From a bacterium (GTDB taxonomy: Bacteria > Armatimonadota > Chthonomonadetes > Chthonomonadales > JAMCWF01), in assembly GCA_021842405.1 (NCBI GenBank), contig JAKBZR010000002.1, positions 1 through 52,746 on the forward strand: a stretch of 52,746 bases of DNA, in the 5' to 3' direction. Under the pieces are notes generated by a model. The model did not search any database. It was not told where the DNA came from and worked only from the letters and a program-made list of their open reading frames with translations. Position numbers and translations under genes: made by a program. Positions 1 to 52,746 of this stretch are shown piece after piece (position 1 is the first letter of the stretch; the number at the start of each line of letters is the position of its first letter).

Positions 1-1016
1 ATTTTCGGCTCCGACTTCAAAACCTGGCGCGTATAGGTCACTCCTTCCAGCAGTTGCCGCGCCATCGCCTCACCGGAAGCCATATTGGTGTCGCCCTCGA
101 TCCAGGTAGCGGTTATTGTCTCCCAGCGCCCCTCCTCGATCCGCTTCAATATTTTTTCAAAAAGCGCCGGTTCCTGCTCTCGGATCACTTCATAGGTTGC
201 CGGCTGACTGTGGCTGAAAGTCAGCTCCGGGTATTGATCCATCAGCGTCAGAACACTGCGCACATCCCGCTTAATCACCTCCACGGTATCGGGCCAGGTC
301 CACATCCAGTTCATATCAATATGGCTATGCCCGATCAGATGCACCGGGAAATTCTTAATGCGCTCAGACAACGGCTCCAGCTCTCCCGCCATTTTCTCCA
401 ATGAGGACGCCAATGCCTCATCGCTTAGGCTTTGAATATCCGGTGGAATCGCTTTTATCGCCCGTTCTACCTTTTCTAATTCCTTGTTATCGGTCGCAAA
501 CGCTTCCGCCAGGCTAAGCTGCGCCCAAGCCACATCGAGCGCCTCAAAACGCTTGCGCAGACGGGAAGTGGTCAGGTGGAAATTCAGCCAAGTGGTGGTT
601 TGAAAATTAGGCACTCGGACCGTTAGCTCGATCTCCGTGCTGGCGCCGGGACTTAAATTTGGTATGAGGGTAAATAGAGAAGGTCCGGCCGCAACTGGCA
701 CTCCCCCCTCCTCCAAAACAACTTTACCGTCCACTCGGATCGTAATTGGATACAGGGTGAAAAGCGTCGCCTCCAGTGAATCGCCGCCCAGTTCAACGCC
801 CATCGCGTTGGCGGGATGTTGAAGGCGGCACTTCAAAGTCAAGTTTTTCCCCGGCTCAATAACGAGATTGCGAAAATTGCCGACCCCATCGAGCTCCAAA
901 TGATCCGGCCCCGGCCCCTCGATCCGCTCCCATTGGGTGGCGGGAAAGCCGTTGATTACCGCATCAGCCGCACTCCTCAAGCGCCGGTACGCATTGAAAA
1001 TTGGTTTTGAAACCAT
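1..1016 (-). CDS. GH38-like alpha-mannosidase, N-terminal part (runs off left edge)
   Basis: Reverse-strand reading frame from ATG at 1016 (preceded by GAGGTAAAGG) stays open to position 1. Contains FPVHLIGHSHIDMNWMWTWPDTVEVIKRDVRSVLTLMDQYPELTFSHSQPATYEVIREQEPALFEKI, typical of GH38 catalytic domains. Absent from the ORF track because it has no stop in the window. Confidence 0.88.
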   Translation of the reverse strand, partial: MVSKPIFNAYRRLRSAADAVINGFPATQWERIEGPGPDHLELDGVGNFRNLVIEPGKNLTLKCRLQHPANAMGVELGGDSLEATLFTLYPITIRVDGKVVLEEGGVPVAAGPSLFTLIPNLSPGASTEIELTVRVPNFQTTTWLNFHLTTSRLRKRFEALDVAWAQLSLAEAFATDNKELEKVERAIKAIPPDIQSLSDEALASSLEKMAGELEPLSERIKNFPVHLIGHSHIDMNWMWTWPDTVEVIKRDVRSVLTLMDQYPELTFSHSQPATYEVIREQEPALFEKILKRIEEGRWETITATWIEGDTNMASGEAMARQLLEGVTYTRQVLKSEPK

Positions 1017-1085
1017 CCTTTACCTCACTCTTTTATTAATTGGGACATATATTAATAGACACATGAGAATTCACCCCCACCCTAA

Positions 1086-1107
1086 CCCTCCCCCTCAAGG
1101 GGGAGGG
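1086..1107. repeat. C-rich hairpin CCCTCCCC-CTCAAG-GGGGAGGG
   Basis: 8-bp perfect arms preceded by CACCCTAA, the same motif as in MITE-like copy 1 (CACCCTAACCCTCCCCC). Confidence 0.7.
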
Positions 1108-1293
1108 AAATATTCCCCTCTCCAAACTTGGAGCGGGGACAGAGGTGAGAGCCTTCCAACTAAATTATTCAGAGAACACAATCCATTCATAATGTCAAAT
1201 ATATTACGTCCGGCGTAATAACCAGTTAAAGCAATCGAACATTCAGTAAATAACTTATCCCTTCGAGTACGAAAATCCTGCAACAAAGCAAAA

Positions 1294-3588
1294 TCAGTAA
1301 ATCCCGCCCACGCTGGTATCAATCGCCTGCCCGAACTGTCCGATGCCAAACTGATTGGATACGGGAAACGCATTGATCTGCAGCGTGAAGTAGAGCGAGC
1401 GATCGGTGCGGAAGCCGAAAGGGTTATTGATGTAGGTTACGCCCATCGTCAGGCATCCGTAGTTGCGAGTGAGCTGAAAATCCTGGCTCATGAAACGCCC
1501 GATATAGCCGTTATATTGAAAGAGGGCAACCAGTCGCCACACCTTGGCGAACGGCAGGTTGAGGTAGCCGTTGATGTTGCCGAAAGTATGTAACTGGGCA
1601 TCGTATCGAGTAACCAGATCGAGCGCCAGCTTGTCGGGACCGCGGGCGTGAAACATGCTGGTGACGGCGATAAATCGGTTGGAATTCGGATCGTAAGTGA
1701 TAAGGTTTTGCCACTGAAAAAAACGACTTGGCTTGAAGAGCAGGTTGGCGGATAAGGTCTGCCATGCGGTGGTTCCAAAACCGGTTTGGTTAAAATCATA
1801 GCCGACTCTCGCGGTTGCCTGGAAGTGGGAATCGCTGAGCAAACCGAGATCGGCATTGATCGCATTATAGCCACCCTGCACGTCAAAGTTAAAGGGAGTC
1901 CCGCCCTCTGCGTGCTGGTAGGTGTAGTTGATATTCAAGCCTGATCCCTTGCCCCAACCTTGAGTTAAGTCGGTCGTATTTTGTAAAACGTATTGGGCGA
2001 AGCCGTCGGCATAAAAAAATTGGCGGAAGCCAAAGCTGGTCGTTAGATGGGTGGAGCGGGTTAATTGATTGGTCATGTTGTTCAAATTCATGCTGAAAGC
2101 TGCGCGTTCGGTTGCGACGTTTTGATTAAATTGCGGCTCGATGTAACGCCCGAAACCGAGACCAAGCGTGAGCGGCAGTTTAGATAAAAAACCGCTGGTG
2201 AACCGGTAATTATTTAGGTTGACCTCGGGTAATCGCTGAACGCCGCTGAAAAACGATTCAGAGGATTGGCGGCCCACCGGCGTAGTCCGATTCGCGATGA
2301 AGGTTAAAGTATAGTTGTTTTCGTGGTTATCCAGCTCAAAGCGCGAGTCAAGCTGTTGAACCAGGCTGGATATTCCCTGCCCACCGGAGCTGTAGCGGGT
2401 GAGGTTAAAATTGGAGGCCAGTGAAGTGTGGGAACCGAACTGTGCGGAATCACTGAGAGTGGCCGCATAAGAGTGCGTGCTGAATCCGCTTGAATCGTTG
2501 GCCAGTCTGGAAAGATTCAAAGAAAGCTGACTATTGCTGGTGTGCCGGGTGAGACCGAAGCGAGTATTGAAGACGGTGCTGTTCGATAGGCTGAGGTAGC
2601 TATTTCGCTGATAGTCGGCGCCGATATTCATCGCATAGCCCGCGCCAAGCGTTTGTTGATTGTTCAGGTTGGCCGATAGGTTGTTGGAGCTTCCGCTGGT
2701 CGGAATATCGTAAAGCATCAACCCGCCAACCATCTTCGCCAAATCCCAGTTTTGATTGATGCCAAGCCCGATCCCTTTCTTTTCCATCGCATCCACCCTG
2801 AAAATTCCCGGCGCCTTACTCGACAGCAGGTAGTTCAATGCGGTTTTGACATAAAAGCCCTCATCGGCAGAGCGCCCTATGCTCGGAGTGTAGGTGGATC
2901 GGTGCGGTTGAAATCGCTCATTCAATGGCAACACTAATACCGGCAATGTGAGTATCGGATGGCCGAACAAATCGAAACCAACCCGCTTTAAAATGGCCCT
3001 CTTGCCGGGAATGACCTCAATTGAACCGGCATGAAACTCATAGTGGGGCTTAGGAGCGGGGCACGTGGTTAAGTTGGTGTTGGTCGCGTTGATTTTTTGT
3101 GTTGATTGCCCGCTCACTTCACCGCCCGAAATGAAGAGCGGCGAGATGAGACGGTTTTGTAGAAACTCCGGCGACAAAGTGATGCTGGGGTGATCAATCT
3201 CGTAGGTACGGCGTTTCGGATAAAAGACGATCCGATCACCGGTCGCGGTAAGGCCCCGGTAGACCAGTTGCGTATTACCGGTTAAAACCACCTGAGCGCG
3301 AACGTTGCCGGCTAGGCGATTGCCGGTCAGGATGTACTCCCCTACCTGAAAAGTTACGTGTCCGCTCGCGCTGATGTCACCGGTTGCATCGTTAAAGCGA
3401 ATATGGTCGGCGGTAGCCAGCCCATATTCCGGTCCCGGCGGCTGCATCGGCGGCAAAAGAGATGAGGGTGACGGGGTGATGATTGGGCCGCTATTTGGAG
3501 GCGTCGCAATGGGAACGGCGGCCGCGCCCAGTAATGGGGCACACCAGAGGATAATTGCGGGTAACCCTCCCTTGAACCAGTTCCTCAC
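1294..3588 (-). CDS. LptD/OstA-like outer-membrane LPS-assembly protein
   Basis: 764 aa. N-terminal OstA-like region (HIRFNDATGDISASGHVTFQVGEYILTGNRL...TGDRIVFYPKRRTYEI) followed by a long aromatic/Asn-rich beta-barrel-like region. Overlaps the upstream LptF/G-like gene by 4 bp. Confidence 0.75.
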   Translation of the reverse strand: MRNWFKGGLPAIILWCAPLLGAAAVPIATPPNSGPIITPSPSSLLPPMQPPGPEYGLATADHIRFNDATGDISASGHVTFQVGEYILTGNRLAGNVRAQVVLTGNTQLVYRGLTATGDRIVFYPKRRTYEIDHPSITLSPEFLQNRLISPLFISGGEVSGQSTQKINATNTNLTTCPAPKPHYEFHAGSIEVIPGKRAILKRVGFDLFGHPILTLPVLVLPLNERFQPHRSTYTPSIGRSADEGFYVKTALNYLLSSKAPGIFRVDAMEKKGIGLGINQNWDLAKMVGGLMLYDIPTSGSSNNLSANLNNQQTLGAGYAMNIGADYQRNSYLSLSNSTVFNTRFGLTRHTSNSQLSLNLSRLANDSSGFSTHSYAATLSDSAQFGSHTSLASNFNLTRYSSGGQGISSLVQQLDSRFELDNHENNYTLTFIANRTTPVGRQSSESFFSGVQRLPEVNLNNYRFTSGFLSKLPLTLGLGFGRYIEPQFNQNVATERAAFSMNLNNMTNQLTRSTHLTTSFGFRQFFYADGFAQYVLQNTTDLTQGWGKGSGLNINYTYQHAEGGTPFNFDVQGGYNAINADLGLLSDSHFQATARVGYDFNQTGFGTTAWQTLSANLLFKPSRFFQWQNLITYDPNSNRFIAVTSMFHARGPDKLALDLVTRYDAQLHTFGNINGYLNLPFAKVWRLVALFQYNGYIGRFMSQDFQLTRNYGCLTMGVTYINNPFGFRTDRSLYFTLQINAFPVSNQFGIGQFGQAIDTSVGGIY

Positions 3589-4691
3589 TCCTCACCCCGA
3601 AGCACGACCAACCCTGCCAGCACAAAGAGGATGTCTTGGGACCAAGCCGCGATAAGCGGCGGCAGCAGCCCCTGGTAACCCAGTATCTTGGACAGCAACA
3701 TTGTGTTCCAGTATACGAAAACCAATATAATGGAGAGCAAAACGCCGGTGAAGTTTCCGGTGCGCGCGAACCGCAAGCTCAACGGCGGACAGCAGATCGC
3801 GAAAACCAGGCAACTGAACGGCACCGAGAGCTTAAAGTAGTAATCCAACAAGTCGTTCGGATTCACGCCGCCGGCCTTTCTCTCTTCTACCAAGCGATGG
3901 CCGAGTTGACTGAAGCTCATCGTCGAGGAGGATGAATAGAAGGGAAGCTGTAGTTGGATGAGGATGAAGTTTTGCTCCGCGATTCGGAAATTGATAATCC
4001 ACTGCTTGGCTTTGATAAACTGCTCCTCCAAGCCGTTATGCAGGTAATTGTGTACGAAGACGTCATGCAGATCCCAGATACCGTTCCGATAAGTCCCCCA
4101 CTTCGCAAACGCGATCCTCGGCAAGGAGTTGTCAGCGCTGTCGCCGATTTGGCCGATCATCACGTTATAGGTTTGCACGCCATTCTTTGCCAACACCATT
4201 CGGCCTACGTAGGCGATATAGCGATGATCCGGCGATTCCACCCAAGTTCTCTCCTGGGGAACCAAGTAGTGCAGATTTCGGGAAATGGAGGCGAGCGTCG
4301 CCTCCATCTGCCGGTTTGACAAAGGCACTAGGTTCTCCCCTAAAAAGAAGTCCAAGACGGACAGCACTAGACCAATGATGAAGATAGGCAGAAAGATTCG
4401 TTTTAAGGAGATACCGGAACTTCGCATAACCGTAATTTCGCTGTCCCGGGTTAAACGGCTCACCGCCAGCGATGCTGCGATTGCGGTGGCAACTGGCATC
4501 GTCATATGAATTAAATAGGGTAAAAAATAGACGACTACACGAGCAACATCGCTCGCTGCAATGTGGTAGCTTAAAAAGATGCCGGCGTTGTTGTAGAGAA
4601 CGGTGCCGGTCAGCATAAGCACGACGGCAAACTGACCAATCAGGGAAGGGATTATCAGTTCGCGGATCAGATAGCGGTCCAGCGTTTTCAT
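3585..4691 (-). CDS. LptF/LptG (YjgP/YjgQ) family permease
   Basis: MKTLDRYLIRELIIPSLIGQF... N-terminus, several TM segments, and LSVPFSCLVFAICCPPLSLRFARTGNFTGVLLSIILVFVYW near the C-terminus. Confidence 0.85.
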   Translation of the reverse strand: MKTLDRYLIRELIIPSLIGQFAVVLMLTGTVLYNNAGIFLSYHIAASDVARVVVYFLPYLIHMTMPVATAIAASLAVSRLTRDSEITVMRSSGISLKRIFLPIFIIGLVLSVLDFFLGENLVPLSNRQMEATLASISRNLHYLVPQERTWVESPDHRYIAYVGRMVLAKNGVQTYNVMIGQIGDSADNSLPRIAFAKWGTYRNGIWDLHDVFVHNYLHNGLEEQFIKAKQWIINFRIAEQNFILIQLQLPFYSSSSTMSFSQLGHRLVEERKAGGVNPNDLLDYYFKLSVPFSCLVFAICCPPLSLRFARTGNFTGVLLSIILVFVYWNTMLLSKILGYQGLLPPLIAAWSQDILFVLAGLVVLRGEE

Positions 4692-4717
4692 AGGCTGGAT
4701 TATAACACCGAGCAGCT

Positions 4718-5404
4718 TCAGCGTAAAGGAAGCGGCGGCATTTTAAGTCGTTGCATCAGATTCTGAGGTGATTCCACCAATACACGACGCGCCATTTCAC
4801 CCGTTAGGCCTGCCTCCTCCGCCAACTGATCAGCGAGTGCTTCCGTTAAAATCTCACCGGGGTCATGGGCATTGCTGGAGATGATCAATGGCGCATTGGC
4901 TGTGATCCCAATTGATGCCACCTGAGCATTCGCATCACGATAGCAAGAGCGCCCGCTCAGCTCAATATAAACACCGTTCCGGTGAGCGGTTTCTGTCACT
5001 TCTTCCGTCAGTGCGCCCGGGTGAGCCAGGATATCCACATGCGCGGAGCCGACCGCCGCCAGATTCGTTCCCGGCTCAACTCCAACCGCCCCTTCTCCAT
5101 GCACCACTACCAGCTTTATGCCCACGAATTTTGCCTCCATTGCGATATCGGGGATCACAATGGGAGGTATATGAGTGAGCTCAACCCCAGCAATGCTTAC
5201 GATACCCCAATGCCGCTGAGCTAACTCAACATCGCGGCTGAGCTGTTCCACCAACGCGCGCAATCCCCCCACCCCGCAGTGGTCGGTAATTGCAACCGCA
5301 GATGCGCCGTTGTGATGCGCCGTTCGTATCATCTCCAGCGTAGTCGCGCTGCCATCACTCCATAGGGTATGGATATGAAAATCGGTAAATGCCATACTCA
5401 CCAC
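4718..5404 (-). CDS. PHP-domain metal-dependent phosphoesterase
   Basis: DFHIHTLWSDGSATTLEMIRTAHHNGASAVAITDH motif, later DILAHPG and IISSNAHDPGE. Confidence 0.88.
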   Translation of the reverse strand: MVSMAFTDFHIHTLWSDGSATTLEMIRTAHHNGASAVAITDHCGVGGLRALVEQLSRDVELAQRHWGIVSIAGVELTHIPPIVIPDIAMEAKFVGIKLVVVHGEGAVGVEPGTNLAAVGSAHVDILAHPGALTEEVTETAHRNGVYIELSGRSCYRDANAQVASIGITANAPLIISSNAHDPGEILTEALADQLAEEAGLTGEMARRVLVESPQNLMQRLKMPPLPLR

Positions 5405-5485
5405 TACCCGATCCGGTGGGCGGTGAAAAGCCCAAAAATCATTCCATACACCAAATGATCAGCCGGGATTGAGATGGCCAGTTGG

Positions 5486-6001
5486 TTAAAAAGCCTTCCC
5501 GACCATAACGGAGAGACCATCCACCCGGCCGGTGCTGAAGTGGGCAACTACGTCGTAGTTCAACTCCAGAAAGGCGCCGTGTCCGAGAGACGTACCGGCA
5601 ATAAAGCGCACGCCGATGCGGCTTTCGGTTCCGGACCCCTTCAGATGGCCGGTATATAGCCCGGCACCCACTCCAAGGTAGAGCGGCCCCAACGGGGCTT
5701 GCCAGATCTCCGAGTAGGTGATCGGGATCACATAGCTACCGCCGTTCCACTCGTAATCAATCCCAACTCGGCTTTGTAGCCCAGGGATGAGCGAGATTGC
5801 CGGCAAGTCGGCATCGGCGCCCAATTTAATCCAGGTTCCGCTCCCAATTGAAGAATCGGTTGGGAATAGCGCTCCGATCTTCAGCCGAATGTTCGGGAAG
5901 CTCTGCTGCCCCATCTGGGCTACAGCGGGACGCGAGCCCATCATGATAAGGGCGGCAGCCACCAAAAGCCATTGTCCTGTTCGAAGCCATGCAAACCGCA
6001 A
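5486..6001 (-). CDS. Secreted/outer-membrane beta-barrel-like hypothetical protein
   Basis: Signal-peptide-like N-terminus (WLLVAAALIMMGSRPAVAQ) followed by alternating, Gly/aromatic-rich sequence. Confidence 0.6.
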   Translation of the reverse strand: MRFAWLRTGQWLLVAAALIMMGSRPAVAQMGQQSFPNIRLKIGALFPTDSSIGSGTWIKLGADADLPAISLIPGLQSRVGIDYEWNGGSYVIPITYSEIWQAPLGPLYLGVGAGLYTGHLKGSGTESRIGVRFIAGTSLGHGAFLELNYDVVAHFSTGRVDGLSVMVGKAF

Positions 6002-6171
6002 TGCTAGTCCTTTCTGGCCGGCGGCACAAACTGACCCTTCGGTGTAGTCTCCCGGCCCAATCGTTTGATTTCATCATGCTGGTCTCTTTAGTGCATCCTA
6101 TACGACCACTGACAAATATTGCAGCGAGCCAGCAATCAGAGTATAACCTAATCTTGGATATTTATGTCAAT

Positions 6172-6374
6172 GAATGAGTTCAGTTCTCTGGGAATCATTT
6201 ACGACCATATTGGATGCACCCTCACCCTAACCCTCCCCCGTAAACGGGGGAGGGGATTAAGAGGGACTGGTGAAGGAGATTGCTTCGCTTCGCTCGCAAT
6301 GATACCCTCTCCGCTTGCGGGGAGGGCCAGGGTGGGGGCGAACGAAAATCACTCCCTGAGAACTGAACTCTTAC
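6172..6374. mobile_element. MITE-like element, copy 1 (203 bp)
   Basis: Terminal inverted repeats: GAATGAGTTCAGTTCTCTGGGAATCATT (6172-6199) and the reverse complement of 6347-6374, GTAAGAGTTCAGTTCTCAGGGAGTGATT. Flanked by an exact 8-bp direct repeat ATGTCAAT (6164-6171 and 6375-6382). No coding capacity. Confidence 0.72.
6231..6254. repeat. Perfect hairpin CCCTCCCCCG-TAAA-CGGGGGAGGG inside MITE-like copy 1
   Basis: 10-bp perfect arms read directly from the sequence. Confidence 0.8.
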
Positions 6375-6476
6375 ATGTCAATCTGCGATACGGGTTCATG
6401 TGATATTATTTATGTTCACCTAAAATCGGCTGATGCACAGTATGGAGGTGCATTTCATGATCGGAAGGAGCTGAGC

Positions 6477-8516
6477 GTGTCTTTTAAACGAGCAACGCGG
6501 CGTGAGTTTCTGCAAATCGCGGCCGGTGGCGCGACTGGGTTGGGGCTTACCTCTGTCATTTGGGAGTTGGCGGGTGCGGAGACCGCAGTCGGCGATCCCC
6601 CGTCTCCGGAATCCTCCCAACGCATCGGGCCTACGTTAATACCCTTTTACACCGGCAATCTAAGCGTTGATATCTTTATGTATTACTGGGGAACCGCTAA
6701 AGGTTCGGGCACCGGTATCAGCGACGTAACACCCGATCTTATTGAAACTCTCCATCAAATCAGTGTTTTTGCCGATACCGACTACCTAGCATGGTGCATT
6801 TCTGAAAAGGAAAAGGGCGTATGGGACTTTGCATACTATCAAGAAAACGCCCGTCGTCTCCACCAGTCCGGATTGCAATATGACGTATTCTGTTGGGTTC
6901 ACTTTCCACCGAAGTGGGCGGTGGAAGGGGTGGATTTCACGCCTTACGTTGACCTCGAAAGCGGTCAGCCAACGAGGCAGGTTTCCGCCTGGGATCCAAA
7001 CCTCCCTCATATCTACGGCAGATACTACGCGGAGCTGAAGGAGCATTTGGGCGATCAAATTGATTTCCTCCGCGTCGCTTACCCTTCGGAGTATGGTGAA
7101 ATCGGCTATCCTAACGGCATGACCAATTGGTTGGTTCCGCAAGTGTACCCTCACCCGGGATACTGGTGCGCGGACCGATATGCGAAGGCCGACTACCAAA
7201 AGGTTTTCCTGGCTCGCTATGGCTCATTGGATGCCTTGAATCGCGCTTGGGGGACTGGTTTTGCAACGGCGGAAGAGATCACATTTCCGGCGGTTAAGGG
7301 CAACCTCACGGCTAAAAAGGCTCGTGTTCCAGCCAACATTCAAGCGAGACGATATTGGCTTGATTTTGTTAACTGGTTTCAGGATCATGTGAATCGCTGT
7401 TTCCGGGAGATCAGTCGCGTAGTCCGCCGCAATTTTCCCGATAAAAAGCAGATCGGCAGCTTGGGATATGGCAGTGAGAAGGTCTGTTACGGAAACGATA
7501 CCAGTCGGCATGTGAAAATGCTTCACACGGAGCGTGTATCCGCACAAACGCCAGGCGCCATCGGTTACTTTGCGACCCGCCGCGTGTCGAGCGCATGCCA
7601 TTTCTATCACACCGGCTACTACACCGAGCCGCCGGGCGATGTGGACCCGATGGATGAGGTGAAGCGGATATGGATGGATGCCAGCAACGGAGCTCAGGTC
7701 TACTTCGACTATCCACAGAACTTAAAGCGCGCCATCCCGGAGTTCATAAAATATAAAATCCATTTAAACGGACGGCGCTCACTGACCGATGTCGCCTATT
7801 TCTTCCCCAGCAGCTCGTTTTGGCTGGAGCCGGATATGGATTGGCCGACCCATACCTATGCAGTGGCTGAGGCGCTCCGAAATCAATTGGACTTTGAAAT
7901 TATAGACGAACTGATGATCCAGGACGGCGCTCTCGATGCGATGGGAATTCATACATTGGTGTGGGTGGAGGGTAACTTGGTCGCCGATAAGACATTGAGC
8001 GCCGTTCATCATTGGATTGAGCGGGGTGGATCGCTCATTCGAAGAGGAACGGGTCTTGTTTACGACCTGGACGGCCAAGAGGCTCATTGGATAAATCGGC
8101 TGCCAGCCGGCCAATTCTCCGACAATTTACGGAGCGTTTGGGGCTCTTCCCATCATCCGCTGGGGGCCGGCACCGTGATTGTAATTGACGTGCCAGATAC
8201 CGAGTTGGCTCATTTCATTGACTGTGTTCCGGAGTTTTCAGTTAACCGTACTGCTTATGATGCCCGCTCATTCGTAAATGCGGTTATGCTGAACCACTCC
8301 AAAGCTCCAACCGTTTTCCCCAGTCTTTTTTCCGATCGGATACTCTATCTAAACGATTCGCGAACCGATCGAGTGGAATTTTCGGTTCAACTGAGGCAAG
8401 CCGATTTTCAAAAGCGGGGCTTACCGGTCCCAGAGCCACTCTCAACCACTATGAAGCTGCCTCCTCGCAGCATTGGGGTTATCTGGCTGAAAAGTAAACA
8501 AAATCGAACTGCCTGA
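6477..8516 (+). CDS. Tat-exported glycoside hydrolase-like protein (GH42-like architecture, uncertain)
   Basis: In-frame GTG at 6477 with upstream GGAAGGAG. Tat-type motif RATRREFLQIAAGGATGLGLTSVIWELAGA. Long TIM-barrel-like region (WDFAYYQENARRLHQSGLQYDVFCWVHFPPKWAVEG). The track start at 6375 lies within the target duplication of the adjacent MITE-like element. Confidence 0.65.
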   Translation: MSFKRATRREFLQIAAGGATGLGLTSVIWELAGAETAVGDPPSPESSQRIGPTLIPFYTGNLSVDIFMYYWGTAKGSGTGISDVTPDLIETLHQISVFADTDYLAWCISEKEKGVWDFAYYQENARRLHQSGLQYDVFCWVHFPPKWAVEGVDFTPYVDLESGQPTRQVSAWDPNLPHIYGRYYAELKEHLGDQIDFLRVAYPSEYGEIGYPNGMTNWLVPQVYPHPGYWCADRYAKADYQKVFLARYGSLDALNRAWGTGFATAEEITFPAVKGNLTAKKARVPANIQARRYWLDFVNWFQDHVNRCFREISRVVRRNFPDKKQIGSLGYGSEKVCYGNDTSRHVKMLHTERVSAQTPGAIGYFATRRVSSACHFYHTGYYTEPPGDVDPMDEVKRIWMDASNGAQVYFDYPQNLKRAIPEFIKYKIHLNGRRSLTDVAYFFPSSSFWLEPDMDWPTHTYAVAEALRNQLDFEIIDELMIQDGALDAMGIHTLVWVEGNLVADKTLSAVHHWIERGGSLIRRGTGLVYDLDGQEAHWINRLPAGQFSDNLRSVWGSSHHPLGAGTVIVIDVPDTELAHFIDCVPEFSVNRTAYDARSFVNAVMLNHSKAPTVFPSLFSDRILYLNDSRTDRVEFSVQLRQADFQKRGLPVPEPLSTTMKLPPRSIGVIWLKSKQNRTA

Positions 8517-8676
8517 AATTCAAATTTACAAACCTTAATGAAAAGGTTCCGGCGGAAGAATTGATATCCACCAGTGCCTGGATGGTAGCGTCATCCAACT
8601 TGAAACTCCGAACCGCTCTGAATTTCCGCTTTTACCGATCATGAGCGGGCAAGCTCAGCCTTAGCTGACCGTCTCC

Positions 8677-9780
8677 TTAACTCCTTTTCAGCTCGAACGT
8701 GTTAAAGTAGTGATCCCGAAAATAGAGGGCTAAATTGACCAGGCTGATCATCACCGGCACTTCAACCAGGGGGCCGATAACCGCCGCAAACGCCTCGCCT
8801 GAATTAATGCCGAAGACGGCGACTGCAACCGCGATCGCCAGCTCAAAGTTGTTGCTGGCAGCGGTAAATGAGAGTGTGGCCGCTTTGGAGTAATCGGCAC
8901 CCAGCCGGGCGCTCATATAGAAGGAAACCAGAAACATCACCACAAAATAGATCAATAAGGGGATTGCAATGCGTAGCGCATCGAGCGGGATGCGCACGAT
9001 GATCCCGCCTTTGAGCGAGAACATCACGATTATGGTGAATAGTAGGGCAATGAGCGTTACGGGGCTGATGCGTGGAATAAATTGCTGTTCATACCACTGC
9101 CTGCCCTTGACGCTCAGCAGGCCGAATCGAGTGATGATTCCGGCGAAAAAGGGAAGGCCCAGATAGATCAACACACTTTCAGAAATGGAGCCGATGCTGA
9201 TTTTTGAGAGGTCAACGTTACCGAAATGAAGACCCAGCAGCGGCGGCAGTACTTTTATGAATAGCCATGCATAGACCGAGTAAAAAATAACCTGAAAAAC
9301 CGCATTGAAGGCGACCAGGCCGGCCGCGTATTCGGTATCTCCATTGGCCAACTCGTTCCATACGATCACCATTGCAATACAGCGAGCCAAGCCGATCAAG
9401 ATCAGACCGATCGCGTAATCCGGCTTATCGGCCAGCAGGGTGATGGCGAGTAGAAACATTAAAATCGGCCCGACGATCCAGTTCTGAATCAGTGAGATTG
9501 CCAGCACCCGAACATTGCGGAATACCTCGGCTAGCTCCTCGTATTTAACCTTGGCCAGCGGTGGGTACATCATCAGGATTAATCCGATTGCGATGGGAAT
9601 GTTTGTGGTTCCAACCGAAAAGCGATCCATAAAACGAGCGGTGGACGGTATGAAGTAGCCGAGGCCGACGCCCGCCAACATCGCTAAGAATATCCACCCC
9701 GTCAAATAGCGATCGAGGCACGAAAGTCGCCTGGTGATTGAGCTGCCCATCTCCTTAATCGCTCCCTCCTCTCTTGTCAT
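8677..9780 (-). CDS. ACR3-family arsenite efflux permease
   Basis: About 10 TM segments; [30 protein letters not shown] and [35 protein letters not shown] are characteristic of ACR3. Overlaps the upstream arsR-type gene by 4 bp. Confidence 0.93.
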
Positions 9781-10241
9781 TTCTCGTTCCGTTCGTCATT
9801 GTGGGCAACCTCGACTTCAGCCTGCCAATCGGTGTCGTTTTTTTCGCAAAATTTGTAGCTGGATGGTACTGGCTCGGCCTTTACCGGCCACTTCTCAAAG
9901 TCGAATTCGCGGTTGAAATCTCTCTCCAGACTGCGAACCGATTCGCGATCGAGATCATAGAACACCCATTTACCAACCTTATGAGCTTTAATTAAACCGG
10001 CGCGGCGAAGCGTGATGAGGTGAAACGATGCATTGGATTGGGTGAGTTGCAGCACAACCATAATTTCGCAGACGCACATCGGGCCGCGCGTCATTAAGAG
10101 GTGAAGGATCACCAGTCGTGTGGGGTCGGCCAGCGACTGAAATCGCTCCGCTAAAGGAGTGGCAACTTGGCTGTGAAAATCCGATTCCTCGTCGGTCAGC
10201 CGGCGAGCAATGTCCTGTCGGGGTAGATTAACCGTATTCAT
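9777..10241 (-). CDS. arsR: ArsR-family metalloregulator
   Basis: [64 protein letters not shown] winged-helix ArsR signature. Start placed at ATG 10241 ([11 protein letters not shown]) because the track start (10304) would place the putative operator inside the gene. Confidence 0.9.
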
Positions 10242-10269
10242 TCCTTTTAACTCCATCGGGCCGTAACAC

Positions 10270-10289
10270 ATATCAATATTCATTGATAT
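10270..10289. promoter_or_regulatory. Putative ArsR operator
   Basis: Perfect inverted repeat ATATCAAT-ATTC-ATTGATAT containing the ATCAA-N6-TTGAT pattern known for ArsR operators, about 30 bp upstream of the arsR start. Confidence 0.72.
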
Positions 10290-10431
10290 GATAGCCTGTG
10301 GCACAGTTCATCGTCAAGACCAATTTAAAGAAGTTTCGCTTACCAATTTAAGCGGTTATTCCGCGAACGCAAAGTTGAAAACCCTAAATACAGTCGAGTA
10401 TCTATCTGAAAACCCGAACACTTCGCCGCGT

Positions 10432-10521
10432 TGTCATTGCGAGCGACCGCAGGGAGCAGGCGATCCCCCTCGTCAAAGAGGAGGTAGCTTCGGCGCCGCT
10501 TCGCGGCTTCTCGCAATGACA
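10432..10521. repeat. Intergenic inverted repeat with TGTCATTGCGAG/CTCGCAATGACA ends
   Basis: Perfect 12-bp terminal inverted repeat spanning 90 bp; resembles the 'cattgcgag' class of dispersed intergenic repeats seen in many environmental bacteria. Confidence 0.7.
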
Positions 10522-10564
10522 GGAGAACCTCCGCATCCCGGCCTGCCGATAGTCAGGGAACTGG

Positions 10565-10603
10565 ATTCCTGCCATCCATACCACTGGAGCGGATGGCGGG
10601 AAT
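10565..10603. repeat. Inverted repeat ATTCCTGCCATCC...GGATGGCGGGAAT
   Basis: 13-bp arms with one mismatch, adjacent to the 10432-10521 repeat. Confidence 0.6.
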
Positions 10604-10765
10604 GACGAAGCGACGTGCTCTGACGACTTTTTCAACAACCTCTTAAAGAAGATAGGGATATCATCAACTCGGTAAGGAAGCCAATTCAGCCGAGATTCCA
10701 ACCTGTTTTATTTACAGCTTGCCCAATCTCGACTATAATGATGGCCATCGGGTAACCGACCATTC

Positions 10766-11719
10766 ATGGCGAAAAAGGAGTCGGTGAAAATGAGAAAGCT
10801 CAGCAAAGTGGCACCGGAATGGTGGGACTACACCACCCTAGATGACGAAATTCTCAACGATGCCGCCCGCTTGAGTGCCGATGATCTCTTAAAACTTTCC
10901 AGACCTGGATTCACGGTTCGATTTTACGACACGCTGGAGGAGTTTTATCTGGCGGAGGCGTTGGAATATGTCTGGAGCTGGCAGCAATCCACCGAAAGCT
11001 CACCGGCCGGAATCTGCGGACCGATCGGTCCTACCGAGCAGTTACCGCTCGTTGCGCGAATCGTGAACGATCTAGAAATCAACGTTCGCAACGGTCATTT
11101 TTGGGCAATGGATGAGTGGTACTTGGATGGCAGGGAGGTGTCGGTGGATCACCCGTTGAGCTTTGCCAGAGCCGATCTGACGCTGTGCTTCAATCGGATT
11201 GAGCCAAAGTTGAGGATGCCGAATTCACATCTCCATTTTTTACGGGCCGACAATATCGCGGATTACACCAAATCTTATGATGAAGCCCGTTGTCTTATTA
11301 TGCAGGGCGGACAGGGCGAGGTAAAGCACTGGGCATTCAACGATCCGCCCCGAAGAGAGGGCGCTTACCATGAGCTCCCTCCATCACCGGGTGAGTACCG
11401 GAAGCTCAGCGCCAGGATCGTCAATCTACATCCGATGACGATCATTCAAAACGCCAGGACCTCCGGCGGCGGCGTGGTAACCAATATCCCCACTCAGGCG
11501 CTGACGGTAGGTCCGCTCGAAACCTGGAAATGCGAAACCATCTCGATCTGGCAGGCCGGAAACCATGACAACCCGTTCGGCATGCGACTTACGACCTTGA
11601 TGATTTCAAAACGAATCGCGGATGCTGCGGTCCCTATGTCTCTGTTGGCCGATCACCCAAACGTTCGCTTTAATTTTTACCGGCTGGGACTAGGTACGTG
11701 CGAGACTGAGATGCACTGA
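10766..11719 (+). CDS. NagB-like glucosamine-6-phosphate isomerase/deaminase-family protein
   Basis: 317 aa. Contains [38 protein letters not shown] and a C-terminal [20 protein letters not shown]; sits just upstream of a PIG-L deacetylase. Confidence 0.65.
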
Positions 11720-11745
11720 AATAAATTCTTCAAGGATCGCGAAAG

Positions 11746-12504
11746 ATGAGCCACTGTGTATTTGCGTTAGCCAGTCATCCGGACGATATTGAATTTATGA
11801 TGGGCGGCACCCTTCTCTTGCTCAAGGAGAGAGGTTGTGAGCTGCATACCATGAACCTCGCGAACGGCAACTGCGGCACCACCGAGTATTCCAGCGAGGA
11901 GATTATCGCGATTCGTAGGAGCGAAGCGCGTAACGCCGCCTCATTTCTGGAGGCCGAATTTCATGAAAGCTTGGTCAATGATCTCGAGATCTTTTATACC
12001 GATGAGCTGATCCGAAAAGTAACGACCATCATTCGGCGGGTTAAGCCCGACATCATGCTGGTTCAATCACCGGAGGACTACATGGAGGACCACATGACGG
12101 CGGCGCGGATCGCGGTGACCGCCGCATTCTGCCGAGGAATGCCCAATTACCACTCAATCCCGAGCGTTGATCCCACGATGCAGGATGTTGTCATCTACCA
12201 CGCCCTCCCCTATGGACTGCAGGATGGGCTGCGGCGGGTCATCAACGCCGAATTTTATGTGGACATCACACCGGTCATCGAAAACAAGGAGCGGATGCTG
12301 GCATTTCACCAGAGTCAGAAACGCTGGCTCGATGAGAGCCAAGGGCTCGATTCCTATCTCAAAACCATGCGGGAGATGTCGGCCGAGGTTGGCCGAATGT
12401 CGGGATTGGGTTATGCCTTCGCCGAAGGGTGGCGGAGACATTCTCACTTGGGCTTTTCAGCTCCGGACAGCGATCCCCTGAGAGCTTTGCTTGGCGCAGG
12501 CTAA
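11746..12504 (+). CDS. PIG-L family (LmbE-like) deacetylase
   Basis: ALASHPDDIEFMMGGTLLLLKERGCELHTMNLANGNCGTTEYSSEEI and EDYMEDHMTAARI motifs. Confidence 0.9.
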   Translation: MSHCVFALASHPDDIEFMMGGTLLLLKERGCELHTMNLANGNCGTTEYSSEEIIAIRRSEARNAASFLEAEFHESLVNDLEIFYTDELIRKVTTIIRRVKPDIMLVQSPEDYMEDHMTAARIAVTAAFCRGMPNYHSIPSVDPTMQDVVIYHALPYGLQDGLRRVINAEFYVDITPVIENKERMLAFHQSQKRWLDESQGLDSYLKTMREMSAEVGRMSGLGYAFAEGWRRHSHLGFSAPDSDPLRALLGAG

Positions 12505-12594
12505 TTCCATTATCCTTCTACCGGCGGTAGAAAAGCTTCGGCGTAGGGTGACTTAATATGAGCAAAAGGTATACTGAAGGAACAATGGAAGATA

Positions 12595-12825
12595 ATGGGG
12601 TTTGAGATTCTCTGCGAAATTCGAGACATCGAGACAATTGCAACAGGTCGGAGCGTATACATCAAGCGCCATCTGGAGCGCGTTTACGGCAAAGGACATT
12701 GGCGGAAGATGAAGGGCATCACAACTGTCCGATTAGCAAACGGTACAATCTGCGAAGCTGAAATACACTGGTTTGAAGCGCATGGCATAGGCCGTAAAGA
12801 TTTTAAAATTAAGAGGTTGATCTAA
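12595..12825 (+). CDS. Small conserved hypothetical protein
   Basis: 76 aa; HWRKMKGITTVRLANGTICEAEIHWFEAHGIGRKDFKIKRLI. Stop overlaps the next ATG (TAATG). Confidence 0.7.
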   Translation: MGFEILCEIRDIETIATGRSVYIKRHLERVYGKGHWRKMKGITTVRLANGTICEAEIHWFEAHGIGRKDFKIKRLI

Positions 12826-13052
12826 TGAGTAATTTTGTCATTTGCATCAATAATGATAGCAATCCAGGAAGCCTGATCATGGGCAAAGTCTACCGCAAGC
12901 TGCCAGATACGGAGGCGGAATCGCACAATCTGCTCCGTGTGGTTGATGAGGATAGGTTAGAGCCTGACGGATATCTTTATCCGGCGTCAATGTTTACCTC
13001 TGTTGAGTTGCCTGAAGCGGCCGAGCGAGCGCTGATGGCGGCGGACGCTTGA
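12825..13052 (+). CDS. Small conserved hypothetical protein
   Basis: 75 aa; MSNFVICINNDSNPGSLIMGKVYRKLPDTEAESHNLLRVVDEDRLEPDGYLYPASMFTSVELPEAAERALMAADA; translationally coupled to the preceding ORF. Confidence 0.7.
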   Translation: MSNFVICINNDSNPGSLIMGKVYRKLPDTEAESHNLLRVVDEDRLEPDGYLYPASMFTSVELPEAAERALMAADA

Positions 13053-13170
13053 GCGCGAGAGAGGCGTCGTCTTGCCTGAAGATAGAGACGCCCTCGCTTT
13101 CTTCATCAGCTTCGGCGTTAGGCAACAGGGCACAAACCGCCCCATAATTGGAAATCTATTGGATGAACAC

Positions 13171-13833
13171 TTACGGCACCGATAGAGGGTCAACCGCCTT
13201 AAATACGTGCAGCCCCGGATTGTTTCCGGCTCGAACCGCTAAGGGAGGCGCGCTGCTCGGGGCCAGGTCACGAAGCATCTGTTTAAACTCCTCTTTCAAT
13301 ATTCGATCAACGAGATGCAACCGTGCTCCAAATTGCAGTGAAGGCTTATCGCCCTCTGCTTGTGCAATCCACGCCACCATCGCATCCAGTGAAATGGGCG
13401 GCCGATCGGGACGGTGATGAAGCGATAGCCCTACCCGCGTGGGGATTGAAATCAGCTCATTGACCGTGATCCGCATGCCGCTCGTGCTGATATCGTTACA
13501 GAGCGCTTCGACATCACCGGCTGACAGATGAACCACGATCGGCAAATGGCAGCGGTACCTGGGGTTGGATCGCCGGCATCTTCTTCTCGGTGTGCCCTCC
13601 GGGAGCATAAGCAATAAATCACCGGCGGCGCCCACCACCGTTGCCGTGACGGCGTAGATGCCGTCCGGTTTTTCATAGGATGCCTGAACGGTCACTCCAT
13701 TTGGAAATAGCTTAGTCTTCGCCATATCTGGCAGTCGGATACACCAAAAACGCTGATAAGTGCGAATGAGTTCTGCACCGATGGTTTCGCCTCTCAACCC
13801 GGATCGGAGATAGATCAAACTTACCTCACACAT
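13171..13833 (-). CDS. PilZ-domain (c-di-GMP-binding) protein
   Basis: RRSNPRYRCHLPIVVHL (RxxxR) followed by CNDISTSGMRI ([DN]xSxxG). Confidence 0.85.
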   Translation of the reverse strand: MCEVSLIYLRSGLRGETIGAELIRTYQRFWCIRLPDMAKTKLFPNGVTVQASYEKPDGIYAVTATVVGAAGDLLLMLPEGTPRRRCRRSNPRYRCHLPIVVHLSAGDVEALCNDISTSGMRITVNELISIPTRVGLSLHHRPDRPPISLDAMVAWIAQAEGDKPSLQFGARLHLVDRILKEEFKQMLRDLAPSSAPPLAVRAGNNPGLHVFKAVDPLSVP

Positions 13834-13871
13834 CTCTGACGCTCGCTTTATATTGTTTTAATTGACCAACC

Positions 13872-14564
13872 TTATGTCCGCTCGTCCTTATTCCGGTTCG
13901 TATTTGATGATGTTGCTCGCTTGGCAGCGGGTGTAACGTGAATCCCACGATCGGACATCGAAAGGTCGGCTGCTCCCTGTGTCTTTAAGTAATTGAGGAA
14001 TGAGACCAACTGATGATGTTCGAGTCGGTCGAGTTTGTTGAAAATAATACGGACCTCCTGTAGCGGTCCGGAGTCATCCCCGTCGCAGGGGTGCTGCGAT
14101 GTTTGGCCCCGCGCAACGATTGGATCAAAGTCATCCGGTAACAGCAACTTCACATCCAACTGAGAAGATATTACGACGCCCCGCTCGATTAAGCCCGACA
14201 TTCCCCCAATACTGATATTCACGCAAATACCCGGTCCGCTGACCTCAGGTGAAGAGAATTGAAAGCGGAAATTACAGAGGTAACGGGCGTTCTGGCGGCG
14301 GCTGTAAACGGCGGGCGCTTGGAGATCCTTTACAATCAATCCACGCTCAAAGGTGTGGATTATCTCAAAGGCGCTCGTCTCCAATGCGTTCTCTGTGAGA
14401 TAAAATCCGTGAGCGATGGTGCCGTTTGGAAACTCGTCTTGATCGGGCGGAGCTGGAGTCGTGAAAATCCAAAATCCAGGACCGGTTCGCGCAACGCCGA
14501 CCATCAGGTTCTTACCGCTGGAGAGCGAGCGCAGCAGAACAACATTATCGCGAATAGTCATCAT
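13872..14564 (-). CDS. PilZ-domain-like protein
   Basis: SRRQNARYLCNFRFQF (RxxxR) and CVNISIGGMSGLI ([DN]xSxxG), arranged as in the adjacent gene. Confidence 0.78.
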   Translation of the reverse strand: MMTIRDNVVLLRSLSSGKNLMVGVARTGPGFWIFTTPAPPDQDEFPNGTIAHGFYLTENALETSAFEIIHTFERGLIVKDLQAPAVYSRRQNARYLCNFRFQFSSPEVSGPGICVNISIGGMSGLIERGVVISSQLDVKLLLPDDFDPIVARGQTSQHPCDGDDSGPLQEVRIIFNKLDRLEHHQLVSFLNYLKTQGAADLSMSDRGIHVTPAAKRATSSNTNRNKDERT

Positions 14565-14605
14565 TTGGGCTCCGTTACAACTTAGCTTAAATGAAAAGGC
14601 CCGGG

Positions 14606-14689
14606 TTAAGTGATTTTGGATTTCGGATTGCTGATCACCCTACGTGCCGTTATGGATAGGAGGCAAATCCAAAATCCAAAGTCACTTAA
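14606..14689. repeat. 84-bp imperfect inverted repeat, arms TTAAGTGATTTTGGATTTCGGATT
   Basis: Left arm TTAAGTGATTTTGGATTTCGGATT; reverse complement of right arm TTAAGTGACTTTGGATTTTGGATT (22/24 match). Confidence 0.75.
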
Positions 14690-14865
14690 TGGGATTATCG
14701 GCGTTTAATGAACCGGTAATCACGGTATGGTTACCGGGCTCTTCGCTATAATAAGAAGAGGCTCAATCAGTCGTAATTTTGTAGGTGATGTTGTATTGGT
14801 TAGGGCAGATTGCGACGTGCTCCTATCGGAATTTGTGATGTGTTGCGATTGTCTCATGAGTCAGA

Positions 14866-16104
14866 TCATTCACCGGCCGCAATTTGGGATGGTTTCATCG
14901 TCCGATGAACCAAGAGCGTCAATAACGCGCCAGCCGCCACCGTGAGCCCGGAGGCCAGGAAAACGGCCTTCAGACTGCCCAGCACGATAGCCGCCCCGAT
15001 GAGCGGTCCAAAAAACCAGGCGACCTGCTGCGGCAAGAGCGACAGCGTTAATACCGAAACCCGCCGGTCGCTTGGCGAAGCGGTTGCCAGCAACACCGCA
15101 ACCAACGTACCGATTCCGCTCTGGAATAGCCCCTGTACAACCCTCCATGCTCCAACCGCGAGCACGCCGGACGCGGTCGCTTGACCGATAAGCGCCAAGC
15201 CCACCATCAAGCCGCAGCCCCTCAAGCCGCGAGCGTGGCCGATCCGGTCCCCTATCCACCCCCACCACGGCGTGGCGATCGCCATCGCCAAGCCTGAGCC
15301 GGTGGATACCGCTCCAATCGCTATCGGCAAACCGGGCCCGTGATGCAGCCGCTGAACTAAAATGGGCAGAAACGGTTGTCCGATATTGATGCCGAGAGTC
15401 ATGACGAAGGTGCAGCCGAACAGGAGGGCTACAATCGGAATCCGAACCACATCGCCCAAAAGTTCGACCACTCCGGGTAACTTATCGTCCGCATTGCTCT
15501 CAACCCGGATCGGCTCCTCCTTCAAAAAAATGAGCAGCATTATTACGACCATCATGGTCAATCCCGAATCGATGAGCAACAGGTTGCGTATTCCAATTCG
15601 AGATACGAGAAGCCCGCCCAGGTAAGGCCCAGCCGCCATCCCAACCGGACTCCCTGAGCTGACGATGGAAAGAGCGGTGCCAATCCGTTCTTTAGGAGTG
15701 ATATCGGCCTGCACCGACATCATGATGCCGGTGTTACCCAGCACGAATCCAACGAGAAACCGGGCGACAGCAAGCATATAGACGTTTTGACTGCATGCCG
15801 CGACGGTAAATAAAATCGCCTCAACCACCGAGCTGCGGATAATGAGCGGCTTTCGGCCGAAGCGGCGCGCCCACACCGCCCAAAACGGCAATAAGGGGAT
15901 GCCGATCACAAAACCAAGCGCCGAGAGCAGGCCGGTCCAATATCCAATCGCGGCTTGAGGCACTCGGAGCTGTTGTAGAAAAAGGGGAGTAAAAACACCC
16001 AGATGGCCAAAAGCCAGCGACTCCACAAAACCGGTGATGGTGAACAAGACGAGGGTGACGCGCGGTGAGTTAACGTACCGCCTGGGAGATGGTTGTACAG
16101 CCAC
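14866..16104 (-). CDS. Major facilitator superfamily transporter
   Basis: 412 aa, about 12 TM segments; WARRFGRKPLIIRSS and DRIGHARGLR loops typical of MFS drug/sugar transporters. Confidence 0.88.
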   Translation of the reverse strand: MAVQPSPRRYVNSPRVTLVLFTITGFVESLAFGHLGVFTPLFLQQLRVPQAAIGYWTGLLSALGFVIGIPLLPFWAVWARRFGRKPLIIRSSVVEAILFTVAACSQNVYMLAVARFLVGFVLGNTGIMMSVQADITPKERIGTALSIVSSGSPVGMAAGPYLGGLLVSRIGIRNLLLIDSGLTMMVVIMLLIFLKEEPIRVESNADDKLPGVVELLGDVVRIPIVALLFGCTFVMTLGINIGQPFLPILVQRLHHGPGLPIAIGAVSTGSGLAMAIATPWWGWIGDRIGHARGLRGCGLMVGLALIGQATASGVLAVGAWRVVQGLFQSGIGTLVAVLLATASPSDRRVSVLTLSLLPQQVAWFFGPLIGAAIVLGSLKAVFLASGLTVAAGALLTLLVHRTMKPSQIAAGE

Positions 16105-16115
16105 AAAAGATTGCC

Positions 16116-16670
16116 TTATTGTCGCGACCAGGCAATCAGTTCCTGTTGTATCTTGCTCCAGCGTTCGGGATGGGTCTCGTCACGCATTTCAGGCAAAAAA
16201 CCGAGCTTTAAATAGGTACGAATGGCGGCCAGACGGTGATCTTGCGTTTCCAGCACCGCATCTTGACATCCCAGCTCATAAAATCGGTGCAGCGCCTGTA
16301 AAGTAATGGCACGTCCCACTCCGCAGCCTTGATAAGCGGGAGTGACGGCAACCCAGTGGACATAGCCGGAGCCGGGGAAGGCATCCGGCATTAAGCGGCA
16401 ACTAGCCGTCGCAATGGGTTGAAGGTTATCGGTCATTATGAATACCGATTCCACATCGTCCGCCTGGAGCAGCCGATCGCACGCCATTTTGGACGTCCAG
16501 TGCTCTTCAAATGCGGAATCGAGAAGCGTCGCCAAGAGCTCCGCGTCATCAAGTCGGCATCGCCGTACCGGATAGGATACAGATACAGGCGGCAAATTGA
16601 GCAGGTCGGGCAGGCGCATCAAGAGGTCGGATTGTTGTTTCATGGGGTTTATATCCCTTAACATATCCAC
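16116..16670 (-). CDS. GNAT-family N-acetyltransferase
   Basis: YVHWVAVTPAYQGCGVGRAITLQALHRFYELGCQDAVLETQDHRLAAIRTYLKLGFLPEM. Confidence 0.88.
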   Translation of the reverse strand: MDMLRDINPMKQQSDLLMRLPDLLNLPPVSVSYPVRRCRLDDAELLATLLDSAFEEHWTSKMACDRLLQADDVESVFIMTDNLQPIATASCRLMPDAFPGSGYVHWVAVTPAYQGCGVGRAITLQALHRFYELGCQDAVLETQDHRLAAIRTYLKLGFLPEMRDETHPERWSKIQQELIAWSRQ

Positions 16671-16695
16671 ATGTAAATAAATGCTTTGAGAGAGA

Positions 16696-16772
16696 TGGTC
16701 GGGGTGGGGAGATTTGAACTCCCGACCTCACGGTCCCGAACCGTGCGCTCTACCAAGCTGAGCCACACCCCG
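16696..16772 (-). tRNA. tRNA-Pro (anticodon CGG), with encoded CCA
   Basis: Reverse strand CGGGGTGTGGCTCAGCTTGGTAGAGCGCACGGTTCGGGACCGTGAGGTCGGGAGTTCAAATCTCCCCACCCCGACCA. Acceptor, D, anticodon (CACGG-TTCGGGA-CCGTG) and T arms all fold; anticodon CGG. Confidence 0.96.
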
Positions 16773-16825
16773 AAATGGTCCGCTTCACTCTACCACATTT
16801 TCGGCACTGATTTCAACTCGTCGCG

Positions 16826-16854
16826 AGAGCATTCCCGCAAAACTGAACTGTTAC
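16826..16854. repeat. Lone MITE-like terminus (probable remnant)
   Basis: Reverse complement GTAACAGTTCAGTTTTGCGGGAATGCTCT matches the terminal repeat of the 6172-6374 and 47550-47713 elements. No partner end found. Confidence 0.45.
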
Positions 16855-16953
16855 CCCTACCCCACCCCACCCCCCCAATTGACCCGTTCGGGCTTCATCG
16901 GCTATACTACGGTGAAGTTATAACCACTAAACATATCCCCACGAGGACTTAGA

Positions 16954-19215
16954 TTGGCAGAAACAACCCTCCATCGTGAGCTGGGGCTGAACGACTCAGA
17001 ATACGCCCGCATCCAGAGCATCATGGGCCGGGAGCCCACCCTGACCGAACTCGGCATGTTTTCCGTGATGTGGTCGGAACATTGCGGCTACAAGTATTCT
17101 CGTCCGATCCTATCCCTTTTTCGCCGTTATCGGGAGGCGCAGGAAAAGGGGGCGCTGGAGAATGCCGGTATCACCCCCCTGGATAACCAGTTCGGAATCG
17201 TAATGAAAATGGAGAGTCATAACCATCCGTCGGCGGTTGAGCCGTACCAGGGTGCGGCTACCGGAGTGGGCGGCATCTTGCGCGATATTTTTACTATGGG
17301 TGCTCGGCCCATCGCCAATCTGAACAGCCTTCGATTTGGGCCCCTTGATGACGCGCACAACCGCTATCTGTTTGAAAGGGTAGTGGCCGGCATCGGCGAC
17401 TACGGCAATTGCGTCGGCGTGCCCACTGTAGCGGGTGAAATCTACTTTCATCGTTGCTATAGCGGAAATCCGCTCGTCAACGCGATGGCGGTTGGGTTAG
17501 TACCTCTATCACACATTGCCAGTGCGAAAGCGGAGGGCATCGGAAATCTGGTGCTGTACGTTGGATCCAGTACCGGTAAAGATGGAATTCAGGGCGCCTC
17601 GTTCGCTTCGGTGGAAATCGGTCCCGATTCGGAATCAAAGCGGCCCAACGTCCAAATGGGCGATCCGTTTATGGAAAAGTTGCTCATCGAAGCGACGCTG
17701 GAAGCACTGGCTACGGGTGCAATTACCGGCATTCAAGATATGGGAGCGGCCGGGCTGACCTGCTCCACCTGTGAGACGGCCGCTAAAGCCTGCACCGGCA
17801 TGGTGATTGATATTCAAAAGGTGCCACGCCGGGAAGCCAATATGACCCCCTTTGAGGTGATGCTTTCCGAATCGCAGGAGAGGATGCTCTGCATCGTACA
17901 AAAAGGGGAAGAAGATAAGGTTAGCCGAGTGTTTACAAAATGGGGCTTGCAGGCTGCCATCATCGGTAAGGTAACGGGTGACGGCTTCATTCGAGTGATG
18001 GACGGCGACCAAGAAGCGGCCTGTATTCCGGCCCGTGCTTTAACCGATCAGTGTCCAACTTACCATTTGGACGCCGCTCAGCCGGCCTACCTCTCGGAAC
18101 TGACCAGCTTGGATCCGCTCAATTATTCAGAACCGGACAGCTACGAGGATGTGCTTTTACGGTTATTAAACCAGCCTTCCATTGCTGATAAGAGTTGGGT
18201 TACGCAGCAATATGACAGCATGGTGCAGACGCAGTCCGCCTATCTTCCCGGCGCCGACGCGGCGGTGTTGCGAATTCACGGAACCAAGCGAGGCATCGCC
18301 TTGAAGGTGGATGGGAACGCCCGCTACTGCTTCCTCGATCCCTATGTCGGGGCGCAGGTTGCGGTGGCGGAAGCGGCCCGTAACGTTGTTTGCGTGGGAG
18401 CGAGACCTGCTGCGGTGACGGACTGCTTGAATTTCGCAAACCCGGAAAAAACAGAAACCTTCTGGCAATTTCAACGAGCGGTGGAAGGGATTGCGGCCGC
18501 ATGTGACGTGCTGGAGACCCCCGTCATCTCCGGCAACGTCTCGTTCTACAATGAAACACAGGAGTTCGGCCCCATCTATCCAACACCGACCATCGGGATG
18601 CTTGGTATACTGGACGACATCCATAACCGTTGCGATGCAAGATTTTGCCAGGAGGGGAATCCCATCCTATTGCTGCGATCCGACTCAGACCCCACTGGAG
18701 GTCTCGGCGGCAGCGAATACCTTGCGGTAGTCCATGAAATAGAGGCAGGTCGGCCGCCGGCCATTGATTTAGCCGCCGAGAAGCGCCTCCATCAGCTTTT
18801 ATTAACACTAATACAGCAGAAATTGCTGGTTTCCGCCCATGATTGCTCCGACGGGGGATTGGCGGTGTGCCTGGCCGAAAAGGCGATGCTCGGCCGGATT
18901 GGCGCCTCGATCTTATTGCGCAGCATAGATTTCGACAACTTGCCGCCTTCCGCCATCTTTTTTGGTGAAACGCAATCGAGAATCGTTGTATCAGTGCGTT
19001 CTGAATCGTATATAAAAATGCTGGAGCAAATCGCCGATCAATACCAAGTCAAAGCGCAATGGATCGGAACGGTGGGGGGAGGCCGTTTAAGGCTCTCTCT
19101 CGACGGTAAAGAGATTGTCAACCTCCCGCTCGAAACAATGGAGCGAAGGTGGCGCACCGCAATTCCCAATTGGATGGACGGCGCTGAAACCCAAAGTGTG
19201 CTTAAAGCGGTCTAA
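16954..19215 (+). CDS. purL: Phosphoribosylformylglycinamidine synthase subunit PurL
   Basis: 753 aa; [78 protein letters not shown] start with upstream CGAGGA. Confidence 0.97.
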
Positions 19216-19275
19216 TTAGCAGGGTTTTTGAACGATGAGCTCATTATAGGGGACCGGGATGGAGTTTTTCAGCCA

Positions 19276-20805
19276 ATGGCAGTTGACACAAAAATAGCAT
19301 CGGAGAGTCCGAAAGAAGAGTGCGGCGTCTTCGGCATCTATGGTCGCGGAGAAGATGTGGCGCGGCTTGCTTATTTCGGTCTCTTTGCGCTCCAGCATCG
19401 CGGTCAGGAAAGTGCTGGAATTGCCGTCTCCGACGGAGTCACGATCAAGTTCCATAAAGAGATGGGACTGGTCACCCAAGTTTTCGATGAAGGCGTATTG
19501 CGTGACTTAACCGGCTTTATGGCGGTCGGGCATACCCGCTACTCCACGACCGGGTCCAGCATTTTGCGCAATGCACAGCCATTAATCTGCTCTTCTGCGG
19601 TCGGAACTATAGCGGTCGCCCACAATGGAAACCTGGTCAATACGGAAACGCTGCGCGAAGAGCTGATTGTGGAGGGAATCGAATTCTCGACATCGAGCGA
19701 CAGCGAAGTTATTGCAAAGCTCATCAATAAGCTGCGTGGTGAAAGCGCTGAAGATGCTGTGTTGGAAACAATGAAACGGCTCGATGGCGCCTACTCACTG
19801 GTAGTGATGTCGGAAGATCGCTTGATCGCGGTGCGCGACCCCTATGGCGTACGCCCGCTTTGCATCGGGCGGCTTAACGGCAACAACTACGTGATCGCTT
19901 CCGAAACATGTGCCTTGAACGTGGTGGGTGCTCGGTTTATCCGAGAGGTGGAACCAGGCGAAATGATTGTGATTTCCGATAGCGGCATGAGGGAAATACA
20001 GGCATTACCCACCGTCCGCTATGCCACTTGCCTATTTGAGTTCATCTATTTCGCCCGCCCGGATAGCATGATTTACAATCGTTCGCTGCATGCCGCGCGC
20101 CGTCGAATGGGTCAAGAGTTGGCTCGCGAATATCCGGTGCCCGGCGCACACGTGGTCATACCGATCCCGGACACCAGCATACCGGCCGCGATCGGTTTTG
20201 CGGAAGCATCCCACATTCCTTACGGAGAGGGCGTCATTAAAAATCGCTACATCCAGCGAACCTTTATCCAACCGGATCAAAGAATGCGTGACCTTGGCGC
20301 CCGAATGAAATATACTCCCCTGAAAGAGGCGCTGGCCGGTAAGCGGGTGGTGATGGTGGACGATTCCATTGTTCGGGGCACCACGACCGGTAAATTAGTG
20401 CGCATGCTGCTTGAGGCGGGCGCGACCGAAGTCCACGTTCGCATCTGTGCGCCCCCGGTGCGTCATCCATGCTTCTACGGAATTGATATGGCCACTCAGC
20501 AGGAGTTGATCGCGGCCCGGTGCAGCGTCGAGGATATACGGAGACGCATCGGTGCCACCACGTTGGGATACCTATCCTTAGCCGGAGTTGTGCGGGCAGT
20601 GGGGGTGGGGAAGGATAAGTTCTGCCGCGCCTGCTTCGATGGCAAATATCCGATCCCAGTGCCCGCCAATGTAGTTATGAGTAAAATGATTTTGGAAAAA
20701 GGGACGCAACCTTGGCGCGATGAGATGCCGGATCAAACCGATCAGGTTGCCGATTCAGTGGAGACTTCGATGGCTATATCCGGTCCGAAAAGTCCGATTG
20801 GTTGA
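19276..20805 (+). CDS. purF: Amidophosphoribosyltransferase
   Basis: EECGVFGIYG, ALQHRGQESAGIAVSDG, VVMVDDSIVRGTTTGKLVRML, CRACFDGKYP. ATG at 19276 preferred over the upstream TTG at 19228. Confidence 0.97.
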   Translation: MAVDTKIASESPKEECGVFGIYGRGEDVARLAYFGLFALQHRGQESAGIAVSDGVTIKFHKEMGLVTQVFDEGVLRDLTGFMAVGHTRYSTTGSSILRNAQPLICSSAVGTIAVAHNGNLVNTETLREELIVEGIEFSTSSDSEVIAKLINKLRGESAEDAVLETMKRLDGAYSLVVMSEDRLIAVRDPYGVRPLCIGRLNGNNYVIASETCALNVVGARFIREVEPGEMIVISDSGMREIQALPTVRYATCLFEFIYFARPDSMIYNRSLHAARRRMGQELAREYPVPGAHVVIPIPDTSIPAAIGFAEASHIPYGEGVIKNRYIQRTFIQPDQRMRDLGARMKYTPLKEALAGKRVVMVDDSIVRGTTTGKLVRMLLEAGATEVHVRICAPPVRHPCFYGIDMATQQELIAARCSVEDIRRRIGATTLGYLSLAGVVRAVGVGKDKFCRACFDGKYPIPVPANVVMSKMILEKGTQPWRDEMPDQTDQVADSVETSMAISGPKSPIG

Positions 20806-20878
20806 TATTAATGGGTGGATGTAGCAATTTCAATGCGTCTGAACTCATAATAGCCTGAATCCAGTTTGTAAAGACAAC

Positions 20879-21637
20879 GTGAAAGGAGCTGTTGGAATGC
20901 TGCGAAATCTGATTCGTAATTCGGTGCGCGTAGCGGCAATCGCTTCAGTCGGAGCAGCAACCGCCGCAGCCGGACGATATTTTAGCAGTCGTCGAGTCAA
21001 TGCCGCTCAGCGTCTGGGCGAGGCATTGTTGGAAGATGATCACCTGCGGGAGGCGCAGCGTTACAGCGATACCGAATCGGAAGCTGCCCTTGCAAGTTGT
21101 GCCGCTTATCTCATTAATGCCGCCCACTACGCCAGTGAAGGAATTGTGGGGCCGCCGGCCAACGACCCCATCGGCTATGAACGCCGAGTCCAGCACAAAG
21201 GTGGAGGCGCCTTCTCCTCCATCATCACGACCGCGCATGAGCCCGAAATGCGCTGGCAATTCCAAACTGAAATTCCCGGAATCGGTCAGATATCCGGCAG
21301 CCGCCGGTTGACGAATATCGGCATTTCAAAGTTGTCAACCCAGATGAAAACGCCCGATACTATGTCAATCCGATTGCCCAACGGCTACTCTGCGACCCTG
21401 GAATCGGATTTAAAATTGAGCGGCCCCCTGCTGACCGTGCCTTGGAAAAAATCGACGCCCCACGGTGTCATTTCACTATCGGATAACAAGGGCAATGTAG
21501 GGCGTTTGGAAATCTTGAACGGCGGTCAGATTCAGGGAACGATAACGCGCGGCTCCGAGATCGTGGGACGTTTTGATGGATCTCTGGTCAACGGCCTACA
21601 GTTCCACCAGTATCCGGCGACCTCCAATCACCGCTAG
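20879..21637 (+). CDS. Hypothetical membrane-anchored protein between purF and purM
   Basis: 252 aa ORF (likely ATG at 20897, MLRNLIRNSV) with N-terminal hydrophobic segment VRVAAIASVGAATAAAGRY; no family recognised. Confidence 0.65.
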   Translation: MKGAVGMLRNLIRNSVRVAAIASVGAATAAAGRYFSSRRVNAAQRLGEALLEDDHLREAQRYSDTESEAALASCAAYLINAAHYASEGIVGPPANDPIGYERRVQHKGGGAFSSIITTAHEPEMRWQFQTEIPGIGQISGSRRLTNIGISKLSTQMKTPDTMSIRLPNGYSATLESDLKLSGPLLTVPWKKSTPHGVISLSDNKGNVGRLEILNGGQIQGTITRGSEIVGRFDGSLVNGLQFHQYPATSNHR

Positions 21638-21756
21638 CGAAATCCTTGACATAGGGCAGTCGAAGCAATCGAGCTTCACTTCCCAAAAAGAAATATTGCC
21701 GTTATTTGCAATTTACCGGAACGGTCAATTAAAAAGTTGGATGTTATACGACTGAT

Positions 21757-22794
21757 ATGAATGATGGAATAACCTACCGCCAAGCAGGCGTCAACATTGA
21801 CGCAATGAACGACGCACTCTACCGAATCCGGGAGATGGTGAGGACCACCTACACGCCGGAAGTGCTTACCGAGATCGGCAGCTTTGGCGGAATGTACGCG
21901 TTGAGCGGTGTTGATTACTCCGATGCGGTGCTGGTATCCAGCGTAGATGGCGTCGGTACAAAAATCCGAATTGCATCGGCGATGAATCGCTACAACACGA
22001 TCGGCCGCGATCTGGTTGCCCACTGCGTAAACGACATCTTGGTGCATGGAGCAAGACCGCTATTTTTCCTGGACTATTTCGCTACCAGCTCACTCCAACC
22101 GGCTCAATTACAGGAGGTAGTCACCGGAATGGTGGAAACCTGCCGTGAGGTGAATTGTGCGCTGATTGGCGGCGAGACGGCCGAAATGCCGGGTATTTAC
22201 CATGAAGGCGATTACGACCTGGTCGGCTGCATCGTAGGCATTGTGGAACGCAGTCATATCATTGATGGGAGCGCTATATCGGCCGGCGATGCAGTGATCG
22301 GTCTCACTTCCAGCGGCCTACACACCAACGGCTATACTCTTGCTCGCCACATCTTATTCGATACCGCCGGCCTTACAGTTCAAGATACCCCCACTCCATT
22401 GGGCGGTCAAACAATCGGCGAAGCCCTCATAGAGCCGCACCGCAGCTACGCTCCATCCGTGCTTCCAGTCTTAAAGTCAAAAAGGGTGAAGGGAATGGCG
22501 CATATTACCGGTGGAGGGTTTTACGATAACATTCCGCGCATCTTACCCTCCGATTGCAGCGTAACGGTGGATCGGCGCTTATGGCATATTCCTCCCATCT
22601 TTGATCTTATCCAGCAGTTGGGCAGTATCTCCGATCCGGAAATGTACCGGACCTTTAACATGGGTATTGGTTACGTCATTATTGCCAACCGGGATGATGC
22701 CCGGGAGATAATCGCTCAGCTTACTTTGGCCGGTGAGACGGCCATCCAAATTGGGGAGGTATACCGCGGAGTGCATGAGGTGAACGTTCTGTGA
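21757..22794 (+). CDS. purM: Phosphoribosylformylglycinamidine cyclo-ligase
   Basis: ITYRQAGVNIDAMNDAL, VSSVDGVGTKIRIA, DLVAHCVNDILVHGARPLFFLDYFATSSL, LIGGETAEMPGIYHEGDYDLVGC. Confidence 0.97.
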   Translation: MNDGITYRQAGVNIDAMNDALYRIREMVRTTYTPEVLTEIGSFGGMYALSGVDYSDAVLVSSVDGVGTKIRIASAMNRYNTIGRDLVAHCVNDILVHGARPLFFLDYFATSSLQPAQLQEVVTGMVETCREVNCALIGGETAEMPGIYHEGDYDLVGCIVGIVERSHIIDGSAISAGDAVIGLTSSGLHTNGYTLARHILFDTAGLTVQDTPTPLGGQTIGEALIEPHRSYAPSVLPVLKSKRVKGMAHITGGGFYDNIPRILPSDCSVTVDRRLWHIPPIFDLIQQLGSISDPEMYRTFNMGIGYVIIANRDDAREIIAQLTLAGETAIQIGEVYRGVHEVNVL

Positions 22795-23498
22795 TCGAAA
22801 CGGCTCGCACCAGCCTGCGTGAACAACTACTGAGTCAAGATACCCGCCTACTGTTGTGGGATATTGATGGAACCTTAATTGACACGACAACCCTTATCAT
22901 ATCCGGGTTGGATGAGATTTATCGGCATTATATTGGAAGGACGCTTGAGCGGAGTGAACTGCGTAAGCTGATCGGGATTCCTCTTTCCGCTCAAATGTGG
23001 GCATTGGGCGATCCGGCTGAACACGGGGCCGATGTCGGCGAGATGTGCCGGGAGTTTATCCGATATTATGAGACGCACCGGCATCTTGAGCGCGTTATTG
23101 AGCCGGCGATTCTTGCGCTACGGCGGTTTCATGGGGATGGAGTGCCAACGGCGCTGGTTACCTCAAAAAATCGAACCGAGTTAAGCAATACGCTTCCTCG
23201 CTTGGGAATCTCAAAGGATGTGGATTTGGTCGTATCGGCGGACGATGTAAAAAATCCCAAGCCGGCGCCGGATAGCATTCTCTTGGCATTGAAGAAGCTG
23301 GAGGCTGAACCGGAAGATGCGGTTTTTATCGGCGACACCGTGCACGATCTTCAGGCCGGGAGTGCGGCGGGCGTGCGGTGCTGCGCGGTGGCATGGGGTG
23401 CGGGACCGATTGAACAGCTCAATGGGATGAATCCGGACTATCTTTGCATTGAGCCGGATCAGTTAGTTGATACGCTTGTCGGCCGGCGCAGCAGGTAA
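22791..23498 (+). CDS. HAD-superfamily hydrolase (phosphoglycolate phosphatase-like)
   Basis: LLLWDIDGTLIDT, VTSKNR, VSADDVKNPKPAPDSILLAL, AVFIGDTVHDLQAGSAAGVRCCAVAWG. Confidence 0.92.
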   Translation: MIETARTSLREQLLSQDTRLLLWDIDGTLIDTTTLIISGLDEIYRHYIGRTLERSELRKLIGIPLSAQMWALGDPAEHGADVGEMCREFIRYYETHRHLERVIEPAILALRRFHGDGVPTALVTSKNRTELSNTLPRLGISKDVDLVVSADDVKNPKPAPDSILLALKKLEAEPEDAVFIGDTVHDLQAGSAAGVRCCAVAWGAGPIEQLNGMNPDYLCIEPDQLVDTLVGRRSR

Positions 23499-23504
23499 TC
23501 TGAA

Positions 23505-24725
23505 ATGCGGATTCAACGGGATGCTTGGCTGCTCATCCTGTTAGTTGTCTTGTTTGTGGCCGTCAACGGCTACCTTTCCAGCATCCTTTCGAAACGCCGC
23601 GCCTCGATCCTTCCCACCACCTACAGCAGCTCGAAGTGGGGGGTTAAAGCGCTTTATGAACTGGAACAAGCGCTCGGCGTGAAAGTCGAACGCTGGGAGA
23701 AGCCGTATACCAAACTGGACAACTCGATTAAAGCGCTGGTTGTAATCGAGCCACTCGACACCCCGGAGTTTCCCGGCGAGGAAAAAGCCATCCGGCAATG
23801 GGTGAAAAGAGGCGGCACGCTGGTCGTTTTTGTTGACTTCAGTTCCAGCGCGGAAAGTAATCTGCTTTTCCCTTTGACCGATATTGCGCCAAAATTTGTG
23901 ATGGCGGGCAAAGTTGCCCAGCCGAATTTCAATCCCAAATGGCTGCCGTTATCGCGCGGCATTACAAAGCTGGAGCTGAGTCAATCCATCCGCTTAGATT
24001 CATCCTCTTCCACCCTATGGAAATCAGTGGCCAGCGACAAGTGGGGAGAGATCATTATGACGATGAAGCACGGCGCTGGGCACGAATTTGCGGTAGTGGG
24101 TGGTGGTTGGCTATCCAATTTACGGATCGGAAGAGCAGATAACGCGATTTTACTGGCTAATCTGATCTCACCCGGGCCGGTTGGCTTTGACGAGTTCCAC
24201 CATGGTTATACTCATGGGTTGACGGTTTCCGACAACCGCCGTACTTTATGGGAGGCGATCGGGTTGCCGGCCCACCTGTTTTTCTTTCAGTTGTTGGCGC
24301 TGTTTCTGCTGATCGTTTATAATTTGAACCGGCGCTTTGGCTTGGCCAAAAGCCGGGAGCTTGCCGGTATGAAGGCCCGAGCCGACTATATGGCTGCAAT
24401 CGGCCAACTGCACAAGCGCGCGAAAGCAAGCGAAATTCCACTACAGGCGATGTCCACCGCCTTAAGGCTAGAGATCGCGCAAGAGCTGAACGTGGAAGAC
24501 GATCCGCAAAAAGATACGCTGTGGGCAAAGTTTGAGGCGGCTTACCCCGATATAGGCGCGCCGACTCACCGTGCAGTGCAACGAATTGAAAGCATTAACC
24601 TCGCTGAAAAACGAACGATCAATGAGAGTGAAATGATGGCATTAGCAAAACAGTTAGATATTGCCGGGAGGGCATTGCGCAATGGAAGAGGAGTTAAATC
24701 CACAACCTACTCTGAACACCGTTAA
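23505..24725 (+). CDS. DUF4350-like membrane protein
   Basis: N-terminal TM, then TTYSSSKWGVKALYELEQALGVKVERWEKPYTKL; second TM FFFQLLALFLLIVYNLNRRFG; followed directly by a MoxR ATPase. Confidence 0.75.
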   Translation: MRIQRDAWLLILLVVLFVAVNGYLSSILSKRRASILPTTYSSSKWGVKALYELEQALGVKVERWEKPYTKLDNSIKALVVIEPLDTPEFPGEEKAIRQWVKRGGTLVVFVDFSSSAESNLLFPLTDIAPKFVMAGKVAQPNFNPKWLPLSRGITKLELSQSIRLDSSSSTLWKSVASDKWGEIIMTMKHGAGHEFAVVGGGWLSNLRIGRADNAILLANLISPGPVGFDEFHHGYTHGLTVSDNRRTLWEAIGLPAHLFFFQLLALFLLIVYNLNRRFGLAKSRELAGMKARADYMAAIGQLHKRAKASEIPLQAMSTALRLEIAQELNVEDDPQKDTLWAKFEAAYPDIGAPTHRAVQRIESINLAEKRTINESEMMALAKQLDIAGRALRNGRGVKSTTYSEHR

Positions 24726-25689
24726 TGAGGAGCAGGCGGGCGGATACGTTGAGGGCATTTATGAACGACTAAAGGCCGAGATCGGTAAAGCCATCGTGGG
24801 ACAGAAGACGATGGTTGAGCAGATTATCATCGGTTTTTTGGCTCGTGGGCATGTGCTGCTGGAGGGAGTGCCCGGAACCGCCAAGACCCTGCTCGTCCGC
24901 GCCCTCTCTCGGTCGTTGAACCTAACGTTCATCCGCATTCAGTTCACACCGGACCTGATGCCATCCGACATCATCGGGACGCGGGTCTTCGACCCCAAAA
25001 CGGTGGAGTTCGTCGTGCGACGCGGGCCGCTGTTCGCCAATTTCATATTGGCCGATGAGATCAACCGAACCCCGGCCAAAACCCAGGCTGCACTACTTGA
25101 GGCAATGGAGGAGCGAAACGTCACCATTGACGGCGAGCCTCATTCGCTGCCGGTTCCGTTTTTTGTGGCCGCCACCCAAAACCCGATCGAATTTGAGGGC
25201 ACCTATCCTCTGCCCGAAGCGCAATTGGATCGCTTTATGATGAAGGTGATAGTGGATTATCCGACCTCGGAGGACGAAACGAACTTGCTGACCCGGTACC
25301 AATCCGGATTTCGCGCACAAAACCTGGAAACCGCCGGCTTAACTCCGGTACTGAGCCCGGAAGAGCTTCAGCAGTGCTTTGATGAGGTTGATCGGGTACG
25401 GGTTGAACCGCCGATTATTCAATATATCGCTCGAATCGTGCGAGAAACCCGCACCCACCGCCAGATCACCCTGGGAGCCAGCCCGCGTGCAGGCGTTGCC
25501 CTGCTTTTGACCTCTAAAGCGATGGCCGCCATTCAAGGCCGTGATTTTGTAACGCCCGATGAAGTGAAATCACTGGTTCATGCGGTGCTTCGACATCGCA
25601 TCATTCTACGGCCGGAATCGGAGATTGAGGGGCAGACACCCGATCGGATCATCCAGGCGATCCTTGATTCGGTTGAGGTGCCACGCTAG
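24682..25689 (+). CDS. MoxR-family AAA+ ATPase
   Basis: GHVLLEGVPGTAKTLLVRALSRSLNLTFIRIQFTPDLMPSDIIGT, ADEINRTPAKTQAALLEAMEERNVTIDG, ATQNPIEFEGTYPLPEAQLDRFM. ATG at 24682 (MEEELNPQ) chosen. Confidence 0.95.
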   Translation: MEEELNPQPTLNTVNEEQAGGYVEGIYERLKAEIGKAIVGQKTMVEQIIIGFLARGHVLLEGVPGTAKTLLVRALSRSLNLTFIRIQFTPDLMPSDIIGTRVFDPKTVEFVVRRGPLFANFILADEINRTPAKTQAALLEAMEERNVTIDGEPHSLPVPFFVAATQNPIEFEGTYPLPEAQLDRFMMKVIVDYPTSEDETNLLTRYQSGFRAQNLETAGLTPVLSPEELQQCFDEVDRVRVEPPIIQYIARIVRETRTHRQITLGASPRAGVALLLTSKAMAAIQGRDFVTPDEVKSLVHAVLRHRIILRPESEIEGQTPDRIIQAILDSVEVPR

Positions 25690-25723
25690 ATAAGGGCGCC
25701 ATCGCCCCATTGATTGGCACTGG

Positions 25724-26836
25724 ATGAATCAGCATCTTCCAAGTTCTCCGCGAGTTCTGTTGGTTTGCCGACAAGCAACCGGTGGAATTCGCAGGCATAT
25801 CCAAATTTTGTGCGAAGAGCTGCCGAATCGGGGCTTTGACCTTCAACTCGCTGCGCCCGAGCCGCTCTCAATCTCCACCGCTCCGTCAATCACTCGCTAC
25901 AACCTTTCGATAGGCAGCGGCGGATATGGGTTGGATATCCTTTCAGCTATACGGTTAATTCCTATCGCACAGCACAGCGACCTCATTTACGGTCACGGCG
26001 TGCGGGGTGGCTTTGTGGCGGCGCTAACTGGGATCCTGTCAAAGCGCCCGGCCATTACAACTATTCATAACCAGCCGCCCGATTCACGATTGGCTCGATC
26101 GGTACTGTCTTTTATTGGAAATAGATGCCAGTGTGTGATCGCGGTATCCCATGCAATTGCATCCGACCTCGCCCCTACAATCCCAGCAAATAAATTTCGC
26201 GTCATCCCAAACGGCATCCGGTCGTTGCCACTCCTGACCGATGAGGATATCCGAAACAGGAAAAGTGAGATTGGAGTTGATCTGGCTTGCCCCTTGGTCA
26301 TGTCGGTTGCGCGAATCGCGCCGGAGAAAAACATGATCGCGGCGGTTCGGATGATGCCGATGATCTGGCGCACCGTCCCCAATGCGGTGCTGGTCATCGT
26401 CGGTGACGGCCCGAATCGAAGGGAGCTGGAGGCGGAAGTCAAGCTGCTGGAAGAGAGGTGTCGGCAGATCGTGTTAACCGGTTTCCGAGAGGATGCGAGG
26501 TACTTGCTCGGGGCGGCCGATGTGCTGGTAATTCCATCCAGTCAAGAGGGCCAGGGATTGGTGGCGTTGGAGGCGATGGATGCCCGGGTGCCGGTGGTCG
26601 CTTTTGCGGTGGGCGGGATACCTGAAACGGTGCTCAACGGTAAGACCGGTTTGCTGGTTCCTCCGAACGATTTGGGGGCGATGGCGGAAGCGACCATAAT
26701 GCTCATCGGTTCCGCCGATCTACGCCGACAACTGGGACGCGAGGGCCGGCACCGAGTGGAAGGGAGCTATTCTGTCTCTCAAATGATAGAAGGTACAACT
26801 ACAGCCATTCGTGAAGCCCTATCAACGCGCCGCTGA
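25724..26836 (+). CDS. GT4-family glycosyltransferase
   Basis: RRHIQILCEELPNRGFDLQLAAPEP, FRVIPNGI, LVIVGDGPNRRELEAEV, VIPSSQEGQGLVALEAMDARVPVVAFAVGGIPETV. Confidence 0.92.
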   Translation: MNQHLPSSPRVLLVCRQATGGIRRHIQILCEELPNRGFDLQLAAPEPLSISTAPSITRYNLSIGSGGYGLDILSAIRLIPIAQHSDLIYGHGVRGGFVAALTGILSKRPAITTIHNQPPDSRLARSVLSFIGNRCQCVIAVSHAIASDLAPTIPANKFRVIPNGIRSLPLLTDEDIRNRKSEIGVDLACPLVMSVARIAPEKNMIAAVRMMPMIWRTVPNAVLVIVGDGPNRRELEAEVKLLEERCRQIVLTGFREDARYLLGAADVLVIPSSQEGQGLVALEAMDARVPVVAFAVGGIPETVLNGKTGLLVPPNDLGAMAEATIMLIGSADLRRQLGREGRHRVEGSYSVSQMIEGTTTAIREALSTRR

Positions 26837-26967
26837 TGGCCAAAATGGTGGCCCACATATCCAGCGCGCCAGCGAGTTATTACTCAGGACATAAAAATAT
26901 ACTACCTGATCAATGAGTCAGGAGTTTATTAAGAAAAACGTTGATTTTTTGAACCCGGCTGAAAATC

Positions 26968-26987
26968 GGGCGGCCGGCCGGCCGCCC
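26968..26987. repeat. 20-bp perfect palindrome GGGCGGCCGGCCGGCCGCCC
   Basis: Equals its own reverse complement; lies between convergent genes. Confidence 0.85.
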
Positions 26988-27014
26988 AAATTGCCCGAAG
27001 AACTGGGCTCTTAC
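26988..27014. repeat. Possible degenerate MITE-like terminus
   Basis: Reverse complement GTAAGAGCCCAGTTCTTCGGG matches copy-1 end GTAAGAGTTCAGTTCTCAGGG at 17/21 positions; no partner end seen. Confidence 0.3.
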
Positions 27015-27065
27015 TCGCACGACCGCAGCATGGGGCGGCGATATAAGACCGGGGACAAACGAACC

Positions 27066-27293
27066 TTATTGGGGAGACGGCATTGCAGGCATGCCCCGCG
27101 GCGGGCCGGGGACGTGTCTTTGCGTCGAAGTTCCCCATATCGGCGGGCGTTTAGGCACCGTGCGCACACCACCGTAGTAGCTTCCGTAGTTGCTTCCAAT
27201 TCGCCAGTATAACAAAAATATAATGACAATGACGGCAATAATAGAAACAATTACGGCGGACATTGGCACCGATTTACCTTTCATTAGGGCCAT
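27066..27293 (-). CDS. Small single-TM protein with Pro/Gly-rich tail (unit B)
   Basis: In-frame ATG at 27293, 10 bp after the DUF1559 stop: MALMKGKSVPMSAVIVSIIAVIVIIFLLYWRIGSNYGSYYGGVRTVPKRPPIWGTSTQRHVPGPPRGMPAMPSPQ. Confidence 0.65.
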   Translation of the reverse strand: MALMKGKSVPMSAVIVSIIAVIVIIFLLYWRIGSNYGSYYGGVRTVPKRPPIWGTSTQRHVPGPPRGMPAMPSPQ

Positions 27294-27303
27294 CTTTCCC
27301 CGT

Positions 27304-28062
27304 CTATCGCTGGTCACTGAGCGGGACACAATACATTCCACCCCAACTCGGCTCAACGATACGGTTGCTTGAATCCCGCGTCACTCCACCGCCGTTTGTA
27401 TTTGCCATTCGAATGGCTTTCACATGGCCATCGGCTGCCACCGTTGATAGCTCCGCTGAGATAGCCGGATCACCCCAATCATCCGTTTGACCCGGATACT
27501 GGGTCACAAAGTGCATTTGGCCGTTCCATTCCAGGATGTCTGGGCAGGTCCAGCCCGGTCCAAAATCGTCGAACCAAGTGACCCCGCCGGGCGTCTCTGA
27601 AACGAGCATGGTAGAGGCGGGAACCGTTAGACCGGCCAGCATGCCTCCCATATCCCATGAGATATGAGTATTTAACGCATAGGTGGAGTGCATATATCGG
27701 CCGGAGACGCCCCACCCGTCCGGCTCTGGAAATGGCCCGCTGTAGCTCGGACATCGCAGAATTTGCAACGATTTCATATAGGGCTGGATGTAGTCATACC
27801 AGCATTGAAAATCGGCCGGATTTGAATCGGGGCCTCCACCCCCCGCATTATTGTCTGGAAATGACATAATTCGTTCATCGTAGTCTTGCGCGTACATAAG
27901 CAATGCAAGGCCGATCTCCTTTACATTGGAGACGCACGTGATCTGGCGCGCCTTTTCCCTGGCTTGTGCGAAAACCGGAAAAAGAATGGCTGCCAATATC
28001 GCGATAATCGCAATAACTACGAGAAGCTCGATGAGAGTAAATGCGCTTCTCTTCTGTTTCAT
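27304..28062 (-). CDS. DUF1559-type prepilin-like protein (unit B)
   Basis: [65 protein letters not shown] plus C-terminal [11 protein letters not shown]; strong RBS AAGGAGG. Confidence 0.93.
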
Positions 28063-28156
28063 CTTTTTTCCTCCTTCGTCTTAATTGACACCGGACCGCC
28101 TGCACATCCTCGGAGTGGAGATTTGCAGGTGTATTGATTTGCCGCTTTAACAAGCA

Positions 28157-28372
28157 CTAATGCGCGGTACTGACAGTCGGTGATGCCGACGCTCCGCCTC
28201 CCTTTCTCGCCCACGGTGGCGCCGGAAAGCCGCTTGGGGCTTTGAGCTGAGTATGATCGGTCACACCGCTGACCGGCGGACGTCCGCTCAGGTAGTAAAA
28301 TATCCCGATGATCGCAGCAATGACAACGATAATCGTAATCATCAATATCGGGTTTACGTCCTTCTGCATCAT
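28157..28372 (-). CDS. Small single-TM protein with Pro/Gly-rich tail (unit A)
   Basis: MMQKDVNPILMITIIVVIAAIIGIFYYLSGRPPVSGVTDHTQLKAPSGFPAPPWARKGGGASASPTVSTAH. ATG at 28372 preferred over the TTG at 28387. Confidence 0.65.
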   Translation of the reverse strand: MMQKDVNPILMITIIVVIAAIIGIFYYLSGRPPVSGVTDHTQLKAPSGFPAPPWARKGGGASASPTVSTAH

Positions 28373-28463
28373 CTCTTTTCTCTTCAATTAAACACCACCT
28401 CTTCCGGATTCGTGAAAGTTGCGAAACGTTTGATCCCCTCCGATTCATTCGAATGGCCGCCTA

Positions 28464-29267
28464 TTATGAACCAGGTGGGCTGTTGTCATCGTTCCAGGGA
28501 TAGTACAAATAGTAGTAACGTTTTCCCGCCACGCAGCCCGGAACGTAGGTAATGCTGTTGTTCGCGCAAGAAGCAATGCAGCTCGGGTTGCTGGGTCCCG
28601 GCTGTAATGACTGCATGAAGCCATAGGTTAAATGCTTTGCATGGCCATCCACAAAGGTTACATTGACCCCATCATGCAGCGGATGGCGATAAGCAATTTC
28701 ACCGCCCGACTCATCATCGGCCAAGCCGCCATGCCAGCTCAACCAACCCCACTGAGGCCCGTTCCACCACGAGGCGACATCAATGAACCAGATTCTCATA
28801 GCGGGCTGGTGGATTACATCCAGGCGCAGCGGGTTGGGATATCCAGTGGCCGGATTGGAGTAGTTGCCAGTACACAGGCCGTGCCCGGCCGTGCCGTACC
28901 AGTTAAACCCATAGCTCGTCTCAAAATAGCCGACCCAACCATTACCCGACGCAAACCAGTTGTCGTTGGGTATGGCCTGATCGGGACAGTGATAGATCGC
29001 GGTGGACTTCAGATAGGGATAAATCCAATAGTCCCAAACATCGTAGTTGTACTGCCACGTCGTGTCAATGCACCAGTAGCCGTCGTAATCACTGACGTAC
29101 ATCATAGCGGCGGTGGTGATGTTTTTCTCGTTCGACATACAGCTTATGGTGCGGGCCGCCTCTCTCGCCTGTGCGAAAACCGGAAAAAGAATGGCTGCCA
29201 ATATCGCGATAATCGCAATAACTACGAGAAGCTCGATCAGTGTAAAGCCGGAACGTCTATTTCGCAT
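28464..29267 (-). CDS. DUF1559-type prepilin-like protein (unit A)
   Basis: Start reassigned to ATG 29267 (RBS GAAGAGGAG): [66 protein letters not shown]-terminal [16 protein letters not shown]. Confidence 0.93.
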
Positions 29268-29492
29268 TGTTAGCTCCTCTTCTCTAGAGTAACACCAGTT
29301 GGTGTGATTGCCTGAACCGAGTCGTTTAACCTTTTGACCAATTCGATACCGATCGTACAAGTTTGATTTAAGCGAACAATCACCCCCCCCATTCTTCATC
29401 AGATATCCCTCCAACGATCTCGGTGCTCTGAAATACTTCGTTGAAAGCATTGATGCAATTTAACCGCTTAGCGAAAACCAACATAAACAAGC

Positions 29493-30653
29493 TTAAATAG
29501 GAGCGGTCGATTCCCGAACGATCAATTGGGCGGGAGCCACCACACGCCTGACTTCGTCTTTCCATTCGCTTTGGTTCGCATTCTCCAGCTCTTGTAAAAG
29601 CAGATCGGCCGCGGTGCGCCCCATATCGGACCAAGAGACCCTCAAAGTCGTCAGCGGCGGGTCCAGCACGGTGGCAAACGACTCATCATCGTAGCCGGTG
29701 AGCGAGAAGGCATCCGGAACTTTCAATCCCCTCTCTTGCAGATTTTTCAAAATCTGGGCCGCCATAATATCGGAGCCGGCCGCTATCGCGGTGGGTCGCC
29801 GACCCATTGGCAGATTGATCCATAAATCCAGCGCATCCTTGACGACCGGCCCCTTACGCCGCACCGAAACGATCAGTTCCGGATCCACTTCGATGCCGTG
29901 CTCGCGCAAGGTGTCGGCGTAGGCTTTCTGCCTCACCCCGTAATGGTAAGGATGAGCGGCGCCGAGATAAGCGATCCGCCGGTGTCCGAGCTCAATCAGG
30001 TGATTAATCGCCGCCTGCATCCCACCGTAGTTGTCGTGAATCACTCGAGGGAAACGGCCGGCTGGGTCGTAATCAGCTACTACCAGCGCGTACCCCTGCT
30101 CGCTCAGCCACTCCAAGCCGCGCTCCGGCATATTCCCAAAGATGATTGCGCCGTCAAATTTCGCGACCCGGCACCAGTCGGCCAGATTTTCAATTGAAAA
30201 GCTACGTGGCGCGTCCCCACTGCCGGGCGCCACCGTCAACATGCCCCATAATCGGGCGCTCAAGGTGTGGGCGGCCGCTTGCAGCATCTCGAGTTCCGCC
30301 ATCGTATAGGTGGGGCGGGTGCTCCAAACCTGCCAGCAGGAGATCAAAGCGATAACCCGATGTTCGATCTTTGGCTTCGGTCGATCGCCTTCTCCTCGCA
30401 CCGAAACAACCGTTCCTCGCGCCACCGATCTTCGGACGATGCCGCGCCGAGCCAGCTCTTTCAGCGCCCGCTCGGCCGTCTGATAAGAAATATGGTAGTG
30501 CGAAGCAATCTTGCGAGCCGACCAGAGTGCATGCCCATTTTCAACCTGACGATCTCGAACCGCCTCCTCAATTTGCTCAACGATTTGAATGTACAAGGGG
30601 CGTTTCTCCAACGGGTCTAAATGTAAAACGATCAAAATCAAAATCCTCCGCAA
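29493..30653 (-). CDS. GntR-family regulator with LacI-type effector domain
   Basis: N-terminal GntR winged helix (PLYIQIVEQIEEAV...ARKIASHYHISYQTAERALKELARRGIVRRSVARGTVV) plus periplasmic-binding-like domain (HLIELGHRRIAYLGAAHP, FSLTGYDDESFATVLDPPLTTLRVSWSDMGRTAADLLL). Confidence 0.92.
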   Translation of the reverse strand: MRRILILIVLHLDPLEKRPLYIQIVEQIEEAVRDRQVENGHALWSARKIASHYHISYQTAERALKELARRGIVRRSVARGTVVSVRGEGDRPKPKIEHRVIALISCWQVWSTRPTYTMAELEMLQAAAHTLSARLWGMLTVAPGSGDAPRSFSIENLADWCRVAKFDGAIIFGNMPERGLEWLSEQGYALVVADYDPAGRFPRVIHDNYGGMQAAINHLIELGHRRIAYLGAAHPYHYGVRQKAYADTLREHGIEVDPELIVSVRRKGPVVKDALDLWINLPMGRRPTAIAAGSDIMAAQILKNLQERGLKVPDAFSLTGYDDESFATVLDPPLTTLRVSWSDMGRTAADLLLQELENANQSEWKDEVRRVVAPAQLIVRESTAPI

Positions 30654-30687
30654 CAGTCGGCCTATAATATGCTATGATTACTATGAG

Positions 30688-32088
30688 ATGAATATATCAT
30701 TCAATGCAAGAATTGTCAAGCACTTTTTTCAATCGGTTCAAAAAGCGCTGGCAGTATGCAGTGGATTGAATGAGCGGCACTGGGAGCGGCCGCTATTCAG
30801 AAGTGCGCGAATGATAATGTGCATGGTGATGATATTTGAGGCCGTTACCGGCTGCTCTCGGCGGAGCGAACGTTTAGGGTCTCATATGATCGTCCTTCAC
30901 GTCGCCGACTGGGGCGGCGCTTCGGCTGACCCCCGGTTTAACCGAATCCAGAACGAGATCGAGGCGAAGTGGAGGAGCCTCCATCCCAACATTAAAATCG
31001 TGCGGGAGCATATCCCCGGCAGCAGCGAATACGTTTCTAAGTTATTAACCGAATTCGTGGCCGGTACCGAACCCGATGTGATGCAGTTGGATGACGCCTC
31101 CGCCGCCGCATTCATAGACAACAACACCCTGCGCGATCTGATGCCATACGTCCGCGCCGATTATCTGAACCTCTCCGTCTACTTCCCTAACGTGCTCAAC
31201 ATCGCCCGCCGGGGAAACCGTCTCTATGCCCTTCCCGCCGATTTTACGCCCATGATGATGTATTACAACAAGAAATACTTTCGGGAGGCTGGACTGCCCT
31301 ATCCAAAGAACGGTTGGACATGGCAGGACTTCTTTACCGATGCTCAAAAACTAACCGTGTGGCCGCCGGGCGCCGCTCACCCAAGCCGCTACGGCTTTTT
31401 TGCTGAAAATTGGATGCCGGCCTGGATCGTCTGGATATGGCAAAACGGAGGCGATGTCCTCTCTCCCGATGGGCGCCGAGCCGGCGGGTATTTAGATAGT
31501 GAAGCAACCGTCCAGGCAGTGCAGTTCTTTGCCAACTTGGTCAATGACCACCTGGCGCCCTCTCTATCGGTCGCACAAGCACAAGGCGCCGACCCGTTTT
31601 CATCCGGGCTGGTCGCGATGACGATCAGCGGCCATTGGGACATCGTACCGATACGCGCCAGCGAGACCATCTCAATGAAAGATGTCGGAGTGGTGGGCCT
31701 TCCGCAAAACAAGCGGCGGGTAACCGTGATTTATGAGAGCGGATATGCCATCACGATCGGCTGCAAACATCCCCGCGTCGCCTGGGAATATGTGAAATTT
31801 ATGTCGGGATCCTTTGTGCAGCGGCACAATGCGCAGCTTGGGATCGGCATCTCGGCCAATCGTGAAGTGGCGGAGGAGCGCCGGGCTTCCAACCCGCTGG
31901 AGCCGGAATTCCTGAAAAACGTGAAATATGGAGTTGCACCATGGGGAACAAAAGTTGAAAATTACGACATCATTGAGGATATCGGTACCGAGATGATGGA
32001 TGAGGTGCTGGTTGGCCACGTCCCGCCTGCCCAAGCGTTGAGGAGCGCGGCCAAGCGCGCCGATGCGGAGCTGGCGGCCAATGAATAG
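30688..32088 (+). CDS. ABC transporter extracellular sugar-binding lipoprotein
   Basis: Lipobox-like MVMIFEAVTGCSRRS, then solute-binding signatures (GTEPDVMQLDDASAAAFIDNNTLRDL, RLYALPADFTPMMMYYNKKYFREAGLPYPKNGWTWQDFF). Start uncertain (30688, an internal TTG, or 30811). Confidence 0.88.
   Translation: MNISFNARIVKHFFQSVQKALAVCSGLNERHWERPLFRSARMIMCMVMIFEAVTGCSRRSERLGSHMIVLHVADWGGASADPRFNRIQNEIEAKWRSLHPNIKIVREHIPGSSEYVSKLLTEFVAGTEPDVMQLDDASAAAFIDNNTLRDLMPYVRADYLNLSVYFPNVLNIARRGNRLYALPADFTPMMMYYNKKYFREAGLPYPKNGWTWQDFFTDAQKLTVWPPGAAHPSRYGFFAENWMPAWIVWIWQNGGDVLSPDGRRAGGYLDSEATVQAVQFFANLVNDHLAPSLSVAQAQGADPFSSGLVAMTISGHWDIVPIRASETISMKDVGVVGLPQNKRRVTVIYESGYAITIGCKHPRVAWEYVKFMSGSFVQRHNAQLGIGISANREVAEERRASNPLEPEFLKNVKYGVAPWGTKVENYDIIEDIGTEMMDEVLVGHVPPAQALRSAAKRADAELAANE
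30691..30719 (-). promoter_or_regulatory. Sigma-70-like promoter for the GntR/LacI-like regulator
   Basis: Reverse strand TTGACA-N17-TATATT (-35 at 30714-30719, -10 at 30691-30696), about 40 bp upstream of the start at 30653. Confidence 0.62.
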
Positions 32089-33016
32089 CTTACAATGTAA
32101 GCCTACTTCAATGGATTCCTCGGCCAGGAAAATCAAACAGCCGAGCAATGGTGGCCTCTTTGTCCTGCCCGCTTTTTGTCATCTAGCCCTATTCATCCTT
32201 TTTCCAATCGGTTTCGCCTTTTATCTTTCACTCCATCGCTGGGATGTGCTTAAAGCCGACAAGCCCTACGTCGGTCTCTCAAATTACATCAACTTGTTGC
32301 ATGACCCGCTCTTCTGGAACGCGATGTGGAACTCAACTTACTACGCGATAGCCAGCGTTCCGCTGGGAATGGTGGCTGCGCTGGGCGTCGCGATATTGGT
32401 TCACCAGCGATTGCGAGGAATGTCCATCTTTAGAACCATCTACTACCTGCCGGCCGTCTCCTCTACGGTCGCCATCTCAATGGTCTGGACGTTCATCTAC
32501 CTGCCTGAAACTGGGCTGATGGATTGGGCGCTCAAAACGATCGGCTTTCACCAGTTGGCCGGTATTGACTGGCTTCAAAACCCATTATGGGCGATGCCGG
32601 CGCTCGTTTTTATGAGCATCTGGATTGGCCTCGGCCCCAGAATGATCCTGTTTTTGGCCGGCTTAACCGGCATACCGGAATCCTTTTATGAGGTGGCTGA
32701 GGTGGATGGAGCCGGCCGCTGGGCGGTGTTTCGCCACGTCACATTCCCATTATTATTGCCAACGACCTTTTTTATTTTGGTCACATCCAGCATCAATGCC
32801 TTCCAGATATTCACGCCGATCTATATGATGACTCAAGGCGGCCCGATGTGGAAGACCGACGTGGTCGGTTATCACATTTATACGGAAGCCTGGCGTCAAT
32901 TTCACATGGGTATGGCCAGCGCGCAAAGCTACGTCCTGTTTCTCGTAATTCTAGCGGTCACCATTTTGCAATTTCGGATTGTCAGCCGCCGAATGGAGGA
33001 GTACAGCTTGCAATGA
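32081..33016 (+). CDS. Sugar ABC transporter permease (MalF/UgpA-like)
   Basis: FRTIYYLPAVSSTVAISMVWTFIY and EVAEVDGAGRWAVFRHVTFPLLLPTTFFILV (EAA loop). Confidence 0.93.
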   Translation: MNSLQCKPTSMDSSARKIKQPSNGGLFVLPAFCHLALFILFPIGFAFYLSLHRWDVLKADKPYVGLSNYINLLHDPLFWNAMWNSTYYAIASVPLGMVAALGVAILVHQRLRGMSIFRTIYYLPAVSSTVAISMVWTFIYLPETGLMDWALKTIGFHQLAGIDWLQNPLWAMPALVFMSIWIGLGPRMILFLAGLTGIPESFYEVAEVDGAGRWAVFRHVTFPLLLPTTFFILVTSSINAFQIFTPIYMMTQGGPMWKTDVVGYHIYTEAWRQFHMGMASAQSYVLFLVILAVTILQFRIVSRRMEEYSLQ

Positions 33017-33864
33017 ACGTCCGTGCCAAAGCACGCCATTTTCCGGTGGTTCCATTTTTGAGCTATTTTATGATGATCACGATCGCGCTGTTTACCGTCA
33101 TTCCATTTGTATGGATGGTGATCGCTTCGCTGCATCCATCGCATGGCAACCTGCCAAGCCCTGCGCACCTGATACCCAAAGTCTGGCATTGGGAAAACTA
33201 TCGGGTCGTATTTTCGATGGACGCGGCGCCGTTTGTTCGTTTCTTCTGGAACACCCTGCTGGTTGCGGTCTGCGTCGTGTTCGGGCAACTGGCGATTTGC
33301 TCGCTGGCCGGTTATGGCTTTGCGCGCCTCCATTTTCCGGGGCGGGATCTGCTCTTCTTCCTGTTTTTGGCAACGATGATGATACCGGGACAGGTGACGA
33401 TGATCCCGGCGTTTCTCATCGTTCGCTCTTTTGGCTGGTTAAACACCTATTGGGCGCTCATCATTCCGGGCATATCCAGCGCGTTCGGCATCTTTTTACT
33501 GCGGCAATTTTTTATCACGCTGCCCAAAGATTTAGATGACGCCGCGCGTTTGGACGGCTGCGGCGATCTTTCGATCTACTGGAGAATAGCGCTGCCCCTC
33601 TCCCGTCCTGCCCTCGCAACGCTGGGCGCCTTTGCCTTTATCTCCACCTGGACCGATTTTTTCTGGCCGCTGCTGGTCACCAGCACCACCGGAATGAGAA
33701 CGCTGGAGGTCGGTCTATCCCTGTTTAAAGATTCTTTCGGCAATACCAATTGGCCGCTACAGATGGCCGCATCGGTATTGGTGCTGTTTCCGGTCTTGAT
33801 GGTGTTCCTGTTCACACAGCGCTTCTTCGTGCAGGGCATCGCACTGACCGGCTTAAAAGGTTAA
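33013..33864 (+). CDS. Sugar ABC transporter permease (MalG/UgpE-like)
   Basis: ATG at 33013 overlaps the upstream stop; DAARLDGCGDLSIYWRIALPLSRPALATLGAFAFISTWTDFFWPLL (EAA loop). Confidence 0.94.
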   Translation: MNVRAKARHFPVVPFLSYFMMITIALFTVIPFVWMVIASLHPSHGNLPSPAHLIPKVWHWENYRVVFSMDAAPFVRFFWNTLLVAVCVVFGQLAICSLAGYGFARLHFPGRDLLFFLFLATMMIPGQVTMIPAFLIVRSFGWLNTYWALIIPGISSAFGIFLLRQFFITLPKDLDDAARLDGCGDLSIYWRIALPLSRPALATLGAFAFISTWTDFFWPLLVTSTTGMRTLEVGLSLFKDSFGNTNWPLQMAASVLVLFPVLMVFLFTQRFFVQGIALTGLKG

Positions 33865-33918
33865 CTCGGATTTCGGCAATTGAACCGGAATCATTTCCAT
33901 TAAATAAGGAGTGAAATA

Positions 33919-36186
33919 ATGCGCTTCGAGCTAACAATTGCCCTACTGATCGCAGGCATGCTCTTGCTTTTAACCGGCTTTCAGCCGGCAAGTGCCTCTA
34001 TTCGATTGAAATCAGGCATCGAGATTCAGCGGTCCGCAACGGTGAAGAAAGCGGTTTACCGGCTTAGCGATAGCGGCGATGGGATGATCATCGTTACCGG
34101 CCATAACCTCACGATTGATTTTAACGGCGCTCAAATTCTAGGTAACGGCAAAGGGATCGGTATCCACATCAGCAACGCCTCCAACGTGCTGATTAAGAAT
34201 GTGAGCGTTTCAAGCTGCAAATGGGGAGTGGCGGTCGAGCACAGCGATCATATTCGAATTGAGGGCTGCAATATCAGCCGCAATCGTGATCTGCCGCCGG
34301 GCACCATCATTGATGAAAGCGGCCGGGAGCCGCAGGACAATAACGGCGGCGGTATTTTATTGCGGGATTCTCAGAATTGCCTGATCCGATACGTGACCGC
34401 GCAGCATCAATGGGATGGAATTGACCTGGTACGCTCCGATTCTAACGTGATCGAGGATTCCGATTTCTCCTATTGCAATAACTGGGGCGTGCACTTCTGG
34501 CTCTCCTCTAAAAACACCTTTCAACGAAATCGAGCGATCTGGTGCACGACCGGTGAAGGGAAATTATGGCAGGCACTAACGGGATGGCAAACCTACGATT
34601 CGGCGGCGGTGCTGATCGAACATGCTTCCAATGACAACACGATCCGTGATTGTGATCTACGGTATGGTGGAGACGGGCTGTTCATTCGCGCCAATGAAGG
34701 GCCGGTAACTCCAGGGACTACGGTGCCGCCGCTTCACGCCAGCAACGGGAATCGGGTCATCAACTGCGACTGCTCATTCAGCCCCAATAACGCAATCGAA
34801 GCCGACCTATGCGACAACAACGTCTTTATCGGTAACAACTGCTCCAACAGCCACTATGGGTTTTGGTTGGGACTAAGCCGCTGGAACCAGGTTATCGGAA
34901 ACATTGTGATGAACAACACCACCCGCGGAATGGAGATTGAGGCCGGACAGCACGACCTCATTAAAGACAACATCTTCGGCAACAGCCATGATCCGAATCA
35001 AATTCAGATTCTGCTTCGTCGCACCGGCAGGGACAATACGCCATCCGGCCCCTACACCATTCATAATAACCTTTTTGTAAACAGCCGGCGGCCGATCTAT
35101 CTCAGCGATACTCCGGCGACCATTACCGGCAATCGGGATTATGTCGGCAGCCTCGCTCAATTTCAGTTCATACAGGCCGATCCCAACAGCCCAACCATTC
35201 AGCAACACAATGAAATCATCACGAAACATGGCAGAACTATGAAAATATCCATTGAACGGATCACTCCCGCCCCATCCGGTATTGGTTGGCTCGTCACTCT
35301 TAAAGGAATCCACTTAAGCTCCGTTGAAATACCCCCTTTGATTGAGGTTGAAGCGATACCGGCCCAAGTCACTCAGTGGAATGAAAATACGGTTACATTT
35401 TGGTTGCCGATGGACCTTTGGAACCTGCCCTACCGTTCAAGGGTTGAAGTTCGAGTGTGGACGGCCGACGGAATCAACGATTCAATTAAGGTGCCCTACC
35501 GGGTTCCAAGGGGATTACCGATTATCACTGAAATCGCGCCCAATCCGGCACCACTGGGTGCAACCGTAGAGGTCAAGGGACGAAATCTGGTAGCTCGGAA
35601 CGGCAAAGCCAACGTATCACTCAATGGCAATCCCGCCGATATCCTGGATACGACCGCTGGCCGTATTACGCTCAAAGCGCCGGCTCATCGCCTATCGAGC
35701 GTGAGCTTCAATCTCATCGTTCGTTCCGGTAAGTGGGAATCATGGCCGATGCCGATTGCGGTAGATGTGCCGGCGGATAAAGTGCCTCACATTATCGCAG
35801 CCCATTTCTCGCCGACTGTGTTGAAGGTCGGTGATCGGCTGAAGGTAGAGTTTACGGTGAAAAACAGTGCCGACTTTGCGCTGGAGCCGCGTCAGCCCGG
35901 TGACGGGTTTACCTACGATGAAGATAAGACGTTTTACGACCTTGGCTATCAAGAGGTGCCTGGCTCCATCTACTTGCGGGTGGATTCGGAACGGACCGGT
36001 GGAAGCTGGCCCTATTTCTGGGGCCTGAGTCATCCACTTGAACCCGGACAAACCGCTACAATTACCGGCTATATAAAAATGGAGCATGCCGGCAAGATGA
36101 TTTGGAGGATTGGTATGGTTGATGCGGGTATCCGCTGGATTGACGATAATATGTATCGAACCGAGATAAGGGTGGAGCCTAAATGA
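33919..36186 (+). CDS. Secreted right-handed beta-helix protein with C-terminal Ig-like/TIG-like domains
   Basis: Signal peptide, then repeated beta-helix rungs (NVLIKNVSVSSCKWGVAVEHSDHIRIEGCNISRNRD...NCLIRYVTAQHQWDGIDLVRSDSNVIEDSDFSYCNNWGVHFWLSSKNTFQRN). RBS AAGGAG. Confidence 0.85.
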   Translation: MRFELTIALLIAGMLLLLTGFQPASASIRLKSGIEIQRSATVKKAVYRLSDSGDGMIIVTGHNLTIDFNGAQILGNGKGIGIHISNASNVLIKNVSVSSCKWGVAVEHSDHIRIEGCNISRNRDLPPGTIIDESGREPQDNNGGGILLRDSQNCLIRYVTAQHQWDGIDLVRSDSNVIEDSDFSYCNNWGVHFWLSSKNTFQRNRAIWCTTGEGKLWQALTGWQTYDSAAVLIEHASNDNTIRDCDLRYGGDGLFIRANEGPVTPGTTVPPLHASNGNRVINCDCSFSPNNAIEADLCDNNVFIGNNCSNSHYGFWLGLSRWNQVIGNIVMNNTTRGMEIEAGQHDLIKDNIFGNSHDPNQIQILLRRTGRDNTPSGPYTIHNNLFVNSRRPIYLSDTPATITGNRDYVGSLAQFQFIQADPNSPTIQQHNEIITKHGRTMKISIERITPAPSGIGWLVTLKGIHLSSVEIPPLIEVEAIPAQVTQWNENTVTFWLPMDLWNLPYRSRVEVRVWTADGINDSIKVPYRVPRGLPIITEIAPNPAPLGATVEVKGRNLVARNGKANVSLNGNPADILDTTAGRITLKAPAHRLSSVSFNLIVRSGKWESWPMPIAVDVPADKVPHIIAAHFSPTVLKVGDRLKVEFTVKNSADFALEPRQPGDGFTYDEDKTFYDLGYQEVPGSIYLRVDSERTGGSWPYFWGLSHPLEPGQTATITGYIKMEHAGKMIWRIGMVDAGIRWIDDNMYRTEIRVEPK

Positions 36187-39131
36187 GGCGGATTTCATCA
36201 TGGCGATGGTTGGGATCAGGGTTATTCCTTTGCGCCGAGTTGTGCGTCTGGGCGCAAGGGATACCGAACGGAAGATTCAATCATGGTCTCGATGACTGGC
36301 ATATCATCGGAGATGCCTGGGGAGTGACGAACGAGCCTCGCGTCAACTCAATCGGCAAGTACCACGCCGAATCGAGGGTTGGCGGTGAAGAGGCTCGTGG
36401 TGTTCTGCGCTCTTCCCCATTTCTGGTGGGTCCATCTTGCCTATATTTTTTGCTGAACGGATACGCCGGCAACGCCAAGATTGGGCATAACGTGGTTCAA
36501 TTGGTTGATGTGAAGACCGGTCGCGTGCTGCTTTCAGCGATTCCGCCCAATTCCGACGGATTTTCATGGTATAAATGGAACTTACAGCCCTTTGTGGGAC
36601 AAAAAGTCTATTTAAGAGCAGCCGATGGCGCCTCCGCGAACGGGTATGCCTGGTTGGGGCTGGCGGATGTTCATCTCATTCTCTATCGCCCGAAATCATA
36701 TCCGCCGGGGAAAGTGACAATCCGCCAGCAAGACGGCGTCATCGCATTAGAAAATCGTTATCTCCTCATCCGATACGACCGACGGCATGCTCGCCTCTCG
36801 CTGCTTTGCCTGGATGCGAGCGGCAAAGCAGCCGTATATGGCCCTCAACTGCTGGCTCGGGACAGCGGTATGGGGCCGCTTGATGTTGTCGGCGCGTCGG
36901 CACCGGTACCGACTAAAATCATTCGAGAAGGCGCCCAAGTATCTCTCCGAATCGGGCCTTTTGACGAGCTTGAATGCAAACCGGCGCTTTTGGGTCATAC
37001 AACGGGGCAGCCTAATTTCACCGTAGGCACGATCAACCGATCACCACAGCCTCAACTTCGCGAGACCGATACGATAACGATCTCGCCTGGAAAACCAGAT
37101 TTTACCATTGTGCGATCGCTCCAGTTGTTGCGCTCGGCATCTTCCAAGCCGTTCGGCGCCTATATCGCACGGCTTACAAGAGATATAGGCAACTCCTGTG
37201 TCCTCTTTGGTGGGAAGAAGGGTTGTGTCTTAAATGATGGGCGCGGGCCGGTGTTGCTGCACGATAGTTCGGCGCCGCTTGCCGGGATCGTTTCCAAACA
37301 CGATCTCAATCAAACGCTGCTGGTGCATTACGGGCCGGTCCAAGGCGTGCGGGTAGTTGCATTAAGCGGAACGACCACTCATTCCGGCTTTTTTGGTGAA
37401 GAGTTGGAGCCGAATCAGCCCCTACCAAAGGGCGCCATAATCAACCAAAAAATCGTGGTCTATGCGGGCTGGAGGGGCGATGTGCCGTCCCTTCACCTTT
37501 TGAAAGCGACCACTTCATCCTTTGACCCAACCGCCGAGCGGTTTATTTTTTGGACCTCGATCATCGGAACCGCACGAGCATTTGCACTAACTACACCGAA
37601 TAGCAAGCGGTCCACCACTGTGACATTGCAGGCGACCGCTGCGCGACTGGCGCCCGGCATGCCTCAGTGGATGATGAACGCCTACAGCGCCTGCTGGATC
37701 CGAGACATCGCGCACGGCTGGATGAGCGCCTCCATCGTTGCCGGCAGTGCTCCGTTAAGTTTACTGCGGAATGAGATAGTTGCTTTCGCCGAGCGGTGCA
37801 GGTCGGATGGCTGGGTTCCCACCTGGATTGACACCCACGGCGAAGCGGCCTACGGCAACGAAGACGCGATGGCCTACCTCATTGATATGGCCTACCTTTA
37901 CACCTCCCGAACCGGTGACCGTAAATTCCTGTGGAGAGATATCCCCGCTCTCGTTCGAGCCGGTAACGCGATCGGAAATCTGCTCGATTCCAATGGACTG
38001 CCGGTTGTTAAACCGAATTGCGACACCTGGCCCGATATGGGTTTGATCAAGGGGGAGCAGACCTACCTGGCGGCGGTCTGTTACGAGGGTTTGAGGCATC
38101 TCTCTTCCCTGCTGCGCTGGCTTCATAGCCCCGTTGCGGCCGATCGTTATGACGTGATCGCCGAGCGTATCCGTTCAGCCGCAAACCAGGATATCTCTAA
38201 GGGCGGTTTGTGGGACCCGCAACATGGGTATTATATCGGATGGCGAACGCCGACCGGCCAAATTATGCCGCCGGAAACCAGCGGCAACCTGGTCGCGATC
38301 GGTGTGGGCTTATGTCAAAATAGAGGCCAGGCCCGTTCAATTCTGCAATACTTGGATGCACATCGCCGCTACATCTATCAATCCAGCGTCTGCCCTGACG
38401 CCTATACCGTCCAACCGGAGCCACACATGCTCAACCAATGGCTGCCTTGGATTGCTGGCTGGGATGTATTGGATCGGATCCATCTTCACGATCCATTGGC
38501 ACATTATGTGTTTAACCGCCTGATGGCGGACTATCGGTTGTCTGCAATGCCTTTTCGAGAGGGGGCGTCACTCGGACAAACCGATCGAAACTCGGGCAAT
38601 GCGGGGCGTATCTGGGATTCCTGGGGGCTATTGGCCGCGATCTACAAGGGGCAGTTTGGAATCAATATGACTCCGGCACACTTTCGAATTTCCCCTCGCT
38701 TAATCTTGGGGTCGGGCGGCCGGATCAGCAATTTGAATTGGCACAATTACCGGTATAACCTAACGTTTCAAGGCAAAGGGCAACCGGTCAGTGTCTTTCA
38801 AGGCAAACAACCGATCGGCTCTTTGATTTTACCGCCCGGCGGCGGTGATTTTACGTTTAAATCAGGAGACCAACTGCGCACACCACTGCTTCTTAATGCA
38901 TCGGAGGACGTCCGGTTGGATGCCATAAAGTTAATCCGCCAATCTCTCTACTTGTCAGTAAAACCGGCATCTCCAGGCGAAACACTCACCATCGCCTGCC
39001 CAGCCCACCAAACCGCTCGGATAACCGGCCTGGAGCACGGAGATAAAACTCAAATGAAATCGGGTCATTTAATCCTCACTTTTGGCTGTAGTGCCGGCGA
39101 AAGACACCTCACGATTCGGGCGAAGCCTTAA
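36183..39131 (+). CDS. Secreted six-hairpin glycosidase-like protein
   Basis: Signal peptide, N-terminal lectin-like region, then (alpha/alpha)6-like region (MMNAYSACWIRDIAHGWMSASIV...GWVPTWIDTHGEAAYGNEDAMAYLIDMAYLYTSRTGDRKFLW). 4-bp overlap with the upstream gene. Confidence 0.72.
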   Translation: MRRISSWRWLGSGLFLCAELCVWAQGIPNGRFNHGLDDWHIIGDAWGVTNEPRVNSIGKYHAESRVGGEEARGVLRSSPFLVGPSCLYFLLNGYAGNAKIGHNVVQLVDVKTGRVLLSAIPPNSDGFSWYKWNLQPFVGQKVYLRAADGASANGYAWLGLADVHLILYRPKSYPPGKVTIRQQDGVIALENRYLLIRYDRRHARLSLLCLDASGKAAVYGPQLLARDSGMGPLDVVGASAPVPTKIIREGAQVSLRIGPFDELECKPALLGHTTGQPNFTVGTINRSPQPQLRETDTITISPGKPDFTIVRSLQLLRSASSKPFGAYIARLTRDIGNSCVLFGGKKGCVLNDGRGPVLLHDSSAPLAGIVSKHDLNQTLLVHYGPVQGVRVVALSGTTTHSGFFGEELEPNQPLPKGAIINQKIVVYAGWRGDVPSLHLLKATTSSFDPTAERFIFWTSIIGTARAFALTTPNSKRSTTVTLQATAARLAPGMPQWMMNAYSACWIRDIAHGWMSASIVAGSAPLSLLRNEIVAFAERCRSDGWVPTWIDTHGEAAYGNEDAMAYLIDMAYLYTSRTGDRKFLWRDIPALVRAGNAIGNLLDSNGLPVVKPNCDTWPDMGLIKGEQTYLAAVCYEGLRHLSSLLRWLHSPVAADRYDVIAERIRSAANQDISKGGLWDPQHGYYIGWRTPTGQIMPPETSGNLVAIGVGLCQNRGQARSILQYLDAHRRYIYQSSVCPDAYTVQPEPHMLNQWLPWIAGWDVLDRIHLHDPLAHYVFNRLMADYRLSAMPFREGASLGQTDRNSGNAGRIWDSWGLLAAIYKGQFGINMTPAHFRISPRLILGSGGRISNLNWHNYRYNLTFQGKGQPVSVFQGKQPIGSLILPPGGGDFTFKSGDQLRTPLLLNASEDVRLDAIKLIRQSLYLSVKPASPGETLTIACPAHQTARITGLEHGDKTQMKSGHLILTFGCSAGERHLTIRAKP

Positions 39132-39227
39132 TCCACACTTCCATTGGTAATCGGGCTATACCATTCAGACTCCCGCCGCAAAGGTGTAGATGCTCTTCGC
39201 TTATTAGTAGCTTTATAGGCTGAGCCG

Positions 39228-40436
39228 TTATCGGCGCAACACCTTTGACAGGTTAAAGATCGGCATATAGAGCGCCAATAGCACGAAGCCGACGATAAAT
39301 CCCAGTACCACGGTCAAAGCCGGCTCCATCAACCGCGTCAATACGCCGACCGTAAACTCGATGTCACGATCAAAAAACTCGGTGATCTGGTCCAGCATCA
39401 TATCCAGGTTTCCCGATTCCTCCCCTGCCGCGATCAGGCGAGTTACCAGCGGTGGAAACTCACCCGATTGTTCCAATGGCTGGGAGAGCAAAGACCCCTC
39501 TGAAACTTTCTTTATCGCATCGGCGACGACTTCGCTGAAGACACTGTTGCCGCAAACTCTTGCAGCCGTCTGCAAGCCGGATACGATCGGCACGCCGGCT
39601 GCAACCATAGAACCTAATGTGCGGGTGAAGCGGGCTACTGCTATCTTGCGGGTGAGCTTACCCAAGCCGGGCAGCTTTAATTTCCAGCGATCAACGATGA
39701 TCTTTCCTTTGGGAGTATCGTGAAACTTTTTAAACGCCTTTACCGCTACAAAAATGCCCCCAACGATGAGGTACCAATACTGGCGTATCCAGGCGCTTAA
39801 TAGAACCAACATTTCGGTGAGTGGCGGCAGCTTGGCATGAAACTGAGCGTAGACATGGGCGAAAACCGGTACCACGACCGTTAACATAAACGTTATGACT
39901 CCGAATGCGGTGAAGACAACCGCGATCGGATAGACGAACGCCGACTTCACCTTCTCGCGAAGCTGCTGCTCGCTGTCGAGCTGGCGCGCCGCAATCTCCA
40001 GCATCTCCTCCAGCGTTCCGCCGATTTCACCGGCTCTGACCAGGTTTTGAAAATTCTCCGGAAAGTATTGACTATATTTACCCAATGCCTCATGAAACTG
40101 CATCCCGGCCGTGATATTAACGTGCACATCCTGAAGCGCCTGCTTTAATTTTTGATTGGACGTTTGCGCGATAAGGGCGTGCACGCTGCTGACCAACGGT
40201 ATGCCCGCCCGCACTAGCGTTGCAAGCTGCCGGCTCATGATCACCAGATCGTTGAGGGTCGGTTTCCGATTGAAGGAAAGCAGTCCGGATGATGATTGAG
40301 ATTGCGGCTTAATGGTGGTGACGTAGAGGTTATTGCGGCGGAGCTGTTCCCTCGCGTCGCGCTCGTCAGTCCCACTGACTGATCCGCGAACCAATTTACC
40401 GGATTTATTCCGAGCGACGTAACTGAAGGCTGGCAT
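39228..40436 (-). CDS. Type II secretion/type IV pilus inner-membrane protein (GspF/PilC family)
   Basis: FSYVARNKSGKLVRGSVSGTDERDAREQLRRNNLYV; MSRQLATLVRAGIPLVSSV; RFTRTLGSMVAAGVPIVSGL; LIAAGEESGNLDMMLDQI. Confidence 0.95.
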   Translation of the reverse strand: MPAFSYVARNKSGKLVRGSVSGTDERDAREQLRRNNLYVTTIKPQSQSSSGLLSFNRKPTLNDLVIMSRQLATLVRAGIPLVSSVHALIAQTSNQKLKQALQDVHVNITAGMQFHEALGKYSQYFPENFQNLVRAGEIGGTLEEMLEIAARQLDSEQQLREKVKSAFVYPIAVVFTAFGVITFMLTVVVPVFAHVYAQFHAKLPPLTEMLVLLSAWIRQYWYLIVGGIFVAVKAFKKFHDTPKGKIIVDRWKLKLPGLGKLTRKIAVARFTRTLGSMVAAGVPIVSGLQTAARVCGNSVFSEVVADAIKKVSEGSLLSQPLEQSGEFPPLVTRLIAAGEESGNLDMMLDQITEFFDRDIEFTVGVLTRLMEPALTVVLGFIVGFVLLALYMPIFNLSKVLRR

Positions 40437-40446
40437 ATCTTTCCCC

Positions 40447-42345
40447 TTATGCTGCGCTCAATATCTCGTGAACGCTCACCTCTTCTTCCTTGTCGGTATC
40501 GCTGATGAGCGTTCTGGCTACTTCCTGCAGGGTGGTCAACCCGCTGAGCGCATGCTCGACCCCGGACTGCCGGATCGTCCGCATACCGGATTCGATGGCT
40601 GCGCGTTTTATAATGGTGCCATCCGCATTCGTCAAAACGAGGCGCCGCAGACGGCTATCCATCGGCATCACTTCAAACGCCGCAATTCGGCCCTTATATC
40701 CTCGATTGCTGCACCGCGAACACCCTTTACTGCGCTTGAGACTCGCTCTCGATAATTGATCCGGCCGTATCTCAAGCAACTGAATAAGCCCTTCATTGGG
40801 CGCGTCATCCACCAGGCAGTGAGTGCAGTTTAACCGAAGCAGGCGCTGGCCGATAACCCCAAGCACTGAAGAGCTGATCAGGAACGGCTCAATGCCCATA
40901 TTCTCAAGTCGAATGATTGCTCCAGGAGCGTCGTTGGTGTGCAGCGTTGAAAACACCAGATGCCCCGTCAGCGCCGCTTGAACCGCAATTTCAGCCGTCT
41001 CGCGATCCCGGATTTCCCCTACCATAATTACATCCGGGTCCTGCCTTACGATGGAGCGCAACCCGGTCGCAAACGTCAGATCAATTCGATGATTTACCGA
41101 AACCTGCGTGATTCCCGGCAACTGATACTCTACCGGGTCCTCTATCGTAACGATGTTTCGCTCCGAATCATTGATTGTATTGAGGCCGACGTAAAGCGTT
41201 GTGCTCTTGCCGGCGCCGGTCGGCCCGGTTACCAGTATCATTCCATGCGGGCGGCGAATGAACGCCTCGAAGTTTTCCATCTGTTCCGGTAAGAAACCCA
41301 ACCGGTCCAGCGCCACGATGATTCCGGTTTGGTCCAAAATCCGAAGCACTACCTTTTCCCCGTAAATGGATGGCAAGGTAGAAACCCGCATCTCATATCG
41401 CGGCCCGTTTTCGGAAAAGATAAGCCGTCCATCTTGCGGCCGGCGACGTTCAGCGATATTTAGTCCCGACATTATCTTGATTCGAGAGACAACGGCCGGA
41501 TGATGAGCGGAAGGTACCGTCATCTGTTCATATAAAACTCCATCCACTCGGTAGCGAACTCGGACATTTTCCCGCTGAGGCTCGATATGAATATCGCTGG
41601 CTTTTGCGCTTACTCCACCGCTGATGACCGAGTTAACCAATCGGACGATCGGCGCGTCTTCGGCCATTGTCACCAATTCGTCGGTCGAAATCTCCATCTC
41701 GACGGCGTTGGCTTCAATCTCGCGCAATACCATTTCGGCGGAGGAGCGGCTGTCGTATGCCCTGGCAAAGGCCCCTTGAATATCCACCTCAAGACTCAAT
41801 GTTGGAACGATACGCAGCCCGGTCATCAGATGCAGATCGTCCAAAATCGAGACATTCAGCGGGTCAGTCATTGCAACGATGAGCTGTCCAGGCCGCTTGC
41901 TGATCGGCAGAACCCGATTCTGGCGGGCATAGCTCTCGTTTATCATCGCTACCGCTTCCGGATCAATCGCATAAACGGAGAGGTCAACATAGGGAACATT
42001 GATGATCTGCGAAAGTAAACGACCAACTCTTTCGCTGGTGGCAAATCCGAGTTGTACCAGCGTATCACCTAAAAAACCACCGTGCGTTCGCGCCTTATCC
42101 AGCGCAATTCCAAGCTGCTCTTCGCCGATCAAACCGGCGTCAATTAGCCGCTGGCCGAGCAGCGCACCCATAACGCTAGCGGCTGTAATTTTATCCTTCT
42201 GCATTGAGCTCCCTGGTGGCAGCGAGGAATGTTTTTTGTTGTCCGGATTGGCGCTCGCTTCGCCGGCACCGGTTCCTGAATTAGCCATTTGTAAAAAGAA
42301 AAGCAGCTCTCCCTCAAATTTTCGCGAACGTAAAGGATGCACCAC
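40447..42345 (-). CDS. Type II secretion/type IV pilus assembly ATPase (GspE/PilB family)
   Basis: ILVTGPTGAGKSTTLYVGL Walker A, VRQDPDVIMVGEIRDRETAEIAVQAALTGHLVFSTLHTNDAPGAIIRL, zinc-finger-like LNCTHC...CSRCSNRGYKGR. ATG 42204 (MQKDKITA, with GGGAG RBS) may be the true start. Confidence 0.95.
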   Translation of the reverse strand: MVHPLRSRKFEGELLFFLQMANSGTGAGEASANPDNKKHSSLPPGSSMQKDKITAASVMGALLGQRLIDAGLIGEEQLGIALDKARTHGGFLGDTLVQLGFATSERVGRLLSQIINVPYVDLSVYAIDPEAVAMINESYARQNRVLPISKRPGQLIVAMTDPLNVSILDDLHLMTGLRIVPTLSLEVDIQGAFARAYDSRSSAEMVLREIEANAVEMEISTDELVTMAEDAPIVRLVNSVISGGVSAKASDIHIEPQRENVRVRYRVDGVLYEQMTVPSAHHPAVVSRIKIMSGLNIAERRRPQDGRLIFSENGPRYEMRVSTLPSIYGEKVVLRILDQTGIIVALDRLGFLPEQMENFEAFIRRPHGMILVTGPTGAGKSTTLYVGLNTINDSERNIVTIEDPVEYQLPGITQVSVNHRIDLTFATGLRSIVRQDPDVIMVGEIRDRETAEIAVQAALTGHLVFSTLHTNDAPGAIIRLENMGIEPFLISSSVLGVIGQRLLRLNCTHCLVDDAPNEGLIQLLEIRPDQLSRASLKRSKGCSRCSNRGYKGRIAAFEVMPMDSRLRRLVLTNADGTIIKRAAIESGMRTIRQSGVEHALSGLTTLQEVARTLISDTDKEEEVSVHEILSAA

Positions 42346-42574
42346 GGTCCGATTTCTATCACGCTTGATTGAATCGGTAGCTCGATAGAATGGCTCTTAC
42401 TGAATATATTCCTTATTTTTAGGTGAACCAGCTAATGATATTCGGTGAAAATGCCGGTGGTGAGGGATGGGAATTGGCACGAATTATGCAACAATACGAG
42501 GTAGTTCCAATTTGGCATCTGGATTAACAGTAAAACTGCAGTCCTGCCGTTGCTTAAAGTAGAGTAGATACCGA

Positions 42575-43984
42575 ATGCCGTGGGATTCACCGCTATATAC
42601 CGCCAGTGGGGGCGATTTGCGCCGCTTTATTCGTAGCCGCGGCGCCCTCATACTGAAGACAGCCGCGTCGGTGACGTGTATTGCGATCGTTGCGCTGCTG
42701 TTCATCCCAACCCGCTACCAGTCCGAAGTTCGCCTGCTAACCGAGGGCAATCATGCTGCATGGATGCAGGCCAACGCAAATAGTCCACTGAGCGGTCTGT
42801 TTGCCGCACCGGCCGGTCACGATGTGGCCACCCAAGTGGAGGAGATAATCAATCCCACCCTGCAAAATGAGGCGTTGAGCAAATTACACCTTAAGCAGCG
42901 CAATGTCCACTATCAAATCGCCCAAGTTAAAAATACCGACGTATTATCCATCAAAGCGAATGCATCGAATGCCGATCATGCGCAATCAGCGGCGCAAACG
43001 CTGGCCAACCTCTACCTACTTCGATCGGCAAACTACCGTCGTTCCGAACTGCTCAAGGCACGAGATTTTGCCGCCCGCCTGCAAGACAGCGCTCTTCAAA
43101 AACTTTTGAGAGCGGAAAGGGCCGAAGCTCAATTTAAACGAAAACACCAAATCGCCGATTTGAACGCTGAACAAGAGCAGCGCGAAATTGAGTTGGGGCA
43201 GTTGGGTGCACGCCGTAATGAACTTACCCATGAGGTTGCTGGCCTCCAGGCTCATTTACAGAGCTGCCGACAGCAGCTTAGCCGAACACCGCAAACCATC
43301 CAATCCACCACCAAACGAAGTAACCCTAAAATCAATGAACTTCGAGAGCAACTCGCCCAGTTGGAAACCGATCGCAAAGAGCTCCTGGTGCTTTACAAGC
43401 CAAATCACGTTAAAATCCAGACGATAGACGCCGGCATTATCGCATTGCGCGCTCGGTTGAAGCATGAACCTGCACTGGTTGCCATCACCACTCGATCCTC
43501 CAATACCGAGCGCATCGCGCTCGCCCGATCGATTCAAAATTTAAAATCCAAGCTGGCTGAAAGCAGCGCCTCTCTGAATCAGTTGACCGCCATCATCGCT
43601 CAATTGCGTGAAAAGATAGGCCGCTTGGCGGACTGGCAATCGGAATTGGAGCGAATCGAGCGGGATAAAGTCACCGCCACCACAACTTTTAATAATCTCT
43701 CCCAGGAAGTGATCAACCTGAATATCAGTGCAAAGGCGCAACCTGCAATCGCCCGCATCATACAGCCGGCCACAACTCCAGCCACCCCATTCTGGCCGAA
43801 TCGTTCACAGGTGATGGCAACCGCAATCGGACTCGGTCTGTTTCTGGGGATTTGCCTTGGATTATTGAAGGATTATCAAGCGGATCGGATTGGTGTCGTC
43901 ACCGATACTGCGGTCGTAACTCAACGAAACGATGAATTAATGGCCACCGACGATAATCCACCCCATTCGGAGCATAAACCATGA
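42575..43984 (+). CDS. Wzz/GumC-like polysaccharide chain-length determinant, no kinase domain
   Basis: N-terminal TM, large coiled-coil region, C-terminal P-rich FWPNRSQVMATAIGLGLFLGICLGLLKDY TM; followed by a Wza-like exporter. Confidence 0.85.
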   Translation: MPWDSPLYTASGGDLRRFIRSRGALILKTAASVTCIAIVALLFIPTRYQSEVRLLTEGNHAAWMQANANSPLSGLFAAPAGHDVATQVEEIINPTLQNEALSKLHLKQRNVHYQIAQVKNTDVLSIKANASNADHAQSAAQTLANLYLLRSANYRRSELLKARDFAARLQDSALQKLLRAERAEAQFKRKHQIADLNAEQEQREIELGQLGARRNELTHEVAGLQAHLQSCRQQLSRTPQTIQSTTKRSNPKINELREQLAQLETDRKELLVLYKPNHVKIQTIDAGIIALRARLKHEPALVAITTRSSNTERIALARSIQNLKSKLAESSASLNQLTAIIAQLREKIGRLADWQSELERIERDKVTATTTFNNLSQEVINLNISAKAQPAIARIIQPATTPATPFWPNRSQVMATAIGLGLFLGICLGLLKDYQADRIGVVTDTAVVTQRNDELMATDDNPPHSEHKP

Positions 43985-45150
43985 AGTATTTGGCGTTGCT
44001 GCTCATTATATTATGCGCTTCCCCTGCCCGCTCTGAAAATGCACCCACACCACAAAGCGAAAATTCCTACCGGCTAGGATCGGGCGATGTGCTGGAAATT
44101 ACGGTTGAAAATCATGATGATCTCAATCGGGTTGTAACGGTTGATCCCGATGGGGCATTTTCATTTCCCAGCATTGGGACTATCGCCGCAAAAGGCTTGA
44201 CGATTAAGCAGCTTGAATCCCAAATTCAGTCCAATCTAAACCGTACCTTCAACAACGCAACGGTGCTGATAAATCTAAAGGAGATGAAAGCGCACACCGC
44301 GCGAGTGATTGGGTCGGTGCAATCACCAGGAACGTATCCAATCCATAAAGATGAACGGTTACTGGATTTGCTTGCTTCAGCCGGTGGGCTGGCCATTCCA
44401 TTCCAAGACGCCAAATCCAGCCTTATCCGTGATCAGAATCAGATCGTGCATCTTGATCTGCCGCAGGCCATTTCTAAACCCGCCAGCGTCAACAACCCCC
44501 CAATCCATGACGGCGATTTGTTGATTATTGAAAAAATCGAGCGGATAAATCCGACCGCAAACGTCATCGGTCAGGCTGTTCGTGCCGGTAGTTACCCCAT
44601 CAATGGCTCAACCACCGTCACCGATCTATTGGCGGAGGCTGGAGGAGCAACACCTCTGGCTTCGCTCTCCGAGACATATATTCAGCGCGGACATGAAAAA
44701 TTTCACATTGATCTGGAACCTCTCCTTCAGCCGGATCGCTCGTTGGCGCCAATCACCACTTTCACGCTTAAAAATGGCGACACGCTGGTACTACCTGAAG
44801 TGAAGGCCAAATACCTCGTCATTGGAATGGTTGTACATCCCGCCGCCTATCCGCTTCATTCGAAGCAAACGGTAACGGTTCTGGAGGCGCTGGCCAGCGC
44901 CGGCGGCCATTTACCGGATGCGGATCTGTCCCGATCATTTCTCCTACATAAAGATTCCGCCACCAATGCGATGACCGTAAACCGCCTAAATTTAGATCGC
45001 CTGCTTCGGGATGGCAAAAATATCAACCGGATCGTGATCTCAGCCGGCGATACGCTCTACATCCCGGCGAAGGGCAGGCCTTTTGATTGGCAAAACATTT
45101 ACGGCCCCCTCAGCTCTCTTGCCTTTATGGGCTTACGGCTTTTTTATTAA
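43981..45150 (+). CDS. Polysaccharide export protein (Wza-like, SLBB domains)
   Basis: YRLGSGDVLEITVENHDDLNRVVTVDPDGAFSFPSIGTIAAKGLTIKQLESQIQ; repeated SLBB-type ARVIGSVQSPGTYPIHKDERLLDLLASAGG. Confidence 0.93.
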   Translation: MKYLALLLIILCASPARSENAPTPQSENSYRLGSGDVLEITVENHDDLNRVVTVDPDGAFSFPSIGTIAAKGLTIKQLESQIQSNLNRTFNNATVLINLKEMKAHTARVIGSVQSPGTYPIHKDERLLDLLASAGGLAIPFQDAKSSLIRDQNQIVHLDLPQAISKPASVNNPPIHDGDLLIIEKIERINPTANVIGQAVRAGSYPINGSTTVTDLLAEAGGATPLASLSETYIQRGHEKFHIDLEPLLQPDRSLAPITTFTLKNGDTLVLPEVKAKYLVIGMVVHPAAYPLHSKQTVTVLEALASAGGHLPDADLSRSFLLHKDSATNAMTVNRLNLDRLLRDGKNINRIVISAGDTLYIPAKGRPFDWQNIYGPLSSLAFMGLRLFY

Positions 45151-45173
45151 AGAATCAATGGTGACTTTGACAC

Positions 45174-46697
45174 ATGGAGTCAGCGCAGAAATATAGTTCT
45201 CGATCCTTAACGAGTAACATTGGGGCTATTTTAATTGGAAGCCTTGCCCAAAAGTTGTTAGCTCTGTATACACTGCGTGAGATCGCACGATACCTTTCTC
45301 CCGAGCAGTACGGGGTTTGGTCGGAGGTCTTTGTAGTTGCCGGTTTTTTCGGAACCATGGCGGATTTCAGCCTCGATGTGGTTGTTGCTCGCGAGCTGGC
45401 TCGTTCTGACAGCGGTCGTTCACAGCTTTTCGGCAATGCCATCCTGCTCAAGGTTATGCTGGCTATTCTATCTGCCCTGTTGTTAATTACGGCATCCTTT
45501 CTGTTGCCTTACCCGTCAGCGGTTCGCCGATTGATTATGCTCTCCTCGCTTTCATGCTGGGGATCGGTAGCATCGCTACTATCAGTCGCATGCCAGGTGG
45601 AGATGAAATCTCATTTGGCTCAAGTCTACTCGCTGGCCGCCACGATAAGTGTGCTGTCCGGTTTGTTGATTTTAATCCATTTAAAAGCCAGTATCGGCCA
45701 GCTCGTCTTAGCCCAATGTTGCCTCGGTTTGTCGTTTCAACTCGTACTGGGCCGCCAGGTATTTCGCTTTCTAATACCCGATTTTCATTTTTACAAACCC
45801 TATCAGAGACTATTAATCCGCTCGGCGCTGCCGATCGCCGCCTCAGCCTTCGCGGCTCAGCTTTATAATCGGTTTGATGTCTTTTACCTTGGAATGGTGC
45901 GCGGCCTTACGGAGGTTGGTTATTACGGCGCCGCCTACCGCCTTACCGAATCCTTTAGCTTCATCCCCGGCGCCATTATGCTTACCGTCTATCCGGCGCT
46001 GGCCTCGTCAGTTTGGTTTGACCGTGAGCATTTCCATCGGATCATCTACCGCTCCACCCAAGCCCTACTGATACTGGCGGTCCCACTGTTATTGATATTT
46101 ACCGGCTGCGCTGGGCCGATGTTAATCTTCTTCTTTGGACCGAGCTACGCGCCGGCCACCCCAGCGCTCGTCTGGCTGGCGGTGGCTGAATTTACCATGT
46201 TTTTTACCCCGTTGGCCTTCCAGATTTTACTGGTTTATGATCGGGAACGGTGGGTCGCGGGCATCAGCGCAGTGCTGGTGGCATTTAATGTCACCGCAAA
46301 CTGGTTTTTGATTCCGCGTTTCGGGTTTACGGCCGCCGCGGCAATAACGGCCGGCACTCAGACCATCGCATTGGGGTTAGCCGTTATCGGCTTTCCATCG
46401 AAAAATTATCTTATGCGGGCGGCTCCCCGGTTGCTGAAAATTCCGCTGGCTGGTTTGATCGCGGGGTCGGTTTTCTGGATTCTGCCATCTCTTCATCTAG
46501 GGGCGAAGGTCGGGTTGGCGATTGGGTTCTATATATGCGGCTTAGCGTTGAGCGGAGTGCTGCGAGAGGTGATCAAACCGGAGCGCTTGATGAAAATCGG
46601 CTCAACCACCCGCAGTTGCGATCAATTAAACCGCTCGCTCCGTCCGATTGAGATCGAAGACTTTACCGAAATGGCATGTCCCATCAATGATCGTTAA
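45174..46697 (+). CDS. Oligosaccharide flippase / polysaccharide biosynthesis protein (Wzx-like)
   Basis: About 12 TM segments; LALYTLREIARYLSPEQYGVWSEVFVVAGFFGTMADFSLDVVVARELAR. Confidence 0.9.
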   Translation: MESAQKYSSRSLTSNIGAILIGSLAQKLLALYTLREIARYLSPEQYGVWSEVFVVAGFFGTMADFSLDVVVARELARSDSGRSQLFGNAILLKVMLAILSALLLITASFLLPYPSAVRRLIMLSSLSCWGSVASLLSVACQVEMKSHLAQVYSLAATISVLSGLLILIHLKASIGQLVLAQCCLGLSFQLVLGRQVFRFLIPDFHFYKPYQRLLIRSALPIAASAFAAQLYNRFDVFYLGMVRGLTEVGYYGAAYRLTESFSFIPGAIMLTVYPALASSVWFDREHFHRIIYRSTQALLILAVPLLLIFTGCAGPMLIFFFGPSYAPATPALVWLAVAEFTMFFTPLAFQILLVYDRERWVAGISAVLVAFNVTANWFLIPRFGFTAAAAITAGTQTIALGLAVIGFPSKNYLMRAAPRLLKIPLAGLIAGSVFWILPSLHLGAKVGLAIGFYICGLALSGVLREVIKPERLMKIGSTTRSCDQLNRSLRPIEIEDFTEMACPINDR

Positions 46698-47550
46698 TGC
46701 CTATCTGTTACTGGCGGATGATGCCTGGCTCGAGCGCTCGCTGCGCGCCTACTACCCTTTCATTAACTGGCTTACCGCCTGTTATGACGAAAACGGCCGT
46801 GGATTTACCGGTTGCCCCATTGATATTTCGCCAGCCCGAGAGACCCTTCAGCGCTGCGATACCGAAAAAAAAGTTCAATGGCTTTCCGCTCCATTTCACT
46901 GCCGCGAGTTGTCGCCGCTTGAGGTGGAAACCAAAATGAGGCAGGCCGGTCTCGCAGAAGCCGGATCAGGCGCCGATTGGGTCATTCAGCTTGATAACGA
47001 TGAGGTGCTGCCTGACCCCGATGCCATTCAATCGGCATTGATGATGGCGGACCGACTTGGAGCGAGCGCGATTGAATGGCCGATGCGGACCCTTTTCCGG
47101 CAACTCTCCGATTCTCAATTCCTGGAAGTTTGTGGCAAAAACGGAGAGCCCTCATACAGTTTTCAGGGCGCAATCGCAGTTCGGCCCGGCGTCCAGTTAG
47201 AACTGGCGCGCTGGGTAAAAGCGACCCGATTGCGCTTTATCACGCCTGAACCACAACACAATTTGCTGGCTACCGATGACGCACTTTCCGATCCTCAGGT
47301 CATTCCGATAACGGCAATTCGGCCGGATCAAGCAATATGGCATTTTTCCTGGGCCCGCACCGAAGAGAATCTGCGAACCAAGTTGCAGTGCTGGGGACAT
47401 GCCCATCAATTCAACGGCCGGCGATATCTGAAACGGGTATGGCGCAAATCCGATCGAGATTGGCCGAAAATGAGGAATTTCCACCCATTCTTGCGCGATC
47501 ACTGGCCGGCATTGAAGTGCACGACCCTCAATTTATCGGAGTTGAGGTAG
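46687..47550 (+). CDS. Glycosyltransferase-like protein (GT2-like)
   Basis: ATG at 46687 (MIVNAYLLLADDAWLERSLRAYYPFINWLTACYDENGRG); ADWVIQLDNDEVLPDPDAIQSAL acceptor motif. 3' end abuts the MITE-like copy 2. Confidence 0.72.
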   Translation: MIVNAYLLLADDAWLERSLRAYYPFINWLTACYDENGRGFTGCPIDISPARETLQRCDTEKKVQWLSAPFHCRELSPLEVETKMRQAGLAEAGSGADWVIQLDNDEVLPDPDAIQSALMMADRLGASAIEWPMRTLFRQLSDSQFLEVCGKNGEPSYSFQGAIAVRPGVQLELARWVKATRLRFITPEPQHNLLATDDALSDPQVIPITAIRPDQAIWHFSWARTEENLRTKLQCWGHAHQFNGRRYLKRVWRKSDRDWPKMRNFHPFLRDHWPALKCTTLNLSELR

Positions 47551-47713
47551 TAACAATTCAGTTTTCTGGTAATTTTATGGAGAAATCGGCTATTAAACCC
47601 ACCCCCTCGATCCCCCTCCCTAAAATTTAGGGAGGGGGCAGGGGGAGGGTACAGTCCGATTGGTAGAACAGGAATGAGACCATAATGTGATTACCACAGA
47701 ACTGAACTCTTTC
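47550..47713. mobile_element. MITE-like element, copy 2 (164 bp)
   Basis: Left end GTAACAATTCAGTTTTCTGGTAAT; reverse complement of right end GAAAGAGTTCAGTTCTGTGGTAAT. Flanked by TTGAGGTA (47542-47549) and TTGAGTTT (47714-47721), 6/8 identical. Confidence 0.65.
47612..47638. repeat. Perfect hairpin CCCCCTCCCTAAA-A-TTTAGGGAGGGGG inside MITE-like copy 2
   Basis: 13-bp perfect arms. Confidence 0.85.
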
Positions 47714-47803
47714 TTGAGTTTGGCCATGCGAAATAGTGCAACCTAACATTTACAGGCAGGATTTTTCTGAATTCAGAATAATATAATTTATATCGAAACG
47801 GTA

Positions 47804-48544
47804 ATGATCCTCACGATGAGTTTCGCTTCTTATGCCCGACATAGGAGGAATAAAGTGGCGGATCGAGATAGTTATGGTTTTTGGACAAAAGATCAATGGC
47901 TTCAAAAAGCCGAATCCATTGATGGGTGGATGAGACCGGTTGAGCTTAAGCTTCTTTTTGAGGCTGCCGCCGAGCTACCGGAGGGGGCAAGAGTGGTGGA
48001 ATTGGGCTGCTGGAAGGGACGAAGCACGCTGGCGATCGGCGGAGGTTTGATTCGGACACCGGGTGTGCAGCTCTTTTGCGTGGACCATTTCACCGGCGCA
48101 CCAAATCAACAAGCGGGGGCATCCCCAACCACCCCCATCGAAAACGGTGAGGCGATCTATCAGGAGTTTTTGCGAAATACGGAGCCCATTGAATTAATCC
48201 GGGTTGTATTGCGGATGTCTTCACAGAATGCGGCTGCGAAATTCGAGAACGAATCGCTGGATTGGGTTTTTATTGACGCCTCCCATGATTACCATTCGGT
48301 GCTTACCGATCTGCAAACGTGGCTTCCACGGCTTCGGCCCGGTGGGTTGATCTCGGGCCATGACTATCATGACAGCAGCGTGAAGCGGGCGGTGCGGAAA
48401 ATGTGCGGTCAGGTTGAGGTTTGGGATAGCATCTGGTATGCCCGCCGCAATTCCAACCGCTCCCCAATCGGTAAATTGATCCAATGGATCGCCGGGGCAA
48501 AGGGAAAACAGCCGGTTGACACCATCGGCTCAGAAGAGGTCTAG
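47804..48544 (+). CDS. Class I SAM-dependent methyltransferase (Methyltransf_24-like)
   Basis: ARVVELGCWKGRSTLAIGGGL, LDWVFIDASHDYHSVLTDLQTWLPRLRPGGLISGHDYHD. Confidence 0.88.
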   Translation: MILTMSFASYARHRRNKVADRDSYGFWTKDQWLQKAESIDGWMRPVELKLLFEAAAELPEGARVVELGCWKGRSTLAIGGGLIRTPGVQLFCVDHFTGAPNQQAGASPTTPIENGEAIYQEFLRNTEPIELIRVVLRMSSQNAAAKFENESLDWVFIDASHDYHSVLTDLQTWLPRLRPGGLISGHDYHDSSVKRAVRKMCGQVEVWDSIWYARRNSNRSPIGKLIQWIAGAKGKQPVDTIGSEEV

Positions 48545-48632
48545 CCATCTCAAAAAATACAATTTGAATGGTTACCGTCAGTACCCATAGTTGATTTAAG
48601 TATCGCGAAATTCGAGTAAAGCAGTTACAGTC

Positions 48633-49694
48633 GTGAAAATTGCGATAATCTCTCTCTATCTACCATACAGCAGTAAGATCGGCGTTGGATATCAGGCCCA
48701 CGGTCTGGCCAACACGTTGGCGCAACGCGGACATCAGGTAACCGTTATCTCCCCCTGTCCGCCTCCACCCGATGCGCGCTATGAAGTCCTCCGAATTTCA
48801 ACCGGCAGCCGCCTTCGCACATTTCAGTTCGCTTTCCGCCTGCGGGCATTCAATTACCATTATTACGACATACTTCATGCCTTTACCGATGACTACTGTC
48901 TCAAACGAACCTCGAAGCGATATTTGCCGTTTCACTTACGGACACTGCTGGGTTCCTGCCTTTCGGAGGCGCGCTATATTCCTGGCTTAAAGGAGAAGAT
49001 CCGGATGCTGCTGCTCGCGTTCACCGAGCAAGTTGCCGTCCGGGTAGCGGATGAAGCAGTCACCATCTCCAAGGTTACTTCCAAACACTTCGGACCTTGT
49101 CGCCGAGTCGTCCCATGCGGAGTCAATACGGAGCGCTTTCATCCGGACGGCGCCAAGTCATCCCAACCTACCGTTTTATTTGTTGGCACACTAGGATGGC
49201 GTAAGCGGGGCTGGATAGTGCTCAAGGCATTTCGAGATTACGTACAGTCGAGCTACCCAAATGCAGAACTTTGGATGGTTTGTGAAGATGCGGTTGAATC
49301 GGATAAGGTGCGCGTCTTCAGTCGAATATCGGAAGAATATCTTGCCGAATTGTACCGGCGTGCTTGGGTTCTCTGTTCGGCAAGCAGCTACGAAGGGTTT
49401 GGAGTTCCTTACATTGAGGCAATGGCCAGCGGGACTCCCATTATCAGCACTCCAAACGCCGGCGCTATTGAAGTTCTTCAAAACGGCCGACTTGGTTGGA
49501 TCGTTAAACCGGAAGCTCTTGGGCCAGCGTTAGTCCAACTGTTAACAAACGATCGAATCCGCGAACAAATGGCCGTTCTAGGATTGCAGGTCGCTCCACA
49601 ATACGATTGGAATCGCATCGCGGCCATCTATGAAACGATTTATCAGGCGGGCTTTGAGAAACATGCTCAACTTCACGGGGATAGACGACCATGA
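48633..49694 (+). CDS. GT4-family glycosyltransferase
   Basis: GVGYQAHGLANTLAQRGHQVTVISPCPPP; VLCSASSYEGFGVPYIEAMASGTPIISTPNAGAIEVLQNGRLGWIV. Confidence 0.92.
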   Translation: MKIAIISLYLPYSSKIGVGYQAHGLANTLAQRGHQVTVISPCPPPPDARYEVLRISTGSRLRTFQFAFRLRAFNYHYYDILHAFTDDYCLKRTSKRYLPFHLRTLLGSCLSEARYIPGLKEKIRMLLLAFTEQVAVRVADEAVTISKVTSKHFGPCRRVVPCGVNTERFHPDGAKSSQPTVLFVGTLGWRKRGWIVLKAFRDYVQSSYPNAELWMVCEDAVESDKVRVFSRISEEYLAELYRRAWVLCSASSYEGFGVPYIEAMASGTPIISTPNAGAIEVLQNGRLGWIVKPEALGPALVQLLTNDRIREQMAVLGLQVAPQYDWNRIAAIYETIYQAGFEKHAQLHGDRRP

Positions 49695-50629
49695 CCTCCA
49701 CACTATATCCTGGTAAGGGAGAAATCAAGACCGCCACCTGCTGGGTGGTAATTTTGAACTATAATCGCCCGCTGGATACGATCGGTTGCTTGAAATCACT
49801 GGAGATGGATGGAACTTTTTCAGTCATTGTGGTGGACAATGGCTCTTCAGTCGGGAATCTGGAATTTATAACGGCAACGTTCCCAAAGGTTATCATCTTA
49901 AAAAATGAAGTAAACAGGGGATTTTCAGGCGGCATGAACGACGGCCTTCGTTACGCCTGTTCAGCCGGCGCCCGATATATCTGCATCCTGAATAACGACG
50001 CCCGGATTTCAGCCGGGTGTTTGAGGCAGCTCTTTGAAACCCTCGATTATCACCCTGGACTAGCGGCCGTCTCACCCGCTATCTATCGGCTCGATGTCCC
50101 CTCGCAGCCATGGTTTCTCGGCAGCGCGCTGGATGAGCGATTGGGGCTGGCGGAGCATCGCAATATATTGCCGGAAGCGATACTAACCCATCAGCCATGG
50201 CTGAGCGGCTGTGCGCTGGTTATGCGGGAGCATGCGATCCGAACCGTCGGCGGCTTTGATGAGCGATTCTTCGCCTATTGGGAAGATGTGGATTGGAGCG
50301 TTCGTGCCCGCGCAGCCGGCTGGCAACTGGCACTCCATCGGGATGCGATCGTTTATCATCGGGTTGGTTCAACCCTAAAACCCACTTCCGCCGATTCTAT
50401 CTATTACTACACCCGCAACCATCTACTGTTCGCCAAACTCAACTTTCACGCGAGCGTCAGAATGCTCTCGAAGATCGCCGCCTTGCAACTGAGAGAAGGT
50501 ATGCGGGAATTTCGCATCGGTTCTCAGCACCGGTCGCATCGCTTATTGCACACTCTGGGAGGAATCTATGACTATTGCGTTGGGCGGTTCGGGCCACGTC
50601 CTAAACCAAGATGCGATAACCTCAACTGA
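49691..50629 (+). CDS. GT2-family glycosyltransferase (rhamnosyltransferase-like)
   Basis: WVVILNYNRPLDTIGCLKSLEMD, VIVVDNGSSVGNLEFI, EVNRGFSGGMNDGLRYACSAGARYICILNNDARISAGCL, GGFDERFFAYWEDVDWSVRARAAGW. Confidence 0.93.
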   Translation: MTSTLYPGKGEIKTATCWVVILNYNRPLDTIGCLKSLEMDGTFSVIVVDNGSSVGNLEFITATFPKVIILKNEVNRGFSGGMNDGLRYACSAGARYICILNNDARISAGCLRQLFETLDYHPGLAAVSPAIYRLDVPSQPWFLGSALDERLGLAEHRNILPEAILTHQPWLSGCALVMREHAIRTVGGFDERFFAYWEDVDWSVRARAAGWQLALHRDAIVYHRVGSTLKPTSADSIYYYTRNHLLFAKLNFHASVRMLSKIAALQLREGMREFRIGSQHRSHRLLHTLGGIYDYCVGRFGPRPKPRCDNLN

Positions 50630-50630
50630 G

Positions 50631-51842
50631 ATGAATAAACCGATGTTCCATCTTCCCGATACCGTTTTTATCTCACTGGAGCCTTGGGACCGTGTTTGGC
50701 GTCGCAATCAGTTTCTGGTATCCGGCCTGGCTCGGAAATATACGGCCACTCGATTTTTGTTCCTGGCTCCGCCCCTTGATCTTTCCCACCCCCTCTCTCA
50801 CTTGCAGTGCGGAACCTTTTTTCAACGCTATCCCGATGTTGGGCGGCCCGCCAAAATCGCCGGATATTCGAACATCTATCAGTTGAGGAGCCTTAAACTA
50901 CTGCCGAACTCCATTGCAGCCGGCCGATCATTTAACATTGCTGTTACCGCCCATCTGGTCCAACGGGCGCTGAAAACGCTCCACTTTGATACCAAACCTT
51001 TGCTATGGGTCAATGACCAGTCCGCTCAGCCGTTGACGTTGCGGCTCGATCACAGCGCAATTGTCTACGATATAACCGATGACTGGAGCGAGATCGCCCA
51101 AAGCGCGAAAGCCAGAGATCGAGTGCGAGTTGACGACGCTTCGATGCTTGCTGAAGCGGACCTGGTGATCGTCTGCTCAGAGCGATTATATCAATTAAAG
51201 CAGGCAACAAGGTCTAGCCGCCTCGCTCTGCTGCGCAACGGAGTGGAGTTCTGGCGTTATGCGGCACCAAACGGCAAAACCCCCGATCCGCGGTCTCATG
51301 GATGGCACCCACCGGTTCTCGGCTACACCGGCACCCTCCACCTCGATCGTCTGGACGTTGATCTTCTATCGGACGTCGCCAATAAGATTGCACCCGGCAC
51401 GATCGTAATGATCGGGCCGAACCAACTGCCGGTCTCTATTAACCGGCAAATTAAGCGGATTCCCAACATCATTCTTTTGGGTGAAGTCCCGATGCCGGAG
51501 CTTCCATCTCTGATGAAATCGTTTAACATCACGATCGTGCCGCACCGTGTCACCCCTTTTACTGAAAGCCTTAATCCATTGAAGCTTTACGAGTACTTGG
51601 CGGTGGGAAAACCGATTATCTCCACACCAGTGGCCGGCTTCCGAAACTATCCGCAATTGATCTATCTGGCTGAGACCGGAAAACAGTTCTCCGACCACGT
51701 TGCCAGCGCCTTAAATGAGCCGCGCTACCGGGTTTACCAGCGCCGGGCCGAAGCGGCCAATCACACATGGGGAAAACGCATTGCGAGCTTGGAATCGCTG
51801 CTACAAGATTTGTTTAATTCTTATGAAGAGAGAGCGAGCTGA
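50631..51842 (+). CDS. GT4-like glycosyltransferase
   Basis: ATG at 50631 just after the upstream stop; AIVYDITDDWSEIAQSAKARDRV...ADLVIVCSERLYQLK; VPHRVTPFTESLNPLKLYEYLAVGKPIISTPVAGF. Confidence 0.88.
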   Translation: MNKPMFHLPDTVFISLEPWDRVWRRNQFLVSGLARKYTATRFLFLAPPLDLSHPLSHLQCGTFFQRYPDVGRPAKIAGYSNIYQLRSLKLLPNSIAAGRSFNIAVTAHLVQRALKTLHFDTKPLLWVNDQSAQPLTLRLDHSAIVYDITDDWSEIAQSAKARDRVRVDDASMLAEADLVIVCSERLYQLKQATRSSRLALLRNGVEFWRYAAPNGKTPDPRSHGWHPPVLGYTGTLHLDRLDVDLLSDVANKIAPGTIVMIGPNQLPVSINRQIKRIPNIILLGEVPMPELPSLMKSFNITIVPHRVTPFTESLNPLKLYEYLAVGKPIISTPVAGFRNYPQLIYLAETGKQFSDHVASALNEPRYRVYQRRAEAANHTWGKRIASLESLLQDLFNSYEERAS

Positions 51843-52746
51843 TGCAATGTTGTAATAATGACCAAACAGTATCGGCAATCATCGTAAGCTACAATACGCG
51901 ACATCATCTCGAACTTTGCCTGAATGCATTATTGCCCCAAATGCATCCCGGCGATGAGGCAATTGTAGTGGACAACGGGTCAACCGACGGCAGCCTCGAA
52001 ATGTTAAATCATCAGATCCCCTCAATAAAGGTATTATCGCTCGCTGAAAATATAGGTTATGCTGCCGCTAATAATTGCGCCTTCTCGGTCGCAAGCGGCG
52101 ATTTTGTGTTGTTATTGAATAGTGACGCCTACCTGTTTCCGGATTGCCTGGACCGGCTGCGGGAGGTTCTGTCGCTTCACCCTCAAGCAGCGGCCGCTGG
52201 CCCGAAGCTCCTCAATTCCGATGGCTCAATTCAGCCCTCTTGTTTTCCGATCCCGAGTCCGGCTCGATCCTGGCTTGAAAACTTTTGGATGCTACGACGA
52301 TTGGAAAATCATCCGGCATCGCTCGATCCTCTTGTTGTGGAGTCGGTAACCGGCGCGGTCATGCTGATCCGCCGAACTGCGCTAGAGGAAATCGGCTGGT
52401 TTGACGAGCGCTTCTTCCTCTATGCGGAAGAGGCCGACTGGTGTATGCGCTGCCGCCGGCTAAACCGACTGATCCTTTATGTATCCTCAGCCGAGGCGGT
52501 GCACGATGAAGGGGCGAGCGGCGGCGTCAACTCAATGTTCGTGCGATCCACCTTTTATCTCAGCCTGGATCGGTTTTTCCTGAAATGGTATGGCTGGCCC
52601 GGATTCGTTCAGTTGCGGATCTCGATGGCGATCGGCTGTCTATTGAGATTGCCCTTTTGGTGCGCCGCCTGGCTTGTAATACCCAGCCGGCGCCCGACTG
52701 CCTTAAAGAAAATCAAGCTGAGAGCCTGGCTGCTGGTACGGCAAAC
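51842..52746 (+). CDS. GT2-family glycosyltransferase (runs off right edge)
   Basis: TGATG junction with the upstream stop; MQCCNNDQTVSAIIVSYNTRHHLELCLNALLPQ...AIVVDNGSTDGSLEML...LNSDAYLFPDCLDRL...GWFDERFFLYAEEADWCMRCRRL. Open to the end; missing from the ORF track. Confidence 0.93.
   Translation, partial: MQCCNNDQTVSAIIVSYNTRHHLELCLNALLPQMHPGDEAIVVDNGSTDGSLEMLNHQIPSIKVLSLAENIGYAAANNCAFSVASGDFVLLLNSDAYLFPDCLDRLREVLSLHPQAAAAGPKLLNSDGSIQPSCFPIPSPARSWLENFWMLRRLENHPASLDPLVVESVTGAVMLIRRTALEEIGWFDERFFLYAEEADWCMRCRRLNRLILYVSSAEAVHDEGASGGVNSMFVRSTFYLSLDRFFLKWYGWPGFVQLRISMAIGCLLRLPFWCAAWLVIPSRRPTALKKIKLRAWLLVRQ

What the first reader, a model, noticed from the sequence alone, without database searches (positions are those of the whole stretch)
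6164..6382. Unannotated MITE-like element, copy 1, with exact 8-bp target duplication
Seen directly: 28-bp inverted ends with a nearly identical core (GAGTTCAGTTCTC...), bounded by the exact direct repeat ATGTCAAT on both sides. The interior is non-coding: a CACCCTAACCCTCCCCC hairpin and a partial 'TTCGCTCGCAATGA' segment. Established: terminal inverted repeats, matching target duplications and no ORF define a MITE. GTAA-type tips with 8-bp duplications recall IS66-type elements; that assignment is inference.
Basis: partly seen in the sequence, partly recalled or inferred. Interest (0 to 1): 0.72.

Follow-up and report, generated by a model that had tools for sequence, protein, structure and literature searches.

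The report
IS66-type MITE in an Armatimonadota genome
This is a short, gene-less jumping DNA element, one of roughly 300 in this uncultured bacterium's genome, and its ends match those of a known kind of transposon (IS66, single-gene ISBst12 type) found in related bacteria, so it is a genuine but ordinary mobile-element family.

Summary
Window 6172-6374 is a 203-bp element with inverted ends (34-bp arms, 82% complementary) between exact 8-bp repeats ATGTCAAT. It is one of a large family. The genome has 606 copies of the end motif (303 per strand; reversed-pattern control 0). In 1.49 Mb sampled, 40 of 120 nearest end pairs carry a 7/8 or 8/8 match exactly at the tips, against 0-1 at shifted offsets. 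Two reciprocal empty sites against a congeneric genome (about 84% identical) show single 8-bp targets, so insertion made the duplications. The IS66 guess is supported: four other Armatimonadota genomes carry IS66 transposases between ends of the same type, two with exact 8-bp duplications, and one also holds a 421-bp internally deleted transposon whose end closely matches the MITE ends. No IS66 transposase was found in this genome or its congener, so the elements here are probably stranded, or their helper is missing from the assembly. Insertions avoid long open frames (14/42 versus 86% of random sites). Interiors are GC-rich nested hairpins, about 99-fold enriched inside the elements. Novelty is modest: I found no published IS66-derived MITE in the papers searched, but the type and mechanism are known.

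The parts
6164..6171 (.). left target-site duplication ATGTCAAT
   Evidence: exact match to 6375-6382
6172..6203 (+). left terminal inverted repeat GAATGAGTTCAGTTCTCTGGGAATCATTTACG
   Evidence: 24/32 identical to the left end of the IS66 element in L298
6204..6342 (.). non-coding interior: two GC-rich hairpins (CACCCTAACCCTCCCCC...GGGGGAGGG; CCCTCTCCGCTTGCGGGGAGGG) flanking a TTGCTTCGCTTCGCTCGCAATGA segment
   Evidence: whole element folds at -104.7 kcal/mol, z = -9.0; no Rfam match
6343..6374 (-). right terminal inverted repeat GTAAGAGTTCAGTTCTCAGGGAGTGATTTTCG (read on - strand)
   Evidence: 26/32 identical to the left end of the IS66 element in L298
6375..6382 (.). right target-site duplication ATGTCAAT
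47550..47713 (.). second, diverged copy in the window (164 bp); flanks TTGAGGTA / TTGAGTTT (6/8)
   Evidence: (repeat I2)

Best explanation
A non-autonomous miniature transposon (MITE). An IS66-family transposase of the single-ORF ISBst12 type, supplied in trans, recognises the ~30-bp ends (GNANGAGTTCAGTTYTNNGGGA...), moves the element and duplicates 8 bp of target. Shown: paired ends, 8-bp duplications at the tips, high copy number, empty sites in a congener, and IS66 transposons with the same type of ends in relatives. Inferred: that IS66 transposase moved these copies. It is likely that the helper has been lost from this lineage or is missing from the draft assembly, which would leave these copies stranded.
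For: End motif: 303 + 303 matches, reversed control 0. Of 120 nearest pairs, 28 have exact and 12 have 7/8 duplications at the tip, with 0-1 such pairs at ten shifted offsets; of duplication lengths 2-14, 8 bp is the clear maximum (28 exact; next 13 at 2 bp). 60 pairs with at least 7/8 duplication, 113-700 bp, across own, congeneric and distant genomes. Empty sites: G000:C34:32409-32541 (GGAATTAA) has a single GGAATTAA in G001; G001:C66:17835-18089 has a single CAACCGGG in the own genome. IS66 parents: L298 transposase (PF03050 E=8.4e-41, NF033517 E=2.7e-74) between ends at 1 and 1534; L300 element 983-2422 with exact CGTATTCT on both sides; G236 element split over two contigs with GCCGGTGC on both. 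Deletion derivative L310:305-725 carries transposase residues 10-87 joined to 410-458 between ends of this type; its right end GAGTGAGTTCAGTTTTGCGGGAGTGATTCTC matches the MITE consensus at 26/32. An active ISBst12-group element, ISDge4, has a single transposase ORF, ends GTGACTACTCAGCA / GTAACTGCTCAGCA and an 8-bp duplication (PMC12898284).
Against: No IS66 transposase or fragment was found in the own genome or in G001, so the helper for these copies was not seen. The draft is 97.4% complete in 174 contigs, and multi-copy transposons are often lost from such drafts. The best-matched parents come from a different family of the phylum. The 203-bp interior is not a piece of the transposase gene. 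L298's left flank is off the contig end and L301's two flanks do not match, so only two of four full-length or split relatives show duplications.
Confidence: 0.9

Rival explanations
1. A MITE family mobilised by a transposase of another family that also makes 8-bp duplications (for example IS1595, ISL3 or IS256), with the end resemblance to IS66 being coincidental.
For: No IS66 transposase in the own genome. Other families also give 8-bp duplications (own knowledge).
Against: IS66 transposase genes in G235, G236, G248 and G049 sit directly between ends of this type. The PF01609 and PF12762 hits examined had no such ends, and IS1595 is absent from the own genome. IS256 and ISL3 were not searched.
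Confidence: 0.06
2. A dispersed REP/BIME-like structural or regulatory repeat (RNA hairpin, terminator or protein-binding site) rather than a mobile element.
For: Very stable nested hairpin (z -9.0); intergenic bias; hairpin motifs dispersed in the genome.
Against: Exact 8-bp duplications at defined tips and reciprocal empty sites; hairpin motifs are mostly tied to the ends (333 of 445 within 100 bp of an end); no terminator-like or Rfam match.
Confidence: 0.03
3. Chance inverted repeat with a chance 8-bp repeat.
For: None beyond the a priori possibility for a single locus.
Against: Genome-wide recurrence.
Confidence: 0.001

Closest known systems
IS66 family, ISBst12 group (for example ISDge4 of Deinococcus geothermalis, PMC12898284)
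   Same: 8-bp target duplication; ends of the GTAAC.G.TCAG type; the related full-length elements have one transposase ORF of about 440-470 aa, as ISDge4 does (449 aa).
   Different: The window element has no transposase; 203 bp instead of about 1.4-1.5 kb; ends are extended GAGTTCAGTTYTNNGGGA.
MITECca01 of the Cardinium endosymbiont of Oedothorax gibbosus (PMC9769881)
   Same: High-copy IS-derived MITE (169 copies, 3.5% of the chromosome), mostly intergenic, derived by deletion from a resident IS.
   Different: Parent there is IS982 and intact copies remain in the genome; here the parent type is IS66 and none was found in the host.
MITEPsy1/MITEPsy2 of Pseudomonas syringae (PMC3189936)
   Same: Short non-coding elements of 100-228 bp with inverted ends.
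   Different: Few copies; families listed there as IS5? and unknown.

Membership tests
MITE (miniature inverted-repeat transposable element) | short, with terminal inverted repeats | tested here: met
   203 bp, 34-bp arms 82% complementary; family range 113-700 bp
MITE (miniature inverted-repeat transposable element) | target-site duplication of fixed length | tested here: met
   8 bp, 28 exact + 12 at 7/8 of 120 pairs
MITE (miniature inverted-repeat transposable element) | multiple dispersed copies | tested here: met
   606 ends in 3.51 Mb; 138 pairs in 1.49 Mb, 1.7% of the sequence
MITE (miniature inverted-repeat transposable element) | no transposase gene | tested here: met
   sequence and ORF list
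MITE (miniature inverted-repeat transposable element) | insertion shown by empty sites | tested here: met
   two reciprocal empty sites for family members; this copy's own site not testable
IS66 family, ISBst12-type parent | ends shared with an IS66-transposase element | tested here: met
   L298, L301, L310, and more distantly L299/L309 and L300
IS66 family, ISBst12-type parent | 8-bp target duplication in the IS66 parent elements | tested here: met
   CGTATTCT in L300; GCCGGTGC across L299/L309. L301's flanks do not match; L298's left flank is off the contig
IS66 family, ISBst12-type parent | single transposase ORF (no tnpA/tnpB) | tested here: met
   L298 and L300 hold one long ORF between the ends
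IS66 family, ISBst12-type parent | transposase present in the same genome | tested here: not met
   PF03050 and tblastn with the L298 transposase both negative in G000. A non-autonomous element need not have its helper in the same draft, so this lowers the claim of current mobility, not of origin
IS66 family, ISBst12-type parent | transposase acts on these ends | not testable with these tools
   needs an assay

The most novel reading that the evidence does not exclude
IS66-type ends act as a general capture device in Armatimonadota: in each host lineage they have enclosed that host's own dispersed palindromic repeats (CCCTCCCC hairpins and the CGCAATGA segment in the window genome; CATTCCGA...GGAATCTGC repeats in G235/G236) and made them into high-copy mosaic elements. 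They would thus spread the host's palindromic repeats, rather than being simple deletion derivatives of one transposon.
Probability: 0.2. Interest if true: 0.5.

Novelty: new member of a known kind. Interest (0 to 1): 0.35.

Why it matters
It documents a large (about 300 copies, about 1.7% of the sampled genome) MITE family of IS66/ISBst12 type in an uncultured phylum, with parent elements, a transposon-to-deletion-derivative intermediate and empty sites. I found no published IS66-derived MITE in the papers searched. It also explains much of the GC-rich intergenic hairpin repeat seen in this genome, which could otherwise be mistaken for regulatory RNA or assembly noise.

Tried and rejected
PF01609 and PF12762 transposases in G049, G062 and G000 had no matching ends. 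Pairs up to 8 kb apart with 7/8 or better duplications revealed no longer autonomous copy in the sampled own or congeneric DNA. A viral-contig scan for the end pattern gave 43 hits; the seven inspected were unpaired single matches, mostly one recurring sequence, taken as chance, and none of the 43 gave a pair with a duplication. Isolated hits in Spirochaetaceae, Clostridia and Verrucomicrobiaceae were unpaired. The orthologous site of the window copy was not found in G001: only MITE matches returned. Rfam, promoter and terminator scans were negative. The IS679/IS66 paper (PMC95320) is not held.

Full report
Observation. The element lies at window 6172-6374 (203 bp) between ATGTCAAT at 6164-6171 and 6375-6382. 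Its ends are GAATGAGTTCAGTTCTCTGGGAATCATTTACG and, on the other strand, GTAAGAGTTCAGTTCTCAGGGAGTGATTTTCG; the arms are 34 nt and 82% complementary. It lies between a gene read leftward (start near 6001) and a gene read rightward (likely start at the GTG at 6477, with a twin-arginine-like leader by eye) whose product matches glycoside hydrolase families 14 and 42 weakly. The single strand folds at -104.7 kcal/mol, z -9.0, as expected for nested inverted repeats.

Family in the genome. The window is contig C103 of a 3.51-Mb, 174-contig draft. The 17-base end motif occurs 303 times on each strand with up to one mismatch, and never in the reversed control. About 33 near-full-length matches to the 203-bp subfamily were scored, at 79-96% identity; this is a lower bound because only 40 of 450 candidates were scored. 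In 1.49 Mb fetched as stretches, 120 nearest pairs were found. With the tip as defined here, 28 have exact 8-bp and 12 have 7/8 flanking repeats; at ten shifted tip positions the numbers are 0-1. Exact repeats of 3-14 bp other than 8 occur 0-1 times, and of 2 bp 13 times, near chance. Main size classes are about 130-150 and 195-210 bp. The elements cover about 1.7% of the sampled DNA (138 pairs).

Insertion proven by empty sites. At G000:C34:32409-32541 the element flanked by GGAATTAA is absent from G001, which has one GGAATTAA. At G001:C66:17835-18089 the reverse holds: the own genome has one CAACCGGG. The window copy's own site was not found in G001, so for this copy insertion is inferred from its exact duplication and from the family.

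Distribution. In 292 Armatimonadota genomes the exact motif is found in 12: most in the own genus, then family f39 (G235, G236) and several genomes of family f19, with single, possibly chance, matches in G012 and G157. Pairs with 7-8/8 duplications are found in f1, f39 and f19, so these are true relatives. The phylum name comes from public record titles.

Parent transposon. IS66 transposase (PF03050) is absent from G000 and G001 and present in G235, G236, G049 and G248. In L298 (G235) the transposase ORF (PF03050 8.4e-41, NF033517 2.7e-74) lies between an end at position 1 (GTATGAGTTCAGTTCTCCGGGAGATATTC) and one at 1534 (GAGTGAGTTCAGTTCTCCGG); the former is 26/32 identical to the window's right end. 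In L300 (G049) a 1440-bp element with ends GTAACAGCTCAG... has exact CGTATTCT on both sides. In G236 an element apparently broken over two contigs has GCCGGTGC outside both ends. L301 (G248) has a disrupted transposase gene (a stop inside) between ends of the same type with unmatched flanks. L310 (G235) is a 421-bp deletion derivative carrying transposase residues 10-87 and 410-458, and its right end is 26/32 identical to the MITE end consensus; it is a plausible intermediate, though its flanks do not match each other. The anatomy (one transposase ORF, 8-bp duplications, GTAAC.G.TCAG ends) fits the ISBst12 group as described for ISDge4 (PMC12898284).

Mechanism. Best-supported: trans-mobilisation by an ISBst12-type IS66 transposase. 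Shown are the ends, the duplications, the empty sites and the IS66 elements with like ends in relatives. Inferred is the action of that transposase on these copies. Whether the helper is lost or only missing from the draft cannot be told: multi-copy transposons are commonly lost from such assemblies, and in G235 itself IS66 copies sit at contig edges.

Interior. CCCTCCCC-type motifs are about 99-fold enriched inside elements, and 333 of 445 CCCTCCCC/CCCTTCCC motifs lie within 100 bp of an end. The TTGCTTCGC...CGCAATGA segment occurs somewhat more often outside (25-27 outside, 19-20 inside), so it looks like a separate dispersed repeat that was captured. In G235/G236 the interiors carry a different dispersed repeat (CATTCCGA...GGAATCTGC). 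This mosaic nature is the least ordinary part and was not tested further.

Target choice. Insertion sites lie in open frames of 150 codons or more in 14 of 42 cases, against 1294 of 1500 random sites; duplicated targets are AT-richer than the genome (43% versus 54% GC) without a clear motif. This may reflect selection rather than insertion preference.

Novelty. A MITE in the ordinary sense. Comparable high-copy MITEs are published (Cardinium, 169 copies, IS982 parent; PMC9769881). Searches of the held papers found no IS66-derived MITE, but most subscription papers and ISfinder are not covered.

Noticed in passing
window 1060-1189: Probable decayed third copy: a CACCCCCACCCTAACCCTCCCCC hairpin followed by CTAAATTATTCAGAGAACACAATCCATTC, which resembles the MITE end CTAAATTACCCAGAGAACTGAACTCATTC; the left end is not recognisable.
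   Followed up: partly
window 10430-10610: Different dispersed repeats: a CATTGCGAGCG...CTCGCAATGACA palindromic segment and CAGGGAACTGGATTCC; the latter's reverse complement (GGAATCCAGTTCCCTG) also turned up in loci L039 and L049 of the same genome.
   Followed up: no
L310:305-725 (G235 contig C446): Internally deleted IS66 element joining transposase residues 10-87 to 410-458 between intact ends: a snapshot of a transposon on the way to a MITE.
   Followed up: partly
L233:3287-4006 (JAUSGG010000029.1): Element 3287-3638, then AGAATCGG, then sequence ending in another right end at 4006 followed by AGAATCGG again; the same 8-mer occurs three times, as if two elements shared one target or part of the element was duplicated.
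   Followed up: no
L117:16963-17662: Nested insertion: a 199-bp element (duplication GCTCAGCA) inside a 700-bp element (duplication TTACCAGG).
   Followed up: no
L209 (JAUSFD010000016.1): A 1.9-kb contig binned as Peregrinibacteria carries an element of this family with a 7/8 duplication; it comes from the same E14 sample as two Armatimonadota bins, so it is probably mis-binned.
   Followed up: no
L215:958-2382 (G001): A 1425-bp segment present in G001 and absent from the own genome at the orthologous place, with a 5-bp overlap at the junction; no ends of this family were recognised at the junctions.
   Followed up: no
window 27913-28041 and 29118-29246: Two prepilin-like genes with 81% identical DNA over the signal region ([29 protein letters not shown]).
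   Followed up: no
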